Assembly: GCA_016183775.1 (NCBI GenBank)
Contig: JACPDY010000149.1
Span: forward strand, 1 to 56,158
Direction: 5' to 3'
Length of the DNA stretch: 56,158 bases
DNA from: Bacteroidota bacterium
Lineage (GTDB): Bacteria; Bacteroidota; Bacteroidia; JABDFU01
Under the pieces are notes generated by a model that saw only the letters and a list, made by a program, of their open reading frames with translations, had not been told where the DNA came from and did no database searches. Position 1 is the first letter of the stretch. Each line of letters starts with the position of its first letter. The translations under genes and the position numbers were made by a program. Positions 1-56,158 of the stretch are shown piece by piece.

Positions 1-1374
1 AAAGGCATTAAAGTTCTGCTGCTTTCCGAAGATGGTAAAGTGCTTGGAGTAACCTCAACGGACAGCCTCGGTTTCTTTAAGTTCGAAAACCTGAGCCCGG
101 ACTTACAGTACCTGGTTAAAATGGATGAAAGCGATGTGAAATTCAATCCCAACAAAAAATACTACCTAGCCAATGAACTGAATAAAATTTTAAGGGTAAC
201 AGTTATTAACGATCACGGACAAAAATTTGTGTTCGAGAAATTACCGGCCGACCTTGTCGCATTGAAACCCGATTCGCTGATCGATTATGCCAGCCAGATC
301 GCCGGCACGCTGCTTATTGGCGAAAATCCATCAAAGCCATACGCGAATAAAAGGGTAAACCTATTGAACGAAAAAGGTGAAATTGTGAAGACCATTGTTA
401 CCAATGGTTTTGGTTCATTTGTTTTTACCGATCTCGACCCCGATGTAACCTATTTTATTGCCGCCGATGAAAGTGATGGAGACCTTTTGCCGAACAGCAA
501 GATCATTTTGACCAATTCATCAGCTAAAGAGATTAAGGTCATTAAGTCCGACTCAAAAGGCGGGTTCAAATTCACACTGCTTAATGGTGACAATAATGAG
601 TTATCATTCCTGCAGGTAGATGACACCAAACTACGCATGGATATGAAGGGCAGATTATATGCCGATACACTGTCGCGGCCATTGTCCAATGCGAAGATCG
701 ATCTTGTTAATGAAAGGGGCCAGGTACAGCAAAGTATTACTACAAAACCCAACGGAGGATTTTTATTTACCGCTCTTCCCTTTAACGAAAGTTTTTTGTT
801 TCAGATAGATGAAAACGACCCGCGTTTTAAAGACCTTGAGAAGCTGATCTTTACCAATGAGGCTGGCGTTGTGATAAAAGTAATACACTTTAAAAAAGAT
901 GCCGGATTTAAATTTCAGTTTTTGGCCGGGGATTATAAAAGTATTTCCAGCACTTATGTTGATGACCCCTGGTTAAAGGTATTGCAGTTTAAACAAAACG
1001 AAAAGGGCAGGAACGACAGCGTGAATATTGTAGAGAACATTTATTATAACCTCGATGACTACAAAGTGCTGCCAGAGGCCCGCAAAGTACTTGACAAGGT
1101 GGTTGACCTGATGAAGAACAACCCCAAGCTGTCAGTTGAAATTGGTTCACATACCGACTCAAGGGCAACAGACGAATACAACCTTACTCTTTCACAAAAA
1201 CGGGCCCAGGCCGCTACAGGTTATATCATCCAAAATGGTATTGCAAAAAAACGCATAGCAGGCACAGGCTACGGTGAAACCCGCCTCATGAATAAATGCG
1301 GCAATGGCGTTGACTGCCCCGAAGAAGAACATGCGAAGAACAGAAGGACGGAGTTTAGGGTGTATGTGAAGTGA
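1..1374 (+). CDS. OmpA-family outer membrane protein, 5' truncated by window edge
   Basis: The reading frame is open from the first base, so the start lies outside the window; the GTG at 40 is only an internal candidate. The visible part has at least three repeats of about 100 residues with a carboxypeptidase-regulatory or Sdr-B-like flavour (patterns such as LVNEKG...TNGFGSFVFTDL...ADESD). A C-terminal OmpA peptidoglycan-binding domain follows, with NIYYNLDDYKVLPEA, IGSHTDSRATDEYN, LSQKRAQA and a final KNRRTEFRVYVK. By family the C-terminal domain binds peptidoglycan non-covalently and anchors the protein between outer membrane and wall; the repeats are probably periplasmic beta-sandwiches. 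In Bacteroidota such genes often sit beside PorP/SprF-like genes, but the upstream neighbour is not visible. Family call is firm; exact role unknown. Confidence 0.9.
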   Translation, partial: KGIKVLLLSEDGKVLGVTSTDSLGFFKFENLSPDLQYLVKMDESDVKFNPNKKYYLANELNKILRVTVINDHGQKFVFEKLPADLVALKPDSLIDYASQIAGTLLIGENPSKPYANKRVNLLNEKGEIVKTIVTNGFGSFVFTDLDPDVTYFIAADESDGDLLPNSKIILTNSSAKEIKVIKSDSKGGFKFTLLNGDNNELSFLQVDDTKLRMDMKGRLYADTLSRPLSNAKIDLVNERGQVQQSITTKPNGGFLFTALPFNESFLFQIDENDPRFKDLEKLIFTNEAGVVIKVIHFKKDAGFKFQFLAGDYKSISSTYVDDPWLKVLQFKQNEKGRNDSVNIVENIYYNLDDYKVLPEARKVLDKVVDLMKNNPKLSVEIGSHTDSRATDEYNLTLSQKRAQAATGYIIQNGIAKKRIAGTGYGETRLMNKCGNGVDCPEEEHAKNRRTEFRVYVK

Positions 1375-1400
1375 GAGAATTACATTGAAAAAAACGAAGA

Positions 1401-1445
1401 AAACCTTCGCATGTCTACCCAAAATTGGGAGATAAGCGAAGGTTT
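1401..1445. repeat. Long stem-loop at the left border of the cassette region
   Basis: A perfect 10-bp stem, AAACCTTCGC (1401-1410) with GCGAAGGTTT (1436-1445), encloses a second arm (TCT/AGA, then CCCA/TGGG around 1414-1432). It begins 27 bases after the OmpA stop. No T-tract follows, so it is a poor intrinsic terminator by classical rules. It could still end the OmpA transcript or be part of a recombination site, because a GTTATGT box follows at 1463-1469. Confidence 0.5.
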
Positions 1446-1504
1446 ATATCGGGTATAAAGGAGTTATGTGTAACCTTTAAAGACGGACAACTAAGACGAA
1501 AAAT

Positions 1505-2422
1505 ATGATTCCAGACTATCAATCACTAATGCTTCCACTTCTAAAACTGGTTGCCGACAGACAAGAACACAAGTACCGAGACTTAATAGAAAACTTGGCG
1601 ACCGAGTTTAAAGTAACTGACGAAGAAAGAAAAGAACTTTTAGCAAGTGGCAACCAAGCAATTTTTGACAATAGAGTTGGTTGGGCAAAGACATATTTGA
1701 AAAAGGCTGGACTTCTTGACTCACCGAAACGAGCGACATTTGTAATCACCGACCGTGGACTTGAAACTTTAAAGAAAAATCTTCCTCGCGTTGACGCAAA
1801 ATATTTAAGACAATTTTCTGAATTTCTTGAGTTTCAAAATGCAAGTCGCAGCGAGACAGACACCGAAGAGGAAACTACAACCCAAGAGCCGAGTGAGCAG
1901 ACACCTGAAGAGAATCTCGACAAAGCATACCAACGCATAAGAAAATCTTTAGCTTCGGAATTGCTCAATAAAGTTGTTGAACTTTCACCCGCATTTTTCG
2001 AGCGACTTGTAGTAGAACTCTTAGTCAAAATGGGTTACGGTGGTTCAATAAAGGACGCTGGAAAAGCAATCGGGAAAAGCGGAGACGAAGGAATTGACGG
2101 AACAATAAAGGAAGACAAACTCGGACTTGACATTATTTACATTCAAGCAAAGCGTTGGAAGCCAGGCAATGTAGTTGGACGACCAGAAATTCAAAAATTT
2201 GTTGGTGCTTTAGCTGGACAGGGTGCTAAAAAAGGCATCTTCATCACAACATCCAATTTTACAAAGGAAGCGTTGGACTACACTCCGAGAAATGAAACTA
2301 AAATTGTTCTTATTGACGGTGAACAGTTGGCTCAACTAATGATTGATTATAATCTTGGTTGCACTTCTCAGCAGACTTATGAAGTTAAAAAAATCGACAG
2401 CGACTATTTTGGAGAAGAGTAA
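1505..2422 (+). CDS. mrr: Mrr-type restriction endonuclease
   Basis: A 305-residue protein with the two-part Mrr layout. The N-terminal winged-helix DNA-binding half (about 1-100, start MIPDYQSLMLPLLKL, with VITDRGLETLKKN) is followed by an acidic Glu/Thr linker (about 110-135) and a C-terminal Mrr_cat nuclease fold. The PD-(D/E)xK-like active site is visible as GDEGIDG (D198), then IYIQAKRW (Q214, K216), followed by GALAGQGAKKGIFITTSNFT. E. coli Mrr uses the same D...QxK arrangement and cuts modified DNA. Length matches the family. The gene is the first of a cassette and its stop codon overlaps the start of the next gene by one base, so the two are almost certainly co-translated. The natural target, probably methylated or otherwise foreign DNA, is inferred from the family only. 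Confidence 0.93.
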   Translation: MIPDYQSLMLPLLKLVADRQEHKYRDLIENLATEFKVTDEERKELLASGNQAIFDNRVGWAKTYLKKAGLLDSPKRATFVITDRGLETLKKNLPRVDAKYLRQFSEFLEFQNASRSETDTEEETTTQEPSEQTPEENLDKAYQRIRKSLASELLNKVVELSPAFFERLVVELLVKMGYGGSIKDAGKAIGKSGDEGIDGTIKEDKLGLDIIYIQAKRWKPGNVVGRPEIQKFVGALAGQGAKKGIFITTSNFTKEALDYTPRNETKIVLIDGEQLAQLMIDYNLGCTSQQTYEVKKIDSDYFGEE

Positions 2423-3336
2423 TGGCGGATGAACCATATTTTTTAGAAATTGAAGAAAATCACTTGTCAATTGGCGAAGCCAAAAGACTGGTGACAGAAA
2501 CTTTGTTGAACAATGGCATTAAATCTCCGAAAGGTGGTTGGGAAAGAGCGTCCTTTTTATTTGGGCCACCCGACAAACAGGAAACTGTTACTTTTCAAAA
2601 ATTATTTTCAATTGCAAGAAAACACGGAGTTGTCGCTTATATTCAAGGTAACATAGACAGGACGGATGATATATTCGGAGGCACATTTGGCATATCATCA
2701 CCGACAATGGCATTTGGAACGATTTCCTCATCATACGCTGGTTTCTCAAGAATATTAAAGCCTCCGATGACAGATCAGCCCGTTGAATACGAAATTTCAG
2801 AAGATATAATGTTTTACCGGGAAGAGATTTGTTTATTCAGCAATGAATACGATTTTACCTTTTGCACACGATATTATAGAGCGTACTTGACTTCCTGCAT
2901 TGCACTTGTTGACGCATTTATTAATAGACATATTTTGCTGTATAAATTTCGTGGTCAAAATAGTCAAGAATTTGAGGAATTGCAAAGGACAAGCAGATTG
3001 GAAGACAGACTGGAATTATTTTTAAAAGTTTCGACAGGAAAAGACTTAACAGCTATAAACGGTGGAGCAGAATGGATTCATTTTAAAAATCTGAGACGAT
3101 TGAGAAATGAAATGACTCATATAAACAGTCCTTCGCTGGGCTATTCAATAACTGAATTTGCAGAGCATCTTAATTATGCAAAAAAAGGAGTTGGTGGCTT
3201 ATTACGGCTAATCAGACAGCTTCAAGGAAAACAATCACTTGGCTTCATTGAAAAAGTTAGGACAGCACCAATTATTTATTTTAATGAAATAACTCACAAG
3301 GCAGACGGAAAACATATTATTAAACGAAGAAAATAA
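2422..3336 (+). CDS. HEPN-like protein paired with Mrr; candidate RNase or toxin arm
   Basis: A 304-residue protein that I do not recognise as a named family. The start codon shares a base with the Mrr stop (TAATG). The C-terminal half is alpha-helical and carries RNEMTH (R228 to H233), an exact Rx4H motif of the HEPN superfamily. It follows an upstream helix rich in aromatic and charged residues (YRAYLTSCIALVDAFINRH, about 153-171) and a linker with LEDRLELFLK. HEPN proteins with this motif are often metal-independent RNases in toxin-antitoxin, abortive-infection and CRISPR contexts; others are only binding domains. The N-terminal 110 residues show no motif known to me. No signal peptide or membrane segment is seen. 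A defence role with Mrr is inferred from the coupling and cassette location. Confidence 0.6.
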   Translation: MADEPYFLEIEENHLSIGEAKRLVTETLLNNGIKSPKGGWERASFLFGPPDKQETVTFQKLFSIARKHGVVAYIQGNIDRTDDIFGGTFGISSPTMAFGTISSSYAGFSRILKPPMTDQPVEYEISEDIMFYREEICLFSNEYDFTFCTRYYRAYLTSCIALVDAFINRHILLYKFRGQNSQEFEELQRTSRLEDRLELFLKVSTGKDLTAINGGAEWIHFKNLRRLRNEMTHINSPSLGYSITEFAEHLNYAKKGVGGLLRLIRQLQGKQSLGFIEKVRTAPIIYFNEITHKADGKHIIKRRK

Positions 3337-3344
3337 AAGGCTAC

Positions 3345-3473
3345 ACATAACAGCGGCTTGGCGTTATGCGGGCATTCAAGTAAAATGGAGTGCGGGTTTC
3401 CAAATAAGCATTTGTCTTGCCGACAAATTCTTCTCCGAAAACCCGCACAACGCCAAGCCGCAAACCGTTATGC
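3345..3473 (+). repeat. attC-like site 1, after the Mrr-HEPN cassette
   Basis: Outer boxes ACATAAC (3345-3351) and GTTATGC (3467-3473) pair over CATAAC/GTTATG. Inside them CGGCTTGGCGTT (3354-3365) pairs perfectly with AACGCCAAGCCG (3449-3460). A third arm, GTGCGGGTTT (3390-3399), pairs with AAACCCGCAC (3439-3448). The spacers are unequal (2 bases on the left, 6 on the right), giving the asymmetry typical of integron attC sites. An extra GTTATGC lies inside the left arm at 3363-3369. This is the best-preserved site in the window. Confidence 0.7.
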
Positions 3474-3609
3474 CCTATGCTATGACGATCCGCTCTTTTC
3501 CGACAGCGTGTAACATTAACAGGGGACAGTTCGTTACAGTTTTATAATTTGACAATTAAACCTTTACGACAAATAGTGGTCAATACAATCTAATGCTAAA
3601 AAAATAAAC

Positions 3610-5481
3610 ATGAAAAAACTTTATCTTTCTACTGTTCTTTGCCTGCAAAGCACAATTTTCATTTACGGACAAACAACCGACACCTGCCGGATGAAAATCG
3701 GCATGAATCTTTTCAGCATCCGAACGAGTGCGACCAATCCTGATTTCATGCAACCGTTCGCAAATGTTTTAAAAGAATGTGATGAGTGGTACGGACAAGA
3801 CACAACTGGGATAGCAACCACAACAAATAACAGCTCAATAACTTTGTTTACTTTTAATACGGATGGGTATCCGAATGAGGTGCCAATATCCGGCAATGGA
3901 GTTTGTGCAAGAATGCTGTTTAACACATACGCAGCCAACAGCAATTACAATTATTATCCTTCCGGGACTTATAATGTTTCATACACCGGCAACGGAACTT
4001 TGCGCTTCGGAGGCGATGCTTCTGGTGCGGATATTACAACGGGCAGCGGAACTATTACTGTGACTCCAAGTAATACCGGCATTATCATGAAAATTGTTTT
4101 GTCCGATGTGAATAATCCTATACGCGACATTAAAGTGATGATGCCGGGCCATTCCTTCTCAACGATTTTCAACACCGATTTTGTGAATAGATTAACTCCG
4201 TTTAATGTATTGCGCTTTATGGAATGGAACAACATGAATACAAACACTGAGGTACAATGGCAAAATAGAAGGAAGCCATCATATTACACCCAAAGTGGTT
4301 CGGGAGGAACAATGAATAACAGGGGTATTGCTTGGGAATATGTAGTCGAGCTCTGCAATCTTATGCAAAAAAATTGCTGGATAAGCGTTCCCACACAAGT
4401 AGATTCTGCTTATATAGATTCACTGGCAACTATGTTTCGCGACAATCTGAATCCTAATCTTAAAATTTACCTTGAGTATTCAAATGAAACTTCCAATCAG
4501 ATATGGCTGACAAATTATAACTGGATAGACGACCCAAATAATTCTTCTTTTACTTTAACTAACCATGCTCAAAAAACAGCATGGCATTTCAAAAAGGTCT
4601 TTGATATATGGGATACTGTTTTTCTAACTCAAATGCCAACCCGGGTAGTTCGTGTTTTAGGGGGCTGGGCAAGCAATATAGGGGTTGGAGATATGACAAC
4701 GATGATTACTTATATGAACAGCAACGGAGGCGCATATGATGCCATTTCATGTGATGCTTATATACTGCCTATTTCGGCTGATTATGGCTGGATGAATACA
4801 AACTGTTCAACAGGCGCGAATTTATCTACATGGACACAGCCGCAGTTAATAGATACATTAATAGGAATAGGAAGAGCGCGAATGGCTAATAAAATGCCTG
4901 TATTAAACCAATTTAATTCACTTGCAAATGGTAAGCAATTGGTTTTTTATGAAGGTGGCCCGCACATTACCAATCAAACAACTTGTACTGCCGTTTCAAG
5001 TGCTATTGCGCCATTGCAAACCGATGTAAAGATGTATAATTTGTATAATGATTGGCTGGATTCATTGCGAACCCTATCGAATGTCAAATTGTTCAATCAT
5101 TTTGTAATTACAGGTGCAGGGCCAATGGGTATTCTTTCTAATATTTACCAAACTACTTCACAAAAATATAAAGTACTAACCGACTACATAGATTCATGTG
5201 GAATACTAACAGGCATTTCGGAAAATAATACGGAAACAAATTCTGTTTTTATTTATCCGGATCCCTTTTCCTCCCAGACAACTTTTCAGACAGCCAAGCC
5301 TTTTAAAAATGCTTCGTTGGCAGTTTACAATTCCATTTGTCAGACAGTTAAGCACATGGACAATCTTGCTGGACAGACTATCATTTTTCATCGAGACAAC
5401 TTACCAAGCGGCCTGTATTTCGTTCGGCTCACACAAGACAATGAAGTAATCGCAGTAGACAAATTAGTAATCACCGACTAA
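3610..5481 (+). CDS. Secreted glycoside-hydrolase-like protein with T9SS sorting domain
   Basis: A 623-residue protein. A signal peptide (MKKLYLSTVLCLQSTIFIYGQ) is followed by a large domain that looks like a TIM-barrel glycosidase. IYLEYSNETSNQIW contains an Asn-Glu pair (E293), the usual place of the acid/base in clan GH-A enzymes, and VFYEGGPH carries a second Glu (E448) in a nucleophile-like position. The last 80 residues are a type A T9SS sorting domain (FIYPDPFSSQTTF, then LPSGLYFVRL and final KLVITD), so the product should be exported across the outer membrane. The glycosidase role is inferred from motifs and no substrate can be named. It lies in the cassette array. Its sorting domain and first bases after the stop resemble those of the gene at 9211-10206, which suggests related cassettes. 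Confidence 0.75.
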   Translation: MKKLYLSTVLCLQSTIFIYGQTTDTCRMKIGMNLFSIRTSATNPDFMQPFANVLKECDEWYGQDTTGIATTTNNSSITLFTFNTDGYPNEVPISGNGVCARMLFNTYAANSNYNYYPSGTYNVSYTGNGTLRFGGDASGADITTGSGTITVTPSNTGIIMKIVLSDVNNPIRDIKVMMPGHSFSTIFNTDFVNRLTPFNVLRFMEWNNMNTNTEVQWQNRRKPSYYTQSGSGGTMNNRGIAWEYVVELCNLMQKNCWISVPTQVDSAYIDSLATMFRDNLNPNLKIYLEYSNETSNQIWLTNYNWIDDPNNSSFTLTNHAQKTAWHFKKVFDIWDTVFLTQMPTRVVRVLGGWASNIGVGDMTTMITYMNSNGGAYDAISCDAYILPISADYGWMNTNCSTGANLSTWTQPQLIDTLIGIGRARMANKMPVLNQFNSLANGKQLVFYEGGPHITNQTTCTAVSSAIAPLQTDVKMYNLYNDWLDSLRTLSNVKLFNHFVITGAGPMGILSNIYQTTSQKYKVLTDYIDSCGILTGISENNTETNSVFIYPDPFSSQTTFQTAKPFKNASLAVYNSICQTVKHMDNLAGQTIIFHRDNLPSGLYFVRLTQDNEVIAVDKLVITD

Positions 5482-5493
5482 CAACAGCACAGA

Positions 5494-5509
5494 GCATAAC
5501 AGCAGTAGC
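5494..5509 (+). repeat. attC-like site 2, left fragment cut by the insertion sequence
   Basis: GCATAAC (5494-5500) followed by AGCAG matches the start of the other sites. The rest of the site lies beyond the insertion sequence, beginning at 7168. Confidence 0.5.
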
Positions 5510-5605
5510 TGTTGCACAACCTCCTTTTAGAAAAATTTTTGAGAAAAAGGCGGCATCAATAGCCGACTTATAGGGAAGACGGATTTTTCGCGTGATTTTT
5601 TATAC

Positions 5606-7085
5606 TCAAATTTTTGTGTTTGCTAAATACGCCCCCATGAAGCCGAAAAAAGCTGTTTTAAAGTTTATGCTGGCTTGCCGGCAGAGTGCCAGTACTTTTG
5701 TATGAACTTTTTTCACTTCAAACTTCAGGTACTTTTTGAGATTGTAAGTAAGGGCAGCCATCAGTACATGTTTATTGGCTTGTTTGATGCCCCGGGTATT
5801 CACGCGTTTCATGTTTAAAAAATTTACCAACGTTCCCAGTACCGGCTCCACGGTCTTGCTTCGTATACGGGTGATACGTTTGGCGTATAGGGTTTGCATT
5901 TTAACATACATCTTGTCGTAAAACGGTTTGTCTATGGTGTCATCAATCTTTTTGAATTTGGTTTTACCTATACAGGTTTCTCTAATGGGGCAATCTTTGC
6001 AAACGGTTTCGCTGCTGCGGTAGGTTTTCTGAATATAGCTATTGCTGTTGGGACCTATTCTTTTCATTGGCAAAACAGCTCTGTTACCTCGCTTACAATC
6101 ATATTGATCTTTTTCTTTGTTATAAATAAACCCTTCTCTTTCATTTTTGTATTGACCGAAATTGGGAATGTAAGCATCAATCTTTTTAGATTCAATAAAC
6201 CGTAATGCTTCTCCACTGGAATAGCCAGTATCGGCTGTAACCTGTTCAACAGAGATGTTTTCTTTTTGCAGGTTTTCTATGGTTTGCTCAAGTATCTGAG
6301 GCAAGCTCTGGCTGTCCCCTCTGTCGGCATGGTCGGCCATGGCCCCTGTTATAACATGATGTGCATCATCCACCGCTATTTGTCCACTCTAATTCATTTG
6401 TCTGGCCTTGCCTGGTTTTACCGAAATCCTTGCATCAGGATCCGTAGGAGAATAATGTGTGTGGTCCTCTGTGACCCGACTGACCCTTGTAGGTTTCCTT
6501 TTTCCATGCATGGTGTTGTTCTACTTCTTTTTTCTTTTTCGCTGTTACTTTGTATTCTGAGTTTTCATTTAATTCTTCGGAATAGGCTTCCACATCGTCC
6601 ATCACTTCTTTCTCCTTCAAAGAATCCAGCGAAGCATTCGCCTTTATGTACGCACTGTCTATCGCCTGGCGTTTGCCGCGAACCATGCCTTTAGCAATGC
6701 AGAGGGATAACACTTTTTTAAATATGGCCAGAAACACTTCTTCTCCATAGAGCTGTCTTGTACGGCTGATGGTGGAATGCCATGGCAACGGTTCGTCTAT
6801 ATCATATTGAAGATATAAACGGATGGCGAGAGAATCGGAACAATGCTCAATAAGTTTTCGGTCGGAATTGATGTTGTTTAAATAACCAACAAGACATATT
6901 TTGAAGAACACAACCGGATCAATACTTTCCTGACCTTCGCTGCCATAATACTTTTCTGTTTCTCTGTAAAGGAATTGCAACTCGAGTTCCGATGAAAGTT
7001 TACGATAGAAATTTTCTTTGGGAACTAAATCCTCCAGATGCACCTGGTACATCATTTTCGGATTAATCGTTTTTTTGCCTTGCAT
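5606..7085 (-). pseudogene. IS1182-family DDE transposase, broken by a frameshift and a nonsense codon
   Basis: The N-terminal part (7085 down to 6435; 216 residues) has the IS1182 opening (KMMYQVHLEDLVPKENFYRK, FFKICLVGYLNNINSDR, LPWHSTISRTRQLYGEEVF, AIDSAYIKANAS). The C-terminal part (6373 down to 5606; 255 residues) has VDDAHHVITG, ADTGYSSGEALRFIE, the cysteine cluster (CPIRETCIG) and RSKTVEPVLGTLVNF. Between them the second frame continues upstream as THYSPTDPDARISVKPGKAR before a TAG at 6389-6391. There is therefore a frameshift near 6450-6475 plus an in-frame stop where a Tyr codon is expected. The two pieces together cover the full family length. The element cannot move with its own enzyme unless both lesions are bypassed. 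Confidence 0.85.
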
Positions 7086-7091
7086 GAATAT

Positions 7092-7119
7092 ATTATAAGG
7101 CTCAAACTCAAATTGTCAA
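7092..7119 (-). promoter_or_regulatory. Sigma70-like promoter of the transposase, nearly leaderless
   Basis: On the minus strand TTGACA (7114-7119) and TATAAT (7092-7097) are separated by 16 bases. The transposase ATG begins 6 bases after the -10 box, so transcription would start at or next to the start codon. Both hexamers match the E. coli consensus exactly, unlike typical Bacteroidota promoters (TTTG / TAnnTTTG). Confidence 0.5.
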
Positions 7120-7167
7120 GCACTTTTTTTACAAAGTAATTAACATTCGTATCTTAGTTGTGCAACA

Positions 7168-7296
7168 GGCACACGGGTTTTGGGTTAGTGGGCGGACAGT
7201 GCGAATAGAAACATTTGAGCATTTAATAAACTTTGGTGCTGGTAGACAGTTTTCGGTTTCAAAAGCCCACCAACGCAAAGTCCGAAACCGTTATAG
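7168..7296 (+). repeat. attC-like site 2, right part
   Basis: This is the right portion of the site cut by the insertion sequence. GTGGGC (7188-7193) pairs with GCCCAC (7265-7270), flanked by weaker pairing between about 7174-7186 and 7272-7285, and it ends in AAACC-GTTATAG (7290-7296). It shares GTGCTGGTAGACAGTTTT (7236-7253) with the site at 8017-8137, where only one of those 18 bases differs. Confidence 0.5.
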
Positions 7297-7305
7297 GCAA
7301 TATTT

Positions 7306-8010
7306 ATGAGCGACCGTAAACCATACAAACGCAAAGGACTTTTCATCGTTGGGACAGTTTTTCTAATAATTGGAGCTGGTGCTGCGACTTTCTCACCCTA
7401 TACGCTATACTTATACCTCGCACCACTTTGGACATTTCTTCTTGGACTACTCCTAATTTGGTTAAGCGACAGACAAGTAAAAACAAAGCTCATTTGGACA
7501 CTTGCACCTTTTCTTTTTTATATCGCTTTTCAATTCCTTTGGTATCAATATAAAAAAGCACCAGCAGAGACATTCTTAATACCTCAAGACTATAGAGGAA
7601 AAATTCACATTCATTTCAACAAACCGTGCGGACAAGAAGAAGAAGTTGCGAACGACAGACGACAATATAAAATACCTGCGACTGGCATTTTACTTTCACA
7701 GTTTGCAGACAAGCAAGGTTTCATTGACCAACAATATTACTTAGTTGACAGTTTGGGCAAACAGACACTCTTGCCTCAATTGGATGTGCGGGACTACAAC
7801 GAAGAGTGGACGACAGAAAAAAATCCCGACGAACCATCAAGAGACATTCTCGGTGTTTTTCACGCAGGACGAGTGAGTAGTGATGGCATGTATGAGTTTT
7901 ACGTTTCAACTTATAGACAACTTAGAGACACTTTTGACTTCCAGTATGACAAATCATTTGACTTAATAGAACAAAAGATAATTGGTGACTGTGGACAAGA
8001 GAAGAAGTAA
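7306..8010 (+). CDS. Membrane protein with C-terminal extracytoplasmic domain (DUF6843-like)
   Basis: A 234-residue protein with three predicted membrane segments in its first 85 residues (GLFIVGTVFLIIGAGAATF, LYLAPLWTFLLGLLLIWL, LIWTLAPFLFYIAFQFLW). A soluble C-terminal domain of about 145 residues starts ETFLIPQDYRGKIHIHFNKPCG. That opening resembles a family of small Bacteroidota proteins I know as DUF6843; the resemblance is from memory and unproven. No catalytic motif is visible. The gene starts 9 bases after a GTTATAG box and is followed within 10 bases by the next attC-like site, so it fills one cassette alone. Cassette membrane proteins are often of unknown function and this is no exception. 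Confidence 0.65.
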   Translation: MSDRKPYKRKGLFIVGTVFLIIGAGAATFSPYTLYLYLAPLWTFLLGLLLIWLSDRQVKTKLIWTLAPFLFYIAFQFLWYQYKKAPAETFLIPQDYRGKIHIHFNKPCGQEEEVANDRRQYKIPATGILLSQFADKQGFIDQQYYLVDSLGKQTLLPQLDVRDYNEEWTTEKNPDEPSRDILGVFHAGRVSSDGMYEFYVSTYRQLRDTFDFQYDKSFDLIEQKIIGDCGQEKK

Positions 8011-8016
8011 TACTGC

Positions 8017-8137
8017 CCATAACAGACGTTTGGCAAAAAAGCGGGTTCAGTGGTTAATGCTTCGTATCAAGTGCAGTGCTGGCAGACAGTTTTGTGCTCC
8101 GAAATCGCCAACTTCTTAAACCCGCAAACCGTTATGC
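8017..8137 (+). repeat. attC-like site 3, after the membrane-protein cassette
   Basis: CCATAAC (8017-8023) pairs with GTTATGC (8131-8137) over CATAAC/GTTATG. GCGGGTT (8041-8047) can pair with AACCCGC (8119-8125). An alternative arm joins TTGGC (8030-8034) with GCCAA (8107-8111). The inner motif GTGCTGGCAGACAGTTTT is at 8076-8093. It is less regular than site 1 but has the same borders. Confidence 0.6.
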
Positions 8138-8177
8138 TGCATTTTAAAAAGACAACCCACAGAGAAATACAGAAAGA

Positions 8178-9002
8178 ATGAGAAGTCTAAAACCAATAAT
8201 ACTTTTATTATTTAGCACAATTTTTTCAGTGGAAACTTTCGCCTGTTCTATTTTTTACTATATAGACAATAAAACAGGTAATGTTTATTTCGTAAACAAT
8301 GAAGACTATTGGTATGACGTAAAACCTTATATTCAAATAAACCCGGGCACAAAAAATAAATTTGGAAGGATTTGGTACGGCTGGAATAATTTTGGTCAGG
8401 GCGGTGTCAACGATAAAGGATTAGTTTTAGACGGAGCAGTAACACCTGAACAGAAAATACCGGAAGGGTATGCGGGCCCTCAAAAAAGTAATATAACGGA
8501 CGAAATCTTATCTGAATGTGAAACAGTACAGCAAGCAATTGATTTCCTGGAATGTAGAAAAATAGCCTTAAAAAATGCACATATTTTCTTTGGAGATAGA
8601 AACGGAAGAGCTGTACTTATTGAATGGATAAACGGATTCAAAAAAGTAATTGAAATAAAAAACAACAAACTTGTGGCAACAAATTTTAATCTTTCTGACA
8701 CAAGCCAAAATGAAATGACTTGTTGGAGATACCCTATTATTCAAAAAGGTTTAGCCGATTTAGATGCAAGGGATATTAAGGATACCATTGACTTAAAAGC
8801 CGTTGGTAATGTAATAGGACAGGTTGTTCAGTTGCCACAAACAGATTCAACAGGCAAAGTTGGTGGTACTCTGTATTCTACATTTATTAACTTGACAGAA
8901 ATGAAGCTCATTTTAGTTTACAAACTCGACAATTCAAAAATTCATAAATTGGACATACTAAAAGAATTACAAACAGGAAAAAAAAGAAAAATTAAACTAT
9001 AA
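8178..9002 (+). CDS. Secreted Ntn-hydrolase, linear amide C-N hydrolase / penicillin V acylase-like
   Basis: A 274-residue protein. A signal peptide (MRSLKPIILLLFSTIFSVETFA) is followed directly by C23, the expected N-terminal nucleophile of the choloylglycine hydrolase / penicillin acylase superfamily. Downstream NVYFVNNEDYW matches the substrate-site region after the nucleophile, and QGGVNDKGLVLDG and NAHIFFGDRNGRAVLIEW are the conserved strands. By family it cleaves an amide bond of an N-acyl or bile-salt-like substrate outside the cytoplasm; the natural substrate is unknown. It sits alone in a cassette, 41 bases after a GTTATGC box, and a single GTTATGC box follows at 9014. A role in degrading signals or antibiotics is possible but is speculation. 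Confidence 0.75.
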   Translation: MRSLKPIILLLFSTIFSVETFACSIFYYIDNKTGNVYFVNNEDYWYDVKPYIQINPGTKNKFGRIWYGWNNFGQGGVNDKGLVLDGAVTPEQKIPEGYAGPQKSNITDEILSECETVQQAIDFLECRKIALKNAHIFFGDRNGRAVLIEWINGFKKVIEIKNNKLVATNFNLSDTSQNEMTCWRYPIIQKGLADLDARDIKDTIDLKAVGNVIGQVVQLPQTDSTGKVGGTLYSTFINLTEMKLILVYKLDNSKIHKLDILKELQTGKKRKIKL

Positions 9003-9013
9003 TAAAAACGACC

Positions 9014-9020
9014 GTTATGC
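9014..9020 (+). repeat. Solitary right box of an eroded attC-like site
   Basis: ACC-GTTATGC-CCATGC lies 12 bases after the preceding stop codon. No CATAACAG partner or paired arm lies between the stop and this box, so the left part of the site is missing, probably by deletion. Confidence 0.45.
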
Positions 9021-9210
9021 CCATGCTGAAAAACGACAACGACAAGCGGACACAAACGAATAAATTTTAACTTTGATAGTTCCTGAACAACCACTCACGC
9101 CTGATAAGAAAAAATATAAAAGTGGAGACCAGCGACCACTTTAAAAACGGGGCGTCACCGAAAAGCCTGACGAGTAGGGAAATAGAATTTCATGTTAAAC
9201 TCTTAACACA

Positions 9211-10206
9211 ATGAAAAAAACAATACTCTCAATTATTTGTGCTTTTGCATTTTCGACAATCTATGCGCAACCAAATTTTACAAGTTCTGATATGCCAAAT
9301 ATTGGAGACCGAGACACCCTTATGTACCTTAGTTACCATGCTGTCACAAATAATCTTGATACGGAAACAGGCAATGGTTACAATTGGAATTTTTCTTCTT
9401 TACCCTTTAATGTTCAAAAACTAATAGATGTTGATTCGTTTCGAATAAAGACGCACGCAGTTAGCTCCCCTTTTACCAAGGCCACAATTGAAGAATACAG
9501 CACCGGTACAACTGGACAAAAAGTAAATCTGTATAGCTATAGTAATGATACATTATATACTCATAGATTAGGAGATATCTCGGCTGGCACTAATTATGTG
9601 CCTCCAATAGGAACAGTTGTTTTTCCAATTCTATTTAACAATACATCTACAATAAACGCATTCGTTTATTCGTCCTCTGTGCTTGTTGGAGAAAGAAAAA
9701 CAACAACTTTGTATGATGGCTTTGGCACTTTAAATATGCCTAATGGAAAATCGTATTCCAATGTTTTTAGAGTTAAGAAAATTGAAAGAGATACAGCTTA
9801 TAGTTCACACGCTGTAAATACTTATACTAGCTACATTTGGTATAAACAAGGCGGACAAGTCCCTTTGTTGCGTTTGACCTATGCCGGAGTTTCAAATCTG
9901 TATTTTGTTTTTGGCAGCAAATCCAATAATACATCGACAGGCATAAAGGAAATAAATGAGCTGACTGCCTTTCTCGTTTATCCTAATCCCTTTTCTTCAC
10001 AAACAACGTTGCACACAGACAATACATTAAAAAACGCAATCCTGGCAGTTTATAATTCATTGGGAGAGCAAGTGAAACAAATAAATAATATTTCGGGACA
10101 GACAATTACTTTGTCACGTGACAATTTACCAGGCGGACTTTATTTTATTCAGCTAATGCAAGCCAATAAAACGATCATAACAGACAAACTAATAATCACC
10201 GACTGA
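9211..10206 (+). CDS. Secreted protein with T9SS sorting domain
   Basis: A 331-residue protein with a clear signal peptide (MKKTILSIICAFAFSTIYAQ) and, at the end, a type A T9SS sorting domain (FLVYPNPFSSQTTL, AVYNSLGEQVKQI, LPGGLYFIQL, ending KLIITD). The central 220 residues are beta-rich, of the kind seen in many Bacteroidota surface proteins of unknown role (repeating Thr/Tyr/Asn, no Cys pairs). No enzyme motif was recognised. The sorting domain is clearly related to that of the gene at 3610-5481, and the similarity continues past the stop (both have ACCGACTRACAACAGCAC). An unassigned leader of about 190 bases precedes the gene. Confidence 0.8.
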   Translation: MKKTILSIICAFAFSTIYAQPNFTSSDMPNIGDRDTLMYLSYHAVTNNLDTETGNGYNWNFSSLPFNVQKLIDVDSFRIKTHAVSSPFTKATIEEYSTGTTGQKVNLYSYSNDTLYTHRLGDISAGTNYVPPIGTVVFPILFNNTSTINAFVYSSSVLVGERKTTTLYDGFGTLNMPNGKSYSNVFRVKKIERDTAYSSHAVNTYTSYIWYKQGGQVPLLRLTYAGVSNLYFVFGSKSNNTSTGIKEINELTAFLVYPNPFSSQTTLHTDNTLKNAILAVYNSLGEQVKQINNISGQTITLSRDNLPGGLYFIQLMQANKTIITDKLIITD

Positions 10207-10292
10207 CAACAGCACCTTGCCAAAAGCGGCGGTGACGTGCTTCGTAGGACAGTTTTGCGGGTATATAAACTTAAAAATACTGACCGACAAAT

Positions 10293-11315
10293 ATGAACGC
10301 ACTTTTATTCGTAAGCATACTGACTCTGTTAACTTCCTGTAGCGGACAAAACACTTTCCATTCTGCTGACAAAACTCCCTCATTGACCGTTGGCGACACT
10401 GTGAGAGAGCTTGGAAATAATATAATGCTCGTTTATCAGGACAAGAAAAATAATTATTGGTTTGGAAGTTGGCAAGACGGTCTATATAAGTATGACGGAA
10501 AAACAATCCTTCATTTTACAACCAAGAGCGGACTGCCTGCCAACAGAATTGAAGAGCTTAAAGAAGACAATTCAGGCAACATCTACATCAATACCAGTAA
10601 AGGAATCAGCAAATTTGACGGACAACGTTTCACCACATTAAGCATTGTCAATTCCGGCAAGGAATGGAAGTTAGAACCAAACGATTTGTGGTTCAGACAA
10701 GGCTGGGATTCAGGATTTGTTTATCGGTATGATAGTGTTCTTTACAAGTTGCAAGTTCCGAGACATCCCAACCATGTCAATCCGTATGCTGTTTACAGTA
10801 TTTACAAAGACACCAAAGGAAATGTTTGGTTTGGCACTAACCCCTTAGATGTTTTTCGTTATAATGGAAAAACATTTGATTGGATTTCTGAACCAGATGT
10901 TACAGAACTTCACAATGGACCTGCCAATGGGGTTCGCTCCATTATTGAAGACAAAGACGGATATTTTTGGTTCAATACAATGTATCGCTACAATATCTAT
11001 GGTAACAAAACGGACAAACAATCATTTTACAGCAGAGAAAAAAGCATAGGCAGTTTAGACGGAAAGAACAATGGTAGTCTGAATGAATATTTATCCATTG
11101 CCAAAGACAACAATAACGAGCTTTGGATTGCTACTTACCACGATGGAATATGGCGCTATGGACCGAACATCGTCCATTATCCTGTTAAGGATGGGGCAAA
11201 AGACATTACTGTTTTTTCCATTTATAAAGATAACAATGGCGACCTATGGCTTGCCACTCACGAGACAGGGGTATATAAATTCAACGGACAAACATTTGAA
11301 AGATTTAAACCTTGA
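10293..11315 (+). CDS. Beta-propeller lipoprotein with two-component-regulator propeller repeats
   Basis: A 340-residue protein. The lipoprotein signal MNALLFVSILTLLTSCSG has a lipobox (LTSC, C16). The rest is made of repeats of the Reg_prop type, for example YQDKKNNYWFGSWQDGLYKYDG, IYKDTKGNVWFGTNPLDVFRYNG, EDKDGYFWFNTMYRYN, AKDNNNELWIATYHDGIWRYG and IYKDNNGDLWLATHETGVYKFNG. These form the ligand-binding propeller of hybrid two-component sensors in this phylum, but here the histidine kinase part is absent, so this is a free-standing, membrane-anchored propeller. It probably binds a ligand or partner. It is the last gene of the accessory block before the metal-efflux operon. Confidence 0.8.
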   Translation: MNALLFVSILTLLTSCSGQNTFHSADKTPSLTVGDTVRELGNNIMLVYQDKKNNYWFGSWQDGLYKYDGKTILHFTTKSGLPANRIEELKEDNSGNIYINTSKGISKFDGQRFTTLSIVNSGKEWKLEPNDLWFRQGWDSGFVYRYDSVLYKLQVPRHPNHVNPYAVYSIYKDTKGNVWFGTNPLDVFRYNGKTFDWISEPDVTELHNGPANGVRSIIEDKDGYFWFNTMYRYNIYGNKTDKQSFYSREKSIGSLDGKNNGSLNEYLSIAKDNNNELWIATYHDGIWRYGPNIVHYPVKDGAKDITVFSIYKDNNGDLWLATHETGVYKFNGQTFERFKP

Positions 11316-11744
11316 CAAAAAAAGAGCAGCAACTAATTGAGCAGGTGCCTCCGCCAGCAGAATCTGACCGAGTGTACCTCTCACACTACAGTACCCTTCA
11401 GCTTCGTTCAGGATAAACCAAGCGGGTCGCGTATGCAGTGGTTTATTAAGTTGTGGAGCTACTTTCAGGTAATGTTCGAGCATTGATTCGTAACCATGCT
11501 TTGTTAATCGTTCCAACGTAATTGTTGTTACCAAAATAGAGCTATTGCCCTACCTTCCTTCCCGTTCGGCAGATTGTAATAAAAACTGATGAAAATCATG
11601 TCTTTGCTTGGTTAAAATCAGCAATTGTAAATGCAGGTATGTAGATATTTATTCAAGTAAACCCTGTTTTTCAATGGATGATCTTAATCGTTTTTTATTC
11701 CATTCTTACAAGACACCGTCAATTTTACAACTATTTGGTAAATA
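11316..11744. other. 429-base spacer between the cassette region and the ATPase operon
   Basis: No convincing gene is seen. The minus-strand frame at 11244-11534 (96 codons) overlaps the end of the propeller gene. Its central part includes a palindromic CTTCAGCTTCGTTCAGG unit of the sort scattered between Bacteroidota genes, so I do not call it coding. The right half is AT-rich and carries the FNR-like dyad, and it is probably the promoter region of the downstream operon. A decayed mobile element is possible on the left side but cannot be identified. Confidence 0.4.
11587..11598. promoter_or_regulatory. FNR/CRP-like dyad upstream of the ATPase-efflux operon
   Basis: TGAT-GAAA-ATCA is a half-site pair with 4-base spacing, close to the FNR box TTGAT-N4-ATCAA. 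It ends 146 bases before the GTG at 11745. No clear TAnnTTTG box lies at the distance expected for activation, so function is unproven. Confidence 0.35.
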
Positions 11745-14369
11745 GTGGCAAGCATTAAACTAAATATTACACCCTATTCTTCCGAAGCAAAAGGAGTTAT
11801 TTCTGCTTTGCAGTCTGATGCTGCAATAGGTTTGTCTCAATCAGAAGTATCTATGCGCCTCAAAAAATACGGTGCAAATAAAATACTGGAGAAAAAAAAC
11901 AAGAGCTTATGGCTAATTTTCTTTAGTCAATTTAAAAGCCCGATTATCGGGCTTCTTTTAATCGCGGCCGGACTATCTTTTTATTTTGGTGAATGGCTGG
12001 ATGGAATTGCTATTCTTGCCGTGATACTGATTAATGCGATGATCGGCTTTTATATGGAACACCAGGCAGAACGTTCGATGAATGAGCTGAAAAAATTATC
12101 TGCTGTCCCTGCCAAAGCTCTCCGGGATAAAAAATTAGAAGAAATAAATGCCGAAGATATTGTTCCGGGAGATGTGATTTATATTGAAGCAGGTGACCTG
12201 ATTCCGTCAGATGGACGAATTTTTAAGACTTCACAATTGCAGATTGATGAATCAGCGCTCACAGGCGAATCCCTGCCTGTAGAAAAACAGGCCGGAAAAT
12301 TAACCGGTGAAATCATCCTTGCAGAACGAACAAACATGCTGTACAAAGGAACCTATTCCACAAAAGGAAATGGTTTTATGGTTACTACAGATACAGGCAT
12401 GGATACAGAGCTTGGAAAGATCGCACATTTGGTGCATTCAGCAGAACAAGCCGCTACACCTTTAGAAAAAAAACTCAGACAGTTCAGCAAAAAACTTATT
12501 TGGGTCACACTCGCATTGGTAGTACTGATTTTTATTGCCGGCCTCGTGAACGGACGGGAATTACTTGAAATGCTTAAAACTTCCATTGCATTAGCTGTTG
12601 CTGCCATACCGGAAGGTTTGCCCATTGTTGCGACGATGGCATTGGCACACGGGATGATAAAGATGGCAAAATACAATGTGATCGTAAAAAAGCTTTCATC
12701 AGTAGAAACGCTCGGTGGAACTAACGTAATATGTACGGACAAAACGGGTACGCTTACGCAAAATAAAATAGAAGTAAATAAAATAGTTACTTCTGCCGAA
12801 ACCGCTGAAGTTTTGGAAGTCATTAACAGAATAGCCGTTTTATGCAATACTGCCGAATTACAAAATAACAATGGCACCATTAGAGAAATTGGAGATCCTC
12901 TTGAAACCGGATTGCTGAAATTTGCTTTAAAAAATGCCGTTAATGTCCAGAATTACCGTAGTAAATTTCCTAAAATAAAGGAAGAGCCCTTTTCTTCAGA
13001 AACTAAAATAATGGTTACACTCCATCAAACCGAAAATGATCTTACCGTTTATGCCAAAGGAGCATCGGAGGAATTACTCCATCATTGTGATCGTATTATA
13101 GAAAAGGAAGGTATTACAAAACTAAATGCTGAAAAAAGAAAATATTGGGCGCAAAAAGCGGAAGAACTTGCCAATTCAGGATTAAGAGTTATTGCGGGAG
13201 CATTCAAGCCTGAGGCATCCTCTGATAAAAACATGTCTGCTGAACTTGTATTTGTTGGCTTATTTGGAATGATCGACCCACCAAGGGAAGAAGTATTTCG
13301 TGCAATCGAAGAATGTAAAACGGCAGGCATTAATATAATAATGTTAACCGGAGATCACCCGGCCACAGCCAAAAATATCGCCTTGAAATTAGGAATTGCT
13401 GATAATAATAATTGCAAAGCAATGGTCGGAAAGGAAATGAAAGATTACGAATATCTGACCGAACAGGAGAAATCAAATTGGCTTGATACAAAAATATTTG
13501 CACGGGTAAGTCCCAAACAAAAACTTGATCTCGTGTCGGTTTTACAGGAAAGGAAAAACATTGTCGGGATGACAGGAGATGGAGTAAATGACGCTCCTGC
13601 ACTGAAAAAAGCAGATATAGGTATTGCAATGGGATTGAGAGGTACACAGGTATCACAGGAAGTGGCTGACATGGTATTAAAAGATGATTCTTTTTCATCG
13701 ATTGTTGTGGCTATTAAACATGGGCGCATCATTTTTGAAAACATAAGGAAGTTTGTCATTTTTTTACTTTCCTGTAACCTAAGTGAGTTAATGGTGATTG
13801 CTACTGCCGCTATATTCAACTTCCATTTTCAGTTGTTCCCGCTTCAGATTCTTTTCATCAACCTCATCACGGATGCGCTTCCGGCACTTGCATTGGGAGT
13901 GACGGAAGGAAGCAAAGAGACAATGAAAAAGCCACCAAGAAATATGAATGAGCCAATAATTGACAGAAAAAGATGGATAGATGTTTTCTTTTACTCAATT
14001 ATTATTGCTGCAGTCAGTCTGGGAGCAGTATTTTTTAGTCATTTAACGGTTCATAAGATAGAAATATGGAACGCTGAATTATGTAATAATATATTATTCT
14101 TTACCCTGATCTTTTCACAGCTTCTGCATGTGTTAAATATGGGAAGCGGTCCCTCCTTTTTCAAATCAGAAGTATTTAGGAATATATATATATGGGGAGC
14201 AATAGCTTTTTCCGTGGCTATTTTAATTGGTATATATGTTTTTGAACCTGTCAGGAAAGTATTGTCGCTTTATGAAATGTCTGCAAGTGATTGGTTTATT
14301 TCAATAGCGGCAGGTGTTATTTCGCTTATAATTATTCAGATTGCAAAAAAAATAAAAATCGTACAATGA
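11745..14369 (+). CDS. P2-type cation-transporting ATPase (Ca2+/Mn2+-pump-like)
   Basis: An 874-residue P-type ATPase of normal length. Visible motifs are TGES (E175) in the actuator domain, AIPEGLP in the fourth membrane segment, CTDKTGTLT with the phosphorylated Asp D332, TGDHPATAKNIA, and TGDGVNDAPAL (611-616 GDGVND). Ca2+-site residues of P2A pumps are kept: Glu in PEGLP, Asn/Glu in SCNLSELMV and Asn/Thr/Asp in NLITDALPALALG. It should therefore move Ca2+ or Mn2+ out of the cytoplasm rather than Cu+ or Zn2+, since the CPC motif and N-terminal metal-binding domains of P1B pumps are absent. The start is a GTG with no clear ribosome-binding site, and a later start is possible. Its stop overlaps the next start by 4 bases. 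It is the first gene of the nine-gene unit. Confidence 0.92.
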   Translation: MASIKLNITPYSSEAKGVISALQSDAAIGLSQSEVSMRLKKYGANKILEKKNKSLWLIFFSQFKSPIIGLLLIAAGLSFYFGEWLDGIAILAVILINAMIGFYMEHQAERSMNELKKLSAVPAKALRDKKLEEINAEDIVPGDVIYIEAGDLIPSDGRIFKTSQLQIDESALTGESLPVEKQAGKLTGEIILAERTNMLYKGTYSTKGNGFMVTTDTGMDTELGKIAHLVHSAEQAATPLEKKLRQFSKKLIWVTLALVVLIFIAGLVNGRELLEMLKTSIALAVAAIPEGLPIVATMALAHGMIKMAKYNVIVKKLSSVETLGGTNVICTDKTGTLTQNKIEVNKIVTSAETAEVLEVINRIAVLCNTAELQNNNGTIREIGDPLETGLLKFALKNAVNVQNYRSKFPKIKEEPFSSETKIMVTLHQTENDLTVYAKGASEELLHHCDRIIEKEGITKLNAEKRKYWAQKAEELANSGLRVIAGAFKPEASSDKNMSAELVFVGLFGMIDPPREEVFRAIEECKTAGINIIMLTGDHPATAKNIALKLGIADNNNCKAMVGKEMKDYEYLTEQEKSNWLDTKIFARVSPKQKLDLVSVLQERKNIVGMTGDGVNDAPALKKADIGIAMGLRGTQVSQEVADMVLKDDSFSSIVVAIKHGRIIFENIRKFVIFLLSCNLSELMVIATAAIFNFHFQLFPLQILFINLITDALPALALGVTEGSKETMKKPPRNMNEPIIDRKRWIDVFFYSIIIAAVSLGAVFFSHLTVHKIEIWNAELCNNILFFTLIFSQLLHVLNMGSGPSFFKSEVFRNIYIWGAIAFSVAILIGIYVFEPVRKVLSLYEMSASDWFISIAAGVISLIIIQIAKKIKIVQ

Positions 14370-14956
14370 GTACCACATTTTTTGTAAAAAACATTTTTCT
14401 TGTTGTTTTATTTTGTGCAGGATTTAATTCTGCATTTTCTCAGGAAATTTCGCAAGTCGATTCTTTAAATCCACCTCCCGGGAAAGTAAGAAAAACAGAA
14501 AAAACAGTTATCGTGAATGCAAAGCCGGAAGAGGTATTCGCTTTTATGGATGATATCAGCAATACAGGTATGCACATGACAAAAAATAGCGTACAAATGG
14601 CAGGAAGCAAACTAAGGTTGGAATGGCTTACAGAACATAAAACCGGTTTAAATACTAAGTACAGATGGACCGGAAAAGCAATGGGAATGAAAGTGAAATT
14701 TACGGTTATTGTTACCCAATGGGATGAAGGGAAGTCGAAAACCTGGGAAACCATTGGTGATGCAAAAATGATCGTAATTTCGTGGTTCAAAATGTATTTG
14801 GAACTAAAACGAAATAACGATGGAACCACAACTGCCAGACTTGGTATTTTATATACTAAATCAAAAAATATTCCGGGCTTTTTATTAGGAAAAAGGTATT
14901 CTATTTGGTGCGTGAAAAGTATGCTAAAAGACACTAAAAAACACTTTAATAAATAG
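14366..14956 (+). CDS. Exported SRPBCC (START/polyketide cyclase-like) protein
   Basis: A 196-residue protein. I use the ATG at 14366, which overlaps the ATPase stop (ATGA) and gives a proper signal peptide (MSTTFFVKNIFLVVLFCAGFNSAFSQ); an earlier in-frame start at 14291 would lack one. The body reads like an SRPBCC ligand-binding fold: VIVNAKPEEVFAFMDDISN at its start, then alternating beta strands, RWTGKAMGMKVKFTV, and a C-terminal helix (SIWCVKSMLKDTKKHF). Such folds bind hydrophobic ligands in a deep cavity; the ligand here is unknown. The tight coupling to a cation pump and a nucleoside phosphorylase suggests a shared stress regulon rather than a shared pathway. Confidence 0.7.
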   Translation: MSTTFFVKNIFLVVLFCAGFNSAFSQEISQVDSLNPPPGKVRKTEKTVIVNAKPEEVFAFMDDISNTGMHMTKNSVQMAGSKLRLEWLTEHKTGLNTKYRWTGKAMGMKVKFTVIVTQWDEGKSKTWETIGDAKMIVISWFKMYLELKRNNDGTTTARLGILYTKSKNIPGFLLGKRYSIWCVKSMLKDTKKHFNK

Positions 14957-14963
14957 AAGTAAA

Positions 14964-16472
14964 ATGAACAGTCAACATCTTCATAAATTAAGCGTAAAAG
15001 ACATTGGCATTGACACCTATCGTGAGAATACTATTTATATGCGTGCAGATTGTCATATATGTAAATCCGAAGGGTTTAAAGCCCTTACAAGAGTAGTTGT
15101 GAATTTTAATGGAAAAAGTATTATTGCCACAATTAATGTGGTTTATTCTGAAATAATTCATCACAATGAAGCCGGCCTCTCCAAAGAAGCAATGAAACGG
15201 TTGGAAGTAAAAGATAATGATGAAGTCATTATTACTCACCTTGATCACATTGAATCGTTGAGCAGGGTTCGTGCTAAAATTTACGGAAAAGAGTTAGATG
15301 AAAATTCTTTCCATGAAATTATTTCTGACATAGTAGCAGGCAGGTACTCCAATATTGAATTATCAGCTTTCGTTTCCTCCTGTGCAGATGACAATCTTTC
15401 CGTGAATGAAATAATATCACTTACAAAAGCCATGATTAATACCGGGGAGAAAATAAGCTGGAACAAAAGTATGGTGCTTGATAAACATTGCGTAGGCGGA
15501 CTTCCCGGAAACCGCACTACTCCTATTGTTGTCAGCATTGTTGCTGCAGCGGGTTTAATGATTCCCAAAACATCTTCTAAAGCAATTACTTCTCCTGCCG
15601 GAACCGCTGACGTTATGGATGCGATTACCCGTGTAGACTTAACAATTGAAGAAATGAGAAAAGTGGTGGAAAAAGAGAATGGATGTTTTGTTGGAGGCGG
15701 TTCTATGCAATTGAGTCCTGCTGACGATATTCTTATTTCAGTTGAAAGGGCGCTTGATATAGACAGCGAAGGGCAAATGATCGCATCCGTTCTTTCCAAG
15801 AAGATGGCCGCAGGATCTACGCATGTATTAATTGATATTCCGGTCGGGAAAACCGCAAAAGTTCGCTCCAATGAAGAAGCATTACATCTTCAATATTATT
15901 TTAAAGCTGTTGGAGAAGCAATTGGTTTAACTGTAAATGTTCTTATAACAGATGGAAGCCAGCCTGTTGGAAAAGGGATAGGCCCGGCACTGGAAGCAAT
16001 GGAAATCCTTTCCGTTCTAAGAAATGAAACAAGTTGTCCGAAAGATCTTAAAGAACGTTCACTCATACTTGCCGGAGAGTTATTGTCAATGTCAGGAAAG
16101 TTCGAACAGGGTAAAGAAAAGCAAATTGCAAAAGAAATTCTTGAAAGCGGAAGGGCGCTTGAGAAATTTCTATCGATCTGCAACACACAAGGTGGTTTTA
16201 CCGAGCCCCGGGCCGGACAATATCGTTTTGACGTACTTTCTGAAAAAAACGGAATTGTAACAGAAATTGACAACCGAAAACTGGCCCGTATTGCCAAACT
16301 TGCAGGGGCACCAAAATCGCCGGGTGCTGGAGTTCTATTTAACGCACCATTAGATATGAAGATTTCAAAAGGGGATTTTCTTTTTTCGATATATTCAGAT
16401 GCAAAAGGACAATTAGAATATGCAATAGAATATATGAATATAAACAACAATAACATAATAAACATTAGCTAA
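14964..16472 (+). CDS. Thymidine phosphorylase family protein (AMP phosphorylase-like)
   Basis: A 502-residue protein, longer than classical DeoA (about 440) and matching the archaeal-type AMP phosphorylase/thymidine phosphorylase group. An extra N-terminal domain (about 1-90, ending DNDEVIITHLDHIESL) precedes the catalytic part, which has DKHCVGGLPGNRTTPIVVSI (phosphate-binding region), SSKAITSPAGTADVMDAI, GGGSMQLSPADDILISVE and the C-terminal domain (GGFTEPRAGQYRF). The family splits nucleosides or NMPs with phosphate into base and ribose 1-phosphate or ribose 1,5-bisphosphate. Pairing with a PRPP synthetase two genes on fits a nucleotide-ribose salvage role, as in the archaeal pathway, but RuBisCO and R15P isomerase are not in the window. 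Substrate (AMP or thymidine) is not decidable here. Confidence 0.85.
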   Translation: MNSQHLHKLSVKDIGIDTYRENTIYMRADCHICKSEGFKALTRVVVNFNGKSIIATINVVYSEIIHHNEAGLSKEAMKRLEVKDNDEVIITHLDHIESLSRVRAKIYGKELDENSFHEIISDIVAGRYSNIELSAFVSSCADDNLSVNEIISLTKAMINTGEKISWNKSMVLDKHCVGGLPGNRTTPIVVSIVAAAGLMIPKTSSKAITSPAGTADVMDAITRVDLTIEEMRKVVEKENGCFVGGGSMQLSPADDILISVERALDIDSEGQMIASVLSKKMAAGSTHVLIDIPVGKTAKVRSNEEALHLQYYFKAVGEAIGLTVNVLITDGSQPVGKGIGPALEAMEILSVLRNETSCPKDLKERSLILAGELLSMSGKFEQGKEKQIAKEILESGRALEKFLSICNTQGGFTEPRAGQYRFDVLSEKNGIVTEIDNRKLARIAKLAGAPKSPGAGVLFNAPLDMKISKGDFLFSIYSDAKGQLEYAIEYMNINNNNIINIS

Positions 16473-16480
16473 AAAATAGT

Positions 16481-16654
16481 ATGAAAAAAGAAATTTCTAA
16501 ATTTTTTTGTGCTCCTATTACCTGGAAGGTAGTTTCTCATCTATCGTTAGGATTAAACGGTGTTTTACTCATAGCCCTTTGGTATTCAATTAATACTATC
16601 CGGATAATTATTCCTGCAATAATATCCTGTATATTGGGGTATTATGCATGGTAA
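16481..16654 (+). CDS. Small membrane protein, 57 residues
   Basis: A short open frame starting MKKEISKFFCAPITWK and ending GYYAW. It lies 8 bases after the phosphorylase stop, on the same strand, and its stop overlaps a possible upstream start of the next gene (ATGCATGGTAA). It has two hydrophobic stretches: VVSHLSLGLNGVLLIALWYS (about 17-36) and IIIPAIISCILGYYAW (about 42-57). Its place in a unit with almost no wasted space supports a real gene. I recognise no family and suggest no function beyond a membrane-embedded helper protein. Confidence 0.55.
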   Translation: MKKEISKFFCAPITWKVVSHLSLGLNGVLLIALWYSINTIRIIIPAIISCILGYYAW

Positions 16655-16676
16655 CAGTAAAATTAAACAAAGACCA

Positions 16677-17762
16677 ATGAAATCAATTGTATTTGCGTTG
16701 CCGGGCAATGGAGTATTAGCAAAAAACATTGCTGATGCCATGCAAGCTGACATGGGAGAAGTAGTTATCAGGTATTTCCCTGATGGAGAAATCTATGTAC
16801 GTGTGCTAAGTGAAGTTAAAAACAGAAAAGTATTTCTGATATGTACACTTTCTAAGCCTGATGAGAAACTATTGCCTTTATATTTTCTTTGTAAAACAAT
16901 AAAATCATTAGACACATCCTCTGTTTCAGTCGTGGCTCCTTACCTTTCTTATATGCGTCAGGATGCCATATTTAATCCGGGAGAAGGAATAACCTCAGAA
17001 TACTTTGCTTCTCTCCTTTCAGGATTTGCAGATTCTTTGATTACGATTGACCCACATCTTCACCGCAGGCATTCAATGGCTGAAATTTATTCAATACCCT
17101 GCACAGTGATACATGCATCCTCTCTTATTTCGGCATATATTAATAATCATATCCCGAACCCTTTGTTAATTGGGCCTGATTCAGAAAGTGAACAATGGGT
17201 TTCTGAAGTCGCAAAAAATGCACATGCGCCGTATGTAGTGCTTGAAAAAATAAGATCAGGGGATAAGGAAGTAAAAATTACCTTGCCTCAACTCGAAAAA
17301 TATAAGAATCACATCCCTGTGTTGGTGGATGATATTATTTCTACTGCCCGAACAATGATAGAAACAGTTAAGCATTTAAAAAGTGAAGGGATGAAGCCTC
17401 CAATATGCATTGGAATACATGCGGTATTTTCAGGAGATGCTTTTGAAGAACTGAAAAAATCAGGAGTTAGTCAAATTATTACCTGTAACACTATTCCTCA
17501 TGTATCCAATGGGATTGATGTTACGGCATTAATTACTGAAAATATCGATAGAAAAAATAAAACAGAACTAAAATCAACAATTACTTGCCCTCACTGTGGT
17601 CATATAAAACCGGAAATAATGCCAACCGATACCTGTCAGTATTTTTATGAATGCGAGCATTGCAAAAAAGTATTAAAACCCAGGAAAGGTGATTGTTGTG
17701 TTTATTGCTCTTATGGAACAGTAAAATGTCCTTCTAAACAAACAGGAGCAGGATGTTGTTAA
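16677..17762 (+). CDS. Ribose-phosphate pyrophosphokinase-like protein fused to a GDCCVxC cysteine-rich tail
   Basis: I start at the ATG at 16677 (MKSIVFALPGNG), where PRPP synthetase homology begins; an ATG at 16644 would add 11 residues and overlap the small upstream gene. Residues 1 to about 290 are PRPP synthetase: FPDGEIYVRV, ApyLSYMRQD-type region, TIDPHLHR (metal/ATP loop), EKIRSGDKEV and VLVDDIISTARTM (PRPP loop, divergent from DDMIDTAGT). The last 60 residues form a zinc-ribbon-like module: TCPHCGH, CEHCKK, then GDCCVYC (338-344), CPSK and a final GCC. That tail matches the GDCCVxC domain, usually a separate small protein or selenoprotein; here both positions are Cys. The fusion may couple PRPP supply to a metal- or redox-sensing tail. 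Enzyme activity is likely but unproven given the altered loops. Confidence 0.8.
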   Translation: MKSIVFALPGNGVLAKNIADAMQADMGEVVIRYFPDGEIYVRVLSEVKNRKVFLICTLSKPDEKLLPLYFLCKTIKSLDTSSVSVVAPYLSYMRQDAIFNPGEGITSEYFASLLSGFADSLITIDPHLHRRHSMAEIYSIPCTVIHASSLISAYINNHIPNPLLIGPDSESEQWVSEVAKNAHAPYVVLEKIRSGDKEVKITLPQLEKYKNHIPVLVDDIISTARTMIETVKHLKSEGMKPPICIGIHAVFSGDAFEELKKSGVSQIITCNTIPHVSNGIDVTALITENIDRKNKTELKSTITCPHCGHIKPEIMPTDTCQYFYECEHCKKVLKPRKGDCCVYCSYGTVKCPSKQTGAGCC

Positions 17763-17789
17763 ATATGATAAAAAAGCTGCAGCTAAAAA

Positions 17790-20700
17790 ATGATTAATTA
17801 CTTCATAGCCTGGTCTGTCAAAAACCGCTTCATCGTTCTGTTTATTGCAGTGGTAATAGCAGCATATGGGATTTTTTCCGTGAAGAATACTCCTGTTGAT
17901 GCTATTCCTGATCTTTCTGAAAACCAGGTTATTATTTTTACCGAATGGATGGGTCGAAGCCCCCAAATTATAGAAGATCAAATCACCTACCCGCTTGTAA
18001 GTAACCTGCAGGGCATACCCCGGGTAAAAAACATCAGGGCAGCATCAATGTTCGGGATGAGTTTCGTATTTGTCATTTTTAATGATGATGTGGATATATA
18101 TTGGGCGAGAACACGGGTACTTGAACGATTGAATTATGCTCAGCGACTATTACCTGAAGGAATAACCCCAACACTTGGTCCCGATGGAACAGGATTAGGA
18201 CATATTTTTTGGTACACATTAGATGCACCGGGTTATGATCTTGGAGAGTTACGGGCATTACAAGACTGGTATGTTCGTTTCGCGTTGCAAACAGTTGATG
18301 GAGTGAGTGAAGTTGCTTCGTTCGGAGGCTTTCAAAAACAGTATCAGGTTGTTGTTGATCCATACAAGCTTCGCTATTACAACATCCCTTTAATGGATGT
18401 AGTGAATAAAATAAAAGCGAACAATAATGATGTAGGCGGAAGAAAATTTGAACAGTCAGACATCGGTTATATCATAAGGGGATTAGGTTACATAAAAAAT
18501 ATAAATGAAATTGAGAATATCCCGCTTAAAACGCTCAATACAGTTCCTATAAGAGTTAAGGATGTGGCAAAGGTGCAAACAGGAGGCGAATTGCGATTGG
18601 GAATAGTTGACGAAAACGGAGATGGTGAAAAAGTAGGTGGTATTGTAGTAATGCGCTATGGAGAGAACGCAAAAGATGTAATAGATCGATTGAAAGAAAA
18701 AATTAAAGATGTGGAAAAAGGATTGCCTGAAGGAGTGAAATTTAAAGTTGCCTACGATCGCTCGGTTCTTATTGATGAAACAATTGACACCTTAAGTGAA
18801 GCAGTAACAGAGGAAATTATCATCGTTTGCATAGTACTGTTTATTTTTCTTCTTCATGTACGAAGTGCGCTTATTGTGGTTATTACTATTCCTATGTCGG
18901 TATTGATCGCATTTATACTGATGAAATGGTTTGGTATTACTTCAAATATAATGTCATTAGCCGGAGTCGCCCTTGCTGTTGGCGATCTTGTAGATGCAGG
19001 AATAGTCATGGTAGAAAACGCCATGAAAGAACTTGCTGAAGAACGTGGTTCCGCAGAAATAAAACTTTCTGAAATTGATCGTAAAAAGCGCATTGAAATT
19101 TCATCTAAGCTTATAGGTAAAGCGGTTTTCAATTCCATTCTGATAACACTCGTTTCCTTCAGTCCTATTTTATTCCTGGAAGGTCAGGAGCATAAACTGT
19201 TTTCTCCGCTTGTCTGGACAAAGACCTTTGCCATGTTGGGCTCAGCGTTTGTTGCGATTTTCCTTATTCCGGTTTTAATGATCTTCTTTCTTAAAGGGGA
19301 AATTCGCCCTGAAAGTAAGCATCCTGTTTCAAGATTTTTCATCTGGATATATACTCCAATAATACGATGGTGTTTGAAATGGAAAAAAACAACCATTGTA
19401 TTAAGTGTGGCTTTGATTTTAGGCAGCATTCCATTAGTGCTCAATTTAGGAACTGAATTTATGCCTCCTTTGGATGAAGGCTCATTACTTTTTATGCCTG
19501 TAACTATGCCCGATATTTCTAATTCAGAAGTTAAACGTATTATGCAGGTGCAGGATAAATTAATTTTATCTGTACCCGAAGTGGAAAATGTGTTAGGTAA
19601 AGCAGGCCGGGCAAATACTGCAACCGATAATGCGCCCATGAGCATGATCGAAACAATTATCCTGTTAAAACCGCGTGACCAATGGCGCAAAGGGAAAACA
19701 AAGAATGATATTATCAATGAGTTAAATTCGAAGATGCAGATACCCGGAGTGATCAATGGATGGACACAACCAATTATCAACAGGATAAACATGCTCTCTA
19801 CAGGAATAAGAACAGATGTTGGAATAAAGATCTATGGACAGAATCTGGACACTATAAATAAGCTTGCTCAACAATTTAAAAAAGAATTGACAGGACTTGA
19901 AGGCATTAAAGATTTATACGTAGAGCCAATTGTTGGAGGAAAATATATTGATGTGGTAATAAAAAAAGAAGAAATAGGAAGATATGGACTTTCGGTTGAT
20001 GATGTAAATATGTTCATTGAAACAGCATTAGGGGGAATGAACGTAACTACTACTATTGAAGGCAGAGAGCGGTTCACGGTAAACATACGTTTTGCCCAGG
20101 ATTATCGTGATCAAATTCGAAAATTTAAAGACCTGCAAATACAAGCTATGGATTTTGGACCAATACCTCTTTCAGCAGTTGCAGAGATTAAAATTTCAGA
20201 AGGTCCTCCAATGATCAATTCTGAGAATGCAATGCTAAGGGGAACGCTTTTATTCAATGTACGTGAACGGGATATGGGCAGTACGGTAGCGGATGCCAAA
20301 ACAAAATTAGAACCATTCATAAAAAAACTACCTAAAGGTTATTTCCTTGATTGGAGCGGGCAATATGAGAATCAGGTACGTGCACAGAATAGATTAATGT
20401 TTATTATTCCCATCGTTCTTTTAATAATCATGATAATTCTATATTTCACTTTTAAAAATATCCGGGAAGTGTTAATAGTTCTTTCCGCTGTTCCCGTTGC
20501 TCTTGTCGGAGGAGTATATTCACTGCATTTTTTCGGAGTTAATTTTTCAGTAGCCGTTGCAGTTGGGTTCATTGCTCTATTTGGAATTGCTGTTGAAACA
20601 GGAGTGTTAATGCTGGTATACATGAACAATTCCGTGTTCAAAAAATCAGAAAAAAATAAAGAGGAAAATAAAAGCATGACCAAACAGGGTATCGAAGATG

Positions 20701-20957
20701 CTATTTATGAGGGGGCAGCTTTAAGATTACGTCCAAAACTTATGACAGTGCTTGTGGATATAATCGGGCTAATGCCCATATTGATTGCCACAGGCACCGG
20801 AAGTGACGTAATGAAGCCAATTACTATTCCGTTTGTTTTCGGTTTAATTACGTCAACTCTTTTTGTTTTGATCGTGTTACCGGTGGTGTATGCTATCGTC
20901 AGAGAATATGAGCTACGAAAACACGGGGAATTAAAAATTCAGGAGTTTGAAGATTAA
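17790..20957 (+). CDS. cusA: Heavy-metal efflux RND transporter, CusA/CzcA family
   Basis: A 1055-residue inner-membrane RND pump. It opens with the HME-RND signature (FIAWSVKNRFIVLFIAV, DAIPDLSENQVIIFTEWMG) and has GVALAVGDLVDAGIVMVENAM in TM4, where the acidic residues carry protons in this family. Two large periplasmic loops and twelve membrane segments are expected. Met residues fall where CusA has its Cu(I)/Ag(I) relay (LLFMPVTMP, APMSMIET, INRINMLSTG), which favours monovalent copper or silver over zinc/cobalt; this is from motif recall, not an alignment. The gene starts 27 bases after the PRPP synthetase gene and is followed by its outer membrane and adaptor partners, so it works as the motor of a tripartite envelope-spanning pump. 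Confidence 0.92.
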   Translation: MINYFIAWSVKNRFIVLFIAVVIAAYGIFSVKNTPVDAIPDLSENQVIIFTEWMGRSPQIIEDQITYPLVSNLQGIPRVKNIRAASMFGMSFVFVIFNDDVDIYWARTRVLERLNYAQRLLPEGITPTLGPDGTGLGHIFWYTLDAPGYDLGELRALQDWYVRFALQTVDGVSEVASFGGFQKQYQVVVDPYKLRYYNIPLMDVVNKIKANNNDVGGRKFEQSDIGYIIRGLGYIKNINEIENIPLKTLNTVPIRVKDVAKVQTGGELRLGIVDENGDGEKVGGIVVMRYGENAKDVIDRLKEKIKDVEKGLPEGVKFKVAYDRSVLIDETIDTLSEAVTEEIIIVCIVLFIFLLHVRSALIVVITIPMSVLIAFILMKWFGITSNIMSLAGVALAVGDLVDAGIVMVENAMKELAEERGSAEIKLSEIDRKKRIEISSKLIGKAVFNSILITLVSFSPILFLEGQEHKLFSPLVWTKTFAMLGSAFVAIFLIPVLMIFFLKGEIRPESKHPVSRFFIWIYTPIIRWCLKWKKTTIVLSVALILGSIPLVLNLGTEFMPPLDEGSLLFMPVTMPDISNSEVKRIMQVQDKLILSVPEVENVLGKAGRANTATDNAPMSMIETIILLKPRDQWRKGKTKNDIINELNSKMQIPGVINGWTQPIINRINMLSTGIRTDVGIKIYGQNLDTINKLAQQFKKELTGLEGIKDLYVEPIVGGKYIDVVIKKEEIGRYGLSVDDVNMFIETALGGMNVTTTIEGRERFTVNIRFAQDYRDQIRKFKDLQIQAMDFGPIPLSAVAEIKISEGPPMINSENAMLRGTLLFNVRERDMGSTVADAKTKLEPFIKKLPKGYFLDWSGQYENQVRAQNRLMFIIPIVLLIIMIILYFTFKNIREVLIVLSAVPVALVGGVYSLHFFGVNFSVAVAVGFIALFGIAVETGVLMLVYMNNSVFKKSEKNKEENKSMTKQGIEDAIYEGAALRLRPKLMTVLVDIIGLMPILIATGTGSDVMKPITIPFVFGLITSTLFVLIVLPVVYAIVREYELRKHGELKIQEFED

Positions 20958-20967
20958 TAAAATTATA

Positions 20968-22239
20968 ATGAACAACAAAAATTTAAATATAAAATTGCGC
21001 TTATTTGTCATCGTATTTGCTATTTATGCTCATCTCTCAAATGCGCAACCAATGTCTCTTGATAGCATTTTGAATACAATAAAAATAAATAATTCAGAGC
21101 TTAAAATTTATGATGACCAGATAAAAGCTTACAATGAATACGCAAAAGGTGCAAGGGCTCTTGACCCGCCGCAAATAGGCGGCGGATTTTTTATGACTCC
21201 TTATGATCCTCTAATGTGGCAACCGGATATAATGAATAATAGCAATGGAATGGGGTCATTTATGATCTCTGTACAGCAAATGTTTATAAATCCAAATAAG
21301 TTAAATGCCAATGCTGCATACATGAAGAGTATGTCGGGTATAGATTCAGCAATGCAAAGATCAATGAGAAACGAAATGTTCTCAATGGCAAAGATGAACT
21401 ACTATGAATGGATGATTATGAAGAAAAAACTGGTTGTCCTTAATGAAAGTGAAGAGTTGCTCAACTACCTGATAAAATCAACTGAATTAAAATATACTTA
21501 CGGAATGGATAAGTTAAACTCCTACTACAAAGCAAAAGCAATGCTCGGAGAAATGCAAATAATGAAAGTAATGGCAGAGCAAGGAATAAAACAAAAAATG
21601 ATTGTATTGAATACACTTATGAACCGTGATAAAAATAGAACCTTTGATATTGACACGTCTTATATTCTCAAAAACTATGAACTGAAAGTAGCAGATAGCA
21701 CAGCTATTAAAAGCAGAAGTGACTATACTGTTCTTTCTCAGAATATAAATGTATTGAAAGCAAAACAAAATTATGAGTATTCCAAACGACTTCCCGATTT
21801 TGGAATTAAATACGATCACATGCTTGCTTTTGGCACGCAGCCGCAGCAATTCAGCGCTATGGCAATGGTAACTATCCCCATTACTCCCTGGTCTTCTAAA
21901 ATGTATAAATCAAATGTTACAGGATTGGGCTTTGAAATAGAAGCCGGTAAAGACAAACAACAAAGTTTTATAAATCAGGTAAGCGGAAATATTGAAAATA
22001 TTAAGGTTCAGATTAAAAGCAAAAGGCAGCAAATTGAACTCTCTGAAAAAATCATAATTCCATCTATGAATAAAAATTATGAAACGGAATTGATCGCTTA
22101 CGAGCAAAATACAGAAATGCTTTTCATGGTTCTTGACGCATGGCAAAATCTAAAGGTATCCCAACTCATGTATCTTGATCAGCTGATGGAATTACTTGCA
22201 TTGCAAATACAATATGAAAAACAACTCGAAATCCGATAA
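20968..22239 (+). CDS. cusC: TolC-family outer membrane efflux protein (CusC-like)
   Basis: A 423-residue protein. I use the ATG at 20968 (MNNKNLNIKLRLFVIVFAIY...SNAQP), 10 bases after the cusA stop; a TTG at 20947 would overlap cusA and spoil the signal peptide. It has a signal peptide, then long amphipathic coiled helices typical of the TolC alpha-barrel (LNESEELLNYLIKSTELKY; QIELSEKIIIPSMNKNYETELIAYEQN) and a beta-barrel region. It is rich in Met (for example FMTPYDPLMWQPDIMNNSNGMGSFM), fitting a copper/silver channel. There is no lipobox, unlike E. coli CusC. It forms the outer-membrane exit duct for the CusA pump. Confidence 0.85.
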   Translation: MNNKNLNIKLRLFVIVFAIYAHLSNAQPMSLDSILNTIKINNSELKIYDDQIKAYNEYAKGARALDPPQIGGGFFMTPYDPLMWQPDIMNNSNGMGSFMISVQQMFINPNKLNANAAYMKSMSGIDSAMQRSMRNEMFSMAKMNYYEWMIMKKKLVVLNESEELLNYLIKSTELKYTYGMDKLNSYYKAKAMLGEMQIMKVMAEQGIKQKMIVLNTLMNRDKNRTFDIDTSYILKNYELKVADSTAIKSRSDYTVLSQNINVLKAKQNYEYSKRLPDFGIKYDHMLAFGTQPQQFSAMAMVTIPITPWSSKMYKSNVTGLGFEIEAGKDKQQSFINQVSGNIENIKVQIKSKRQQIELSEKIIIPSMNKNYETELIAYEQNTEMLFMVLDAWQNLKVSQLMYLDQLMELLALQIQYEKQLEIR

Positions 22240-23486
22240 TGAATAAACATATAGTCATATTATTTGTATTAATTGGCTTTATGTTGTCATGCAGTGATAA
22301 TACTGAACACGATAATCATAAAGAACATAAATCAAAGACCTATACTTGCCCGATGCATCCTCAAATAACAAAAAATGAACCCGGACAATGCCCGATATGC
22401 GGAATGAAATTGGTGGAAAAGGAGAATGATGGTCACAGCACAAATGACAGTATAATATCACTTTTACTGAAGCCAACGAATGAATATGTATTTAGCCGGG
22501 TGAAAACAACGTCTCTGCACCAAAAAGAATTTCCGGTTGAAATTACTGCCACAGGAACAATAAAATATGATACAAGAGAAGTAAACACTGTTTCGGCACG
22601 CGTATCAGGATGGATTGAAAAGCTGTATATAAAATATCAGTTTCAGCCTGTTTCTAAAGGGGAAAGGCTAATGGACATATACAGCAAAGAGCTTTTAACA
22701 GCGCAGGAAAATTTTCTCTTTCTATTAAAAAATGATGCGGAAAATGAAACACTGATTAATGCTGCGGAAAAAAGATTATTTCTTCAGGGACTTAGCAAAG
22801 AGCAAATTGACAAACTAAAGCGAGCTCAAAAAGTATTTCATGCGGTATCAATCTTTAGTCCTTACAGCGGCCACTTACATGATCTGAATGGCACAACAAT
22901 AGCTTCACCGGACGAAGTCAGCGGAATGAATAACGGGGAAAGATCAACCGCTGAATTGATAATTAAAGAAGGAATGTATATACGTGCAGGACAAAGCATT
23001 TTTAATATTTACAATACCGAAAAAGTCTGGGCGGCACTTGATATATATAGCGAAAATATTCAATTATTAAAGACGGGTCAGCGGGTTATTCTTTTCATGA
23101 ATGGAAGTAAAGAAGATACACTTGAAGGAAAAATAGATTTTATTGAACCGGCTTTTAACAAAGGCCGGAAAACAGCTTCCGCAAGAGTTTATCTTGATAA
23201 CTCAAAACATAAACTTAAAATTGGACTGCTTCTAAAGGCCAATGTGTATGTTGGAGCAAAAAAGGGATTTTTCATTCCCTCCACTGCTATTGTTCATCTG
23301 GGCAACGCCGAAATTGTGTTTTTAAGGGAAAAGGATATTTTAAAATCAAAAGTTATTACAACAGGTATAAAAGCAGGAGAATTTACAGAAGTTATTTCGG
23401 GTATTTCAGAAAGTGATAAGATAGCTGCAAATGCACAAATGTTGATTGACAGTGAAAGTTTTATCAGGTTAAATCCTGAAGAATAA
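22239..23486 (+). CDS. cusB: RND efflux periplasmic adaptor (CusB-like) with N-terminal heavy-metal-binding domain
   Basis: A 415-residue lipoprotein; its start codon overlaps the CusC stop by one base. The lipobox is FMLSCSD. A Cys/His metal module follows, YTCPMHPQITKNEPGQCPICGMKL, the classical heavy-metal-binding domain of CusB-type adaptors (CxMHP and CPxCGM). The rest is a membrane-fusion protein: an opening barrel/lipoyl strand (EITATGTIKYDTREVNTVSARVSGWIEKL), helical hairpin, second lipoyl half and beta barrel. It links CusA to CusC and hands metal to the pump. It is one of two adaptors in tandem, which may form mixed hexamers. Confidence 0.9.
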   Translation: MNKHIVILFVLIGFMLSCSDNTEHDNHKEHKSKTYTCPMHPQITKNEPGQCPICGMKLVEKENDGHSTNDSIISLLLKPTNEYVFSRVKTTSLHQKEFPVEITATGTIKYDTREVNTVSARVSGWIEKLYIKYQFQPVSKGERLMDIYSKELLTAQENFLFLLKNDAENETLINAAEKRLFLQGLSKEQIDKLKRAQKVFHAVSIFSPYSGHLHDLNGTTIASPDEVSGMNNGERSTAELIIKEGMYIRAGQSIFNIYNTEKVWAALDIYSENIQLLKTGQRVILFMNGSKEDTLEGKIDFIEPAFNKGRKTASARVYLDNSKHKLKIGLLLKANVYVGAKKGFFIPSTAIVHLGNAEIVFLREKDILKSKVITTGIKAGEFTEVISGISESDKIAANAQMLIDSESFIRLNPEE

Positions 23487-23492
23487 ATTAAT

Positions 23493-24683
23493 ATGACTGT
23501 AAGAATTTTATATTTTATTGTTTCACTTTTCTTGATTAGCTGTAACTCCAGGCAAGAAAAGGAAAATCCGGATGTTTATTACACCTGCTCCATGGATCCT
23601 CAGGTGAGAGAAAACAAACCGGGTACCTGCCCTATTTGTAAAATGCCTCTTACTGCTGTAAAAAAATCACAGGATGAAGATAATGATCAATTGCATTTGA
23701 GTGATCAGCAGGTACGGCTTGGCCATATATTAGTTGACACTGTTAAGAAACATGTGTTTGGATCAGAACTATTTTTGACCGGGACATTAGTAGCCAATCA
23801 GAATAAAACGGTTGTAATAAGTTCAAGAGTGATGGGAAGAATTGAAAAACTTTATTTTAAAAATACAGGAGAAGATATTCATAAAGGAGAACCCATTTAT
23901 GATATTTATAGCGAGGAAATAAATCTGGCTTTAAAAGAACTAAAATTGGCAATTGAAAAAAAGAAAACTCAAATAAATATAACCATTGATATAGACAGGA
24001 TGATTAGCAGTGCGAGAAACAAACTTGTGCTTTTTGGACTTTCAGAATCACAAATTAACGAGTTGGAAGAGGCCGGTAATTTTACCCAATTAATAACCAT
24101 CAAAAGTCCTGATGATGGGGTAATTACTTCAATTGATATTACAGAAGGTAATTATGTGATGGAAGGCGGCAGTGTATTGCACCTGGCAGATTATTCGAGC
24201 TTGTGGGCAGAAGCACAGGTTTTTTCAGAAGATATGGCAAAGATCAAAGAAAGCATGGCCGCCCGGGTTTTCTTTCCCAACAATTCAAAACTAAACATTG
24301 AAGGCAAGGTTATATTCACAAATCCTGAATTGAATACTACCTCAAAGATCAATCTTATCAGAATAGAAATTGTTAATGAAAAGAATGTATTAAAACCAGG
24401 AATGCAGATTAATGCTTCTGTCCTCTATGATGAATTTGCTACAATCGCTTTGCCGACTGATGCGATCATTCTTGAAGAGAAAGGCGCAACCGTTTGGCTG
24501 AAAACGGAAAAAAATAAATACAAAAGTGTCATGGTTCACACGGGAATTGAATCGAACGGCTATACCCAGGTGCTTCATGGAATAGAAATGGGTGATATTG
24601 CAGTAGTATCAGGCAACTATCTTCTCCAAAGTGAATACACATTTAAGAAAGGAAGTTCCGTAATGCAAGGACATCAGCATTAA
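23493..24683 (+). CDS. Second CusB-like periplasmic adaptor with variant metal-binding motif
   Basis: A 396-residue lipoprotein (lipobox FLISCNS) starting 6 bases after the first adaptor. It shows the same layout, with a short metal module and then a membrane-fusion-protein core (GTLVANQNKTVVISSRVMGRIEKLYFK, then GVITSIDITEGNYV). The metal module differs from its neighbour: it reads TCSMDPQV and CPICKM, so His of MHP is replaced by Asp and Gly of CGM by Lys. This may tune metal affinity or abolish it. The two adaptors are clearly homologous but diverged, so this is an old duplication rather than a recent one. It is the last gene of the unit; a nested palindrome follows. Confidence 0.87.
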   Translation: MTVRILYFIVSLFLISCNSRQEKENPDVYYTCSMDPQVRENKPGTCPICKMPLTAVKKSQDEDNDQLHLSDQQVRLGHILVDTVKKHVFGSELFLTGTLVANQNKTVVISSRVMGRIEKLYFKNTGEDIHKGEPIYDIYSEEINLALKELKLAIEKKKTQINITIDIDRMISSARNKLVLFGLSESQINELEEAGNFTQLITIKSPDDGVITSIDITEGNYVMEGGSVLHLADYSSLWAEAQVFSEDMAKIKESMAARVFFPNNSKLNIEGKVIFTNPELNTTSKINLIRIEIVNEKNVLKPGMQINASVLYDEFATIALPTDAIILEEKGATVWLKTEKNKYKSVMVHTGIESNGYTQVLHGIEMGDIAVVSGNYLLQSEYTFKKGSSVMQGHQH

Positions 24684-24785
24684 TATACTCCCGGTCGTCA
24701 ACACTTGCCCTGAAATAATGATCCGGGATATCCATGAATTGTGTTAAGTTAAAGTAATTTGTAAAGGGATGGCATCGCTTCAGGC

Positions 24786-25032
24786 CAATGTCATTAAGTT
24801 AAGAGTAATAGTTTTTATTGCAATAAGCCCGAAGGGCTTAAATATAAATACCCCCCGATTGTATCGGGGGGTATGAGTGGGAGAAATGCCCAACCCTGAA
24901 AGGGTTAAATATATTTACATTGATGACATTCAACCCTTTCAGGGTTGGATAATGGCTTGTGTTATTTTTTTCCTCCGGTTTCACCGGCGGTTATTTATAT
25001 TCAAGTCCTTCGGGCTTAACTTAATGACATTG
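24786..25032. repeat. Nested palindrome built from REP-like units
   Basis: The outermost perfect 18-bp arms are CAATGTCATTAAGTTAAG (24786-24803) and its complement (25015-25032). Nested inside are AAGCCCGAAGGGCTTAAATA-type arms (about 24824-24849 and 24990-25018, few mismatches), a CCCCCGATTGTATCGGGGG hairpin (24852-24870) and CCAACCCTGAAAGGGTT (24890-24906) facing its exact complement (24932-24948). A further CCGGTTTCACCGG unit lies near 24975. Each unit is itself palindromic, as REP elements moved by IS200-like RAYT transposases are. The remainder of the gap from 24684 to 25141 shows nothing else. Confidence 0.7.
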
Positions 25033-25141
25033 CGCTTCAGGCATGTCATCTCTGCTGATTTTATACGAATCAGTGATAGAGAAAAAACATGATAAGAAAA
25101 TAGCTGTACGGCAAACTGTAAAGTCAGCCGATCTTTGCTGA

Positions 25142-26395
25142 TCACTCCATCAACTTTCTTAACATATTCAGCGCGGCATCAGCAGTTTTTTGAATATTCC
25201 GCTTGCGGTTATTACCGAATAAAAATTTTTGCGCGGTAACCAACAGAGGTGTAGCAACAGCAATCCAAACAGTACCAACAGGTTTTTCGTTAGTACCGCC
25301 GGTTGGTCCGGCAATGCCCGAAGCAGCAATAGCGTAATCAACCTTCAGTTTTTTTCTTACTCCAACGGCCATTTGCTCTACCACTACCCTGCTTACTACC
25401 CCATCCTGTTCGATCACAACGGGGTCAATGTTCAGTTCCTGTACTTTCACTTCATTGGAGTATGAAATAACAGAACCTACGTAATAATCAGAGCTACCCG
25501 GCACATTGGTGATTAAATGAGATATATAACCACCGGTGCAGCTTTCGGCGGTGGCCAATGTGGCTTTCTTTTTTCTCAGCATTTCTCCTACTATCTCTTC
25601 TATGCCCGGCTGGTGCTCGCCAAAATTTTCATAGCCGTATATATAGCTGTTGATCAGCGGTTTTACAAGGTCAATTTGTTTTTCAACTTTTTTAATTAAT
25701 TCAGATCTCTCCATCCCGAATGCAGTAATGCGTAAGCGAACTTTTCCGGGTGATGGCAGGTATGCAAGCTTCATGTTTTCCCAGGCCAAGCCATCTTCCC
25801 AATCACTGATGATTTCACTTAAAAAAGATTCACCGATGCCTTGTGTTAAAATAGTTTTATGAAAAATTGCGGGAAGCTTAAAACGCCGTTTGATCATGGG
25901 CAGAACATCCTGTTCTATCATGGTCTTCATTTCATAAGGAACACCAGGCATTGAAAAAAAAAGCTTACCGTCTGCGTCAAAGCACATGCCTGGGGCGGTC
26001 CCGTTTTTATTCCTGATGGGTTTGCAGTTGGCGGGCACTTCGGCTTGTTTCCTGTTTAAAGGGGTAACTTCTTTCCCGTGACTCTTAAAGAGCGCTTCCA
26101 CATCCTTGTATACATCTTCATTAAAGACCAATTGCGTATTAAAATAAGTGCACAGCGTTTGTTTGGTCAGGTCATCTTTTGTCGGACCCAGACCCCCGGT
26201 TATTAAAATTATATCGGCATGTTTAACGGCACCATCAAGGGCGGCGATGATATCAGCCGCTTTATCAGCAATGGACGTGATCTGCTTTACTTCAATTCCG
26301 GCTAAGTTAAGCTGCTGTCCCATCCAGGCCGAGTTGGTATCTACTACCTGTCCGATCAGTAGCTCGTCGCCTATTGTTATTATTTCTGCTTTCAT
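25142..26395 (-). CDS. cinA: CinA family protein, nicotinamide-nucleotide amidohydrolase
   Basis: A 417-residue protein of full family length. The N-terminal molybdopterin-binding-like (COG1058) domain starts MKAEIITIGDELLIGQVVDTN and contains LITGGLGPTKDD. The C-terminal PncC amidohydrolase domain has ATAESCTGGYISHLITNVPGSSDYYVGSVISYSN and ASGIAGPTGGT..PVGTVWIA, which hold the catalytic Ser/Thr-Gly-Gly region. By family it removes the amide from NMN (and may hydrolyse ADP-ribose), recycling pyridine nucleotides. It stands alone on the minus strand between the nested palindrome and rnpB. The name reflects competence genes elsewhere; no competence link is seen here. Confidence 0.94.
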   Translation of the reverse strand: MKAEIITIGDELLIGQVVDTNSAWMGQQLNLAGIEVKQITSIADKAADIIAALDGAVKHADIILITGGLGPTKDDLTKQTLCTYFNTQLVFNEDVYKDVEALFKSHGKEVTPLNRKQAEVPANCKPIRNKNGTAPGMCFDADGKLFFSMPGVPYEMKTMIEQDVLPMIKRRFKLPAIFHKTILTQGIGESFLSEIISDWEDGLAWENMKLAYLPSPGKVRLRITAFGMERSELIKKVEKQIDLVKPLINSYIYGYENFGEHQPGIEEIVGEMLRKKKATLATAESCTGGYISHLITNVPGSSDYYVGSVISYSNEVKVQELNIDPVVIEQDGVVSRVVVEQMAVGVRKKLKVDYAIAASGIAGPTGGTNEKPVGTVWIAVATPLLVTAQKFLFGNNRKRNIQKTADAALNMLRKLME

Positions 26396-26600
26396 TTGGA
26401 TGTTATTGTGTTATTAACTCAATAACTGATAAATTTTAGTCATGTAAATTTAAAATTTATCTGTTTATAATGAGGAACCAGCTTCCTTCGGAAGAGATAC
26501 AAATTATGCCATCCGCTATTATAAAATGGTCTGCGGTATAATGCCGATCGGGAGAGAAAAGCTGTTCAATTTAGACTAAAATATATCGAGCATCAGTATT

Positions 26601-26634
26601 AAAATGCCACCCCGAGTCGTCGGAGCGGCATTTT
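26601..26634 (-). terminator. Terminator-like hairpin after rnpB
   Basis: AAAATGCC (26601-26608) pairs with GGCATTTT (26627-26634), with GC-rich pairing inside. On the minus strand the stem ends in TTTT, directly downstream of the RNase P RNA. Confidence 0.55.
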
Positions 26635-26640
26635 ATATTT

Positions 26641-27040
26641 CGCAAACCTGTAAGCCGGGTTCTGTGTTCCGCATTACTGCAGAGTTTCTATCATTTATCT
26701 GTCCTGATCATTGCTGAACAGGATCGAGCGGTCTACCCATCCCGATATCCACCGAAGTGAAAATGAAGCGAGCAGCTTCAGGATCGGAACTTATTTGACC
26801 TTTCAACTCCTGAGGTTTACCCAACTGTATGTTACCACAACAGTTCGTGAGCTCTTACCTCACGTTTTCACTATCACCAACCGAAGCCTTGGCGTAGGTT
26901 GGCTACTATTCTCTGCGGCACTTTCTGTTATTCAGCATTCCTGCTGAATACCCCCGCTATTCACGGGGCAGGATACTCTGTGTTGCCCGGACTTTCCTCC
27001 CCGCAGTAAAACTGCAGAGCGATAGAACGATTTGCTTTGC
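26641..27040 (-). ncRNA. rnpB: RNase P RNA (bacterial type A)
   Basis: On the minus strand the sequence carries the conserved GAGGAAAGTCCGGGC (26985-26999 on the plus strand), the ACAGAAA and GCCGCAGAGAA core and, near the 3' end, ACCCGGCTTA. The ends can pair as P1 (GCAAA near 27035 with TTTGC near 26643). Length of about 400 is normal for a type A RNA. It is the catalytic RNA that removes 5' leaders from tRNA precursors. The exact ends are estimates, good to about 10 bases. No protein gene overlaps it; open frames here are chance. Confidence 0.93.
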
Positions 27041-27125
27041 AAAGGTAAGTAATTTTCCGTAGATAGTACCCTTCGACTCCGCTCAGGTTATGGGATTCCA
27101 TCGTTGAGTGAAGTGGAAACAACAA

Positions 27126-28154
27126 TCAACGAAGCACTACCTCGGTCGCCCCAAATCCATACCTGGAATAAGGCGCATCGTGAAAACGAATGCGATCGTA
27201 GGTTTTAAGAATAGCATATATCTCCTGTTTAAGCCGGCCAATACCCACTCCATGAATAAATGTGATCTTCTTTACATTGGAAGCTATCGCGGTTTCAAGT
27301 TCGGCCTTAAAATGTTTCAGCTGAACATCCAGTATTTGCGCGTTGCTCATTCCCACATGACTTTCAATTAATTCCTCTATGTGCAGGTCAACTTCTGTTT
27401 CCGGGTCGCTCAGCTTATGCGGTTTACTCAATATAGTTTGACCGGAAGATCTTTTCTGTTTCATTACACGGGCTAATTCATCAGGATCAATTTCAACATT
27501 TTCCCAGTTAGCTGCATCGTCCAAACCGGCTATCACAGCAACAAAAGAGCGTTTGGGTAAAAAAGGAGTCTTTACAAAGTTATTTTCTTTATAAAACCTC
27601 ACCGGGTTGATACGCAGTATTTCCGATACGGGCGGATACGGTTTGTGAGCAGCATTGCTGTAATAAATAAGATCGACTTTAACATGGGTAAAACGTTCCA
27701 GTTCGCTGCGGCTGATGAGTAAAATATTATTATTCCTGCCCGCGGAAATATCACCTGAACTTATTGTAACATAACCTTCCGCACGTTTCGTCGACAAGGT
27801 ATACAACAGATCATACTCGGTATAATTAGTAATTGCCAGTTGCAAAGGCGCCTCAAGAATGTTTTTATCCGACTCCGGAATAAAAAGCAGGTACACCCCT
27901 TTTGAAAAAGTTGAATTGGCAGGAATTGTATTTTTTATAACAGTCACAACTTCGTCAATTGATACTGGCTCCACCGATTTTATTGGTTCAGAGGGTTTGT
28001 TGGTATGAATAGTTACCAATTGATCGATCAGATAAGGAATATCAAACCCTTCTTCAATGCGGACGTTGACGGTGTTTTTGTTAATAAAGCCGCTGATTAC
28101 ACCTTCGCCTTTTTCATTGAGGAAACGAACCTTATCACCTATTTTCAATTGCAT
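27126..28154 (-). CDS. DUF2027 and Smr domain protein
   Basis: A 342-residue protein. The N-terminal 70 residues (MQLKIGDKVRFLNEKGEGVISGFINKNTVNVRIEEGFDIPYL) form a KOW/SH3-like barrel, and the middle is the DUF2027 region of Bacteroidota. The last 85 residues are a Smr domain (EVDLHIEELI, then ITFIHGVGIGRLKQEIYAIL and RYGFGATEVVLR). Smr domains, shared with MutS2, are nucleases that act on branched DNA or on mRNA at collided ribosomes; DLHIEEL and the HGxGxGxLK loop are both present. The role of this two-domain protein is unknown. It lies upstream of rnpB on the same strand. Confidence 0.85.
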   Translation of the reverse strand: MQLKIGDKVRFLNEKGEGVISGFINKNTVNVRIEEGFDIPYLIDQLVTIHTNKPSEPIKSVEPVSIDEVVTVIKNTIPANSTFSKGVYLLFIPESDKNILEAPLQLAITNYTEYDLLYTLSTKRAEGYVTISSGDISAGRNNNILLISRSELERFTHVKVDLIYYSNAAHKPYPPVSEILRINPVRFYKENNFVKTPFLPKRSFVAVIAGLDDAANWENVEIDPDELARVMKQKRSSGQTILSKPHKLSDPETEVDLHIEELIESHVGMSNAQILDVQLKHFKAELETAIASNVKKITFIHGVGIGRLKQEIYAILKTYDRIRFHDAPYSRYGFGATEVVLR

Positions 28155-28240
28155 GGGACAAAGTTAGGTATAAAGGCAATAAAACCGGTGTTCATACGTA
28201 TGTATAATGCCACATCGATCAATGAATACTGAATAAAAAA

Positions 28241-28293
28241 ACGAATTTACGAATAGTAAACATGAATGTTTATCCCGCAATTCGTAAATTCGT
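28241..28293. repeat. 13-bp inverted repeat before the beta-helix lipoprotein gene
   Basis: ACGAATTTACGAA (28241-28253) and TTCGTAAATTCGT (28281-28293) are perfect complements. The hairpin covers the ATG at 28262, which argues that translation starts later. Confidence 0.55.
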
Positions 28294-28324
28294 ACAAATT
28301 CGTTATCCCTTGATTATACATGCA

Positions 28325-29776
28325 TTGAAAAAATATATTCAAATAACATTAGTAATATTCTTCCTGGCTCCCGTATTCTCATGCAGGAAGGACAAGATCA
28401 TTACTGATTCATCAGCTAAACTTGAATTTTCTTCTGACTCGGTTTTATTCGATACTGTTTTTACAACTATAGGCTCGGCCACACGGCTATTCACCATTCA
28501 TAACCGCAACAATGGCGCTGTAAAAATATCATCCATAAAATTCGGAGGAGGGACAAGTACTCAATTCCTCATGAATATTGATGGCGTACCGGTTAAGTCG
28601 GCTGCTAACATTACTATACCGGGCAAAGACAGCTTGTTCGTGTTTGTACAGGTAAATGTAAACCCCGCTAATCAAAACAGTCCGCTTATTATACGCGACT
28701 CTATAATTTTTGTAACAAACGGAAACATACAGGATGTATACCTTGAAGCATGGGGACAAGATGCCTACTATACCAAACCCAATATTTTTTTCACGAATGG
28801 CTTTTCCTATTCAATAATTTCCTGCAACAGTACATGGACAAATGACAAACCCCATGTTATTTATGGTTATGCCGTGGTTGATTCAGCATGTACACTGACA
28901 ATGCAGCCCGGCACACGTGTATATATGCATAAAAATGCTGTATTGTGGGTATACAAAGAGGGGGCACTTGATATTCAAGGTTCTCAGTCAAACCCCGTAA
29001 TTTTTCAGGGCGACAGACTTGAACCCGAATACAAAGACATCCCGGGGCAGTGGGGCAAAATATGGTTGTCAGCACTAAGCAAAAACAACAAGATAGATTG
29101 GGCCATTCTTAAGAACGGTGCAATTGGAATACAGGCCGACACCGTTAATGTGGCAAGTGGAAATCCAACCTTGCGAATAAGCAACACTATTATAAATAAT
29201 ATGTCGGCCGCCGCAATTTTCGGGCAGGGCTCGCAAATAAACGGGTACAACTGCGTGTTTGGCAATTGCGGTCAGTATACTGCCGCCCTTACGATCGGGG
29301 GGAAATACAGTTTTAAGCACTGTACATTCAGTAATTACTGGAGCGGTTTTAAAGCCACACGCCTCACTCCTGTCCTGCTCATTAATAACTGGTATAAAGC
29401 GGCAAGCGGAGCCATTCAATCAAGAAGTATTGATAGCGCGTACTTTGGAAATTGCATTATATATGGCAACCTGGAGAACGAGATTGGTATTGATTCATCG
29501 GCCGGGGGTAATTTCAGATATAAATTTGAAAATTGTGTTATCAAAGCAGATGGTAGTTACAGCGCGTTAAATACCTATCACAACAGCAGTGTGAAAAAAA
29601 ATGCCGACCCGGGCTTTAAGGATGCGGCCAATAATGACTGCAATATCAGTTTAACGAGTCCGGCCAAAGACTGGGGCAATAGTGTGATCGGAAATATGTA
29701 TCCCGCTGATCTGAATGGAAATCCACGCAATATTGATGCCGCACCTGATGCGGGAGCTTATGAGTATAAACCATGA
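28325..29776 (+). CDS. Lipoprotein with right-handed beta-helix repeats
   Basis: I prefer the TTG at 28325, which gives a textbook lipoprotein signal (MKKYIQITLVIFFLAPVFSC); the in-frame ATG at 28262 would add 21 residues and fall inside a perfect hairpin. After C20 comes a beta-sandwich of about 130 residues (LEFSSDSVLFDTVFTTIGS..LFTIHNRN, a choice-of-anchor style opening). A parallel beta-helix follows (PGTRVYMHKNAVLWVYKEGALDIQGSQSNPVIFQGD), with an ending common in such proteins (NPRNIDAAPDAGAYEYKP). Similar proteins are cell-surface lipoproteins, some linked to polysaccharide binding or lysis. No catalytic residues can be assigned. Function is unknown. Confidence 0.75.
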   Translation: MKKYIQITLVIFFLAPVFSCRKDKIITDSSAKLEFSSDSVLFDTVFTTIGSATRLFTIHNRNNGAVKISSIKFGGGTSTQFLMNIDGVPVKSAANITIPGKDSLFVFVQVNVNPANQNSPLIIRDSIIFVTNGNIQDVYLEAWGQDAYYTKPNIFFTNGFSYSIISCNSTWTNDKPHVIYGYAVVDSACTLTMQPGTRVYMHKNAVLWVYKEGALDIQGSQSNPVIFQGDRLEPEYKDIPGQWGKIWLSALSKNNKIDWAILKNGAIGIQADTVNVASGNPTLRISNTIINNMSAAAIFGQGSQINGYNCVFGNCGQYTAALTIGGKYSFKHCTFSNYWSGFKATRLTPVLLINNWYKAASGAIQSRSIDSAYFGNCIIYGNLENEIGIDSSAGGNFRYKFENCVIKADGSYSALNTYHNSSVKKNADPGFKDAANNDCNISLTSPAKDWGNSVIGNMYPADLNGNPRNIDAAPDAGAYEYKP

Positions 29777-29798
29777 TTGGTTTGAAATGGTTAGAAAA

Positions 29799-29857
29799 GG
29801 TTTCAGGTTTGTAAATATTTGTTGGCAATGATTCTTATGGGAAAACAACCTGAAACC
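29799..29857. terminator. Bidirectional terminator-like inverted repeat between convergent genes
   Basis: GGTTTCAGGTT (29799-29809) pairs perfectly with AACCTGAAACC (29847-29857) across a 37-base loop, between the ends of two convergent genes. On the plus strand ACTTTTTT follows. Both arms contain a 7-base-period unit (CCTGAAA). Confidence 0.45.
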
Positions 29858-29868
29858 TGAAACTTTTT

Positions 29869-30588
29869 TCAACCTTCTTTTTCAACTAAAGAATCCTTCG
29901 TCAGCAGCATATCATCGATCAGTTTCAATACAAATTCCAATTGTTGTTCTTTTGAAAGATCAGTGTTGTCAAGCACTATAGCGTCTTTAGCTTTTGTGAG
30001 CGGACTTTCTTTGCGATGAGTGTCATCGTAATCACGATTCATGAGGTTTAATTTCACTTCATCAAACGTAACATGAAGACCTTTGGGAGTTAATTCATCC
30101 AGCCTGCGTTGCACACGTATATCCGGGTCGGCTGTCATAAATATTTTTAATTCGGCTTCCGGAAATACACTCGTACCGATATCTCTTCCATCCATTACAA
30201 TTCCTTTTTTCTTTCCCATGTCGCGTTGTATCTTACCTACATGCTTCCGGACCTCTTTGACCATACTTATTTTGCTCACATTGTTGGATACATCCATCTG
30301 GCGGATATTCTTTTCAACATTAATGCCATTGAGGTAAGTATCGGAAGCTTTAGCGGAGGGATTGTATTTGAATGAAAGTTTTATTTTCTTCAATGACTTA
30401 ATCACATTTGTTTTTGCAAAATTGCCATCGGGTTTGATGATCTTTTTACGCATACAATACAGAGTGACAGCCCGGTACATGGCACCCGAATCAATATACA
30501 CATAACCCATACGGGCAGCTAAAGCCTTAGCCAGTGTGCTTTTCCCACACGCAGAGAATCCGTCAATAGCAACTATGATCTTTGACAT
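29869..30588 (-). CDS. cmk: Cytidylate kinase
   Basis: A 239-residue protein starting MSKIIVAIDGFSACGKSTLAKALA (P-loop with S-A-C-G-K-S-T), followed by YVYIDSGAMYRAVTLY, VVMDGRDIGTSVFPEAELKIF-type core (here GIVMDGRDIGTSV) and RVQRRLDEL. These are the CMP/dCMP-binding and lid regions. It phosphorylates CMP and dCMP in nucleotide synthesis in the cytoplasm. Length matches the family. It is preceded on the same strand by porQ; this pairing recurs in Bacteroidota and supports both calls. Confidence 0.95.
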   Translation of the reverse strand: MSKIIVAIDGFSACGKSTLAKALAARMGYVYIDSGAMYRAVTLYCMRKKIIKPDGNFAKTNVIKSLKKIKLSFKYNPSAKASDTYLNGINVEKNIRQMDVSNNVSKISMVKEVRKHVGKIQRDMGKKKGIVMDGRDIGTSVFPEAELKIFMTADPDIRVQRRLDELTPKGLHVTFDEVKLNLMNRDYDDTHRKESPLTKAKDAIVLDNTDLSKEQQLEFVLKLIDDMLLTKDSLVEKEG

Positions 30589-30719
30589 AACTGAAATACC
30601 AGTTTACGAATATACGAATAAGTGCTAAGCGACGAGGGAAAGGGGCGAGAGACGAGGGAAAAATTTAAATCAGAGTCTGACCTCTGCCCGATATCCACAG
30701 ACAAGCTATGAACTTCGAA

Positions 30720-31784
30720 CTATTTTTTCCGGTAAAAATCCGAAATATTGGTGGTAACTGTAAAATGACTCGAAGCTGCCGCTACATGATATTGGGCATA
30801 GCCATAGCTAAAATTGAATTTATATATCTTAAACCCGATACCAAAAGAAAATCCGGGGATACCGCCTCGTCCATCAATCCTAAGCTCCTTTCTGCGCTGG
30901 TAATTATATCCGAAACGGAGCATGAAATTTTTGCCCAACAGCATCTCAATATTAGCTATAAGATGCCTGCCGAGCTTATCTGCGAATATCTTTGTCTCGT
31001 TTTTCTTAATTGGCGCACCTGTCAGAGGATCTTTAGTCGGTATGGGGTTGGCCGGGTCTTCATAGCTAAGGTCCCATTTTTCGAGGTGTGTTCCTATCAG
31101 CGATAGACGAAATGGGGCTTTCTGCAGTCTTTTGGATATTCCCAATTGCACTTCGAAGGGCATGGGCTCCCTGTTCCCGTCAACATATGTTTTCCATTGA
31201 TAACCCATCCCCCTCATAATTGCTGAAGCCGTAAACAAATGCTTCGCGTTATAATAGGTCCCCCCCACATCCACAACAGAACCTACAGAAAAATACTGAT
31301 CGAGATGCGAATAAATAGTTTTGAGTGTGGCTCCAACAGTAAACACCGAATCGATGGGTCGGGAATAACCAATATTATACGAATAATCTGCCGCTTTAAA
31401 ACTTCCGGTTATGAGCCCTGTTGGATCAGCCTCAATGAATTTACCATAATCAACATACTGCACACCTCCCACAAAACTTCCTATCTTATTAAATGTTTTA
31501 CTGTATGCAGCATATCCATAACTTATATCAGAAATATAGTTAACAAAACTAAACGCAAAATTATTATCCATTTGGGGCGTGATGAGCGCGGGATTGTGAA
31601 AAGTTAAATTAATGTCGTCATCCTTAACTGTGATCAAATTTCCACCCAAAGCCGCTTCGCGTGCTGAAAAAGGGAGATCTAAAAATTTGTAGGTGCTGTT
31701 GCCTCCTATCTGCGCAAAGAAGGAGATATTCGAAATAAAATATAAAGCGAAAATAAATGGGAACCGTAAGTTCTTGTGCATCAC
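30720..31784 (-). CDS. porQ: Type IX secretion system protein PorQ
   Basis: A 354-residue outer membrane protein with a signal peptide ending near SFFAQIGG. The body is a beta-barrel of PorV/PorQ type: STYKFLDLPFSAREAALGGNLITVKDDDINLTFHNPALI is the strongly conserved opening, and strands of alternating aromatic residues run to the end (FKIYKFNFSYGYAQYHVAAASSHFTVTTNI). PorQ is a T9SS accessory barrel thought to act at the cell-surface attachment stage together with PorU/V/Z. Its presence explains the five genes here with T9SS-type C-terminal sorting domains. It is encoded next to cmk. Confidence 0.88.
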   Translation of the reverse strand: MMHKNLRFPFIFALYFISNISFFAQIGGNSTYKFLDLPFSAREAALGGNLITVKDDDINLTFHNPALITPQMDNNFAFSFVNYISDISYGYAAYSKTFNKIGSFVGGVQYVDYGKFIEADPTGLITGSFKAADYSYNIGYSRPIDSVFTVGATLKTIYSHLDQYFSVGSVVDVGGTYYNAKHLFTASAIMRGMGYQWKTYVDGNREPMPFEVQLGISKRLQKAPFRLSLIGTHLEKWDLSYEDPANPIPTKDPLTGAPIKKNETKIFADKLGRHLIANIEMLLGKNFMLRFGYNYQRRKELRIDGRGGIPGFSFGIGFKIYKFNFSYGYAQYHVAAASSHFTVTTNISDFYRKK

Positions 31785-31796
31785 GGCAAAATAACG

Positions 31797-31838
31797 AAAA
31801 TTAAGGGAAAATATTGCGTAATATTCTCCCTTAATTTT
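31797..31838 (-). terminator. Intrinsic terminator of the T9SS gene at 31838-33466
   Basis: AAAATTAAGGGAAAATATT (31797-31815) pairs with the complementary arm at 31820-31838 with one mismatch and a 4-base loop (GCGT). The stem overlaps the stop codon. On the minus strand it ends in TTTT, before the porQ start. Confidence 0.6.
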
Positions 31839-33466
31839 TATTGAACGATAATCCGCCCGGTAGAAAGTATTTGGGCACCTTCTGACGCTATTATTCTATA
31901 GAAATAAATGCCCTTAATCTGGCTATCCAGGTTTATAACATTCTTAAAATAGTTTAATTGGCTGCCATAAACTACTTCGCCTAACAAATTATAAACTTCA
32001 AACTTGGATTTGGGAGAATTATTTCCAAGTGATACATTAAATTGTCCATTGCATGGATTCGGATAAATATTAAATCCACTACTACCAGAAATAGTTGTGA
32101 TGCCTGTAAGAATCATTTTTGGTTGTAAGGCAATTACAGCGGCTGTTCCCGAAGCATTTGCCTGACTTGCGGAAAGTGTGCCAACACTGCCTGCTATCAA
32201 CTGGGTCGAATCAGCCGACATAATGCTTACAAAACTGGATTGTGCGCCTGTAGTATCGTATTCAACACTTCTGCCGGATGAAACGGTCCAGGTGCCGCTG
32301 GTTGCACTTGAATACAATGTCACCAGCAAACATGAATCAACGGTAGTTGTAACAGCGGGCGTTGAATAGGGAGAAGAAGATGTAACAACTCCATCCTCTG
32401 CATTAATAGGTGAGGAAACATCAACTCCACGATATACGGTAATAGCGCCCAGCCTGTCAGAAAAAACATTTTTTGCAGAATCCTTAAAAGTATATGTAGC
32501 AGGTTCGGAAGCGCCGGCTATTTTATAAAAAATAAATGTTGCATGCTGATTGGGAATGCTGGAAAGGCTGCGGACCTTGATCCATCCCGCTGGAGGAATA
32601 ACCGCTGCTTTTGCAGTGATTCTTCCTGAAATTTGAGCCAACAATAAATCATTTGCCACGGGATACTGATCGCTGGTAATTACAAATGCAGGTTTTAAGG
32701 CGATCATTACAACAGCGCCGTTTGTTCCCGCATGAGTTGCAGTAAGCTGGGCAACATTTCCTGCTTTGGTTTTTACAGAATCAGAACCCATAATACTTAC
32801 AAAAGTGCTTTGTGTAGCTGATGTATCATATCTGCTCTTCATTCCTGATGGTGCGGTCCAAAGACCTAAAGAATTACTCGAAAACAATCCTACGATCATA
32901 CAGGAATCAGATGTAGTTGTTACTGAAGGTGAAGTATAGGTCCCGGCTATTATCGTTGCGGCCATTGCATTTATAGGTGTCGTGATATCTACTCCATGAT
33001 AAGCGGAAATGACTCCAAGTTTATCAGTGATTGAAGTGCCTGTGGAATCCGTAAATGTAAAAGAAGTTGGTTCTGTAGCACTCTGTATCTTATAAAACAC
33101 ATTTGTTCCGAATTGATTACTTATATCAGGCAAGCTGTATAAACGTTTCCAGCCGGCCGGTCCCGTCATAACCGACCCACTGGTCAGTCTTCCTGAAATT
33201 TGCACCAGTAAAAGATCATTGGCCTTACTGTTAGCCGGAAGATTTAATGTAATGGAAACTCCACTCGAAGCAAAAGTAGAAGTATGTCCCACCATTGAAA
33301 TTGTTTCAAAATGACCCTTACCTCCACTTGGAAGATTTATAGTGATGGACGAATCACCGGTAACAGAAGCAAAAGCTGAACTATGTGCAATTGAAGAAAC
33401 GGCCTGTGCGTAAGCCGCGCCTGTAAATAATGCAGATGCAACTAAAAGAGTACGAATTGTTTTCAT
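31838..33466 (-). CDS. Large repeat-containing secreted protein with T9SS sorting domain
   Basis: A 542-residue protein with a signal peptide (MKTIRTLLVASALFTGAAYAQ). It has two tandem repeats of about 190 residues. Each has an ANDLLLVQISGRLT-like start, PAGWKRLYSLP, FYKIQSATEPTSFTF and DKLGVISAYHGVDITTPINA, followed by TSPSVTTTSDSCMIVGL and FVSIMGSDS. The repeats resemble concanavalin-like or tail-fibre-like beta modules, but no named family is recognised. The end is a T9SS type A sorting domain (FNIYPNPCNGQFNVSL, FEVYNLLGEVV, GIYFYRIIA). It has its own terminator. A cell-surface adhesin or appendage role is only a guess. Confidence 0.8.
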   Translation of the reverse strand: MKTIRTLLVASALFTGAAYAQAVSSIAHSSAFASVTGDSSITINLPSGGKGHFETISMVGHTSTFASSGVSITLNLPANSKANDLLLVQISGRLTSGSVMTGPAGWKRLYSLPDISNQFGTNVFYKIQSATEPTSFTFTDSTGTSITDKLGVISAYHGVDITTPINAMAATIIAGTYTSPSVTTTSDSCMIVGLFSSNSLGLWTAPSGMKSRYDTSATQSTFVSIMGSDSVKTKAGNVAQLTATHAGTNGAVVMIALKPAFVITSDQYPVANDLLLAQISGRITAKAAVIPPAGWIKVRSLSSIPNQHATFIFYKIAGASEPATYTFKDSAKNVFSDRLGAITVYRGVDVSSPINAEDGVVTSSSPYSTPAVTTTVDSCLLVTLYSSATSGTWTVSSGRSVEYDTTGAQSSFVSIMSADSTQLIAGSVGTLSASQANASGTAAVIALQPKMILTGITTISGSSGFNIYPNPCNGQFNVSLGNNSPKSKFEVYNLLGEVVYGSQLNYFKNVINLDSQIKGIYFYRIIASEGAQILSTGRIIVQ

Positions 33467-33517
33467 ATTTATTTGTTTTATGATTAAAAATCACGCAATT
33501 ATACGACAATTTCAGTT

Positions 33518-34705
33518 TCAAACGGCAGTGTTATTTTTTTTTAGCAACTTTCTTCTTCGTTTTTCTTTAATGATGAGATTTAATTCTCTCCCGGTCTGAC
33601 CTTTCACGGAAGTATTTTCGCGCGCGCGGCGGATCAGGTAAGGCAGAACCTCTTTAACAGGACCGTATGGGACATATTTGGATACATTGTAACCCGCATT
33701 GGCAAGGTTAAAGCTAATATGGTCGCTCATACCCAAAAGCTGAGAAAAACACACATGCGGATGCGAAGGAATTATATTCTTTTTTTTCATCAGGTCAGTG
33801 AGGTACATTGAACTGTGTTCATTGTGCGTGCCGGCACAGATAGCCAACCTGTCGACATGTTCCAGGCAAAACTCAAGAGCCGCATCATAATCATTGTCCG
33901 TATCCTGTTTAGTATCCTGTATGGGCGAACGGTAATTCATCTCAAAGGCCCTTTTTCGCTCCTTCTCCATATAAGCTCCACGCACAAGTTTTGCACCCAC
34001 TATAAAATTACCCCGTTGCCCTGCCTCAAAAGTTTTTTTAAGATGCGCCAGGCTGTCTTTCAGGTATAGCTGGAATGTATTGTATACAATAGCCTTCTGT
34101 TTATTGTATAGGCTCATCATTTCATTAGCCAGGCTATCTATTGCAGGCTGAATCCAGCTTTCCTCGGCATCAATAAATACCGGCACCCCATTATCATAAG
34201 CTTTTTTGCAAATAGCATTCACCCGGTCGTGGACACGGCCAAACTCCTGCTGTTCTCCTTCAGCTAAAGGCAGGCCTGCACTTACTTTATCAAGCAAAGA
34301 AAAACGGGCCAGTCCTGTAATTTTAAACACACAAAAAGGAATATTTCTGCTCCCCATAGCCTTATTGATCGTGCCAATGGTTTCGCGCATACAATTGTCA
34401 AAATCCGATTCGTTCTCTTTGCCTTCAACAGAATAATCAAGTATGGTACCTATCCTGTATCTGGCAAGGGATTCTATAGTTTTATCGCACTCGGTTATAT
34501 TTTCTCCGCCAACAAATTGCCTGAAAATAGTGGCTTTAATGATCCCTTTTATAGGCAAACGGATATTAATGGCAAAAGCGGTGAGTGACTGGCCCACATT
34601 GACGAACGTGGAATTACCGATCAGTTTGAACAACCAATAGGAACGATTCAGATCGGCATCACTTTTCCCGGAAAAAGCTACTTCAGTATTATCGAACGAA
34701 AGCAT
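33518..34705 (-). CDS. Proline dehydrogenase
   Basis: A 395-residue protein of the PRODH fold (about 390 is normal). Conserved parts: FVNVGQSLTAFAINIRLPIKGIIK, VFIDAEESWIQPAIDSL, KLVRGAYMEKERKRA (the Lys and Arg of the FAD/substrate site), CAGTHNEHSS and QLLGMSDHISFNLANAGYNVSKYVPYGPVKEVLPYLIRRARENT. It oxidises proline to pyrroline-5-carboxylate with FAD, passing electrons to quinones. The gene stands alone; no putA-type aldehyde dehydrogenase is visible. It is divergent from aroB, with a 35-base gap. Confidence 0.93.
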   Translation of the reverse strand: MLSFDNTEVAFSGKSDADLNRSYWLFKLIGNSTFVNVGQSLTAFAINIRLPIKGIIKATIFRQFVGGENITECDKTIESLARYRIGTILDYSVEGKENESDFDNCMRETIGTINKAMGSRNIPFCVFKITGLARFSLLDKVSAGLPLAEGEQQEFGRVHDRVNAICKKAYDNGVPVFIDAEESWIQPAIDSLANEMMSLYNKQKAIVYNTFQLYLKDSLAHLKKTFEAGQRGNFIVGAKLVRGAYMEKERKRAFEMNYRSPIQDTKQDTDNDYDAALEFCLEHVDRLAICAGTHNEHSSMYLTDLMKKKNIIPSHPHVCFSQLLGMSDHISFNLANAGYNVSKYVPYGPVKEVLPYLIRRARENTSVKGQTGRELNLIIKEKRRRKLLKKNNTAV

Positions 34706-34740
34706 AATTAATCAGAATTTCGGATGCAAATATACCTTGA

Positions 34741-35892
34741 ATGAACCGAATTGTGAAATACGGTAGTAAGTGCGATATTTGTGTAAATATGCCAAAAGAT
34801 ACTATTGCTATAAACGCAGGTAATTATTCCATATACATTGGAAACGAAGCGATCAGCCGGCTTGGCGCTCACTTGAAGCAAAGCACCTATAAAAAATCAA
34901 AGTTTTTTATTCTTGTCGATCAGAATACTATCAGGCATTGCCTTCCCCTGCTTGTGGATCATGTTAAAGTCCTGAAAACTGCAGAGATCATTGAGGTGGA
35001 AAGCGGTGAACAGAATAAAAACATTGAAGTTTGCATTGAGTTGTGGAAAACACTTGGCGAATATAAGGCAAATCGCCGTTCGGTATTGATCAACCTTGGG
35101 GGTGGCGTTATTGGCGATATGGGCGGCTTTGTGGCATCCACATTTAAGCGCGGTATTGAGTTCATTAATATTCCCACTACCCTGCTTTCACAGGTTGATG
35201 CTTCAGTGGGTGGAAAAGTAGGCATTGACCTGAACCACCTGAAAAACGAGATCGGGGTATTTAACAACCCCTCAAATGTTATTGTATATCCTTATTTTCT
35301 TAAAACATTAAGTAAAAAAGAATACTTGTCGGGCTTCGCGGAAATCATTAAACACGCGTTAATCGCTGATGCCGCTTACTGGAAAGATGTAGCAAAGGCG
35401 CAATTAGGAGATGAAGACATCATATTAAACCTCATAAAACATTCTATCCAGATCAAATACGAGGTAGTTAAAAAGGACCCGCATGAAAAAGGTCTTCGTA
35501 AAATATTAAATTTTGGTCATACCATCGGACATGCATTTGAGAGCTATTTCCTGGAAAAGAATGAAACCACGCTATTACATGGCGAAGCTGTAGCGGCAGG
35601 GATGATATGCGAAGCATACCTTTCCTACAAAAAGAACAAGCTCAGTCATACCGAATTGGACGAAATAACGTCATTTATCTCTTCTTTATACAAACAGGTA
35701 TACTTTAAGAAGGAAGAAGAGATCCGGTTGATAGAATTAATGCAACATGATAAAAAAAACGAAGACAAAAATATTATCTTCACATTATTATCGCGGATAG
35801 GTAAAGCTGATATTAATAAAACCTGTTCCGTGGACCAGATACGGGATTCATTTAAATATTACCGCGAACAGTATAAGGCGCAGGATGTATAG
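34741..35892 (+). CDS. aroB: 3-dehydroquinate synthase
   Basis: A 383-residue protein. Motifs: ESGEQNKNIEVCIELW (part of the NAD/substrate site), NLGGGVIGDMGGFVASTFKRGIEFINIPTTLLSQVDASVGGKVGIDL, KNEIGVFNNP, GFAEIIKHALI and NFGHTIGHAFE (metal-binding His). It converts DAHP to 3-dehydroquinate, the second step of the shikimate pathway. The first 16 residues (MNRIVKYGSKCDICVN) may not be translated; MPKDTIAINAGNYSIYIG at 34789 looks like a more typical start. It overlaps aroA by 8 bases, so the pair is one operon. The DAHP-forming enzyme is at 50010-51023. Confidence 0.95.
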   Translation: MNRIVKYGSKCDICVNMPKDTIAINAGNYSIYIGNEAISRLGAHLKQSTYKKSKFFILVDQNTIRHCLPLLVDHVKVLKTAEIIEVESGEQNKNIEVCIELWKTLGEYKANRRSVLINLGGGVIGDMGGFVASTFKRGIEFINIPTTLLSQVDASVGGKVGIDLNHLKNEIGVFNNPSNVIVYPYFLKTLSKKEYLSGFAEIIKHALIADAAYWKDVAKAQLGDEDIILNLIKHSIQIKYEVVKKDPHEKGLRKILNFGHTIGHAFESYFLEKNETTLLHGEAVAAGMICEAYLSYKKNKLSHTELDEITSFISSLYKQVYFKKEEEIRLIELMQHDKKNEDKNIIFTLLSRIGKADINKTCSVDQIRDSFKYYREQYKAQDV

Positions 35893-37156
35893 GCTAACGA
35901 AACCAAAGAAGGACCTGAAAGGGGTAATCAGGCTCACCGCTTCAAAAAGCGAGAGCAACAGGGCGCTTATTATCCAGGCCCTGAGCCAGAATCCTATTCA
36001 ACTTAATAATTTAGCTGACGCAAAAGATACTCAGACGCTAATAAATATTCTCCAAAAGGACAAAACTGATTTTAAAGAAGGCGTTCAATACGATGTGGGG
36101 CCCGCAGGAACTACCATGCGTTTTTTAACCGCCTACTTCGCTACCAGGCCCGGTACACGTATTCTTACAGGCAGCGAACGCATGAAGCAGCGCCCGATCA
36201 AGCCTTTGGTTGATGTATTGAATCAACTGGGCGCCGACATAACTTATCTTGAAAAAAAAGGATTTCCTCCTTTAAAGATCAAAGGCAAAATACTTACCCG
36301 CAATGAAGCTGAGATAGACGGAAGTATGAGCAGCCAGTTTACTACAGCTTTGCTGCTTATAAGTCCCCAATTATTTAACGGACTTGTTCTCCGTTTCAAA
36401 AGCGAAGTAACCTCACCAGCGTATATTAAAATGACATTAAAAATGATGGAACATTTTAATGTTAACGGCATTTGGAATGGTGATACGATTACAGTAAGCA
36501 ATCAGCAATATAAAACAGATAACGCTGAACCCTATTCGATAGAAGCGGATTGGAGCGCGGCCTCTTACTGGTATTCCATGGCGGCCATGGCCACAGAGGT
36601 TGACCTGAGGATCATGGGTCTTAAAAATGACAGCCTGCAGGGCGACAGTATTGTAAAAGACCTGTACACTCTGCTTGGAGTTAAAACTGAATTTATTGAA
36701 GGTGGAATTCATCTGACAAAAAGTAAACCGGTTGTACAAGCCCTGGGATTCGACTTTTCCGATTGTCCCGATATTGCTCAAACAGTTGCAGTTACAGCAG
36801 CGGGGTTAAGGATACCTATCCTGCTAAATGGATTACACACATTGAAGATCAAAGAAACCGACCGTATTTCCGCCGTGATCGCGGAGTTGAACAAATTCGG
36901 CATTGACGCACATGAAACCTTTCCGAATACCATTGAAATAAAAGAATACAGATCACCATCCATTCAGCCTCAGTTCTTTGTTCATACGTACGATGATCAC
37001 CGCATGGCCATGTGCTTTGCGCCACTGGCAATGGTATATGATAATATTATTATTGAACATCCTGAAGTTGTAGACAAATCCTATCCCGGTTTCTGGGAAG
37101 ACCTACGAAAGCTGAAATTTATTGTGGAGAAGGTGAACATAACCTCACATATCTGA
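35885..37156 (+). CDS. aroA: 3-phosphoshikimate 1-carboxyvinyltransferase (EPSP synthase)
   Basis: A 423-residue protein. Conserved regions: KSESNRALIIQALS, VGPAGTTMRFLTAYFATRPG, LTGSERMKQRPIKPLVDVLNQLGA, DGSMSSQFTTALLL, ADWSAASYWYSMAAMA and DDHRMAMCFAPLA. It joins PEP to shikimate 3-phosphate to make EPSP, the sixth step of the shikimate pathway. It overlaps aroB. The loop GPAGTT is the site where many class I enzymes have GNAGTA; the family assignment holds but herbicide sensitivity class cannot be judged from it alone. Confidence 0.94.
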   Translation: MYRLTKPKKDLKGVIRLTASKSESNRALIIQALSQNPIQLNNLADAKDTQTLINILQKDKTDFKEGVQYDVGPAGTTMRFLTAYFATRPGTRILTGSERMKQRPIKPLVDVLNQLGADITYLEKKGFPPLKIKGKILTRNEAEIDGSMSSQFTTALLLISPQLFNGLVLRFKSEVTSPAYIKMTLKMMEHFNVNGIWNGDTITVSNQQYKTDNAEPYSIEADWSAASYWYSMAAMATEVDLRIMGLKNDSLQGDSIVKDLYTLLGVKTEFIEGGIHLTKSKPVVQALGFDFSDCPDIAQTVAVTAAGLRIPILLNGLHTLKIKETDRISAVIAELNKFGIDAHETFPNTIEIKEYRSPSIQPQFFVHTYDDHRMAMCFAPLAMVYDNIIIEHPEVVDKSYPGFWEDLRKLKFIVEKVNITSHI

Positions 37157-37162
37157 AGATTT

Positions 37163-37747
37163 TCACTTCACAAATCGCTTAAACAAATAATAGATCACAA
37201 TAAATCCGATCAATGAAGCGATCAGCCAATACACCATTTGTGTTTGGCTGGGATGGATAAGCTCGCGTTTTATTTGTATCGCTTTGGTCGGATCGTTCTC
37301 AGCAAAAGGCTTTGTGCCAAAATTGGTTTTCAGAAAATCAATCTCATCAACGTATCGAATGCCATTTGTTGCCACATAATAATCACTCGCTTCGTCAGCG
37401 AAGTATTTACGGCTGCGGCTGCAGACATTCACTTCAAGTTTCCCGAAACTTACATATTCCGCATAGATCAGCCATTCTTCACCTGCATTCATTTTCATCT
37501 CACAGGAGGTTTTGTTGTTATAATAAACCGCGGTAGCCGCACTTAAATTTCCTTTAAACACATCCTGTATAGTAAACCAGATATTATCTTTATCCTCTTT
37601 TATTGAAACAGAATCTACACGACCTTTAAAGATCGCATCGTATTGTTTTATACTCTCAGGAGATAGTCTTGTAATAGGCGGGCAATCGCAGGAATAACTG
37701 TAAAGTGTTAATAAAATTGCTATAATAAAGAATAAAGCTCTTTCCAT
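37163..37747 (-). CDS. Membrane-anchored TIMP/netrin-like (NTR fold) protein
   Basis: A 194-residue protein. The signal peptide (ALFFIIAILLTLYSYS) is followed at once by CDCPPI, the Cys-x-Cys start of tissue-inhibitor-of-metalloproteinase-like domains. YDAIFKGRVDSV and TIQDVFKGNLSAATAVYYNN follow the NTR pattern, with TSCEM and VNVCSRSR giving further Cys. A single C-terminal membrane segment (MVYWLIASLIGFIVIYYLF) anchors it. Bacterial TIMP-like proteins are widespread but uncharacterised; animal ones inhibit metalloproteases through the N-terminal Cys. A periplasmic role is likely. The gene lies between the aroBA operon end (convergent) and a palindromic element. Confidence 0.65.
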   Translation of the reverse strand: MERALFFIIAILLTLYSYSCDCPPITRLSPESIKQYDAIFKGRVDSVSIKEDKDNIWFTIQDVFKGNLSAATAVYYNNKTSCEMKMNAGEEWLIYAEYVSFGKLEVNVCSRSRKYFADEASDYYVATNGIRYVDEIDFLKTNFGTKPFAENDPTKAIQIKRELIHPSQTQMVYWLIASLIGFIVIYYLFKRFVK

Positions 37748-37749
37748 TA

Positions 37750-37890
37750 GGAATTATTGAATTCTAAACAGCCCAATATTACAAAATAAATTTGCCACTA
37801 AATCACTAAAGCACAAAAGCCCACGAAAAGATTTGGTGCAATTTGGAGCTTTTGTGTTTTGGTGGCAAAAAAGCAGAATTCAACAATTCT
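37750..37890. repeat. MITE-like nested inverted repeat, 141 bp
   Basis: The ends GGAATTATTGAATTCT (37750-37765) and AGAATTCAACAATTCT (37875-37890) match as an inverted repeat at 15 of 16 positions. Inside, TTTGCCAC (37791-37798) pairs with GTGGCAAA (37862-37869), and CACAAAAGC (37812-37820) with GCTTTTGTG (37848-37856). It could act as terminator for hutH or be a non-autonomous mobile element. Confidence 0.55.
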
Positions 37891-37897
37891 AATCGCA

Positions 37898-39400
37898 TTA
37901 ATTTTTTAGGGGAAGAGAATTCTCCTTTATAAAACGTATGCTTCTTTCAAGTTCAGGACTCATAAATTTATCCTCGTTCACAAAAGGAACATGTTTACGA
38001 AAGTTTGATATTATTTTTTCAAGCTTTGGAGAAGTTTTTTTAGGCCTTCTTAATTCCAAAGCCTGAGCCGCTGTAAATAATTCAATTGCCAATACACGGT
38101 ATACATTTTCAACTACTTTATAACATTTGGTAGCCGCGTTGGCGCCCATACTTACATGATCCTCCTGTCCGTTACTTGAAACAATTGAATCAACAGAAGC
38201 AGGAGTGCAGAGCTGTTTATTCTGACTTACTATTGACGCAGCGGTATACTGTGGTATCATAAAGCCGGAATTTAAACCCGGATTTGATACCAAAAATGCG
38301 GGAAGATCACGCTGCCCGGAAATTAACTGATAGGTGCGTCGTTCGGAGATACTTGCAAATTCAGACAAAGCGATAGCCAGAAAATCCAATGACAAAGCCA
38401 ATGGCTGCCCATGAAAATTTCCTGCGGATATGATCCTGTCTTCAGCAGGAAAAATTGTCGGGTTATCGGTCACCGAATTTATTTCAACTTCAAAAACACC
38501 GGCAACATATTGTATGGTGTCACGTGACGCTCCATGTACCTGCGGGATGCAGCGGAATGAATATGGATCCTGGACGTGTGCTTTTTTTGTTTTGATCAGC
38601 TCGCTGCCTTCCAGTAAATCACTGATATTTTTTGCCACAAACAATTGTCCTTTATGCGGACGGATCTCATGTGTAAGCTTATGAAAAGGTTCGGGACGAC
38701 CGCCGAACGCGTCGATTGAAATAGCACCAATCACATCAGCCCAATTGCCAATACGCTGCGCGTGCATTAAGCACCAGGTTGAGTAGGCATTCATAAACTG
38801 CGTTCCGTTCAGTAAAGCAAGCGCTTCTTTGGACTTAAACTTTAATGGTTTTAAACCAAGCGACTTAAGTACATTAGCAGACTCTTGCTTTTTACCTTTG
38901 TAATAGACCTCACCCATGCCTACCAGAGGTAATGACAAATGAGCGAGTGGAGCAAGATCGCCTGACGCACCTAATGAACCCTGTTGATATATTACAGGCA
39001 ACACATCATTATTGTAAAGATCGATGAGACGCTGAACAGTTTCCACCTGCACACCTGAATGACCATAACTTAATCCCTGTATTTTAAGAAGCATCATCAG
39101 CTTCACAATTTCAGAAGGAACCTCCTCCCCTACTCCGCAGGCATGCGAAAGCACAAGATTATTCTGCAGCTTTTCAAGATCATTCTCGGAAATTGACCTG
39201 TTGTACAGCGCTCCAAAACCGGTGTTTATGCCATAAATAGGTTCTTTATTCTTCTTTAACTTTTTATCAAGGTATGCCCGGCAATCGTTGATCTTCTTCC
39301 TGGATGCGGGTGAGAGCCTCAACAAATAATTGTTTTTAATAATTGTTTCGAGTATGTCAAAATCAAGCTGGTTTGAAGATATTGTATGTGTCTTAGCCAT
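37898..39400 (-). CDS. hutH: Histidine ammonia-lyase (aromatic amino acid lyase)
   Basis: A 500-residue protein. The MIO prosthetic group forms from Ala-Ser-Gly in GSLGASGDLAPLAHLSLPLVG, which is present. YGINTGFGAL, NGTQFMNAY, SAGNFHGQPLALSLDFLAIALSEF and VEINSVTDNPTIF are other conserved active-site regions. It removes ammonia from histidine to give urocanate; related enzymes act on phenylalanine or tyrosine, and the sequence does not exclude those. No other hut gene (hutU, hutI) is in the window, so it is an orphan here. It is separated from the gene for NDH-2 by no gap (adjacent stop and start within one base), so they may be co-transcribed. Confidence 0.9.
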   Translation of the reverse strand: MAKTHTISSNQLDFDILETIIKNNYLLRLSPASRKKINDCRAYLDKKLKKNKEPIYGINTGFGALYNRSISENDLEKLQNNLVLSHACGVGEEVPSEIVKLMMLLKIQGLSYGHSGVQVETVQRLIDLYNNDVLPVIYQQGSLGASGDLAPLAHLSLPLVGMGEVYYKGKKQESANVLKSLGLKPLKFKSKEALALLNGTQFMNAYSTWCLMHAQRIGNWADVIGAISIDAFGGRPEPFHKLTHEIRPHKGQLFVAKNISDLLEGSELIKTKKAHVQDPYSFRCIPQVHGASRDTIQYVAGVFEVEINSVTDNPTIFPAEDRIISAGNFHGQPLALSLDFLAIALSEFASISERRTYQLISGQRDLPAFLVSNPGLNSGFMIPQYTAASIVSQNKQLCTPASVDSIVSSNGQEDHVSMGANAATKCYKVVENVYRVLAIELFTAAQALELRRPKKTSPKLEKIISNFRKHVPFVNEDKFMSPELERSIRFIKENSLPLKN

Positions 39401-40675
39401 TTATTTTATTTTGGGTTTTATGATCAATCGCAACGACTGATCGTACGTAATATAATTCCAACACCAATTTAAAAAAATAAATATACGATTCTTAACTCCA
39501 ACAATAGACATGAGATGAACCAACAGCCAAAATACCCATGCAAAAAAACCCTGGAATTTAAAACCAGGCAAGTCAGCTACCGCAAGGTTCCTCCCTACCG
39601 TAGCCATGGAGCCTAAATTCCTGTAACTATATTCCTGCATCTTCTCTCCTTTGGTCATTCTCAATATATTTTTTGCGAGCAGTCCCGCCTGCTGGATGGC
39701 AGGTTGAGCCATTTGGGGATGTCCCTTTGGGTATCGATCTTCAGTCATCAATGCAATATCTCCCAATGCAAAAATATTGGTATATCCTTCAACCTGATTA
39801 AACCTGTTCACTTTAAAACGATTTGCCGGGCTCCAGGCTTCCGCCTGAATACCCTCAATGAAATTTCCTTTCACACCCGCTGCCCAGATAAGCGTTGATG
39901 AACGGATCGTACCATCTGTAAGAACAATACGTTTGCCATCATAATCCTTAACAATCGTTGATGTTTTAACGATCACACCCATTTTTTCAAGATATGAATG
40001 GGCTTTTGCCGAAGCCTCATCCGACATCGCATTCAACAGCCTGGGCGAACCTTCGAGCAAGTAAATTTTCATCCGATCAAAATCCAGTTCGGGATAATCT
40101 TTCGGAAGGACATGCCTTTTCATTTCTGCCAGTGCGCCGGCTAACTCCACACCGGTAGCCCCTCCACCTGCCAGAACAATATTCATAAGGCTCTCCATCT
40201 CATCGGGAAAAACAGCACTTAATGCATCTTCAAAATTCTGAAGTATACGGTTACGCAATCCCAATGCTTCCGAGGTAGATTTCATTGGCAAAGCCTTTGA
40301 AGCGATATTGGTGTTTCCGAAGTAATTAGTATCGGCTCCTGTGGCAATCACTAAAAAATCATATTGCAATTCACCTGTATTTGTAATAATCGTACGGGCA
40401 GAGGTATTCACCTTTTGCAATTCAGCGATGCGGATATGTACATGAGCCTGCTTCTGAAATATTTTGCGAAGCGGGAATGAGATTGAACTGGGTTCCAGTC
40501 CTGCAGTAGCTACCTGGTAAAACAATGGCTGAAACTGATGGTAATTATTCTTATCAATGAGTACAACCTGAAAATCCTTCTTTGAAATGGTACGGGCCAA
40601 TTTCAGGCCGGCAAACCCTCCCCCGATTATTACCACACGTTTTTGAGGAGTATCAGGAATATTGGGGAGTTGCAT
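39401..40675 (-). CDS. NADH dehydrogenase, type II (NDH-2-like)
   Basis: A 424-residue FAD-dependent oxidoreductase. The first Rossmann site is VVIIGGGFAGLKLARTI and the second NIVLAGGGATGVELAGALAEM. NYHQFQPLFYQVATAGLEPSSI and VNRFNQVEGYTNIFALGDIALM are standard family regions. The C-terminal part is strongly hydrophobic (FFAWVFWLLVHLMSIVG, then FIFLNWCWNYITYD), matching the membrane-associating tail of NDH-2. It oxidises NADH and reduces quinone without pumping protons. Length is usual. Confidence 0.92.
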   Translation of the reverse strand: MQLPNIPDTPQKRVVIIGGGFAGLKLARTISKKDFQVVLIDKNNYHQFQPLFYQVATAGLEPSSISFPLRKIFQKQAHVHIRIAELQKVNTSARTIITNTGELQYDFLVIATGADTNYFGNTNIASKALPMKSTSEALGLRNRILQNFEDALSAVFPDEMESLMNIVLAGGGATGVELAGALAEMKRHVLPKDYPELDFDRMKIYLLEGSPRLLNAMSDEASAKAHSYLEKMGVIVKTSTIVKDYDGKRIVLTDGTIRSSTLIWAAGVKGNFIEGIQAEAWSPANRFKVNRFNQVEGYTNIFALGDIALMTEDRYPKGHPQMAQPAIQQAGLLAKNILRMTKGEKMQEYSYRNLGSMATVGRNLAVADLPGFKFQGFFAWVFWLLVHLMSIVGVKNRIFIFLNWCWNYITYDQSLRLIIKPKIK

Positions 40676-40731
40676 AACACCGGAATAAAAAAGATGTAAG
40701 GGGAAATAATCTATTTCAGAATTTTAATATT

Positions 40732-42192
40732 TTATTTTAAACGTTCGATAACCTGCCCGATCGTTAATTTTTCCTGTTCGCCGCTTTGCATATTTTTGAA
40801 AGTAAGCAAACCGCTTTGCATTTCATCTCCACCCACAACAACTACAAACGGAATTTGTTTTTTATTGGCATAATCGAACTGCTTTTTAATTTTCACTACA
40901 TCAGGGTAAAGCTCGGCATTAATACCTGCCGCACGAACCATTGACAGCAATGGCAAACAATAAGCTTGCTCAGCTTCAGCAAAATGCGCGAACATTAATT
41001 TGGTGGTGAATTTTGAGTAATCAATTTTATCGAACTTGTTCAACTCGGTTAGTACATCGAAAATACGATCGATACCAAATGAAATTCCAACTCCTGATAC
41101 ATTTGGCAGACCGAAAATACCTGTAAGGTCATCGTAACGGCCGCCGCCGCAAATGCTACTGGTTAAGGTTCCTTCGTTAGCCTTTATTTCGAAGATGGCG
41201 CCGGTATAGTAATTTAAGCCACGGGCAAGAGTTATATCGAGTTCGAGGTTTCTGGTTTCTGGTTTCTGGTTGTAAACGAAATTAAATATTGCTTCAATTT
41301 CTTCAATACCTTTTTTACCGATCTCAGAACCAACAAGAAGTTGTTTAAGGAGATTCAGTTTTTCGACTTTGTTGCCTTTAAATGTAATGAGGGGCTGTAA
41401 CTGTTGAATAGCCGCAGCAGAGATACCTTTTTCATGCAGCTCCTTGTTTACACCATCAACCCCGATCTTGTCCAACTTATCAATAGCCACAGTTATGTCA
41501 ACTATCTTTTCTTTTTCACCAATAACTTCTGCAATACCTGCTAATATTTTACGGTTATTTATTTTTATGGTTACAGGAATATCGAGTTTTGTAAAAACTT
41601 CATCTATGAGTTGCACCAACTCTACCTCATTCAACAATGAATTACTACCAATCACATCCGCATCACACTGGTAAAACTCGCGATAGCGGCCTTTTTGCGG
41701 CCTGTCAGCACGCCAAACGGGCTGCATCTGGTAGCGTTTAAACGGGAATGTTATTTCGTATTGGTGTTGAACTACGTAACGGGCGAAGGGAACAGTGAGG
41801 TCGTAACGAAGAGCCTTTTCTGAAATTGATTTAACAAATAGTCTATTCTGTAAGATACTTTTTCTTTTTATTTCTTCAGATGTTAACTCACCATGCTTTT
41901 CTTTATCCATAATAGCAATCGATTCGTTTTCAACATCTTCATCCAAACTGGCGAAAGTTGATTTATATTTTTCGTACGAATCACCACTATCCAATATCTT
42001 AAATATCAACCTATCCCCTTCCTCCCCATACTTACCCATCAAAGTCTCCATATTTTCCATCGCAGGTGTTTCAATAGGCAAATAGCCATAACGCTGGAAC
42101 ACAGTGCGTATAGTATCGAAAATATAATTACGCCTCACCATTTCGGTGGGAGAAAAATCACGGGTGCCTTTTGGGGTGCTGGGTTTCATCAA
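40732..42192 (-). CDS. hisS: Histidyl-tRNA synthetase
   Basis: A 486-residue class II synthetase, longer than the usual 450-460 for the phylum. Class II motif regions are [62 protein letters not shown] and [15 protein letters not shown], followed by [23 protein letters not shown] and the anticodon-binding domain ([13 protein letters not shown]). An extra stretch (about residues 80-120, [22 protein letters not shown]) lies before LRYDLT. A second extra stretch, QKPETRN before [10 protein letters not shown], comes from three heptad repeats (41247-41267) kept in frame. M2 (MKPSTPKG) may be the true start. Confidence 0.95.
41247..41270. repeat. Heptanucleotide tandem repeat inside hisS
   Basis: GGTTTCT is repeated exactly three times (41247-41253, 41254-41260, 41261-41267) followed by GGT. 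On the coding strand it reads as NQKPETRN. Reading continues normally either side. Confidence 0.8.
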
Positions 42193-42247
42193 TAACCTCT
42201 TTTATGATCGACTTGAGGCACCAAATTGGCACCACAAGAATCTTCTT

Positions 42248-42907
42248 TTATTTTTTAATAAAATCGCCCGACCAATCACTTGCACTCAACGAGTAGGTGC
42301 CAGGCTTTAATTTAGTAATGTTAATAGAATCATTCTCTCCTCTTAAAACGGATTTCCCGTTTTTATCAAACACCCTATAAACCAATGAAGATGGAAGAAT
42401 AACAAAATTATTTGCCACTATATAAAACTGCTTTTCGACATACTTTTGTGTTGAGAAAAAGATGAGCCGTTCTCGCTTATTTTCTGAGGGAAATCGTTTT
42501 GACAGAACAAGGGATGTTTCTGTGATGGAATTAACCATCCATTCACCTTTCATTAAAAGCACATCGTAATTTTCTTCAACAGAATCAGCCGGAACATTAA
42601 TGATAATATAGTTTTCTTTACTTCTCCATTTGGAGCTGAATGTCAGAAAGCCAAACTTGCCGTCCGAACTAAAACGAAAACTACCTGATAATGCTTTTGT
42701 CCCAATCCGTTCATAACTGTTTATTTTGTCAACGGTCTTTGTCACAAACCATTCTTTATCGCATAACATTTTAAGCACTTTGCTATCGACAGGGATCGTG
42801 CTTTTATTTTCAGCAGGAACAACAGCTCCCTGTTGACCAAAAAGAAAACCCGCCATTACAACAAACTGAATAAAAAGCAAGCGTCGGAATGAGATCATTT
42901 TATACAA
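42248..42907 (-). CDS. Secreted or periplasmic protein of unknown function
   Basis: A 219-residue protein with a signal peptide (MYKMISFRRLLFIQFVVMAGFLFGQQ) and a beta-rich body: KEWFVTKTVDKINSYERIG, SFRFSSDGKFGFLTFS and GEWMVNSITETSLVLSKRF, a pattern close to lipocalin-like or META-like domains that estimate residues after signal cleavage. The end (SVLRGENDSINITKLKPGTYSLSASDWSGDFIKK) resembles a T9SS-like or Por-type final beta domain, but without a clear YPNPF motif. The gene overlaps the ettA stop by 8 bases. No function can be named. Confidence 0.6.
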   Translation of the reverse strand: MYKMISFRRLLFIQFVVMAGFLFGQQGAVVPAENKSTIPVDSKVLKMLCDKEWFVTKTVDKINSYERIGTKALSGSFRFSSDGKFGFLTFSSKWRSKENYIIINVPADSVEENYDVLLMKGEWMVNSITETSLVLSKRFPSENKRERLIFFSTQKYVEKQFYIVANNFVILPSSLVYRVFDKNGKSVLRGENDSINITKLKPGTYSLSASDWSGDFIKK

Positions 42908-44579
42908 CCAGTTTCTTATACCTAACCCGTTTCGGTTCTAAATTACCTAATCGTTTCTTTTTGTTCTCTTCATACTCAGTATAACTTCCTTCAAACCAAT
43001 AAACGGTCGAATCGCCTTCAAAGGCAAGGATATGCGTACACACACGGTCAAGGAACCAGCGATCGTGGGAAATAATTACCGCGCAACCGGCAAAGTTTTC
43101 CAGCGCTTCTTCCAGCGCGCGAAGGGTATTTACATCGAGATCGTTGGTCGGTTCATCCAGCAACAAAACGTTGCCTTCACTTTTCAATGCTATGGCTAAG
43201 TGCAATCGATTGCGTTCACCGCCCGAAAGCACACCGGCCTTTTTCCCCTGATCCGGTCCGTTGAAATTGAAACGGGAAATATAAGCGCGTGAATTAAGCG
43301 GTCTCCCTCCTATCTGAATAATTTCATTTCCACCGGAAAGTATCTCGTACACTGTTTTATTGGGATCAATTTCACTGTGGCTTTGATCTACATATCCGAT
43401 CTTAACGGTTGGCCCTACTTTAAACTCTCCTTTATCCGGCTTTTCCTGTCCCATGATCATCCGGAAAATAGTAGTTTTACCGGCTCCGTTCGGACCAATG
43501 ATACCAACTATACCTGCAGGAGGAAGTTTAAACGTCAAATTATCGTACAATAATTTATCGCCAAACGCTTTTGATACGCTGACAGCTTCAATAACCTCAT
43601 TTCCCAGGCGCGGACCATTCGGAATAAATATTTCCAGGTTCTCTTCTTTTGTTTTCACATCCTCACCCAGCATTTTCTCATAATTCTGTAAACGCGCCTT
43701 TTGTTTAGCCTGACGACCTTTAGCGCCCTGACGCACCCAATCCAACTCACGTAATAATGTTTTCTGACGCTTACTTTCTGTTTTTTCTTCCTGCGCTAAT
43801 CGTTTTTGTTTTTGATCCAGCCATTCAGAGTAATTGCCTTTCCATGGAATGCCTTCACCCCTGTCCAACTCTAATATCCAGCCTGCTACGTTATCCAGGA
43901 AATAACGATCGTGGGTAACTGCCAATACAGTTCCCTTATAATTTTTCAGGTGCTGCTCCAGCCAATCAACCGACTCGGCATCCAAATGGTTGGTAGGCTC
44001 ATCGAGCAACAGTATATCGGGTTCCTGTATCATTAAACGACAAAGGGCGATACGCCTGCGTTCACCACCTGACAGGTTTTTTATCGGCGCATCGCTGGGC
44101 GGACAGCGCAAAGCTTCCATTGCCTGTTCAAGGCGGTTATCAAGGTTCCAAAGGTCGTACTGTTCGATCTGGTCATTTAAACGGGCTTGCTTTTCGATGA
44201 GCTTGGCCATAGCATCATCACTCATGGGTTCAGCGAACTTATTGTTCACCTCCTCATATTCTTTCAGAATATTAACGAACTGAGCGGCGCCTTCACGTAC
44301 AATTTCAATAACTGTTTTGCTTTCATCCAGCCTGGGCTCCTGTTCAAGATATCCGATTGAGTAGCCGGGAGATGCATGCAGCTCACCCTGGAAATTTTTC
44401 TCAATCCCCGCGATGATCTTCATCAACGTTGATTTTCCGGAACCGTTCAATCCCAGGATACCGATCTTGGCACCATAATAGAACGATAAGTATATGTCTT
44501 TTAAAATGGTCTTCCCGGTATTCAGCGTTTTGCTGACATTCACCAGTGAAAAAATAATTTGTCTTCCTTCTTCTGCCAT
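42900..44579 (-). CDS. ettA: Energy-dependent translational throttle protein EttA (ABC-F)
   Basis: A 559-residue ABC-F protein with two ATPase domains and no membrane segments. Walker A sites are GLNGSGKST and GPNGAGKTT, and signatures are LSGGERRR and LSGGERNR. DEPTNHLD and DEPTNDLD are the Walker B/D-loop regions. The linker between domains carries the basic P-site tRNA-interaction motif (RQKTLLRELDWVRQGAKGRQAKQKARLQNYEKM). EttA binds the ribosomal E site and gates translation according to ATP/ADP. Length (555 in E. coli) matches well. It is followed on the same strand by the hypothetical gene at 42248. Confidence 0.95.
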   Translation of the reverse strand: MAEEGRQIIFSLVNVSKTLNTGKTILKDIYLSFYYGAKIGILGLNGSGKSTLMKIIAGIEKNFQGELHASPGYSIGYLEQEPRLDESKTVIEIVREGAAQFVNILKEYEEVNNKFAEPMSDDAMAKLIEKQARLNDQIEQYDLWNLDNRLEQAMEALRCPPSDAPIKNLSGGERRRIALCRLMIQEPDILLLDEPTNHLDAESVDWLEQHLKNYKGTVLAVTHDRYFLDNVAGWILELDRGEGIPWKGNYSEWLDQKQKRLAQEEKTESKRQKTLLRELDWVRQGAKGRQAKQKARLQNYEKMLGEDVKTKEENLEIFIPNGPRLGNEVIEAVSVSKAFGDKLLYDNLTFKLPPAGIVGIIGPNGAGKTTIFRMIMGQEKPDKGEFKVGPTVKIGYVDQSHSEIDPNKTVYEILSGGNEIIQIGGRPLNSRAYISRFNFNGPDQGKKAGVLSGGERNRLHLAIALKSEGNVLLLDEPTNDLDVNTLRALEEALENFAGCAVIISHDRWFLDRVCTHILAFEGDSTVYWFEGSYTEYEENKKKRLGNLEPKRVRYKKLVV

Positions 44580-44783
44580 GTTGATTAGAATTACAAAAAT
44601 TAATGAATTAGGGTTGTAAATATCGTAAAATATAACATATATCGGTCAATTGTCAGCGCTCAATTGTCATCAGAAGATATTTTAAAAACCACGACTATTT
44701 TGCAGGTATAATCGTCAGACTTCATTCATTATCGATAAACTATATAATGCAGATAAGCATTGTCTTGCCAATTCCTTTTCAGG

Positions 44784-44815
44784 TTTTGGTGAATGGTGGC
44801 AAAATTTTATCTTTA
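44784..44815 (+). promoter_or_regulatory. Bacteroidota-type promoter before the cytochrome gene
   Basis: TTTG (44785-44788) and TATCTTTA (44808-44815, one mismatch from TAnnTTTG) are separated by 19 bases. The ATG follows at 44833, leaving a leader of about 10 bases. Confidence 0.4.
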
Positions 44816-44832
44816 TCCCATAAATAATTTTT

Positions 44833-45171
44833 ATGAAAAAGACAACTCAAATTCTGATTGGTATTACGTGCGGTATAATACTTATTATTTCCTGTAAAAC
44901 AACAAAAACGGCCAGCACAACTCCTGTTGTGGCGGCAACATTCAAAACCTCTGTAAAAAAGATACTTGATCAAAGCTGTAATGGCTGCCACAATAATCCC
45001 GAAAAGAAAAAAGGCGATTTTACGACCTATGCCGGTGTTAAAGCCAAAATAGATAACGGTTCTTTTAAAGAACTGGTGTTTGAAAAGAAAACTATGCCTC
45101 CGAACGGAACATTATCTGCTGATGATTTCGCAAAGCTAAAGCAGTGGTTTGATTCGGGATCGCCGGAGTAA
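44833..45171 (+). CDS. Small cytochrome c lipoprotein
   Basis: A 112-residue protein. It has a lipobox signal (IILIISCKTTK) and a single heme-binding motif CNGCH (KKILDQSCNGCHNNPE), with MPP (KTMPPNGTLSADDFAKLKQWFDSG) as the likely axial Met region. This matches the short cytochrome c-like domain (PF13442-type) of many Bacteroidota. It would transfer electrons on the outer face of a membrane. Its partner is not in the window. It stands alone with a short leader and a candidate promoter. Confidence 0.8.
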   Translation: MKKTTQILIGITCGIILIISCKTTKTASTTPVVAATFKTSVKKILDQSCNGCHNNPEKKKGDFTTYAGVKAKIDNGSFKELVFEKKTMPPNGTLSADDFAKLKQWFDSGSPE

Positions 45172-45181
45172 ATGGTTGTCA

Positions 45182-45202
45182 GTGATCGGTGATCGGTAAT
45201 CA
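45182..45202. repeat. Heptad-period microrepeat after the cytochrome gene
   Basis: GTGATCG, GTGATCG and GTAATCA follow one another with 7-base period (45182-45202). It lies between two convergent genes. Confidence 0.5.
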
Positions 45203-45232
45203 GTTAGTACTATTAGCTGTTAACAAACATAT

Positions 45233-45886
45233 TCAATTAACCGGAAAGAATAACGGGTGCCGTTGATTATACTTGCGTAAATACAAAAAAGTTGATTCCC
45301 GTTTTTCTTTCTTCTTCAAGGCTTTATATTCAAGCAATAAAACGGAATCCGTCTGAAGAATACGTTCAAGATTTTCAACAGTAAAGTCGTGAATAGTTCC
45401 AGAACGTGTATCGAGCATAAATTGTCTTAACTCCTGTGAAACTGTTGTACCTGTTCCGATTCCTATACCTCCAAAACCAAATCCATAGCCCATGCCGCTT
45501 CCATACCGGGTAATGGTGGCTGTAAAATGACACAATGTACCTATCAGGGATATACGGCAAAAATCGTTCTCATAATAAATAAATATTCCATTGTTCTTTG
45601 AATAGCCCCACAGCTTTTCAGGAGCTGTAGATTGCTCGTTGCCTGCCGAATCAATATATTTAATTACTTTTTGGGAGGTCAATTGATGCATAAAATCAAT
45701 GTCATCCCGGTTCAGATCGGTAATGATCTTTGATTTGGGAACAGGTTGATTGCGGATGAAATTTTTAAAATCGAGATAAATACCTTCCGTAAATTCAAAA
45801 TCTTTTGAATATTCAACCACAGCTGTCTGCGCTTTTGATAGTAAGCAAAAAAGTGAAATAACCCATGTAAAAAACACATTTCTCAT
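45233..45886 (-). CDS. Secreted protein of unknown function
   Basis: A 217-residue protein with a signal peptide (MRNVFFTWVISLFCLLSKAQ). The body includes YSKDFEFTEGIYLDFKNFIRNQPVPKSKIITDLNRDDIDF, a glycine-rich loop (YGSGMGYGFGFGGIGIGTGTT) and a C-terminal basic helix (ALKKKEKRESTFLYLRKYNQRHPLFFPVN). No catalytic motif or named domain is recognised. Related proteins are common in Bacteroidota. The final residues HPLFFPVN resemble those of other uncharacterised proteins in the phylum. It is convergent with the cytochrome gene. Confidence 0.6.
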   Translation of the reverse strand: MRNVFFTWVISLFCLLSKAQTAVVEYSKDFEFTEGIYLDFKNFIRNQPVPKSKIITDLNRDDIDFMHQLTSQKVIKYIDSAGNEQSTAPEKLWGYSKNNGIFIYYENDFCRISLIGTLCHFTATITRYGSGMGYGFGFGGIGIGTGTTVSQELRQFMLDTRSGTIHDFTVENLERILQTDSVLLLEYKALKKKEKRESTFLYLRKYNQRHPLFFPVN

Positions 45887-45991
45887 ACTGTAAATATCCG
45901 AAAATTATTTGCTAAAAATCATACACTTTTAACTCATTTTGTATAACCTTTTATATTGTATATTCGTAGAACAAAATCTAAAACAACCATC

Positions 45992-48199
45992 ATGCGATTA
46001 AAACTATTATCTGTATCCTGTGCAGTTGTTCTTTTAACTGTTTCGTCATTTGCCCAGCAGACGGGCAGAATGAACTTCGACCTTGCACGGAAAGTAATGA
46101 ATCCATCCCTGCAAAATGAAGAGATTTCTGTTTTGGTAAAAGGTAATATAGATGGTTTGAGGTCGGTAATACGCGAATTGGCAGGTAAGTTCAATTATTC
46201 AGCCGGTGATATTGCCTCGGTAACCCTTTCAATTAAAAATATCGCATTATTGTCGCATTACGATTTTGTTAGCCGTATAGAAGCCTATGTTCCGCACGTT
46301 ACTCTGATGAGTGACAGTATGCGCATGAAAGCAAATGTAGACCAGGTTCATTCAGGACAAGCGCCGCTTCCGCAGGGATATGACGGATCAGGTGTTGTGG
46401 TTGGAATAATTGACAGTGGCACAGACTTTAATAATCCCGATTTTAAAGACAGCAATGGTAAAACCCGCATCAAATTTTTATGGGATCATACCAAAGCCAA
46501 TGCCTCAAACACTCCTCAGCCCTACAACTATGGGCAGGAGTGGGACAATACCAAAATTGATCTCGGGCAATGCACCCACGATGACGCGCCACACAGCGGA
46601 CATGGGACAGTATCATCAGGTATTGCCGCCGGAAACGGAAGTTCAAGTACAGGGAATAAATATAAAGGTGTGGCTCCAAATGCCGACCTTATAGTTGTTG
46701 CTTATAATTTCAATAACCCAAAACCTAACAGCATTGCTGACGCTGTTGATTATATTTACGCGAAAGCACAGCTACTGGGAAAGCCATGTGTGATCAACCT
46801 TAGTTTGGGTGATTATTATGGCTCTCATGACGGGAAAGATCTGCAGGCACAATTGATGAATAACCTGCTTACAGGCGCGAATGGAAGGGCAATGACAGCA
46901 TCATCGGGCAATGCAGGAGGAAAATACCTGCACCTTGGTTATTCAGCAAGCAGCACCGATACCAATTTTACATGGTTCAAACGAAATAACTCATTTCTTG
47001 GCGGCCCTATTGATATGGTGCTGTATGGTGAAAAGAACAGCTTTAAAAATATAAAGTTCAGTGTGGGTGCGGATAAAGTCACTCCTTATTATTCTTTCAG
47101 GGTACAAAAGCCATTTACTGATGTTACACAATACCCTATCCAGGTGCCACAAAGCAGCAGCCTTATGAATGGAACCAATAAACTGGGAACAGTATATACC
47201 TATGCTGATTCTGTTGGCGGAGTTTATTCAATGGAGTTTTATATTGAACCTGATTCAACAAGTTACAACTGGCGCTTATCAATTACAGGTTCAGGCAGAT
47301 TTGATCTTTGGGCATACGACCCCACAAGACCGGAAAGCACGGAAATGGAATATAGCACCCTGCCCTCTGTAAGTACATTTCCGCCTATTGCCAAATACAA
47401 ATTACCAGACACCCTACAAAACATATGCAGCAGTTTTCAATGTCTTGACAATGTAGTAACGGTGGGAAACTACAATAACAGGAGAACATATATGGGATAT
47501 AACAGCATATTGCAAATGCCTTATCCGGGGATCAAACCGGAATATATGGATATGAGCTCAAGCATTGGCCCGACCCGTGATGGCAGAATAAAACCCGACA
47601 TCGCGGCACCAGGTGCATTAACAATGACTTCAGGTGTTATGTCGATAATGACAGGCTGGCAAACCACCGCGCCGCAAAACCTCGCTGAAACCGGCGTAAA
47701 TGTACGCGCAGGCGGAACATCCGCTTCAGCTCCTGTCGTTGCGGGAATCGCGGCGCTTTACCTGCAAAAGAATCCAACGGCCTCTGCCATTGCGGTAAAA
47801 AATGCTATCCTCGCTTGTCCTACAGTTGATACCATCACTAAAAATCTGCCCAATAGTATTTGGGGCTACGGTAAAGTAAATGCATTCACAACTCTTGCAG
47901 GCTGCACAGTAGGAACGGCGAATAACATTTCAGGTTACAATGCAGGATTTGATATTTACCCTAACCCGTTTAATGATTATACAACTATTGCATATGACCT
48001 GAGTGCTGTCGGAAATTATTCAACGGCCCAAATAAGGATAAATGATGTTATTGGTAAACAATTGAATAACATTAGTTTAAATGACAAAATATCAACTATT
48101 ACTTTAAGTAAAGAATCGTTTCAGAATGGCTGCTATTTTTACAACCTGCTGGTCGATGGAAAAATTATCAGGTCGGGCAAATTAGTGGTGTTGGAGTAA
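45992..48199 (+). CDS. Subtilisin-like serine protease (S8), secreted by T9SS
   Basis: A 735-residue protein. I use the ATG at 45992 (MRLKLLSVSCAVVLLTVSSFAQQ), which gives a signal peptide; a TTG at 45956 would add 12 charged residues. The peptidase catalytic triad is seen: D141 (GIIDSGTDFNNPDF), H204 (HSGHGTVSSGIAAG) and S577 (GTSASAPVVAG). A long insertion of about 280 residues lies between the His and Ser regions. The C-terminus is a T9SS type A sorting domain (FDIYPNPFNDYTTIAY, ..CYFYNLLVDGKIIRSGKLVVLE). It is an extracellular protease, probably for protein breakdown or processing. The next gene overlaps its stop by one base. Confidence 0.92.
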   Translation: MRLKLLSVSCAVVLLTVSSFAQQTGRMNFDLARKVMNPSLQNEEISVLVKGNIDGLRSVIRELAGKFNYSAGDIASVTLSIKNIALLSHYDFVSRIEAYVPHVTLMSDSMRMKANVDQVHSGQAPLPQGYDGSGVVVGIIDSGTDFNNPDFKDSNGKTRIKFLWDHTKANASNTPQPYNYGQEWDNTKIDLGQCTHDDAPHSGHGTVSSGIAAGNGSSSTGNKYKGVAPNADLIVVAYNFNNPKPNSIADAVDYIYAKAQLLGKPCVINLSLGDYYGSHDGKDLQAQLMNNLLTGANGRAMTASSGNAGGKYLHLGYSASSTDTNFTWFKRNNSFLGGPIDMVLYGEKNSFKNIKFSVGADKVTPYYSFRVQKPFTDVTQYPIQVPQSSSLMNGTNKLGTVYTYADSVGGVYSMEFYIEPDSTSYNWRLSITGSGRFDLWAYDPTRPESTEMEYSTLPSVSTFPPIAKYKLPDTLQNICSSFQCLDNVVTVGNYNNRRTYMGYNSILQMPYPGIKPEYMDMSSSIGPTRDGRIKPDIAAPGALTMTSGVMSIMTGWQTTAPQNLAETGVNVRAGGTSASAPVVAGIAALYLQKNPTASAIAVKNAILACPTVDTITKNLPNSIWGYGKVNAFTTLAGCTVGTANNISGYNAGFDIYPNPFNDYTTIAYDLSAVGNYSTAQIRINDVIGKQLNNISLNDKISTITLSKESFQNGCYFYNLLVDGKIIRSGKLVVLE

Positions 48200-48474
48200 T
48201 GGTTAAAACAATTAATATCCTTGGGAATATATCAATCATCATTGGCCTGATAGCAGCTATTTTATGCGCTGTTCCTTTTGGTATATTCTATGCGATCACC
48301 ACCGGCTTCGTCGGATTTCTCTGCACTACAGTATACATCGGGCTAAATACACGACACCAGGTCAATACAAAAAAACTGAACCCGGGCATAATCGCCCTCC
48401 TGCTTAATTCAGTGCCCCTGCTTTACATTTTAATCGGGATAATTATAACCAAACTAAAGGGACATCCCCTATGA
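48199..48474 (+). CDS. Small membrane protein, 91 residues
   Basis: The start overlaps the stop of the protease gene (TAATG) and the end overlaps the next start by 4 bases, so it is probably co-translated. It has three hydrophobic segments: IIIGLIAAILCAVPFGIFYAI, GFVGFLCTTVYIGL and GIIALLLNSVPLLYILIGIIIT. No family is recognised. Its link to the prenyltransferase downstream is positional only. Confidence 0.7.
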   Translation: MVKTINILGNISIIIGLIAAILCAVPFGIFYAITTGFVGFLCTTVYIGLNTRHQVNTKKLNPGIIALLLNSVPLLYILIGIIITKLKGHPL

Positions 48475-49343
48475 ATGCAATAGCGCAAAGAACGATCGGG
48501 AAGTATCTTTCATTAATAAAATTCAGCCATACCATATTCGCTCTGCCATTCGCCATGATCGGTTTTTTTTTGGGTGTTGAGGCAGCAGGCACGGGCATTA
48601 ACTGGAAATTATTTATACTTGTGGCTCTGTGTATGGTATTTGCCCGCAGCGCGGCTATGGCCTTTAACCGTTATATCGACCGGAGGTTTGATGCAGCCAA
48701 CCAACGCACAAGCAATCGTGAAATTCCTGCCGGTGTTATAAGTCCTGCTTCGGCGATCTCTTTTGTTGTTTTAAATTGCATTTTATTTATTGGTACAACA
48801 TATTTCATCAACACAATATGTTTTGTCCTGTCACCTGTGGCCCTGGTTGTTGTGCTTGGCTATAGCTATACCAAACGGTTTACGGCTTTGTGCCATCTTG
48901 TTTTAGGCATCGGCTTATCCCTGGCTCCCATTGGCGCATATCTTGCGGTAACCGGCCAATTCGCTTTGCTTCCCCTGCTCTACTCCTTTACAGTTCTGTT
49001 CTGGGTCGGCGGCTTTGATGTGATATACGCCTTACAGGATGAACAGTTTGACCGCTCACAGGGCCTTAGATCGATCCCTGCAGCAATAGGTATTACAAAC
49101 GCTTTACGGCTTTCTGAATTATTTCATATTTTGTCAGCAGCGGCGATTGTATATGCAGGATCCATTGCCTCATTCGGACTCTTTTACTGGATAGGTGTTT
49201 TTATCTTTATCGGATTGTTAGTATATCAGCATACACTTGTTAAACCAAACAATCTGAGTAAAGTGAACATGGCATTTGCCACTACCAACGGTATTGCCAG
49301 TGTGTTGTTCTCCATATTTGTATTAATTGAATTGCTGAGCTGA
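48471..49343 (+). CDS. UbiA-like polyprenyltransferase (probable menaquinone-pathway MqnP/UbiA type)
   Basis: A 290-residue membrane protein with about eight hydrophobic segments. Its two Asp-rich motifs are complete: NRYIDRRFDAANQRT and DVIYALQDEQFDRSQGLRSIP, which bind the prenyl diphosphate with Mg2+. The second includes the YxxxDxxxD pattern of the 4-hydroxybenzoate / UbiA-other group. It attaches an isoprenoid chain to an aromatic acid. Since Bacteroidota make menaquinone, futalosine-pathway use (MqnP) is likely, but no mqn genes are near. Starts by a 4-base overlap with the small membrane gene. Confidence 0.85.
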   Translation: MNAIAQRTIGKYLSLIKFSHTIFALPFAMIGFFLGVEAAGTGINWKLFILVALCMVFARSAAMAFNRYIDRRFDAANQRTSNREIPAGVISPASAISFVVLNCILFIGTTYFINTICFVLSPVALVVVLGYSYTKRFTALCHLVLGIGLSLAPIGAYLAVTGQFALLPLLYSFTVLFWVGGFDVIYALQDEQFDRSQGLRSIPAAIGITNALRLSELFHILSAAAIVYAGSIASFGLFYWIGVFIFIGLLVYQHTLVKPNNLSKVNMAFATTNGIASVLFSIFVLIELLS

Positions 49344-49984
49344 TGCTAAAGAAATTATTACGTATATCCTTATTTACCGGCCTTGCAGCCATTCTGCTGG
49401 TTACTGTATGCAATATCTGGATCGTACAGCAAACCAAAAAGCAGATCTATTCGGAAATTGCCGCTATTCCTGAAAATGAAGTCGGCCTGGTACTTGGCAC
49501 AAGTAAGTATTTCGCGAATGGTTCCGGAAATTTGTTTTTCAAATACAGGATACAGGCAGCAGCGCAGCTTTTCAGGGCAGCCAAAATAAAACACATTATT
49601 GTGAGCGGCGATAATCATGTGCCTGAATACAACGAAGCGAAAGACATGAAAAAGGCTCTCCTTGCCGAAGGCATACCCGACAGCTGCATAACACTCGACT
49701 ATGCAGGCTTCCGGACACTTGACTCGGTAGTGCGCTGCAAAAAGGTTTTTGGACAAAACAAGTTTACCATTATATCGCAGGAGTTCCACAACCAGCGCGC
49801 CTTGTTCATTAGCCGGCATTATGATATTGAAGCTGTCGCTTTCAATGCGCAGGCCGTGTCCGAAGAACTATCGGTAAATACAATTTTCAGGGAATACTTT
49901 GCCAAGTTCAAGGCGGTACTGGATATATACATTCTTCACCAGGAACCTAAATTCCTCGGTGATCCTATAAAGATCAATCTCTGA
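49343..49984 (+). CDS. SanA/ElyC/YdcF family membrane protein
   Basis: A 213-residue protein with one N-terminal membrane segment (LLRISLFTGLAAILLVTVCNIWIV) and a DUF218 domain (VGLVLGTSKYF, KHIIVSGDNHVPEYNEAKDM, TISQEFHNQRALFISRHYDIEAVAFN). In E. coli SanA keeps out vancomycin at high temperature; the family is tied to cell envelope barrier or peptidoglycan precursor handling. The start overlaps the prenyltransferase stop by one base. Catalytic chemistry of DUF218 is not established. Confidence 0.88.
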   Translation: MLKKLLRISLFTGLAAILLVTVCNIWIVQQTKKQIYSEIAAIPENEVGLVLGTSKYFANGSGNLFFKYRIQAAAQLFRAAKIKHIIVSGDNHVPEYNEAKDMKKALLAEGIPDSCITLDYAGFRTLDSVVRCKKVFGQNKFTIISQEFHNQRALFISRHYDIEAVAFNAQAVSEELSVNTIFREYFAKFKAVLDIYILHQEPKFLGDPIKINL

Positions 49985-50009
49985 TATATACAACTATCTT
50001 AAAGTCGTA

Positions 50010-51023
50010 CTATTTCAGGTTCTGTTTAGTCAAAAATGTTTCCCTGAGATTTCTTATAAGTGTCTCTGACTCCAGGAAATTCAATGTTTGCTGGGCATCT
50101 GACATGGCCTCTTCTGGCTTTTCATGCATTTCATAAATGACACCGTCAGCACCGGCCATTACAGATGCAAGAGCCATTACACTTACATAATCACGCACTC
50201 CGATGCCGTGTGAAGGATCGGCGATCACAGGGAGATGAGTTTTCTCTTTCAAAACCGGAATTGCATTGAGGTCAAATGTGTTGCGGTACGCATTTTCATA
50301 AGTGCGGATACCACGCTCACAAAGCATCAGTTTTTCATTTCCATTTGAAAAAATATATTCGGCCGACTGGAGCAATTCATCGATCGTTCCGCTCATACCT
50401 CGCTTTATCAGAACAGCTTTATCAACCCGGCCCAGTTCATCAAGCAGATTGAAATTTTGTGAGTTACGCGCGCCAACCTGGTAAACATCAATATAATCAT
50501 ACATCTCCTCTATCTGACTTACCTGCATCACTTCCGTAATTATTTTAATTCCATTGGCCCTGCAAATTTTATGAAACATTTTTAATCCTTCCAGTCCAAG
50601 CCCGCGAAACGCATAAGGTGAACTTCTTGGTTTAAAAACACCTCCCCGCATGACTTTCACGCCATTCTCAACCAAATGCTTAACTATTTTCAATACCTGA
50701 TCTTCACTCTCAATTGAACATGGACCCGCCATAATAGCCAATTCCCCTTCTTTTATTACCACTTTATCCCCAAGATCGATCTCTGACGCGCTTACTTTCC
50801 ATTTCCGGCTGACCAATTTGTAAGACTCGCTTACACGGTGTACATCCTTAACTCCATCGAGTGAACCAATATCTCTTATATCAAATTCGTTCTTTCCTAT
50901 ACAGACGAGGTAATTTCCTTTTTGTGTTTTCACCTCGGTAGTTTTATAGCCAATGAAATTAACTTTTGAAAAAATATTTTCTTTTGTCTTTGGCTTTAAC
51001 TTTTCCTCTAATTGAATGATCAT
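50010..51023 (-). CDS. aroF: 3-deoxy-7-phosphoheptulonate synthase (DAHP synthase)
   Basis: A 337-residue type I beta enzyme like that of Thermotoga. A ferredoxin-like N-terminal regulatory domain (about 1-75) precedes a TIM barrel with MAGPCSIESEDQ, MRGGVFKPRSSPYAFRGLG, ITEVMQ, YVQVGARNSQNF-type region (VYQVGARNSQNFNLLDELG), VLIKRGMSGTIDELLQSAEYI, CERGIRTYENAYRNTFDL and IADPSHGIG. It condenses PEP with erythrose 4-phosphate, the first step to aromatic amino acids. The N-terminal domain is the site of Tyr/Phe feedback in relatives. It overlaps trpA by 4 bases (ATGA), so it is expressed as the tail of the trp operon and supplies chorismate precursors. Confidence 0.94.
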   Translation of the reverse strand: MIIQLEEKLKPKTKENIFSKVNFIGYKTTEVKTQKGNYLVCIGKNEFDIRDIGSLDGVKDVHRVSESYKLVSRKWKVSASEIDLGDKVVIKEGELAIMAGPCSIESEDQVLKIVKHLVENGVKVMRGGVFKPRSSPYAFRGLGLEGLKMFHKICRANGIKIITEVMQVSQIEEMYDYIDVYQVGARNSQNFNLLDELGRVDKAVLIKRGMSGTIDELLQSAEYIFSNGNEKLMLCERGIRTYENAYRNTFDLNAIPVLKEKTHLPVIADPSHGIGVRDYVSVMALASVMAGADGVIYEMHEKPEEAMSDAQQTLNFLESETLIRNLRETFLTKQNLK

Positions 51024-51798
51024 TTTATTGATTTTATAAAATTTGAAATGTCGGTTTTCAAGTCTGTATCCTTCTCCAAAGCTTTAATAAATCCGCTGCC
51101 AATGATCGCTCCATTAGCAAACTCACAGGCTTTCGCAAAGGAATTCCTGTCAGAAATGCCAAATCCTATCATTAAGGGGGTTTTAAGTTTCATCTCCTTT
51201 ATCCTTCTAAAGTAGTCTTCCTGTAAAGTGTTGATCCCGGATTTAACTCCTGTTGTACTGGAAGAAGAGACCATGTATATAAAACCATTCGAATGACTAT
51301 CAATAAGCCTTATTCGTTCATCTGATGTCTGTGGTGTAATAAGAAAAATATTCAGTATACCGTATTTATCAAATATAGACTTGTATTCATCGAGGTATTC
51401 CTGCAAGGGCATATCGGGAATGATCACTCCATCAATGCCACATTCTTTTGCTTCTTTGCAAAAGTTTTCAACGCCAAATTGAAGAATGGGATTTAAGTAA
51501 CCCATTAGCAAAGTTGGCAGTTGGCAGTTGGCAATGTTTTTAACTGTTCAAATAGTAATTTGAGTTTCATTCCATTCTTCAATGCCACTTCGCTGCTATG
51601 CTGAATAACCGGACCATCGGCAAGCGGATCGGAAAAAGGGATACCGACCTCTATCATATCCGCACCGGCCTTCCGGAGTTCATCAATCACAACAGCGGTA
51701 TCATTTAATTTCGGGAACCCAGCGGTGAAGTATACGGAAAGAATATTATTTTTCTTTTCACGGAATACTGTTTCAATACGATTTTTCATTGTGATCAT
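51020..51798 (-). pseudogene. trpA: Tryptophan synthase alpha subunit, frameshifted
   Basis: The gene is split. The N-terminal frame (51798 to 51505; [47 protein letters not shown]) ends in TANCQLC. The C-terminal frame (51511 to 51020, starting only at a [44 protein letters not shown]) lacks a proper start. Catalytic Glu and Asp sit in the first part and the phosphate-binding end in the second. Between K of FEQLK and the LMGYLNP core only 32 bases occur, one base short of a multiple of three. The cause is a run of three 7-base repeats (51512-51532). A change of one repeat unit would restore the frame. It may be a true lesion, a phase-variable state or a sequencing error. Confidence 0.9.
51512..51532. 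repeat. Three tandem 7-bp repeats at the trpA frameshift
   Basis: AGTTGGC occurs three times in a row (51512-51518, 51519-51525, 51526-51532), followed by AATG. It fills the site where the trpA frame breaks. Confidence 0.85.
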
Positions 51799-52973
51799 TG
51801 CATTTTTTCGATATAAGTTGCAAGGTCCTTATCACCCCTGCCTGATAAATTCACAACAACAATTTCATTCTTCTTTGCGTTAAGTTTTTCAAGATGCGCT
51901 AAAGCATGCGCGCTTTCAAGAGCAGGTATAATTCCTTCGAACTTACATAACAGAAATACCGCTTTCAGAGCTTCTTCATCTGTTGCATTAACAAAAGTGG
52001 CGCGGCCTGTCTCGAATAAATTAGCATGAATGGGCCCGACACCCGGATAATCAAGTCCGGCCGAAATACTATACGGTTCTGTGATTTGGCCATCTTCGGT
52101 TTGCATCAGCATTGTTTTGCTTCCATGAATGATACCCGGTTTCCCTAATACCATTGTAGCCGCGGAATGCCCGGAATGCACACCCTTACCTGCAGCTTCC
52201 ACCGCGATGAGCTTTACTTTTTCATTATCGAGGAAATGATAGAATGCGCCTGCCGCATTACTGCCGCCTCCTACACAGGCAATAACATAATCAGGGTGAT
52301 CTCTTTTTATCTTTTCAGTCAGCTGTATTTTTATTTCCTCACTGATCACACTCTGGAACCTCGCCACCATATCCGGGTATGGATGCGGCCCGACAACCGA
52401 ACCGATTATATAATGTGTATTTACCGGATTATTTATCCAATCGCGGATAGCTTCGTTAGTGGCATCCTTCAATGTTTTACTTCCACAGGTTGCAGGCACT
52501 ACCTTCGCGCCTAACAGTTTCATCCGTGCCACATTTGGTGCCTGACGCTGAATATCAACCTCTCCCATATATACGATACACTCAAGACCCATTAAGGCGC
52601 AAACAGTGGCTGTAGCTACACCATGCTGGCCGGCACCCGTTTCCGCAATAATCCTTGTCTTTCCCAGGCGTTTCGCCAAAAGAACCTGGCCGATAGTATT
52701 ATTGATCTTGTGTGCACCGGTATGATTCAGATCTTCACGCTTAAGGTATACATTGGTCTGGTAATGTTCCGATAAACGGGACGCTAAATATAACGGGGAT
52801 GGCCTTCCCACATAATCGCGTAAAAGATCTTTAAATTCTTTTTGAAAACTATCGGAATAAATTATTTTCAGATAATTTTCACGAAGTTCTTCTACGTTAG
52901 GTACAAGCATTTCCGGAATGTAAGCACCTCCGAAATTTCCATAATAACCTTTTTCGTTAACCTGATAGTTCAT
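51795..52973 (-). CDS. trpB: Tryptophan synthase beta subunit
   Basis: A 392-residue protein starting at the ATG at 52973 ([24 protein letters not shown]); a start at 53024 would overlap trpF further and add unmatched residues. PLP is bound by the Lys in [33 protein letters not shown] is the PLP phosphate loop, and [31 protein letters not shown] and [13 protein letters not shown] are other family marks. It makes tryptophan from indole and serine, and normally forms a tetramer with TrpA, whose gene here is frameshifted. It overlaps trpF by 17 bases and trpA by 4. Confidence 0.96.
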
Positions 52974-53580
52974 CTTTGAATTGTTCAATTTTGTTAATAT
53001 CCTTAAGGGCAATTTCGTTTTCAAACTTACTGTTCACATCCGCTCCATATAGTGTTGGTATTTGAGATTTGAGCTGTTTAATCTTCTCTACATCTTCCGG
53101 GCCAATCCCACCGCTTATGAAAAACGGTTTTTTGCCTTTGTACTTTTTAAGAATTTTCCAATCGAACTGAGTGCCTGTTCCGCCAAATTCCTTTGACTTC
53201 GCATCGAATAAATAATAATCACAGAACTCATCGTATTTTTTCAAAACTGAAAAGTCAAATTCCTCATCGATGCCAAATGACTTAATGATCTTTACGGATT
53301 TACTTACTTTCTCACAATAATCGGCCGTCTCCAGGCCATGTAACTGAACAAGATCCAGCTTATGCATTTTTACCTTCCTTAAAACATTTCCTGCTTCAGC
53401 ATTCACAAATACACCGATCTTTTTTACTGTGAGTGGAATCTTGGGCATTTCAAACTCATCACCAACAAATCTTCTTGATCGTTCATAAAAAATAAATCCG
53501 ATATAATCAGGAGCAAGCCTGGCCACATCTCGCACATTTCCCGGGTACTTCATTCCGCATACTTTCAACTTCAGTTTCAT
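52957..53580 (-). CDS. trpF: Phosphoribosylanthranilate isomerase
   Basis: A 207-residue TIM-barrel enzyme. The catalytic Cys is in [18 protein letters not shown], and the general acid Asp is in [37 protein letters not shown] and [17 protein letters not shown] are the substrate-phosphate loops. It performs the Amadori rearrangement of PRA to CdRP. It begins 6 bases after trpC. Confidence 0.94.
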
Positions 53581-53586
53581 AATTAT

Positions 53587-54390
53587 TTATTTTTTCTTTA
53601 AGTTATACTCCTTCACCTCCCTGATGAAGTTTGCGCAAGCGATCTCAGGCCTGCTGTGCTTCATAAAAGTCTCACCGATGAGAAATCCGCTGAATCCTTC
53701 TTTTTTTAATTCTTGTATTGCTTTTGCCGAATCGATCCCGCTTTCGGAAACTTTAACAAAATCTTTCGGAATTAACCTGGCAAGATCAAATGATTGCTTT
53801 ACGCTTACTTTAAAATCTTTCAGATTTCGATTATTCACTCCAACAGCATCAACATACTCACAAACCGATTTTAACTCCTCTTTCTCTCTCACTTCCAATA
53901 AAACTTCAAGCCCTAATGACTTAGCAAATTTTGCGAATTGATTTACCTGCTTCGGATTTAAAACATTCGCGAGTAAAAGTACGGCATCCGCGCCGATTGA
54001 TTTTGCTTCAATGATCTGGTATTCATCAATCGTAAAATCTTTTCTCAATATCGGACAATAATTGAACTTGCGTGCGATCTTCAGGTCATCACTCTTGCCC
54101 CCGAAAAATTCGGCATCGGTAAGAACCGACAAAGCGCTGGCTCCTGCGTGCATATAGCCAATGCTGGTGCGCTCAACAGTGGCATATTGATTAATTATAC
54201 CTTTTGAAGGTGATTTACGTTTAAATTCCGCGATGATCCCGACTTTATCCTCCCGCAGTAAATATTTTTTCAGCGATACACAGGGTGAATTGAAGTGTAC
54301 ACTTTTCTCCAATAGCTTTATCGGGTAAAGAGACTTGCGTTCATCTACCTCTTTCCGCTTATGCACGATTATTTTATCAAGAATGTTCAT
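53587..54390 (-). CDS. trpC: Indole-3-glycerol phosphate synthase
   Basis: A 267-residue TIM barrel. Key regions: IIAEFKRKSPSKGIIN (catalytic Lys), ALSVLTDAEFFGGKSDDLKIAR, ILRKDFTIDEYQIIEAKSIGADAVLLL, LEVLLEVREKEELKSV, GVNNRNLKDFKV and SESGIDSAKAIQEL. It closes the indole ring from CdRP. It is separate from trpF, unlike the fused enzyme of enterobacteria. It overlaps trpD by 4 bases. Confidence 0.95.
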   Translation of the reverse strand: MNILDKIIVHKRKEVDERKSLYPIKLLEKSVHFNSPCVSLKKYLLREDKVGIIAEFKRKSPSKGIINQYATVERTSIGYMHAGASALSVLTDAEFFGGKSDDLKIARKFNYCPILRKDFTIDEYQIIEAKSIGADAVLLLANVLNPKQVNQFAKFAKSLGLEVLLEVREKEELKSVCEYVDAVGVNNRNLKDFKVSVKQSFDLARLIPKDFVKVSESGIDSAKAIQELKKEGFSGFLIGETFMKHSRPEIACANFIREVKEYNLKKK

Positions 54391-55376
54391 GTTGAAATTA
54401 GCTTATTATAAACGTTCAATGCTTTTTTCGAAGATATTGATTCCCTTGCTTCAGCTATACAATCGGTCAGTGATTGAGCTGATCGCACACAATGAATAGC
54501 CATCCCCGCATTCGCGACTACAGCATCATTTTGTGCCGGAGTACCCTCCCCTTTCAGTATTTTCATAAATATTCCGGCTGCGTCTTCGATCGTAGTTCCT
54601 CCATGGAGATCTTCCTGTTTCAGTTTTTTCATTCCGATCATTTCGGGTTCAATAATCTGTTCCTCTGAACGGGATATCATTTTAAAATTTCCGGTAAGCG
54701 ACACCTCATCATATCCGTCAAAGGAGTGCACGATAATATAACTATTTGTTGTACCCTGCATCAGGTAATTATACAAACGGGCTATTTCAAGATTATAAAC
54801 TCCAAGCAATTGATATTTAGGAAAAGAGGGATTGACTATAGGGCCGAGCATATTAAAGAAAGTTCGCACACCGAGTTCTTTACGTATAGGCGCCACCGTT
54901 TTCATCGCGGGATGAAACAGAGGTGCATGCATGAAACATAATCCGGCCTGATCGAGTTGCTGTTGAAGAACACTTTTGTCGTTTGTAAATTTATACCCGA
55001 TAGCTTCCAACACGTTTGAGGAACCGCTTACCGAAGAAACACCATAGTTACCATGCTTTGTAACTTTTACTCCAGCACCTGCGGCTACAAAGCAGGCAAG
55101 AGTGGATATGTTGAACGTATCCTTTCCATCGCCGCCTGTTCCAACTATATCAATAGTTTCATTCGTATTGAAATCAATCCGTAAGCATAATTCCAGCATC
55201 GCTTCACGAAAACCGGATAACTCCTCCACTGTAATGGGCCGCATAAGGTAAACCGACATAAATGCAGCAACCTGCGAAGTATTATATTTCGCTGAGGCAA
55301 TATTTATAAGCACTTCCTTCGCCTGGCCGCGGGAAAGCGTTTTGTGGTCGAAAAGATCATTCAGAATTGTCTTCAT
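54387..55376 (-). CDS. trpD: Anthranilate phosphoribosyltransferase
   Basis: A 329-residue protein, with DIVGTGGDGKDTFNISTLACFVAAGAGV (PRPP-binding glycine loop), KHGNYGVSSVSGSSNVLEA, MHAPLFHPAMKTVAPIRKELGVRTFFNMLGPIVNPS and the VHSFDGYDEVSLTG segment. It joins anthranilate and PRPP. Overlaps with trpG and trpC (4 bases each) show tight coupling. Confidence 0.96.
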   Translation of the reverse strand: MKTILNDLFDHKTLSRGQAKEVLINIASAKYNTSQVAAFMSVYLMRPITVEELSGFREAMLELCLRIDFNTNETIDIVGTGGDGKDTFNISTLACFVAAGAGVKVTKHGNYGVSSVSGSSNVLEAIGYKFTNDKSVLQQQLDQAGLCFMHAPLFHPAMKTVAPIRKELGVRTFFNMLGPIVNPSFPKYQLLGVYNLEIARLYNYLMQGTTNSYIIVHSFDGYDEVSLTGNFKMISRSEEQIIEPEMIGMKKLKQEDLHGGTTIEDAAGIFMKILKGEGTPAQNDAVVANAGMAIHCVRSAQSLTDCIAEARESISSKKALNVYNKLIST

Positions 55377-55939
55377 GCCTCTATCCAGTTTTTAATCATC
55401 AGCTCCCCATGCTCTGTAAGAATACTTTCGGGATGAAACTGCACTCCACGTAAATCAAATTTTTTATGCCTCAATCCCATTATATAACCTTTCTCATCTT
55501 CCACCGTAATCTCCAATTCCTCCGGAAAACTTTTTTTATCAACTACCCAGGAATGGTAACGTCCGGCCATAAATTTTTTCGGAATGCCTTTAAAAAGTAT
55601 ATCATCTTTCAACACATTCATCTCTGTCGCCACACCGTGATATACCGAATCAAGGTTCGCCAGCTTGCCCCCAAACACTTCTCCTATTGCCTGCAAACCA
55701 AGGCAAACACCAAAAATACTTTTTGTCGGAGCATATTCTTTTATTACATCCATTAATATTCCCGATTCAGCAGGTAAGCCGGGACCCGGAGACAGCAATA
55801 TCTTATTGTATTTACCTACTTCCTTAAGTGAAATAGCATCATTGCGAAACACATCCACGGTTGTATTGCTTATCTTTTCGAGATAGTTGACAAGGTTATA
55901 AGTAAACGAATCGTAATTATCCAATACCAGTATGTTCAT
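55373..55939 (-). CDS. trpG: Anthranilate synthase, glutamine amidotransferase subunit
   Basis: A 188-residue class I glutamine amidotransferase. The Cys nucleophile is in IFGVCLGLQAIGEVFGG, and the His-Glu pair is in GVQFHPESILTEHGELMI. The opening MNILVLDNYDSFTYNLVNYLE is standard. It supplies ammonia to TrpE. The same subunit may also serve p-aminobenzoate synthesis in some species. Overlaps trpE and trpD by 4 bases. Confidence 0.94.
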   Translation of the reverse strand: MNILVLDNYDSFTYNLVNYLEKISNTTVDVFRNDAISLKEVGKYNKILLSPGPGLPAESGILMDVIKEYAPTKSIFGVCLGLQAIGEVFGGKLANLDSVYHGVATEMNVLKDDILFKGIPKKFMAGRYHSWVVDKKSFPEELEITVEDEKGYIMGLRHKKFDLRGVQFHPESILTEHGELMIKNWIEA

Positions 55940-56158
55940 ATCTGTTGCGCTAATTCAATAGCTTTTTTTAATGCCGCTAATTTATTGTTCACTTCCTGTA
56001 ATTCATTTTCTTCGGTGCTTGCAATCACCACACCTGCTCCGGCACGATAAAACAGTTTATTGTTTTTACTTAAGAACGAACGGATAATGATCGCGTGATT
56101 AATATCCCCGTTGAAACCCATAAAACCGATTGCTCCGCCGTAATAACCACGGCTGTCG
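55936..56158 (-). CDS. trpE: Anthranilate synthase component I, C-terminal fragment cut by the window edge
   Basis: The visible part ends the gene: upstream of the ATG at 56121 the same frame continues to the window edge (DSRGYYGGAIGFM), a core region of chorismate-binding enzymes; IRSFLSKNNKLFYRAGAGVVIASTEENELQEVNNKLAALKKAI is the usual C-terminus (AGAGIVADS-like). The true start is outside the window. It is the first gene of the trp operon, and turns chorismate to anthranilate with TrpG. Confidence 0.92.
   Translation of the reverse strand, partial: DSRGYYGGAIGFMGFNGDINHAIIIRSFLSKNNKLFYRAGAGVVIASTEENELQEVNNKLAALKKAIELAQQI

Follow-up and report, generated by a model that had tools for sequence, protein, structure and literature searches.

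The window, a 56,158-nucleotide stretch of a Bacteroidota contig, carries on its forward strand a gene of 361 uninterrupted codons (16677-17762) whose 361-aa product joins a PRPP synthetase (PRPS)-like core to a cysteine-rich GDCCVxC module. The core (residues 1-296; 16677..17564) belongs to the PRK07199 subfamily (NF005537) and contains the Pfam domains Pribosyltran_N and Pribosyltran. It is followed by an unconserved interdomain linker modelled with low confidence (residues 287-299; 17535..17573) and by the module (residues 300-361; 17574..17762), which contains 11 cysteines. Both halves scored above the NCBIfam cut-offs and far above chance level: residues 1-298 matched NF005537/PRK07199 with 384.6 bits (cut-off 322), and NF041374 matched residues 300-356 with 98 bits (E 2.7e-28, cut-off 40), or 101.8 bits in a genome-wide search. 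The general PRPS model TIGR01251 also matched the core (203.7 bits, cut-off 113), and Pfam recognised the PRPS half and gave no match for the tail. The fusion proposed in an earlier note, with its motifs CPHCGH, CEHCKK, GDCCVYC and a terminal CC, was thereby recovered in full.

The start methionine at 16677 aligns with the starts of homologues; a longer frame from 16644 was rejected as the true start, as its 11 additional residues are absent from homologues. All cysteine codons of the tail are TGT or TGC and the gene has no in-frame TGA, so the window copy is not a selenoprotein. No in-frame ATG, GTG or TTG occurs between codons 270 and 311 of the window gene or of its counterpart in genome G712, and a single ATG is found at codon 291 in the third known copy (locus L066). 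Since the window junction offers no in-frame start codon, the tail is not readily made as a separate product.

Upstream, on the same strand, lie a type II (Ca-type) P-type ATPase gene as the first gene of the cassette (11745..14369), a gene for a SRPBCC/polyketide-cyclase-like exported protein with a weak Pfam match (14363..14956), and a gene for a thymidine phosphorylase/AMP-phosphorylase-like partner (14964..16472; NF003338/PRK04350, TIGR02645). The ATPase gene is also present in the L066 and G712 cassettes, and the SRPBCC-like gene in L066. The interval before the fusion gene holds a predicted hydrophobic ORF of 57 aa (16481..16654) without counterpart in relatives; in L066 and G712 the phosphorylase and PRPS genes abut or overlap and this ORF is missing. 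Compared with L066, G712 and G253, the window cassette (11745-16472) also lacks the beta-CASP RNase gene that normally adjoins the phosphorylase gene.

Downstream, also on the forward strand, follow a CusA/CzcA heavy-metal RND permease (17790..20957; TIGR00914), a CusC-like outer-membrane efflux protein (20947..22239) and two CusB-like adaptors (22239..23486, with PF16576 and PF19335, and 23493..24683). The P-type ATPase gene through the second adaptor gene lie on one strand with small gaps; cusA begins 27 nt behind the fusion gene, and the junctions that follow overlap or measure 1-6 nt through both cusB genes. This spacing supports the metal efflux transcription unit that had been predicted for the locus. 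A promoter scan gave no excess over shuffled sequences. The succession of two CusB-like adaptors in one operon (22239-24683), each with its own heavy-metal-binding domain, is an observation in its own right.

Recurrence, selection and predicted structure

A full-length fusion with 75% identity over 361 aa was recovered in a Bacteroidia MAG (genome G448, locus L066) when 84,980 genome species were scanned with six short patterns, of which one lies in the tail; since the scan relied on those patterns, fusions without them may be missed. A sample of 395 Bacteroidia genomes added G712 (locus L165), a member of another family, in which the fusion reads into the tail up to residue 353, where the contig ends. 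Both are about 75% identical to the window protein. The joint is in frame and the linker identical in length in all three genomes, and in L066/G448 and G712 the fusion gene again lies behind the phosphorylase and P-type ATPase genes. Because two more Bacteroidota genomes carry the fusion at this identity, it is confirmed, at the level of sequence, as genuine and not a frame error. The search for the fusion in other genomes, which the earlier note had proposed, was thus successful, and the frame error at the junction that the note had named as a refutation is excluded by the shared in-frame joint.

The fusion is rare. Among the sampled Bacteroidia, PRK07199-type proteins were fused in two of the 17 carrier genomes, and none of the 78 PRK07199 carriers in the class of Ralstonia (gammaproteobacterial sample, 369 genomes) had the fusion. 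Three genomes are known in all, mostly fragmented MAG-like assemblies. As far as the literature search shows, the PRPS-GDCCVxC domain architecture is undescribed. Several candidates for additional fusions were rejected: in the Cupriavidus plasmids H44 and H49 the apparent tail stems from an overlapping gene for a TraR/DksA zinc finger and not from GDCCVxC, a 117-aa frame at a contig start (L041) is a truncated MerC-GDCCVxC protein, and the extra length of a 369-aa frame in G674 is an N-terminal read-through.

The fusions clustered together with one unfused member, G697 (support 81/74), in a tree built from 22 PRPS cores. A single origin was not rejected (p-AU 0.237), and the tree of the tails (57 columns) did not separate alternative origins. 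The closest unfused homologues, from G697 and G253, are tail-less PRPS proteins at the same operon position. G448 additionally encodes MerC-GDCCVxC fusions and one unfused PRPS.

The comparison of the window with L066 gave nearly equal dN/dS values for core (0.117) and tail (0.122) and a higher one, 0.60, for the 13-residue linker; the linker values ranged from 0.6 to 1.0 across the window pairs; these values are rough, because dS in the core is about 1.2 and thus near saturation. The estimates indicate that purifying selection is acting on core and tail, but not on the linker. All 11 cysteines of the tail were invariant in 37 tails including that of the window fusion, contrary to the loss of cysteine conservation that would have spoken against a functional module.

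In the AF2 model, confidence was mostly above 90 in the PRPS core and about 65 in the linker. The tail was folded, mostly at 78-89 up to residue 350, with a stretch of low confidence at residues 311-320 (61) and a disordered end. Foldseek with the tail only returned no significant match to solved folds (best E 0.88); the weak matches were zinc-ribbon-like, and the sequence profile of the tail resembled the RNA polymerase zinc ribbon weakly (E 0.018).

A cassette enzyme with a family-wide deviation

The core has the fold of class III PRPP synthases, its nearest solved relatives (Foldseek E about 1e-23 to 1u9y, target-normalised TM about 0.9). The enzymes of M. jannaschii (1u9y) and T. volcanium (3mbi) are alike in fold and closest in sequence among solved structures, but they have no cysteine-rich tail and differ in the pyrophosphate loop. 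Retained in the core are the catalytic K191 and R193 (K-x-R), FPDGE at 34-38, RQD at 94-96 and the ribose-5-phosphate loop DDxxxT at 218-223. The pyrophosphate loop reads PDSES in the window core, and every PRK07199 member compared has PDxES, in contrast to the canonical PDxGG, and PRK07199 proteins have an extended DPHLHRR motif. The PDxES loop suggests an altered substrate or altered kinetics for the subfamily, and for PRK07199 the name PRPP synthetase should therefore be read as a family label rather than as a demonstrated activity. Apart from the three fusion proteins, the PRK07199/NF005537 members sampled end shortly after residue 290 and are tail-less.

A PRK04350 thymidine/AMP-phosphorylase-like gene was found upstream of the PRK07199 PRPS gene in 20 of 20 Bacteroidota loci, with one gene inserted in G253. 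Genes for a beta-CASP RNase, an ATP-cone protein, PFK, USP or a P-type ATPase are often nearby. The description of the PRPS as divergent holds in so far as it deviates from canonical enzymes; with the cassette and the PDxES loop shared across PRK07199, the divergence belongs to the whole phosphorylase-paired subfamily in the loci compared and not to the window protein in particular.

A cassette of this type is known from Bradyrhizobium diazoefficiens, where bll3117-bll3116-bll3115 (TP-PRPS-MBL) is induced in microoxia (PMC6515984) and under FixK2 control, with a FixK2 box (PMC9104804). The match of the trio to the cassette is based on gene order and on the annotations thymidine phosphorylase family, ribose-phosphate pyrophosphokinase and MBL fold; with bll3116 the window protein shares the PRK07199 subfamily, the PRK04350 phosphorylase partner and the PDxES loop. 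PRK04350 and PRK07199 form a near-obligate pair, at window positions 14964-17564 as in some 20 related loci, and a beta-CASP RNase often accompanies them. The cassette thus resembles a putative pathway from RNA or nucleotides to ribose phosphate in low-oxygen cells.

GDCCVxC as a module of mercury operons

Stand-alone GDCCVxC proteins comprise about 68 aa and begin with MxIxLxSTITCPxCGHKKEE. The beginning of the fused tail coincides with theirs, which implies that a whole small protein was appended. With the stand-alone NF041374 copies compared, the tail shares the whole domain, all 11 cysteines, GDCCVxC and the terminal CC at about 60-78% identity; it differs in being fused to the PRPS C-terminus, in the lack of a preceding MerT or MerTP and in having cysteine only, without a Sec codon. 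Selenocysteine is an optional feature of the NF041374 family, present in some members.

Among 83 distinct GDCCVxC loci, MerT was encoded directly upstream on the same strand in 53, and a further 17 were MerC-GDCCVxC fusions and two MerT-containing fusions. A Mer partner, upstream or fused, was thus present at 72 of 83 loci in a set biased to Bacteroidota, because loci were chosen by similarity to the window tail or by score. At the 11 loci without Mer partner, the available upstream sequence was only about 1.5 kb in eight. Pfam and NCBIfam confirmed MerTP, MerT, MerC-like and ArsR proteins as partners. The gene order was merR-(merT)-merP-GDCCVxC in Aeromonas and Pseudomonas plasmids and ArsR-merTP-GDCCVxC in a Haliscomenobacter plasmid; in Caulobacter p1 the surroundings of the gene include RND genes and an HTH gene, and in Cupriavidus pHG1 it lies downstream of DUF1326/DUF2182 genes. 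GDCCVxC is a Mer-associated module, and its recognition as a part of mercury operons is new in the present analysis. The literature search found no paper on GDCCVxC proteins and no metal-binding measurement; in view of its Mer partners, the module presumably binds Hg(II) or another thiophilic metal. The module had previously been described as a small stand-alone (seleno)protein: stand-alone forms do exist, but the domain is also associated with Mer transporters and occurs in natural fusions with MerC and MerT.

The MerC-GDCCVxC fusions, frequent in Flavobacteria (e.g. L078, L101, L121), and the MerT(-HMA)-GDCCVxC fusions carry the same module likewise at the C-terminus of another protein (e.g. 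L078, L030, L111). Their partner is a mercury transporter, whereas that of the window protein is a cytosolic enzyme. L111:5467-6273 is a triple fusion MerT-HMA-GDCCVxC in a single ORF.

In 14 genomes of carriers or relatives, no match exceeded the MerA cut-off. Sub-threshold matches arose in nearly all control genomes and were rejected as MerA; they are probably other flavoprotein disulphide reductases, e.g. Lpd. MerTP was not found in the genome of the window. Its sole other GDCCVxC-like ORF is a degenerate stand-alone form on contig C137 (28151-28294; L002:1465-1713; 45 bits), which adjoins a short-chain dehydrogenase gene and has partly lost the cysteine pattern (CPYYKVE.. DRSCCVFC). The sibling genomes G299 and G300 contain similar weak matches.

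Origin and possible roles of the fusion

PRPS and GDCCVxC genes were found separately within one island or plasmid in G253, G198 (about 32 kb apart) and Caulobacter FWC26 p1 (about 13 kb). In G253 Cus genes adjoin the unfused PRPS gene, and 20-40 kb separate it from two MerTP-GDCCVxC pairs; in L066 genes for a phosphate transporter and a CopB-like ATPase come after the fusion gene, and Cus genes lie further downstream, at about 12 kb. The sharing of metal islands by both gene types offers a simple route to the fusion. Most likely, a stand-alone GDCCVxC gene was joined to the 3' end of a PRPS gene within a metal-resistance island holding both.

The fusion offers a lead for two uncharacterised families, GDCCVxC and the PRPP-synthetase-like PRK07199 enzyme, whose cassette is of a type induced in microoxia. 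We favour, with a probability of about 0.55, a beads-on-a-string protein of two independently working parts, in which the cassette enzyme displays a binding module for thiophilic metals of the Hg/Cu type. The N-terminal part would be a PRPP-synthetase-like enzyme of a low-oxygen or stress cassette (P-type ATPase, phosphorylase, PRPS and usually a beta-CASP RNase), and the C-terminal part a soluble cytosolic module for Hg2+-type metal, possibly also Cu+/Ag+, that normally serves Mer transporters. The tail would capture the metal in the cytosol via a tetra-Cys zinc-ribbon-like site and the thiols of GDCCVxC and CC. The PRPS partner, which we take to be oligomeric from family knowledge, would serve as its scaffold, and the promoter of the enzyme would drive expression beside the Cus exporter. 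Metal binding, the kind of metal, the scaffold role and activity of the enzyme part are what we infer for such a protein. The linker, unconserved and modelled with low confidence, is no less compatible with a tethered binding module than with an allosteric switch. Against the two-part reading, the tail may be in contact with the core, and selection on both domains would be equally expected if the tail regulated the enzyme.

Such regulation, with metal loading or disulphide formation in GDCCVxC switching PRPP synthesis and so linking the supply of nucleotides with metal or redox stress, seems unlikely. The fusion has been kept over about 25% protein divergence with all cysteines retained, the cassette is tied to oxygen status in Bradyrhizobium (PMC6515984), and the intact K-x-R and ribose-5-phosphate loop would imply an activity to regulate. 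The linker, with its dN/dS of 0.6-1.0 and low model confidence, probably counts mildly against a switch; in addition, the closest unfused homologues (G697, G253) lie without a tail at the same operon position, and elsewhere GDCCVxC serves transporters, not enzymes. That a metal/thiol module of mercury operons switches or protects the PRPS, so that loading of the tail by thiophilic metal or its oxidation directly tunes PRPP supply, is accordingly a tentative idea; if true, nucleotide salvage in a low-oxygen cassette would be coupled to metal stress.

Doubtful as well is a neutral or nearly neutral accident, in which two neighbouring genes of a metal island became fused through a deletion and the tail persisted only because it belonged to the protein or because of its stand-alone function, the physical link being unused. 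Both genes occur apart in the same islands and plasmids, the fusion is rare in Bacteroidia and was absent from the gammaproteobacterial carriers, G697 is unfused within the fusion clade, and the genome of the window has no MerTP and one other, degenerate, GDCCVxC-like ORF. The persistence of the fusion in three divergent genomes with constant linker length argues against an accident, as does the single origin that was not rejected. A frame error, misassembly or chimeric binning of unrelated ORFs, which the fragmented MAG-like assemblies and the end of the G712 copy at a contig edge might suggest, is very improbable in view of the identical junction in three genomes of different families or assemblies and of purifying selection on both sides of it.

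Apart from the fusion, GDCCVxC is tied here to Mer transporters in operons seemingly without mercuric reductase, clinical KPC plasmids included. L198:2576-4198 and L199, from Aeromonas and Pseudomonas plasmids of which one is pKPC2, contain merR-merP-GDCCVxC units with no merA in the stretch shown; they hint at a mercury module that dispenses with the reductase and ends with the GDCCVxC gene. The L198 unit lies beside a Tn3 transposase gene, and its merT seems to be split into two ORFs.
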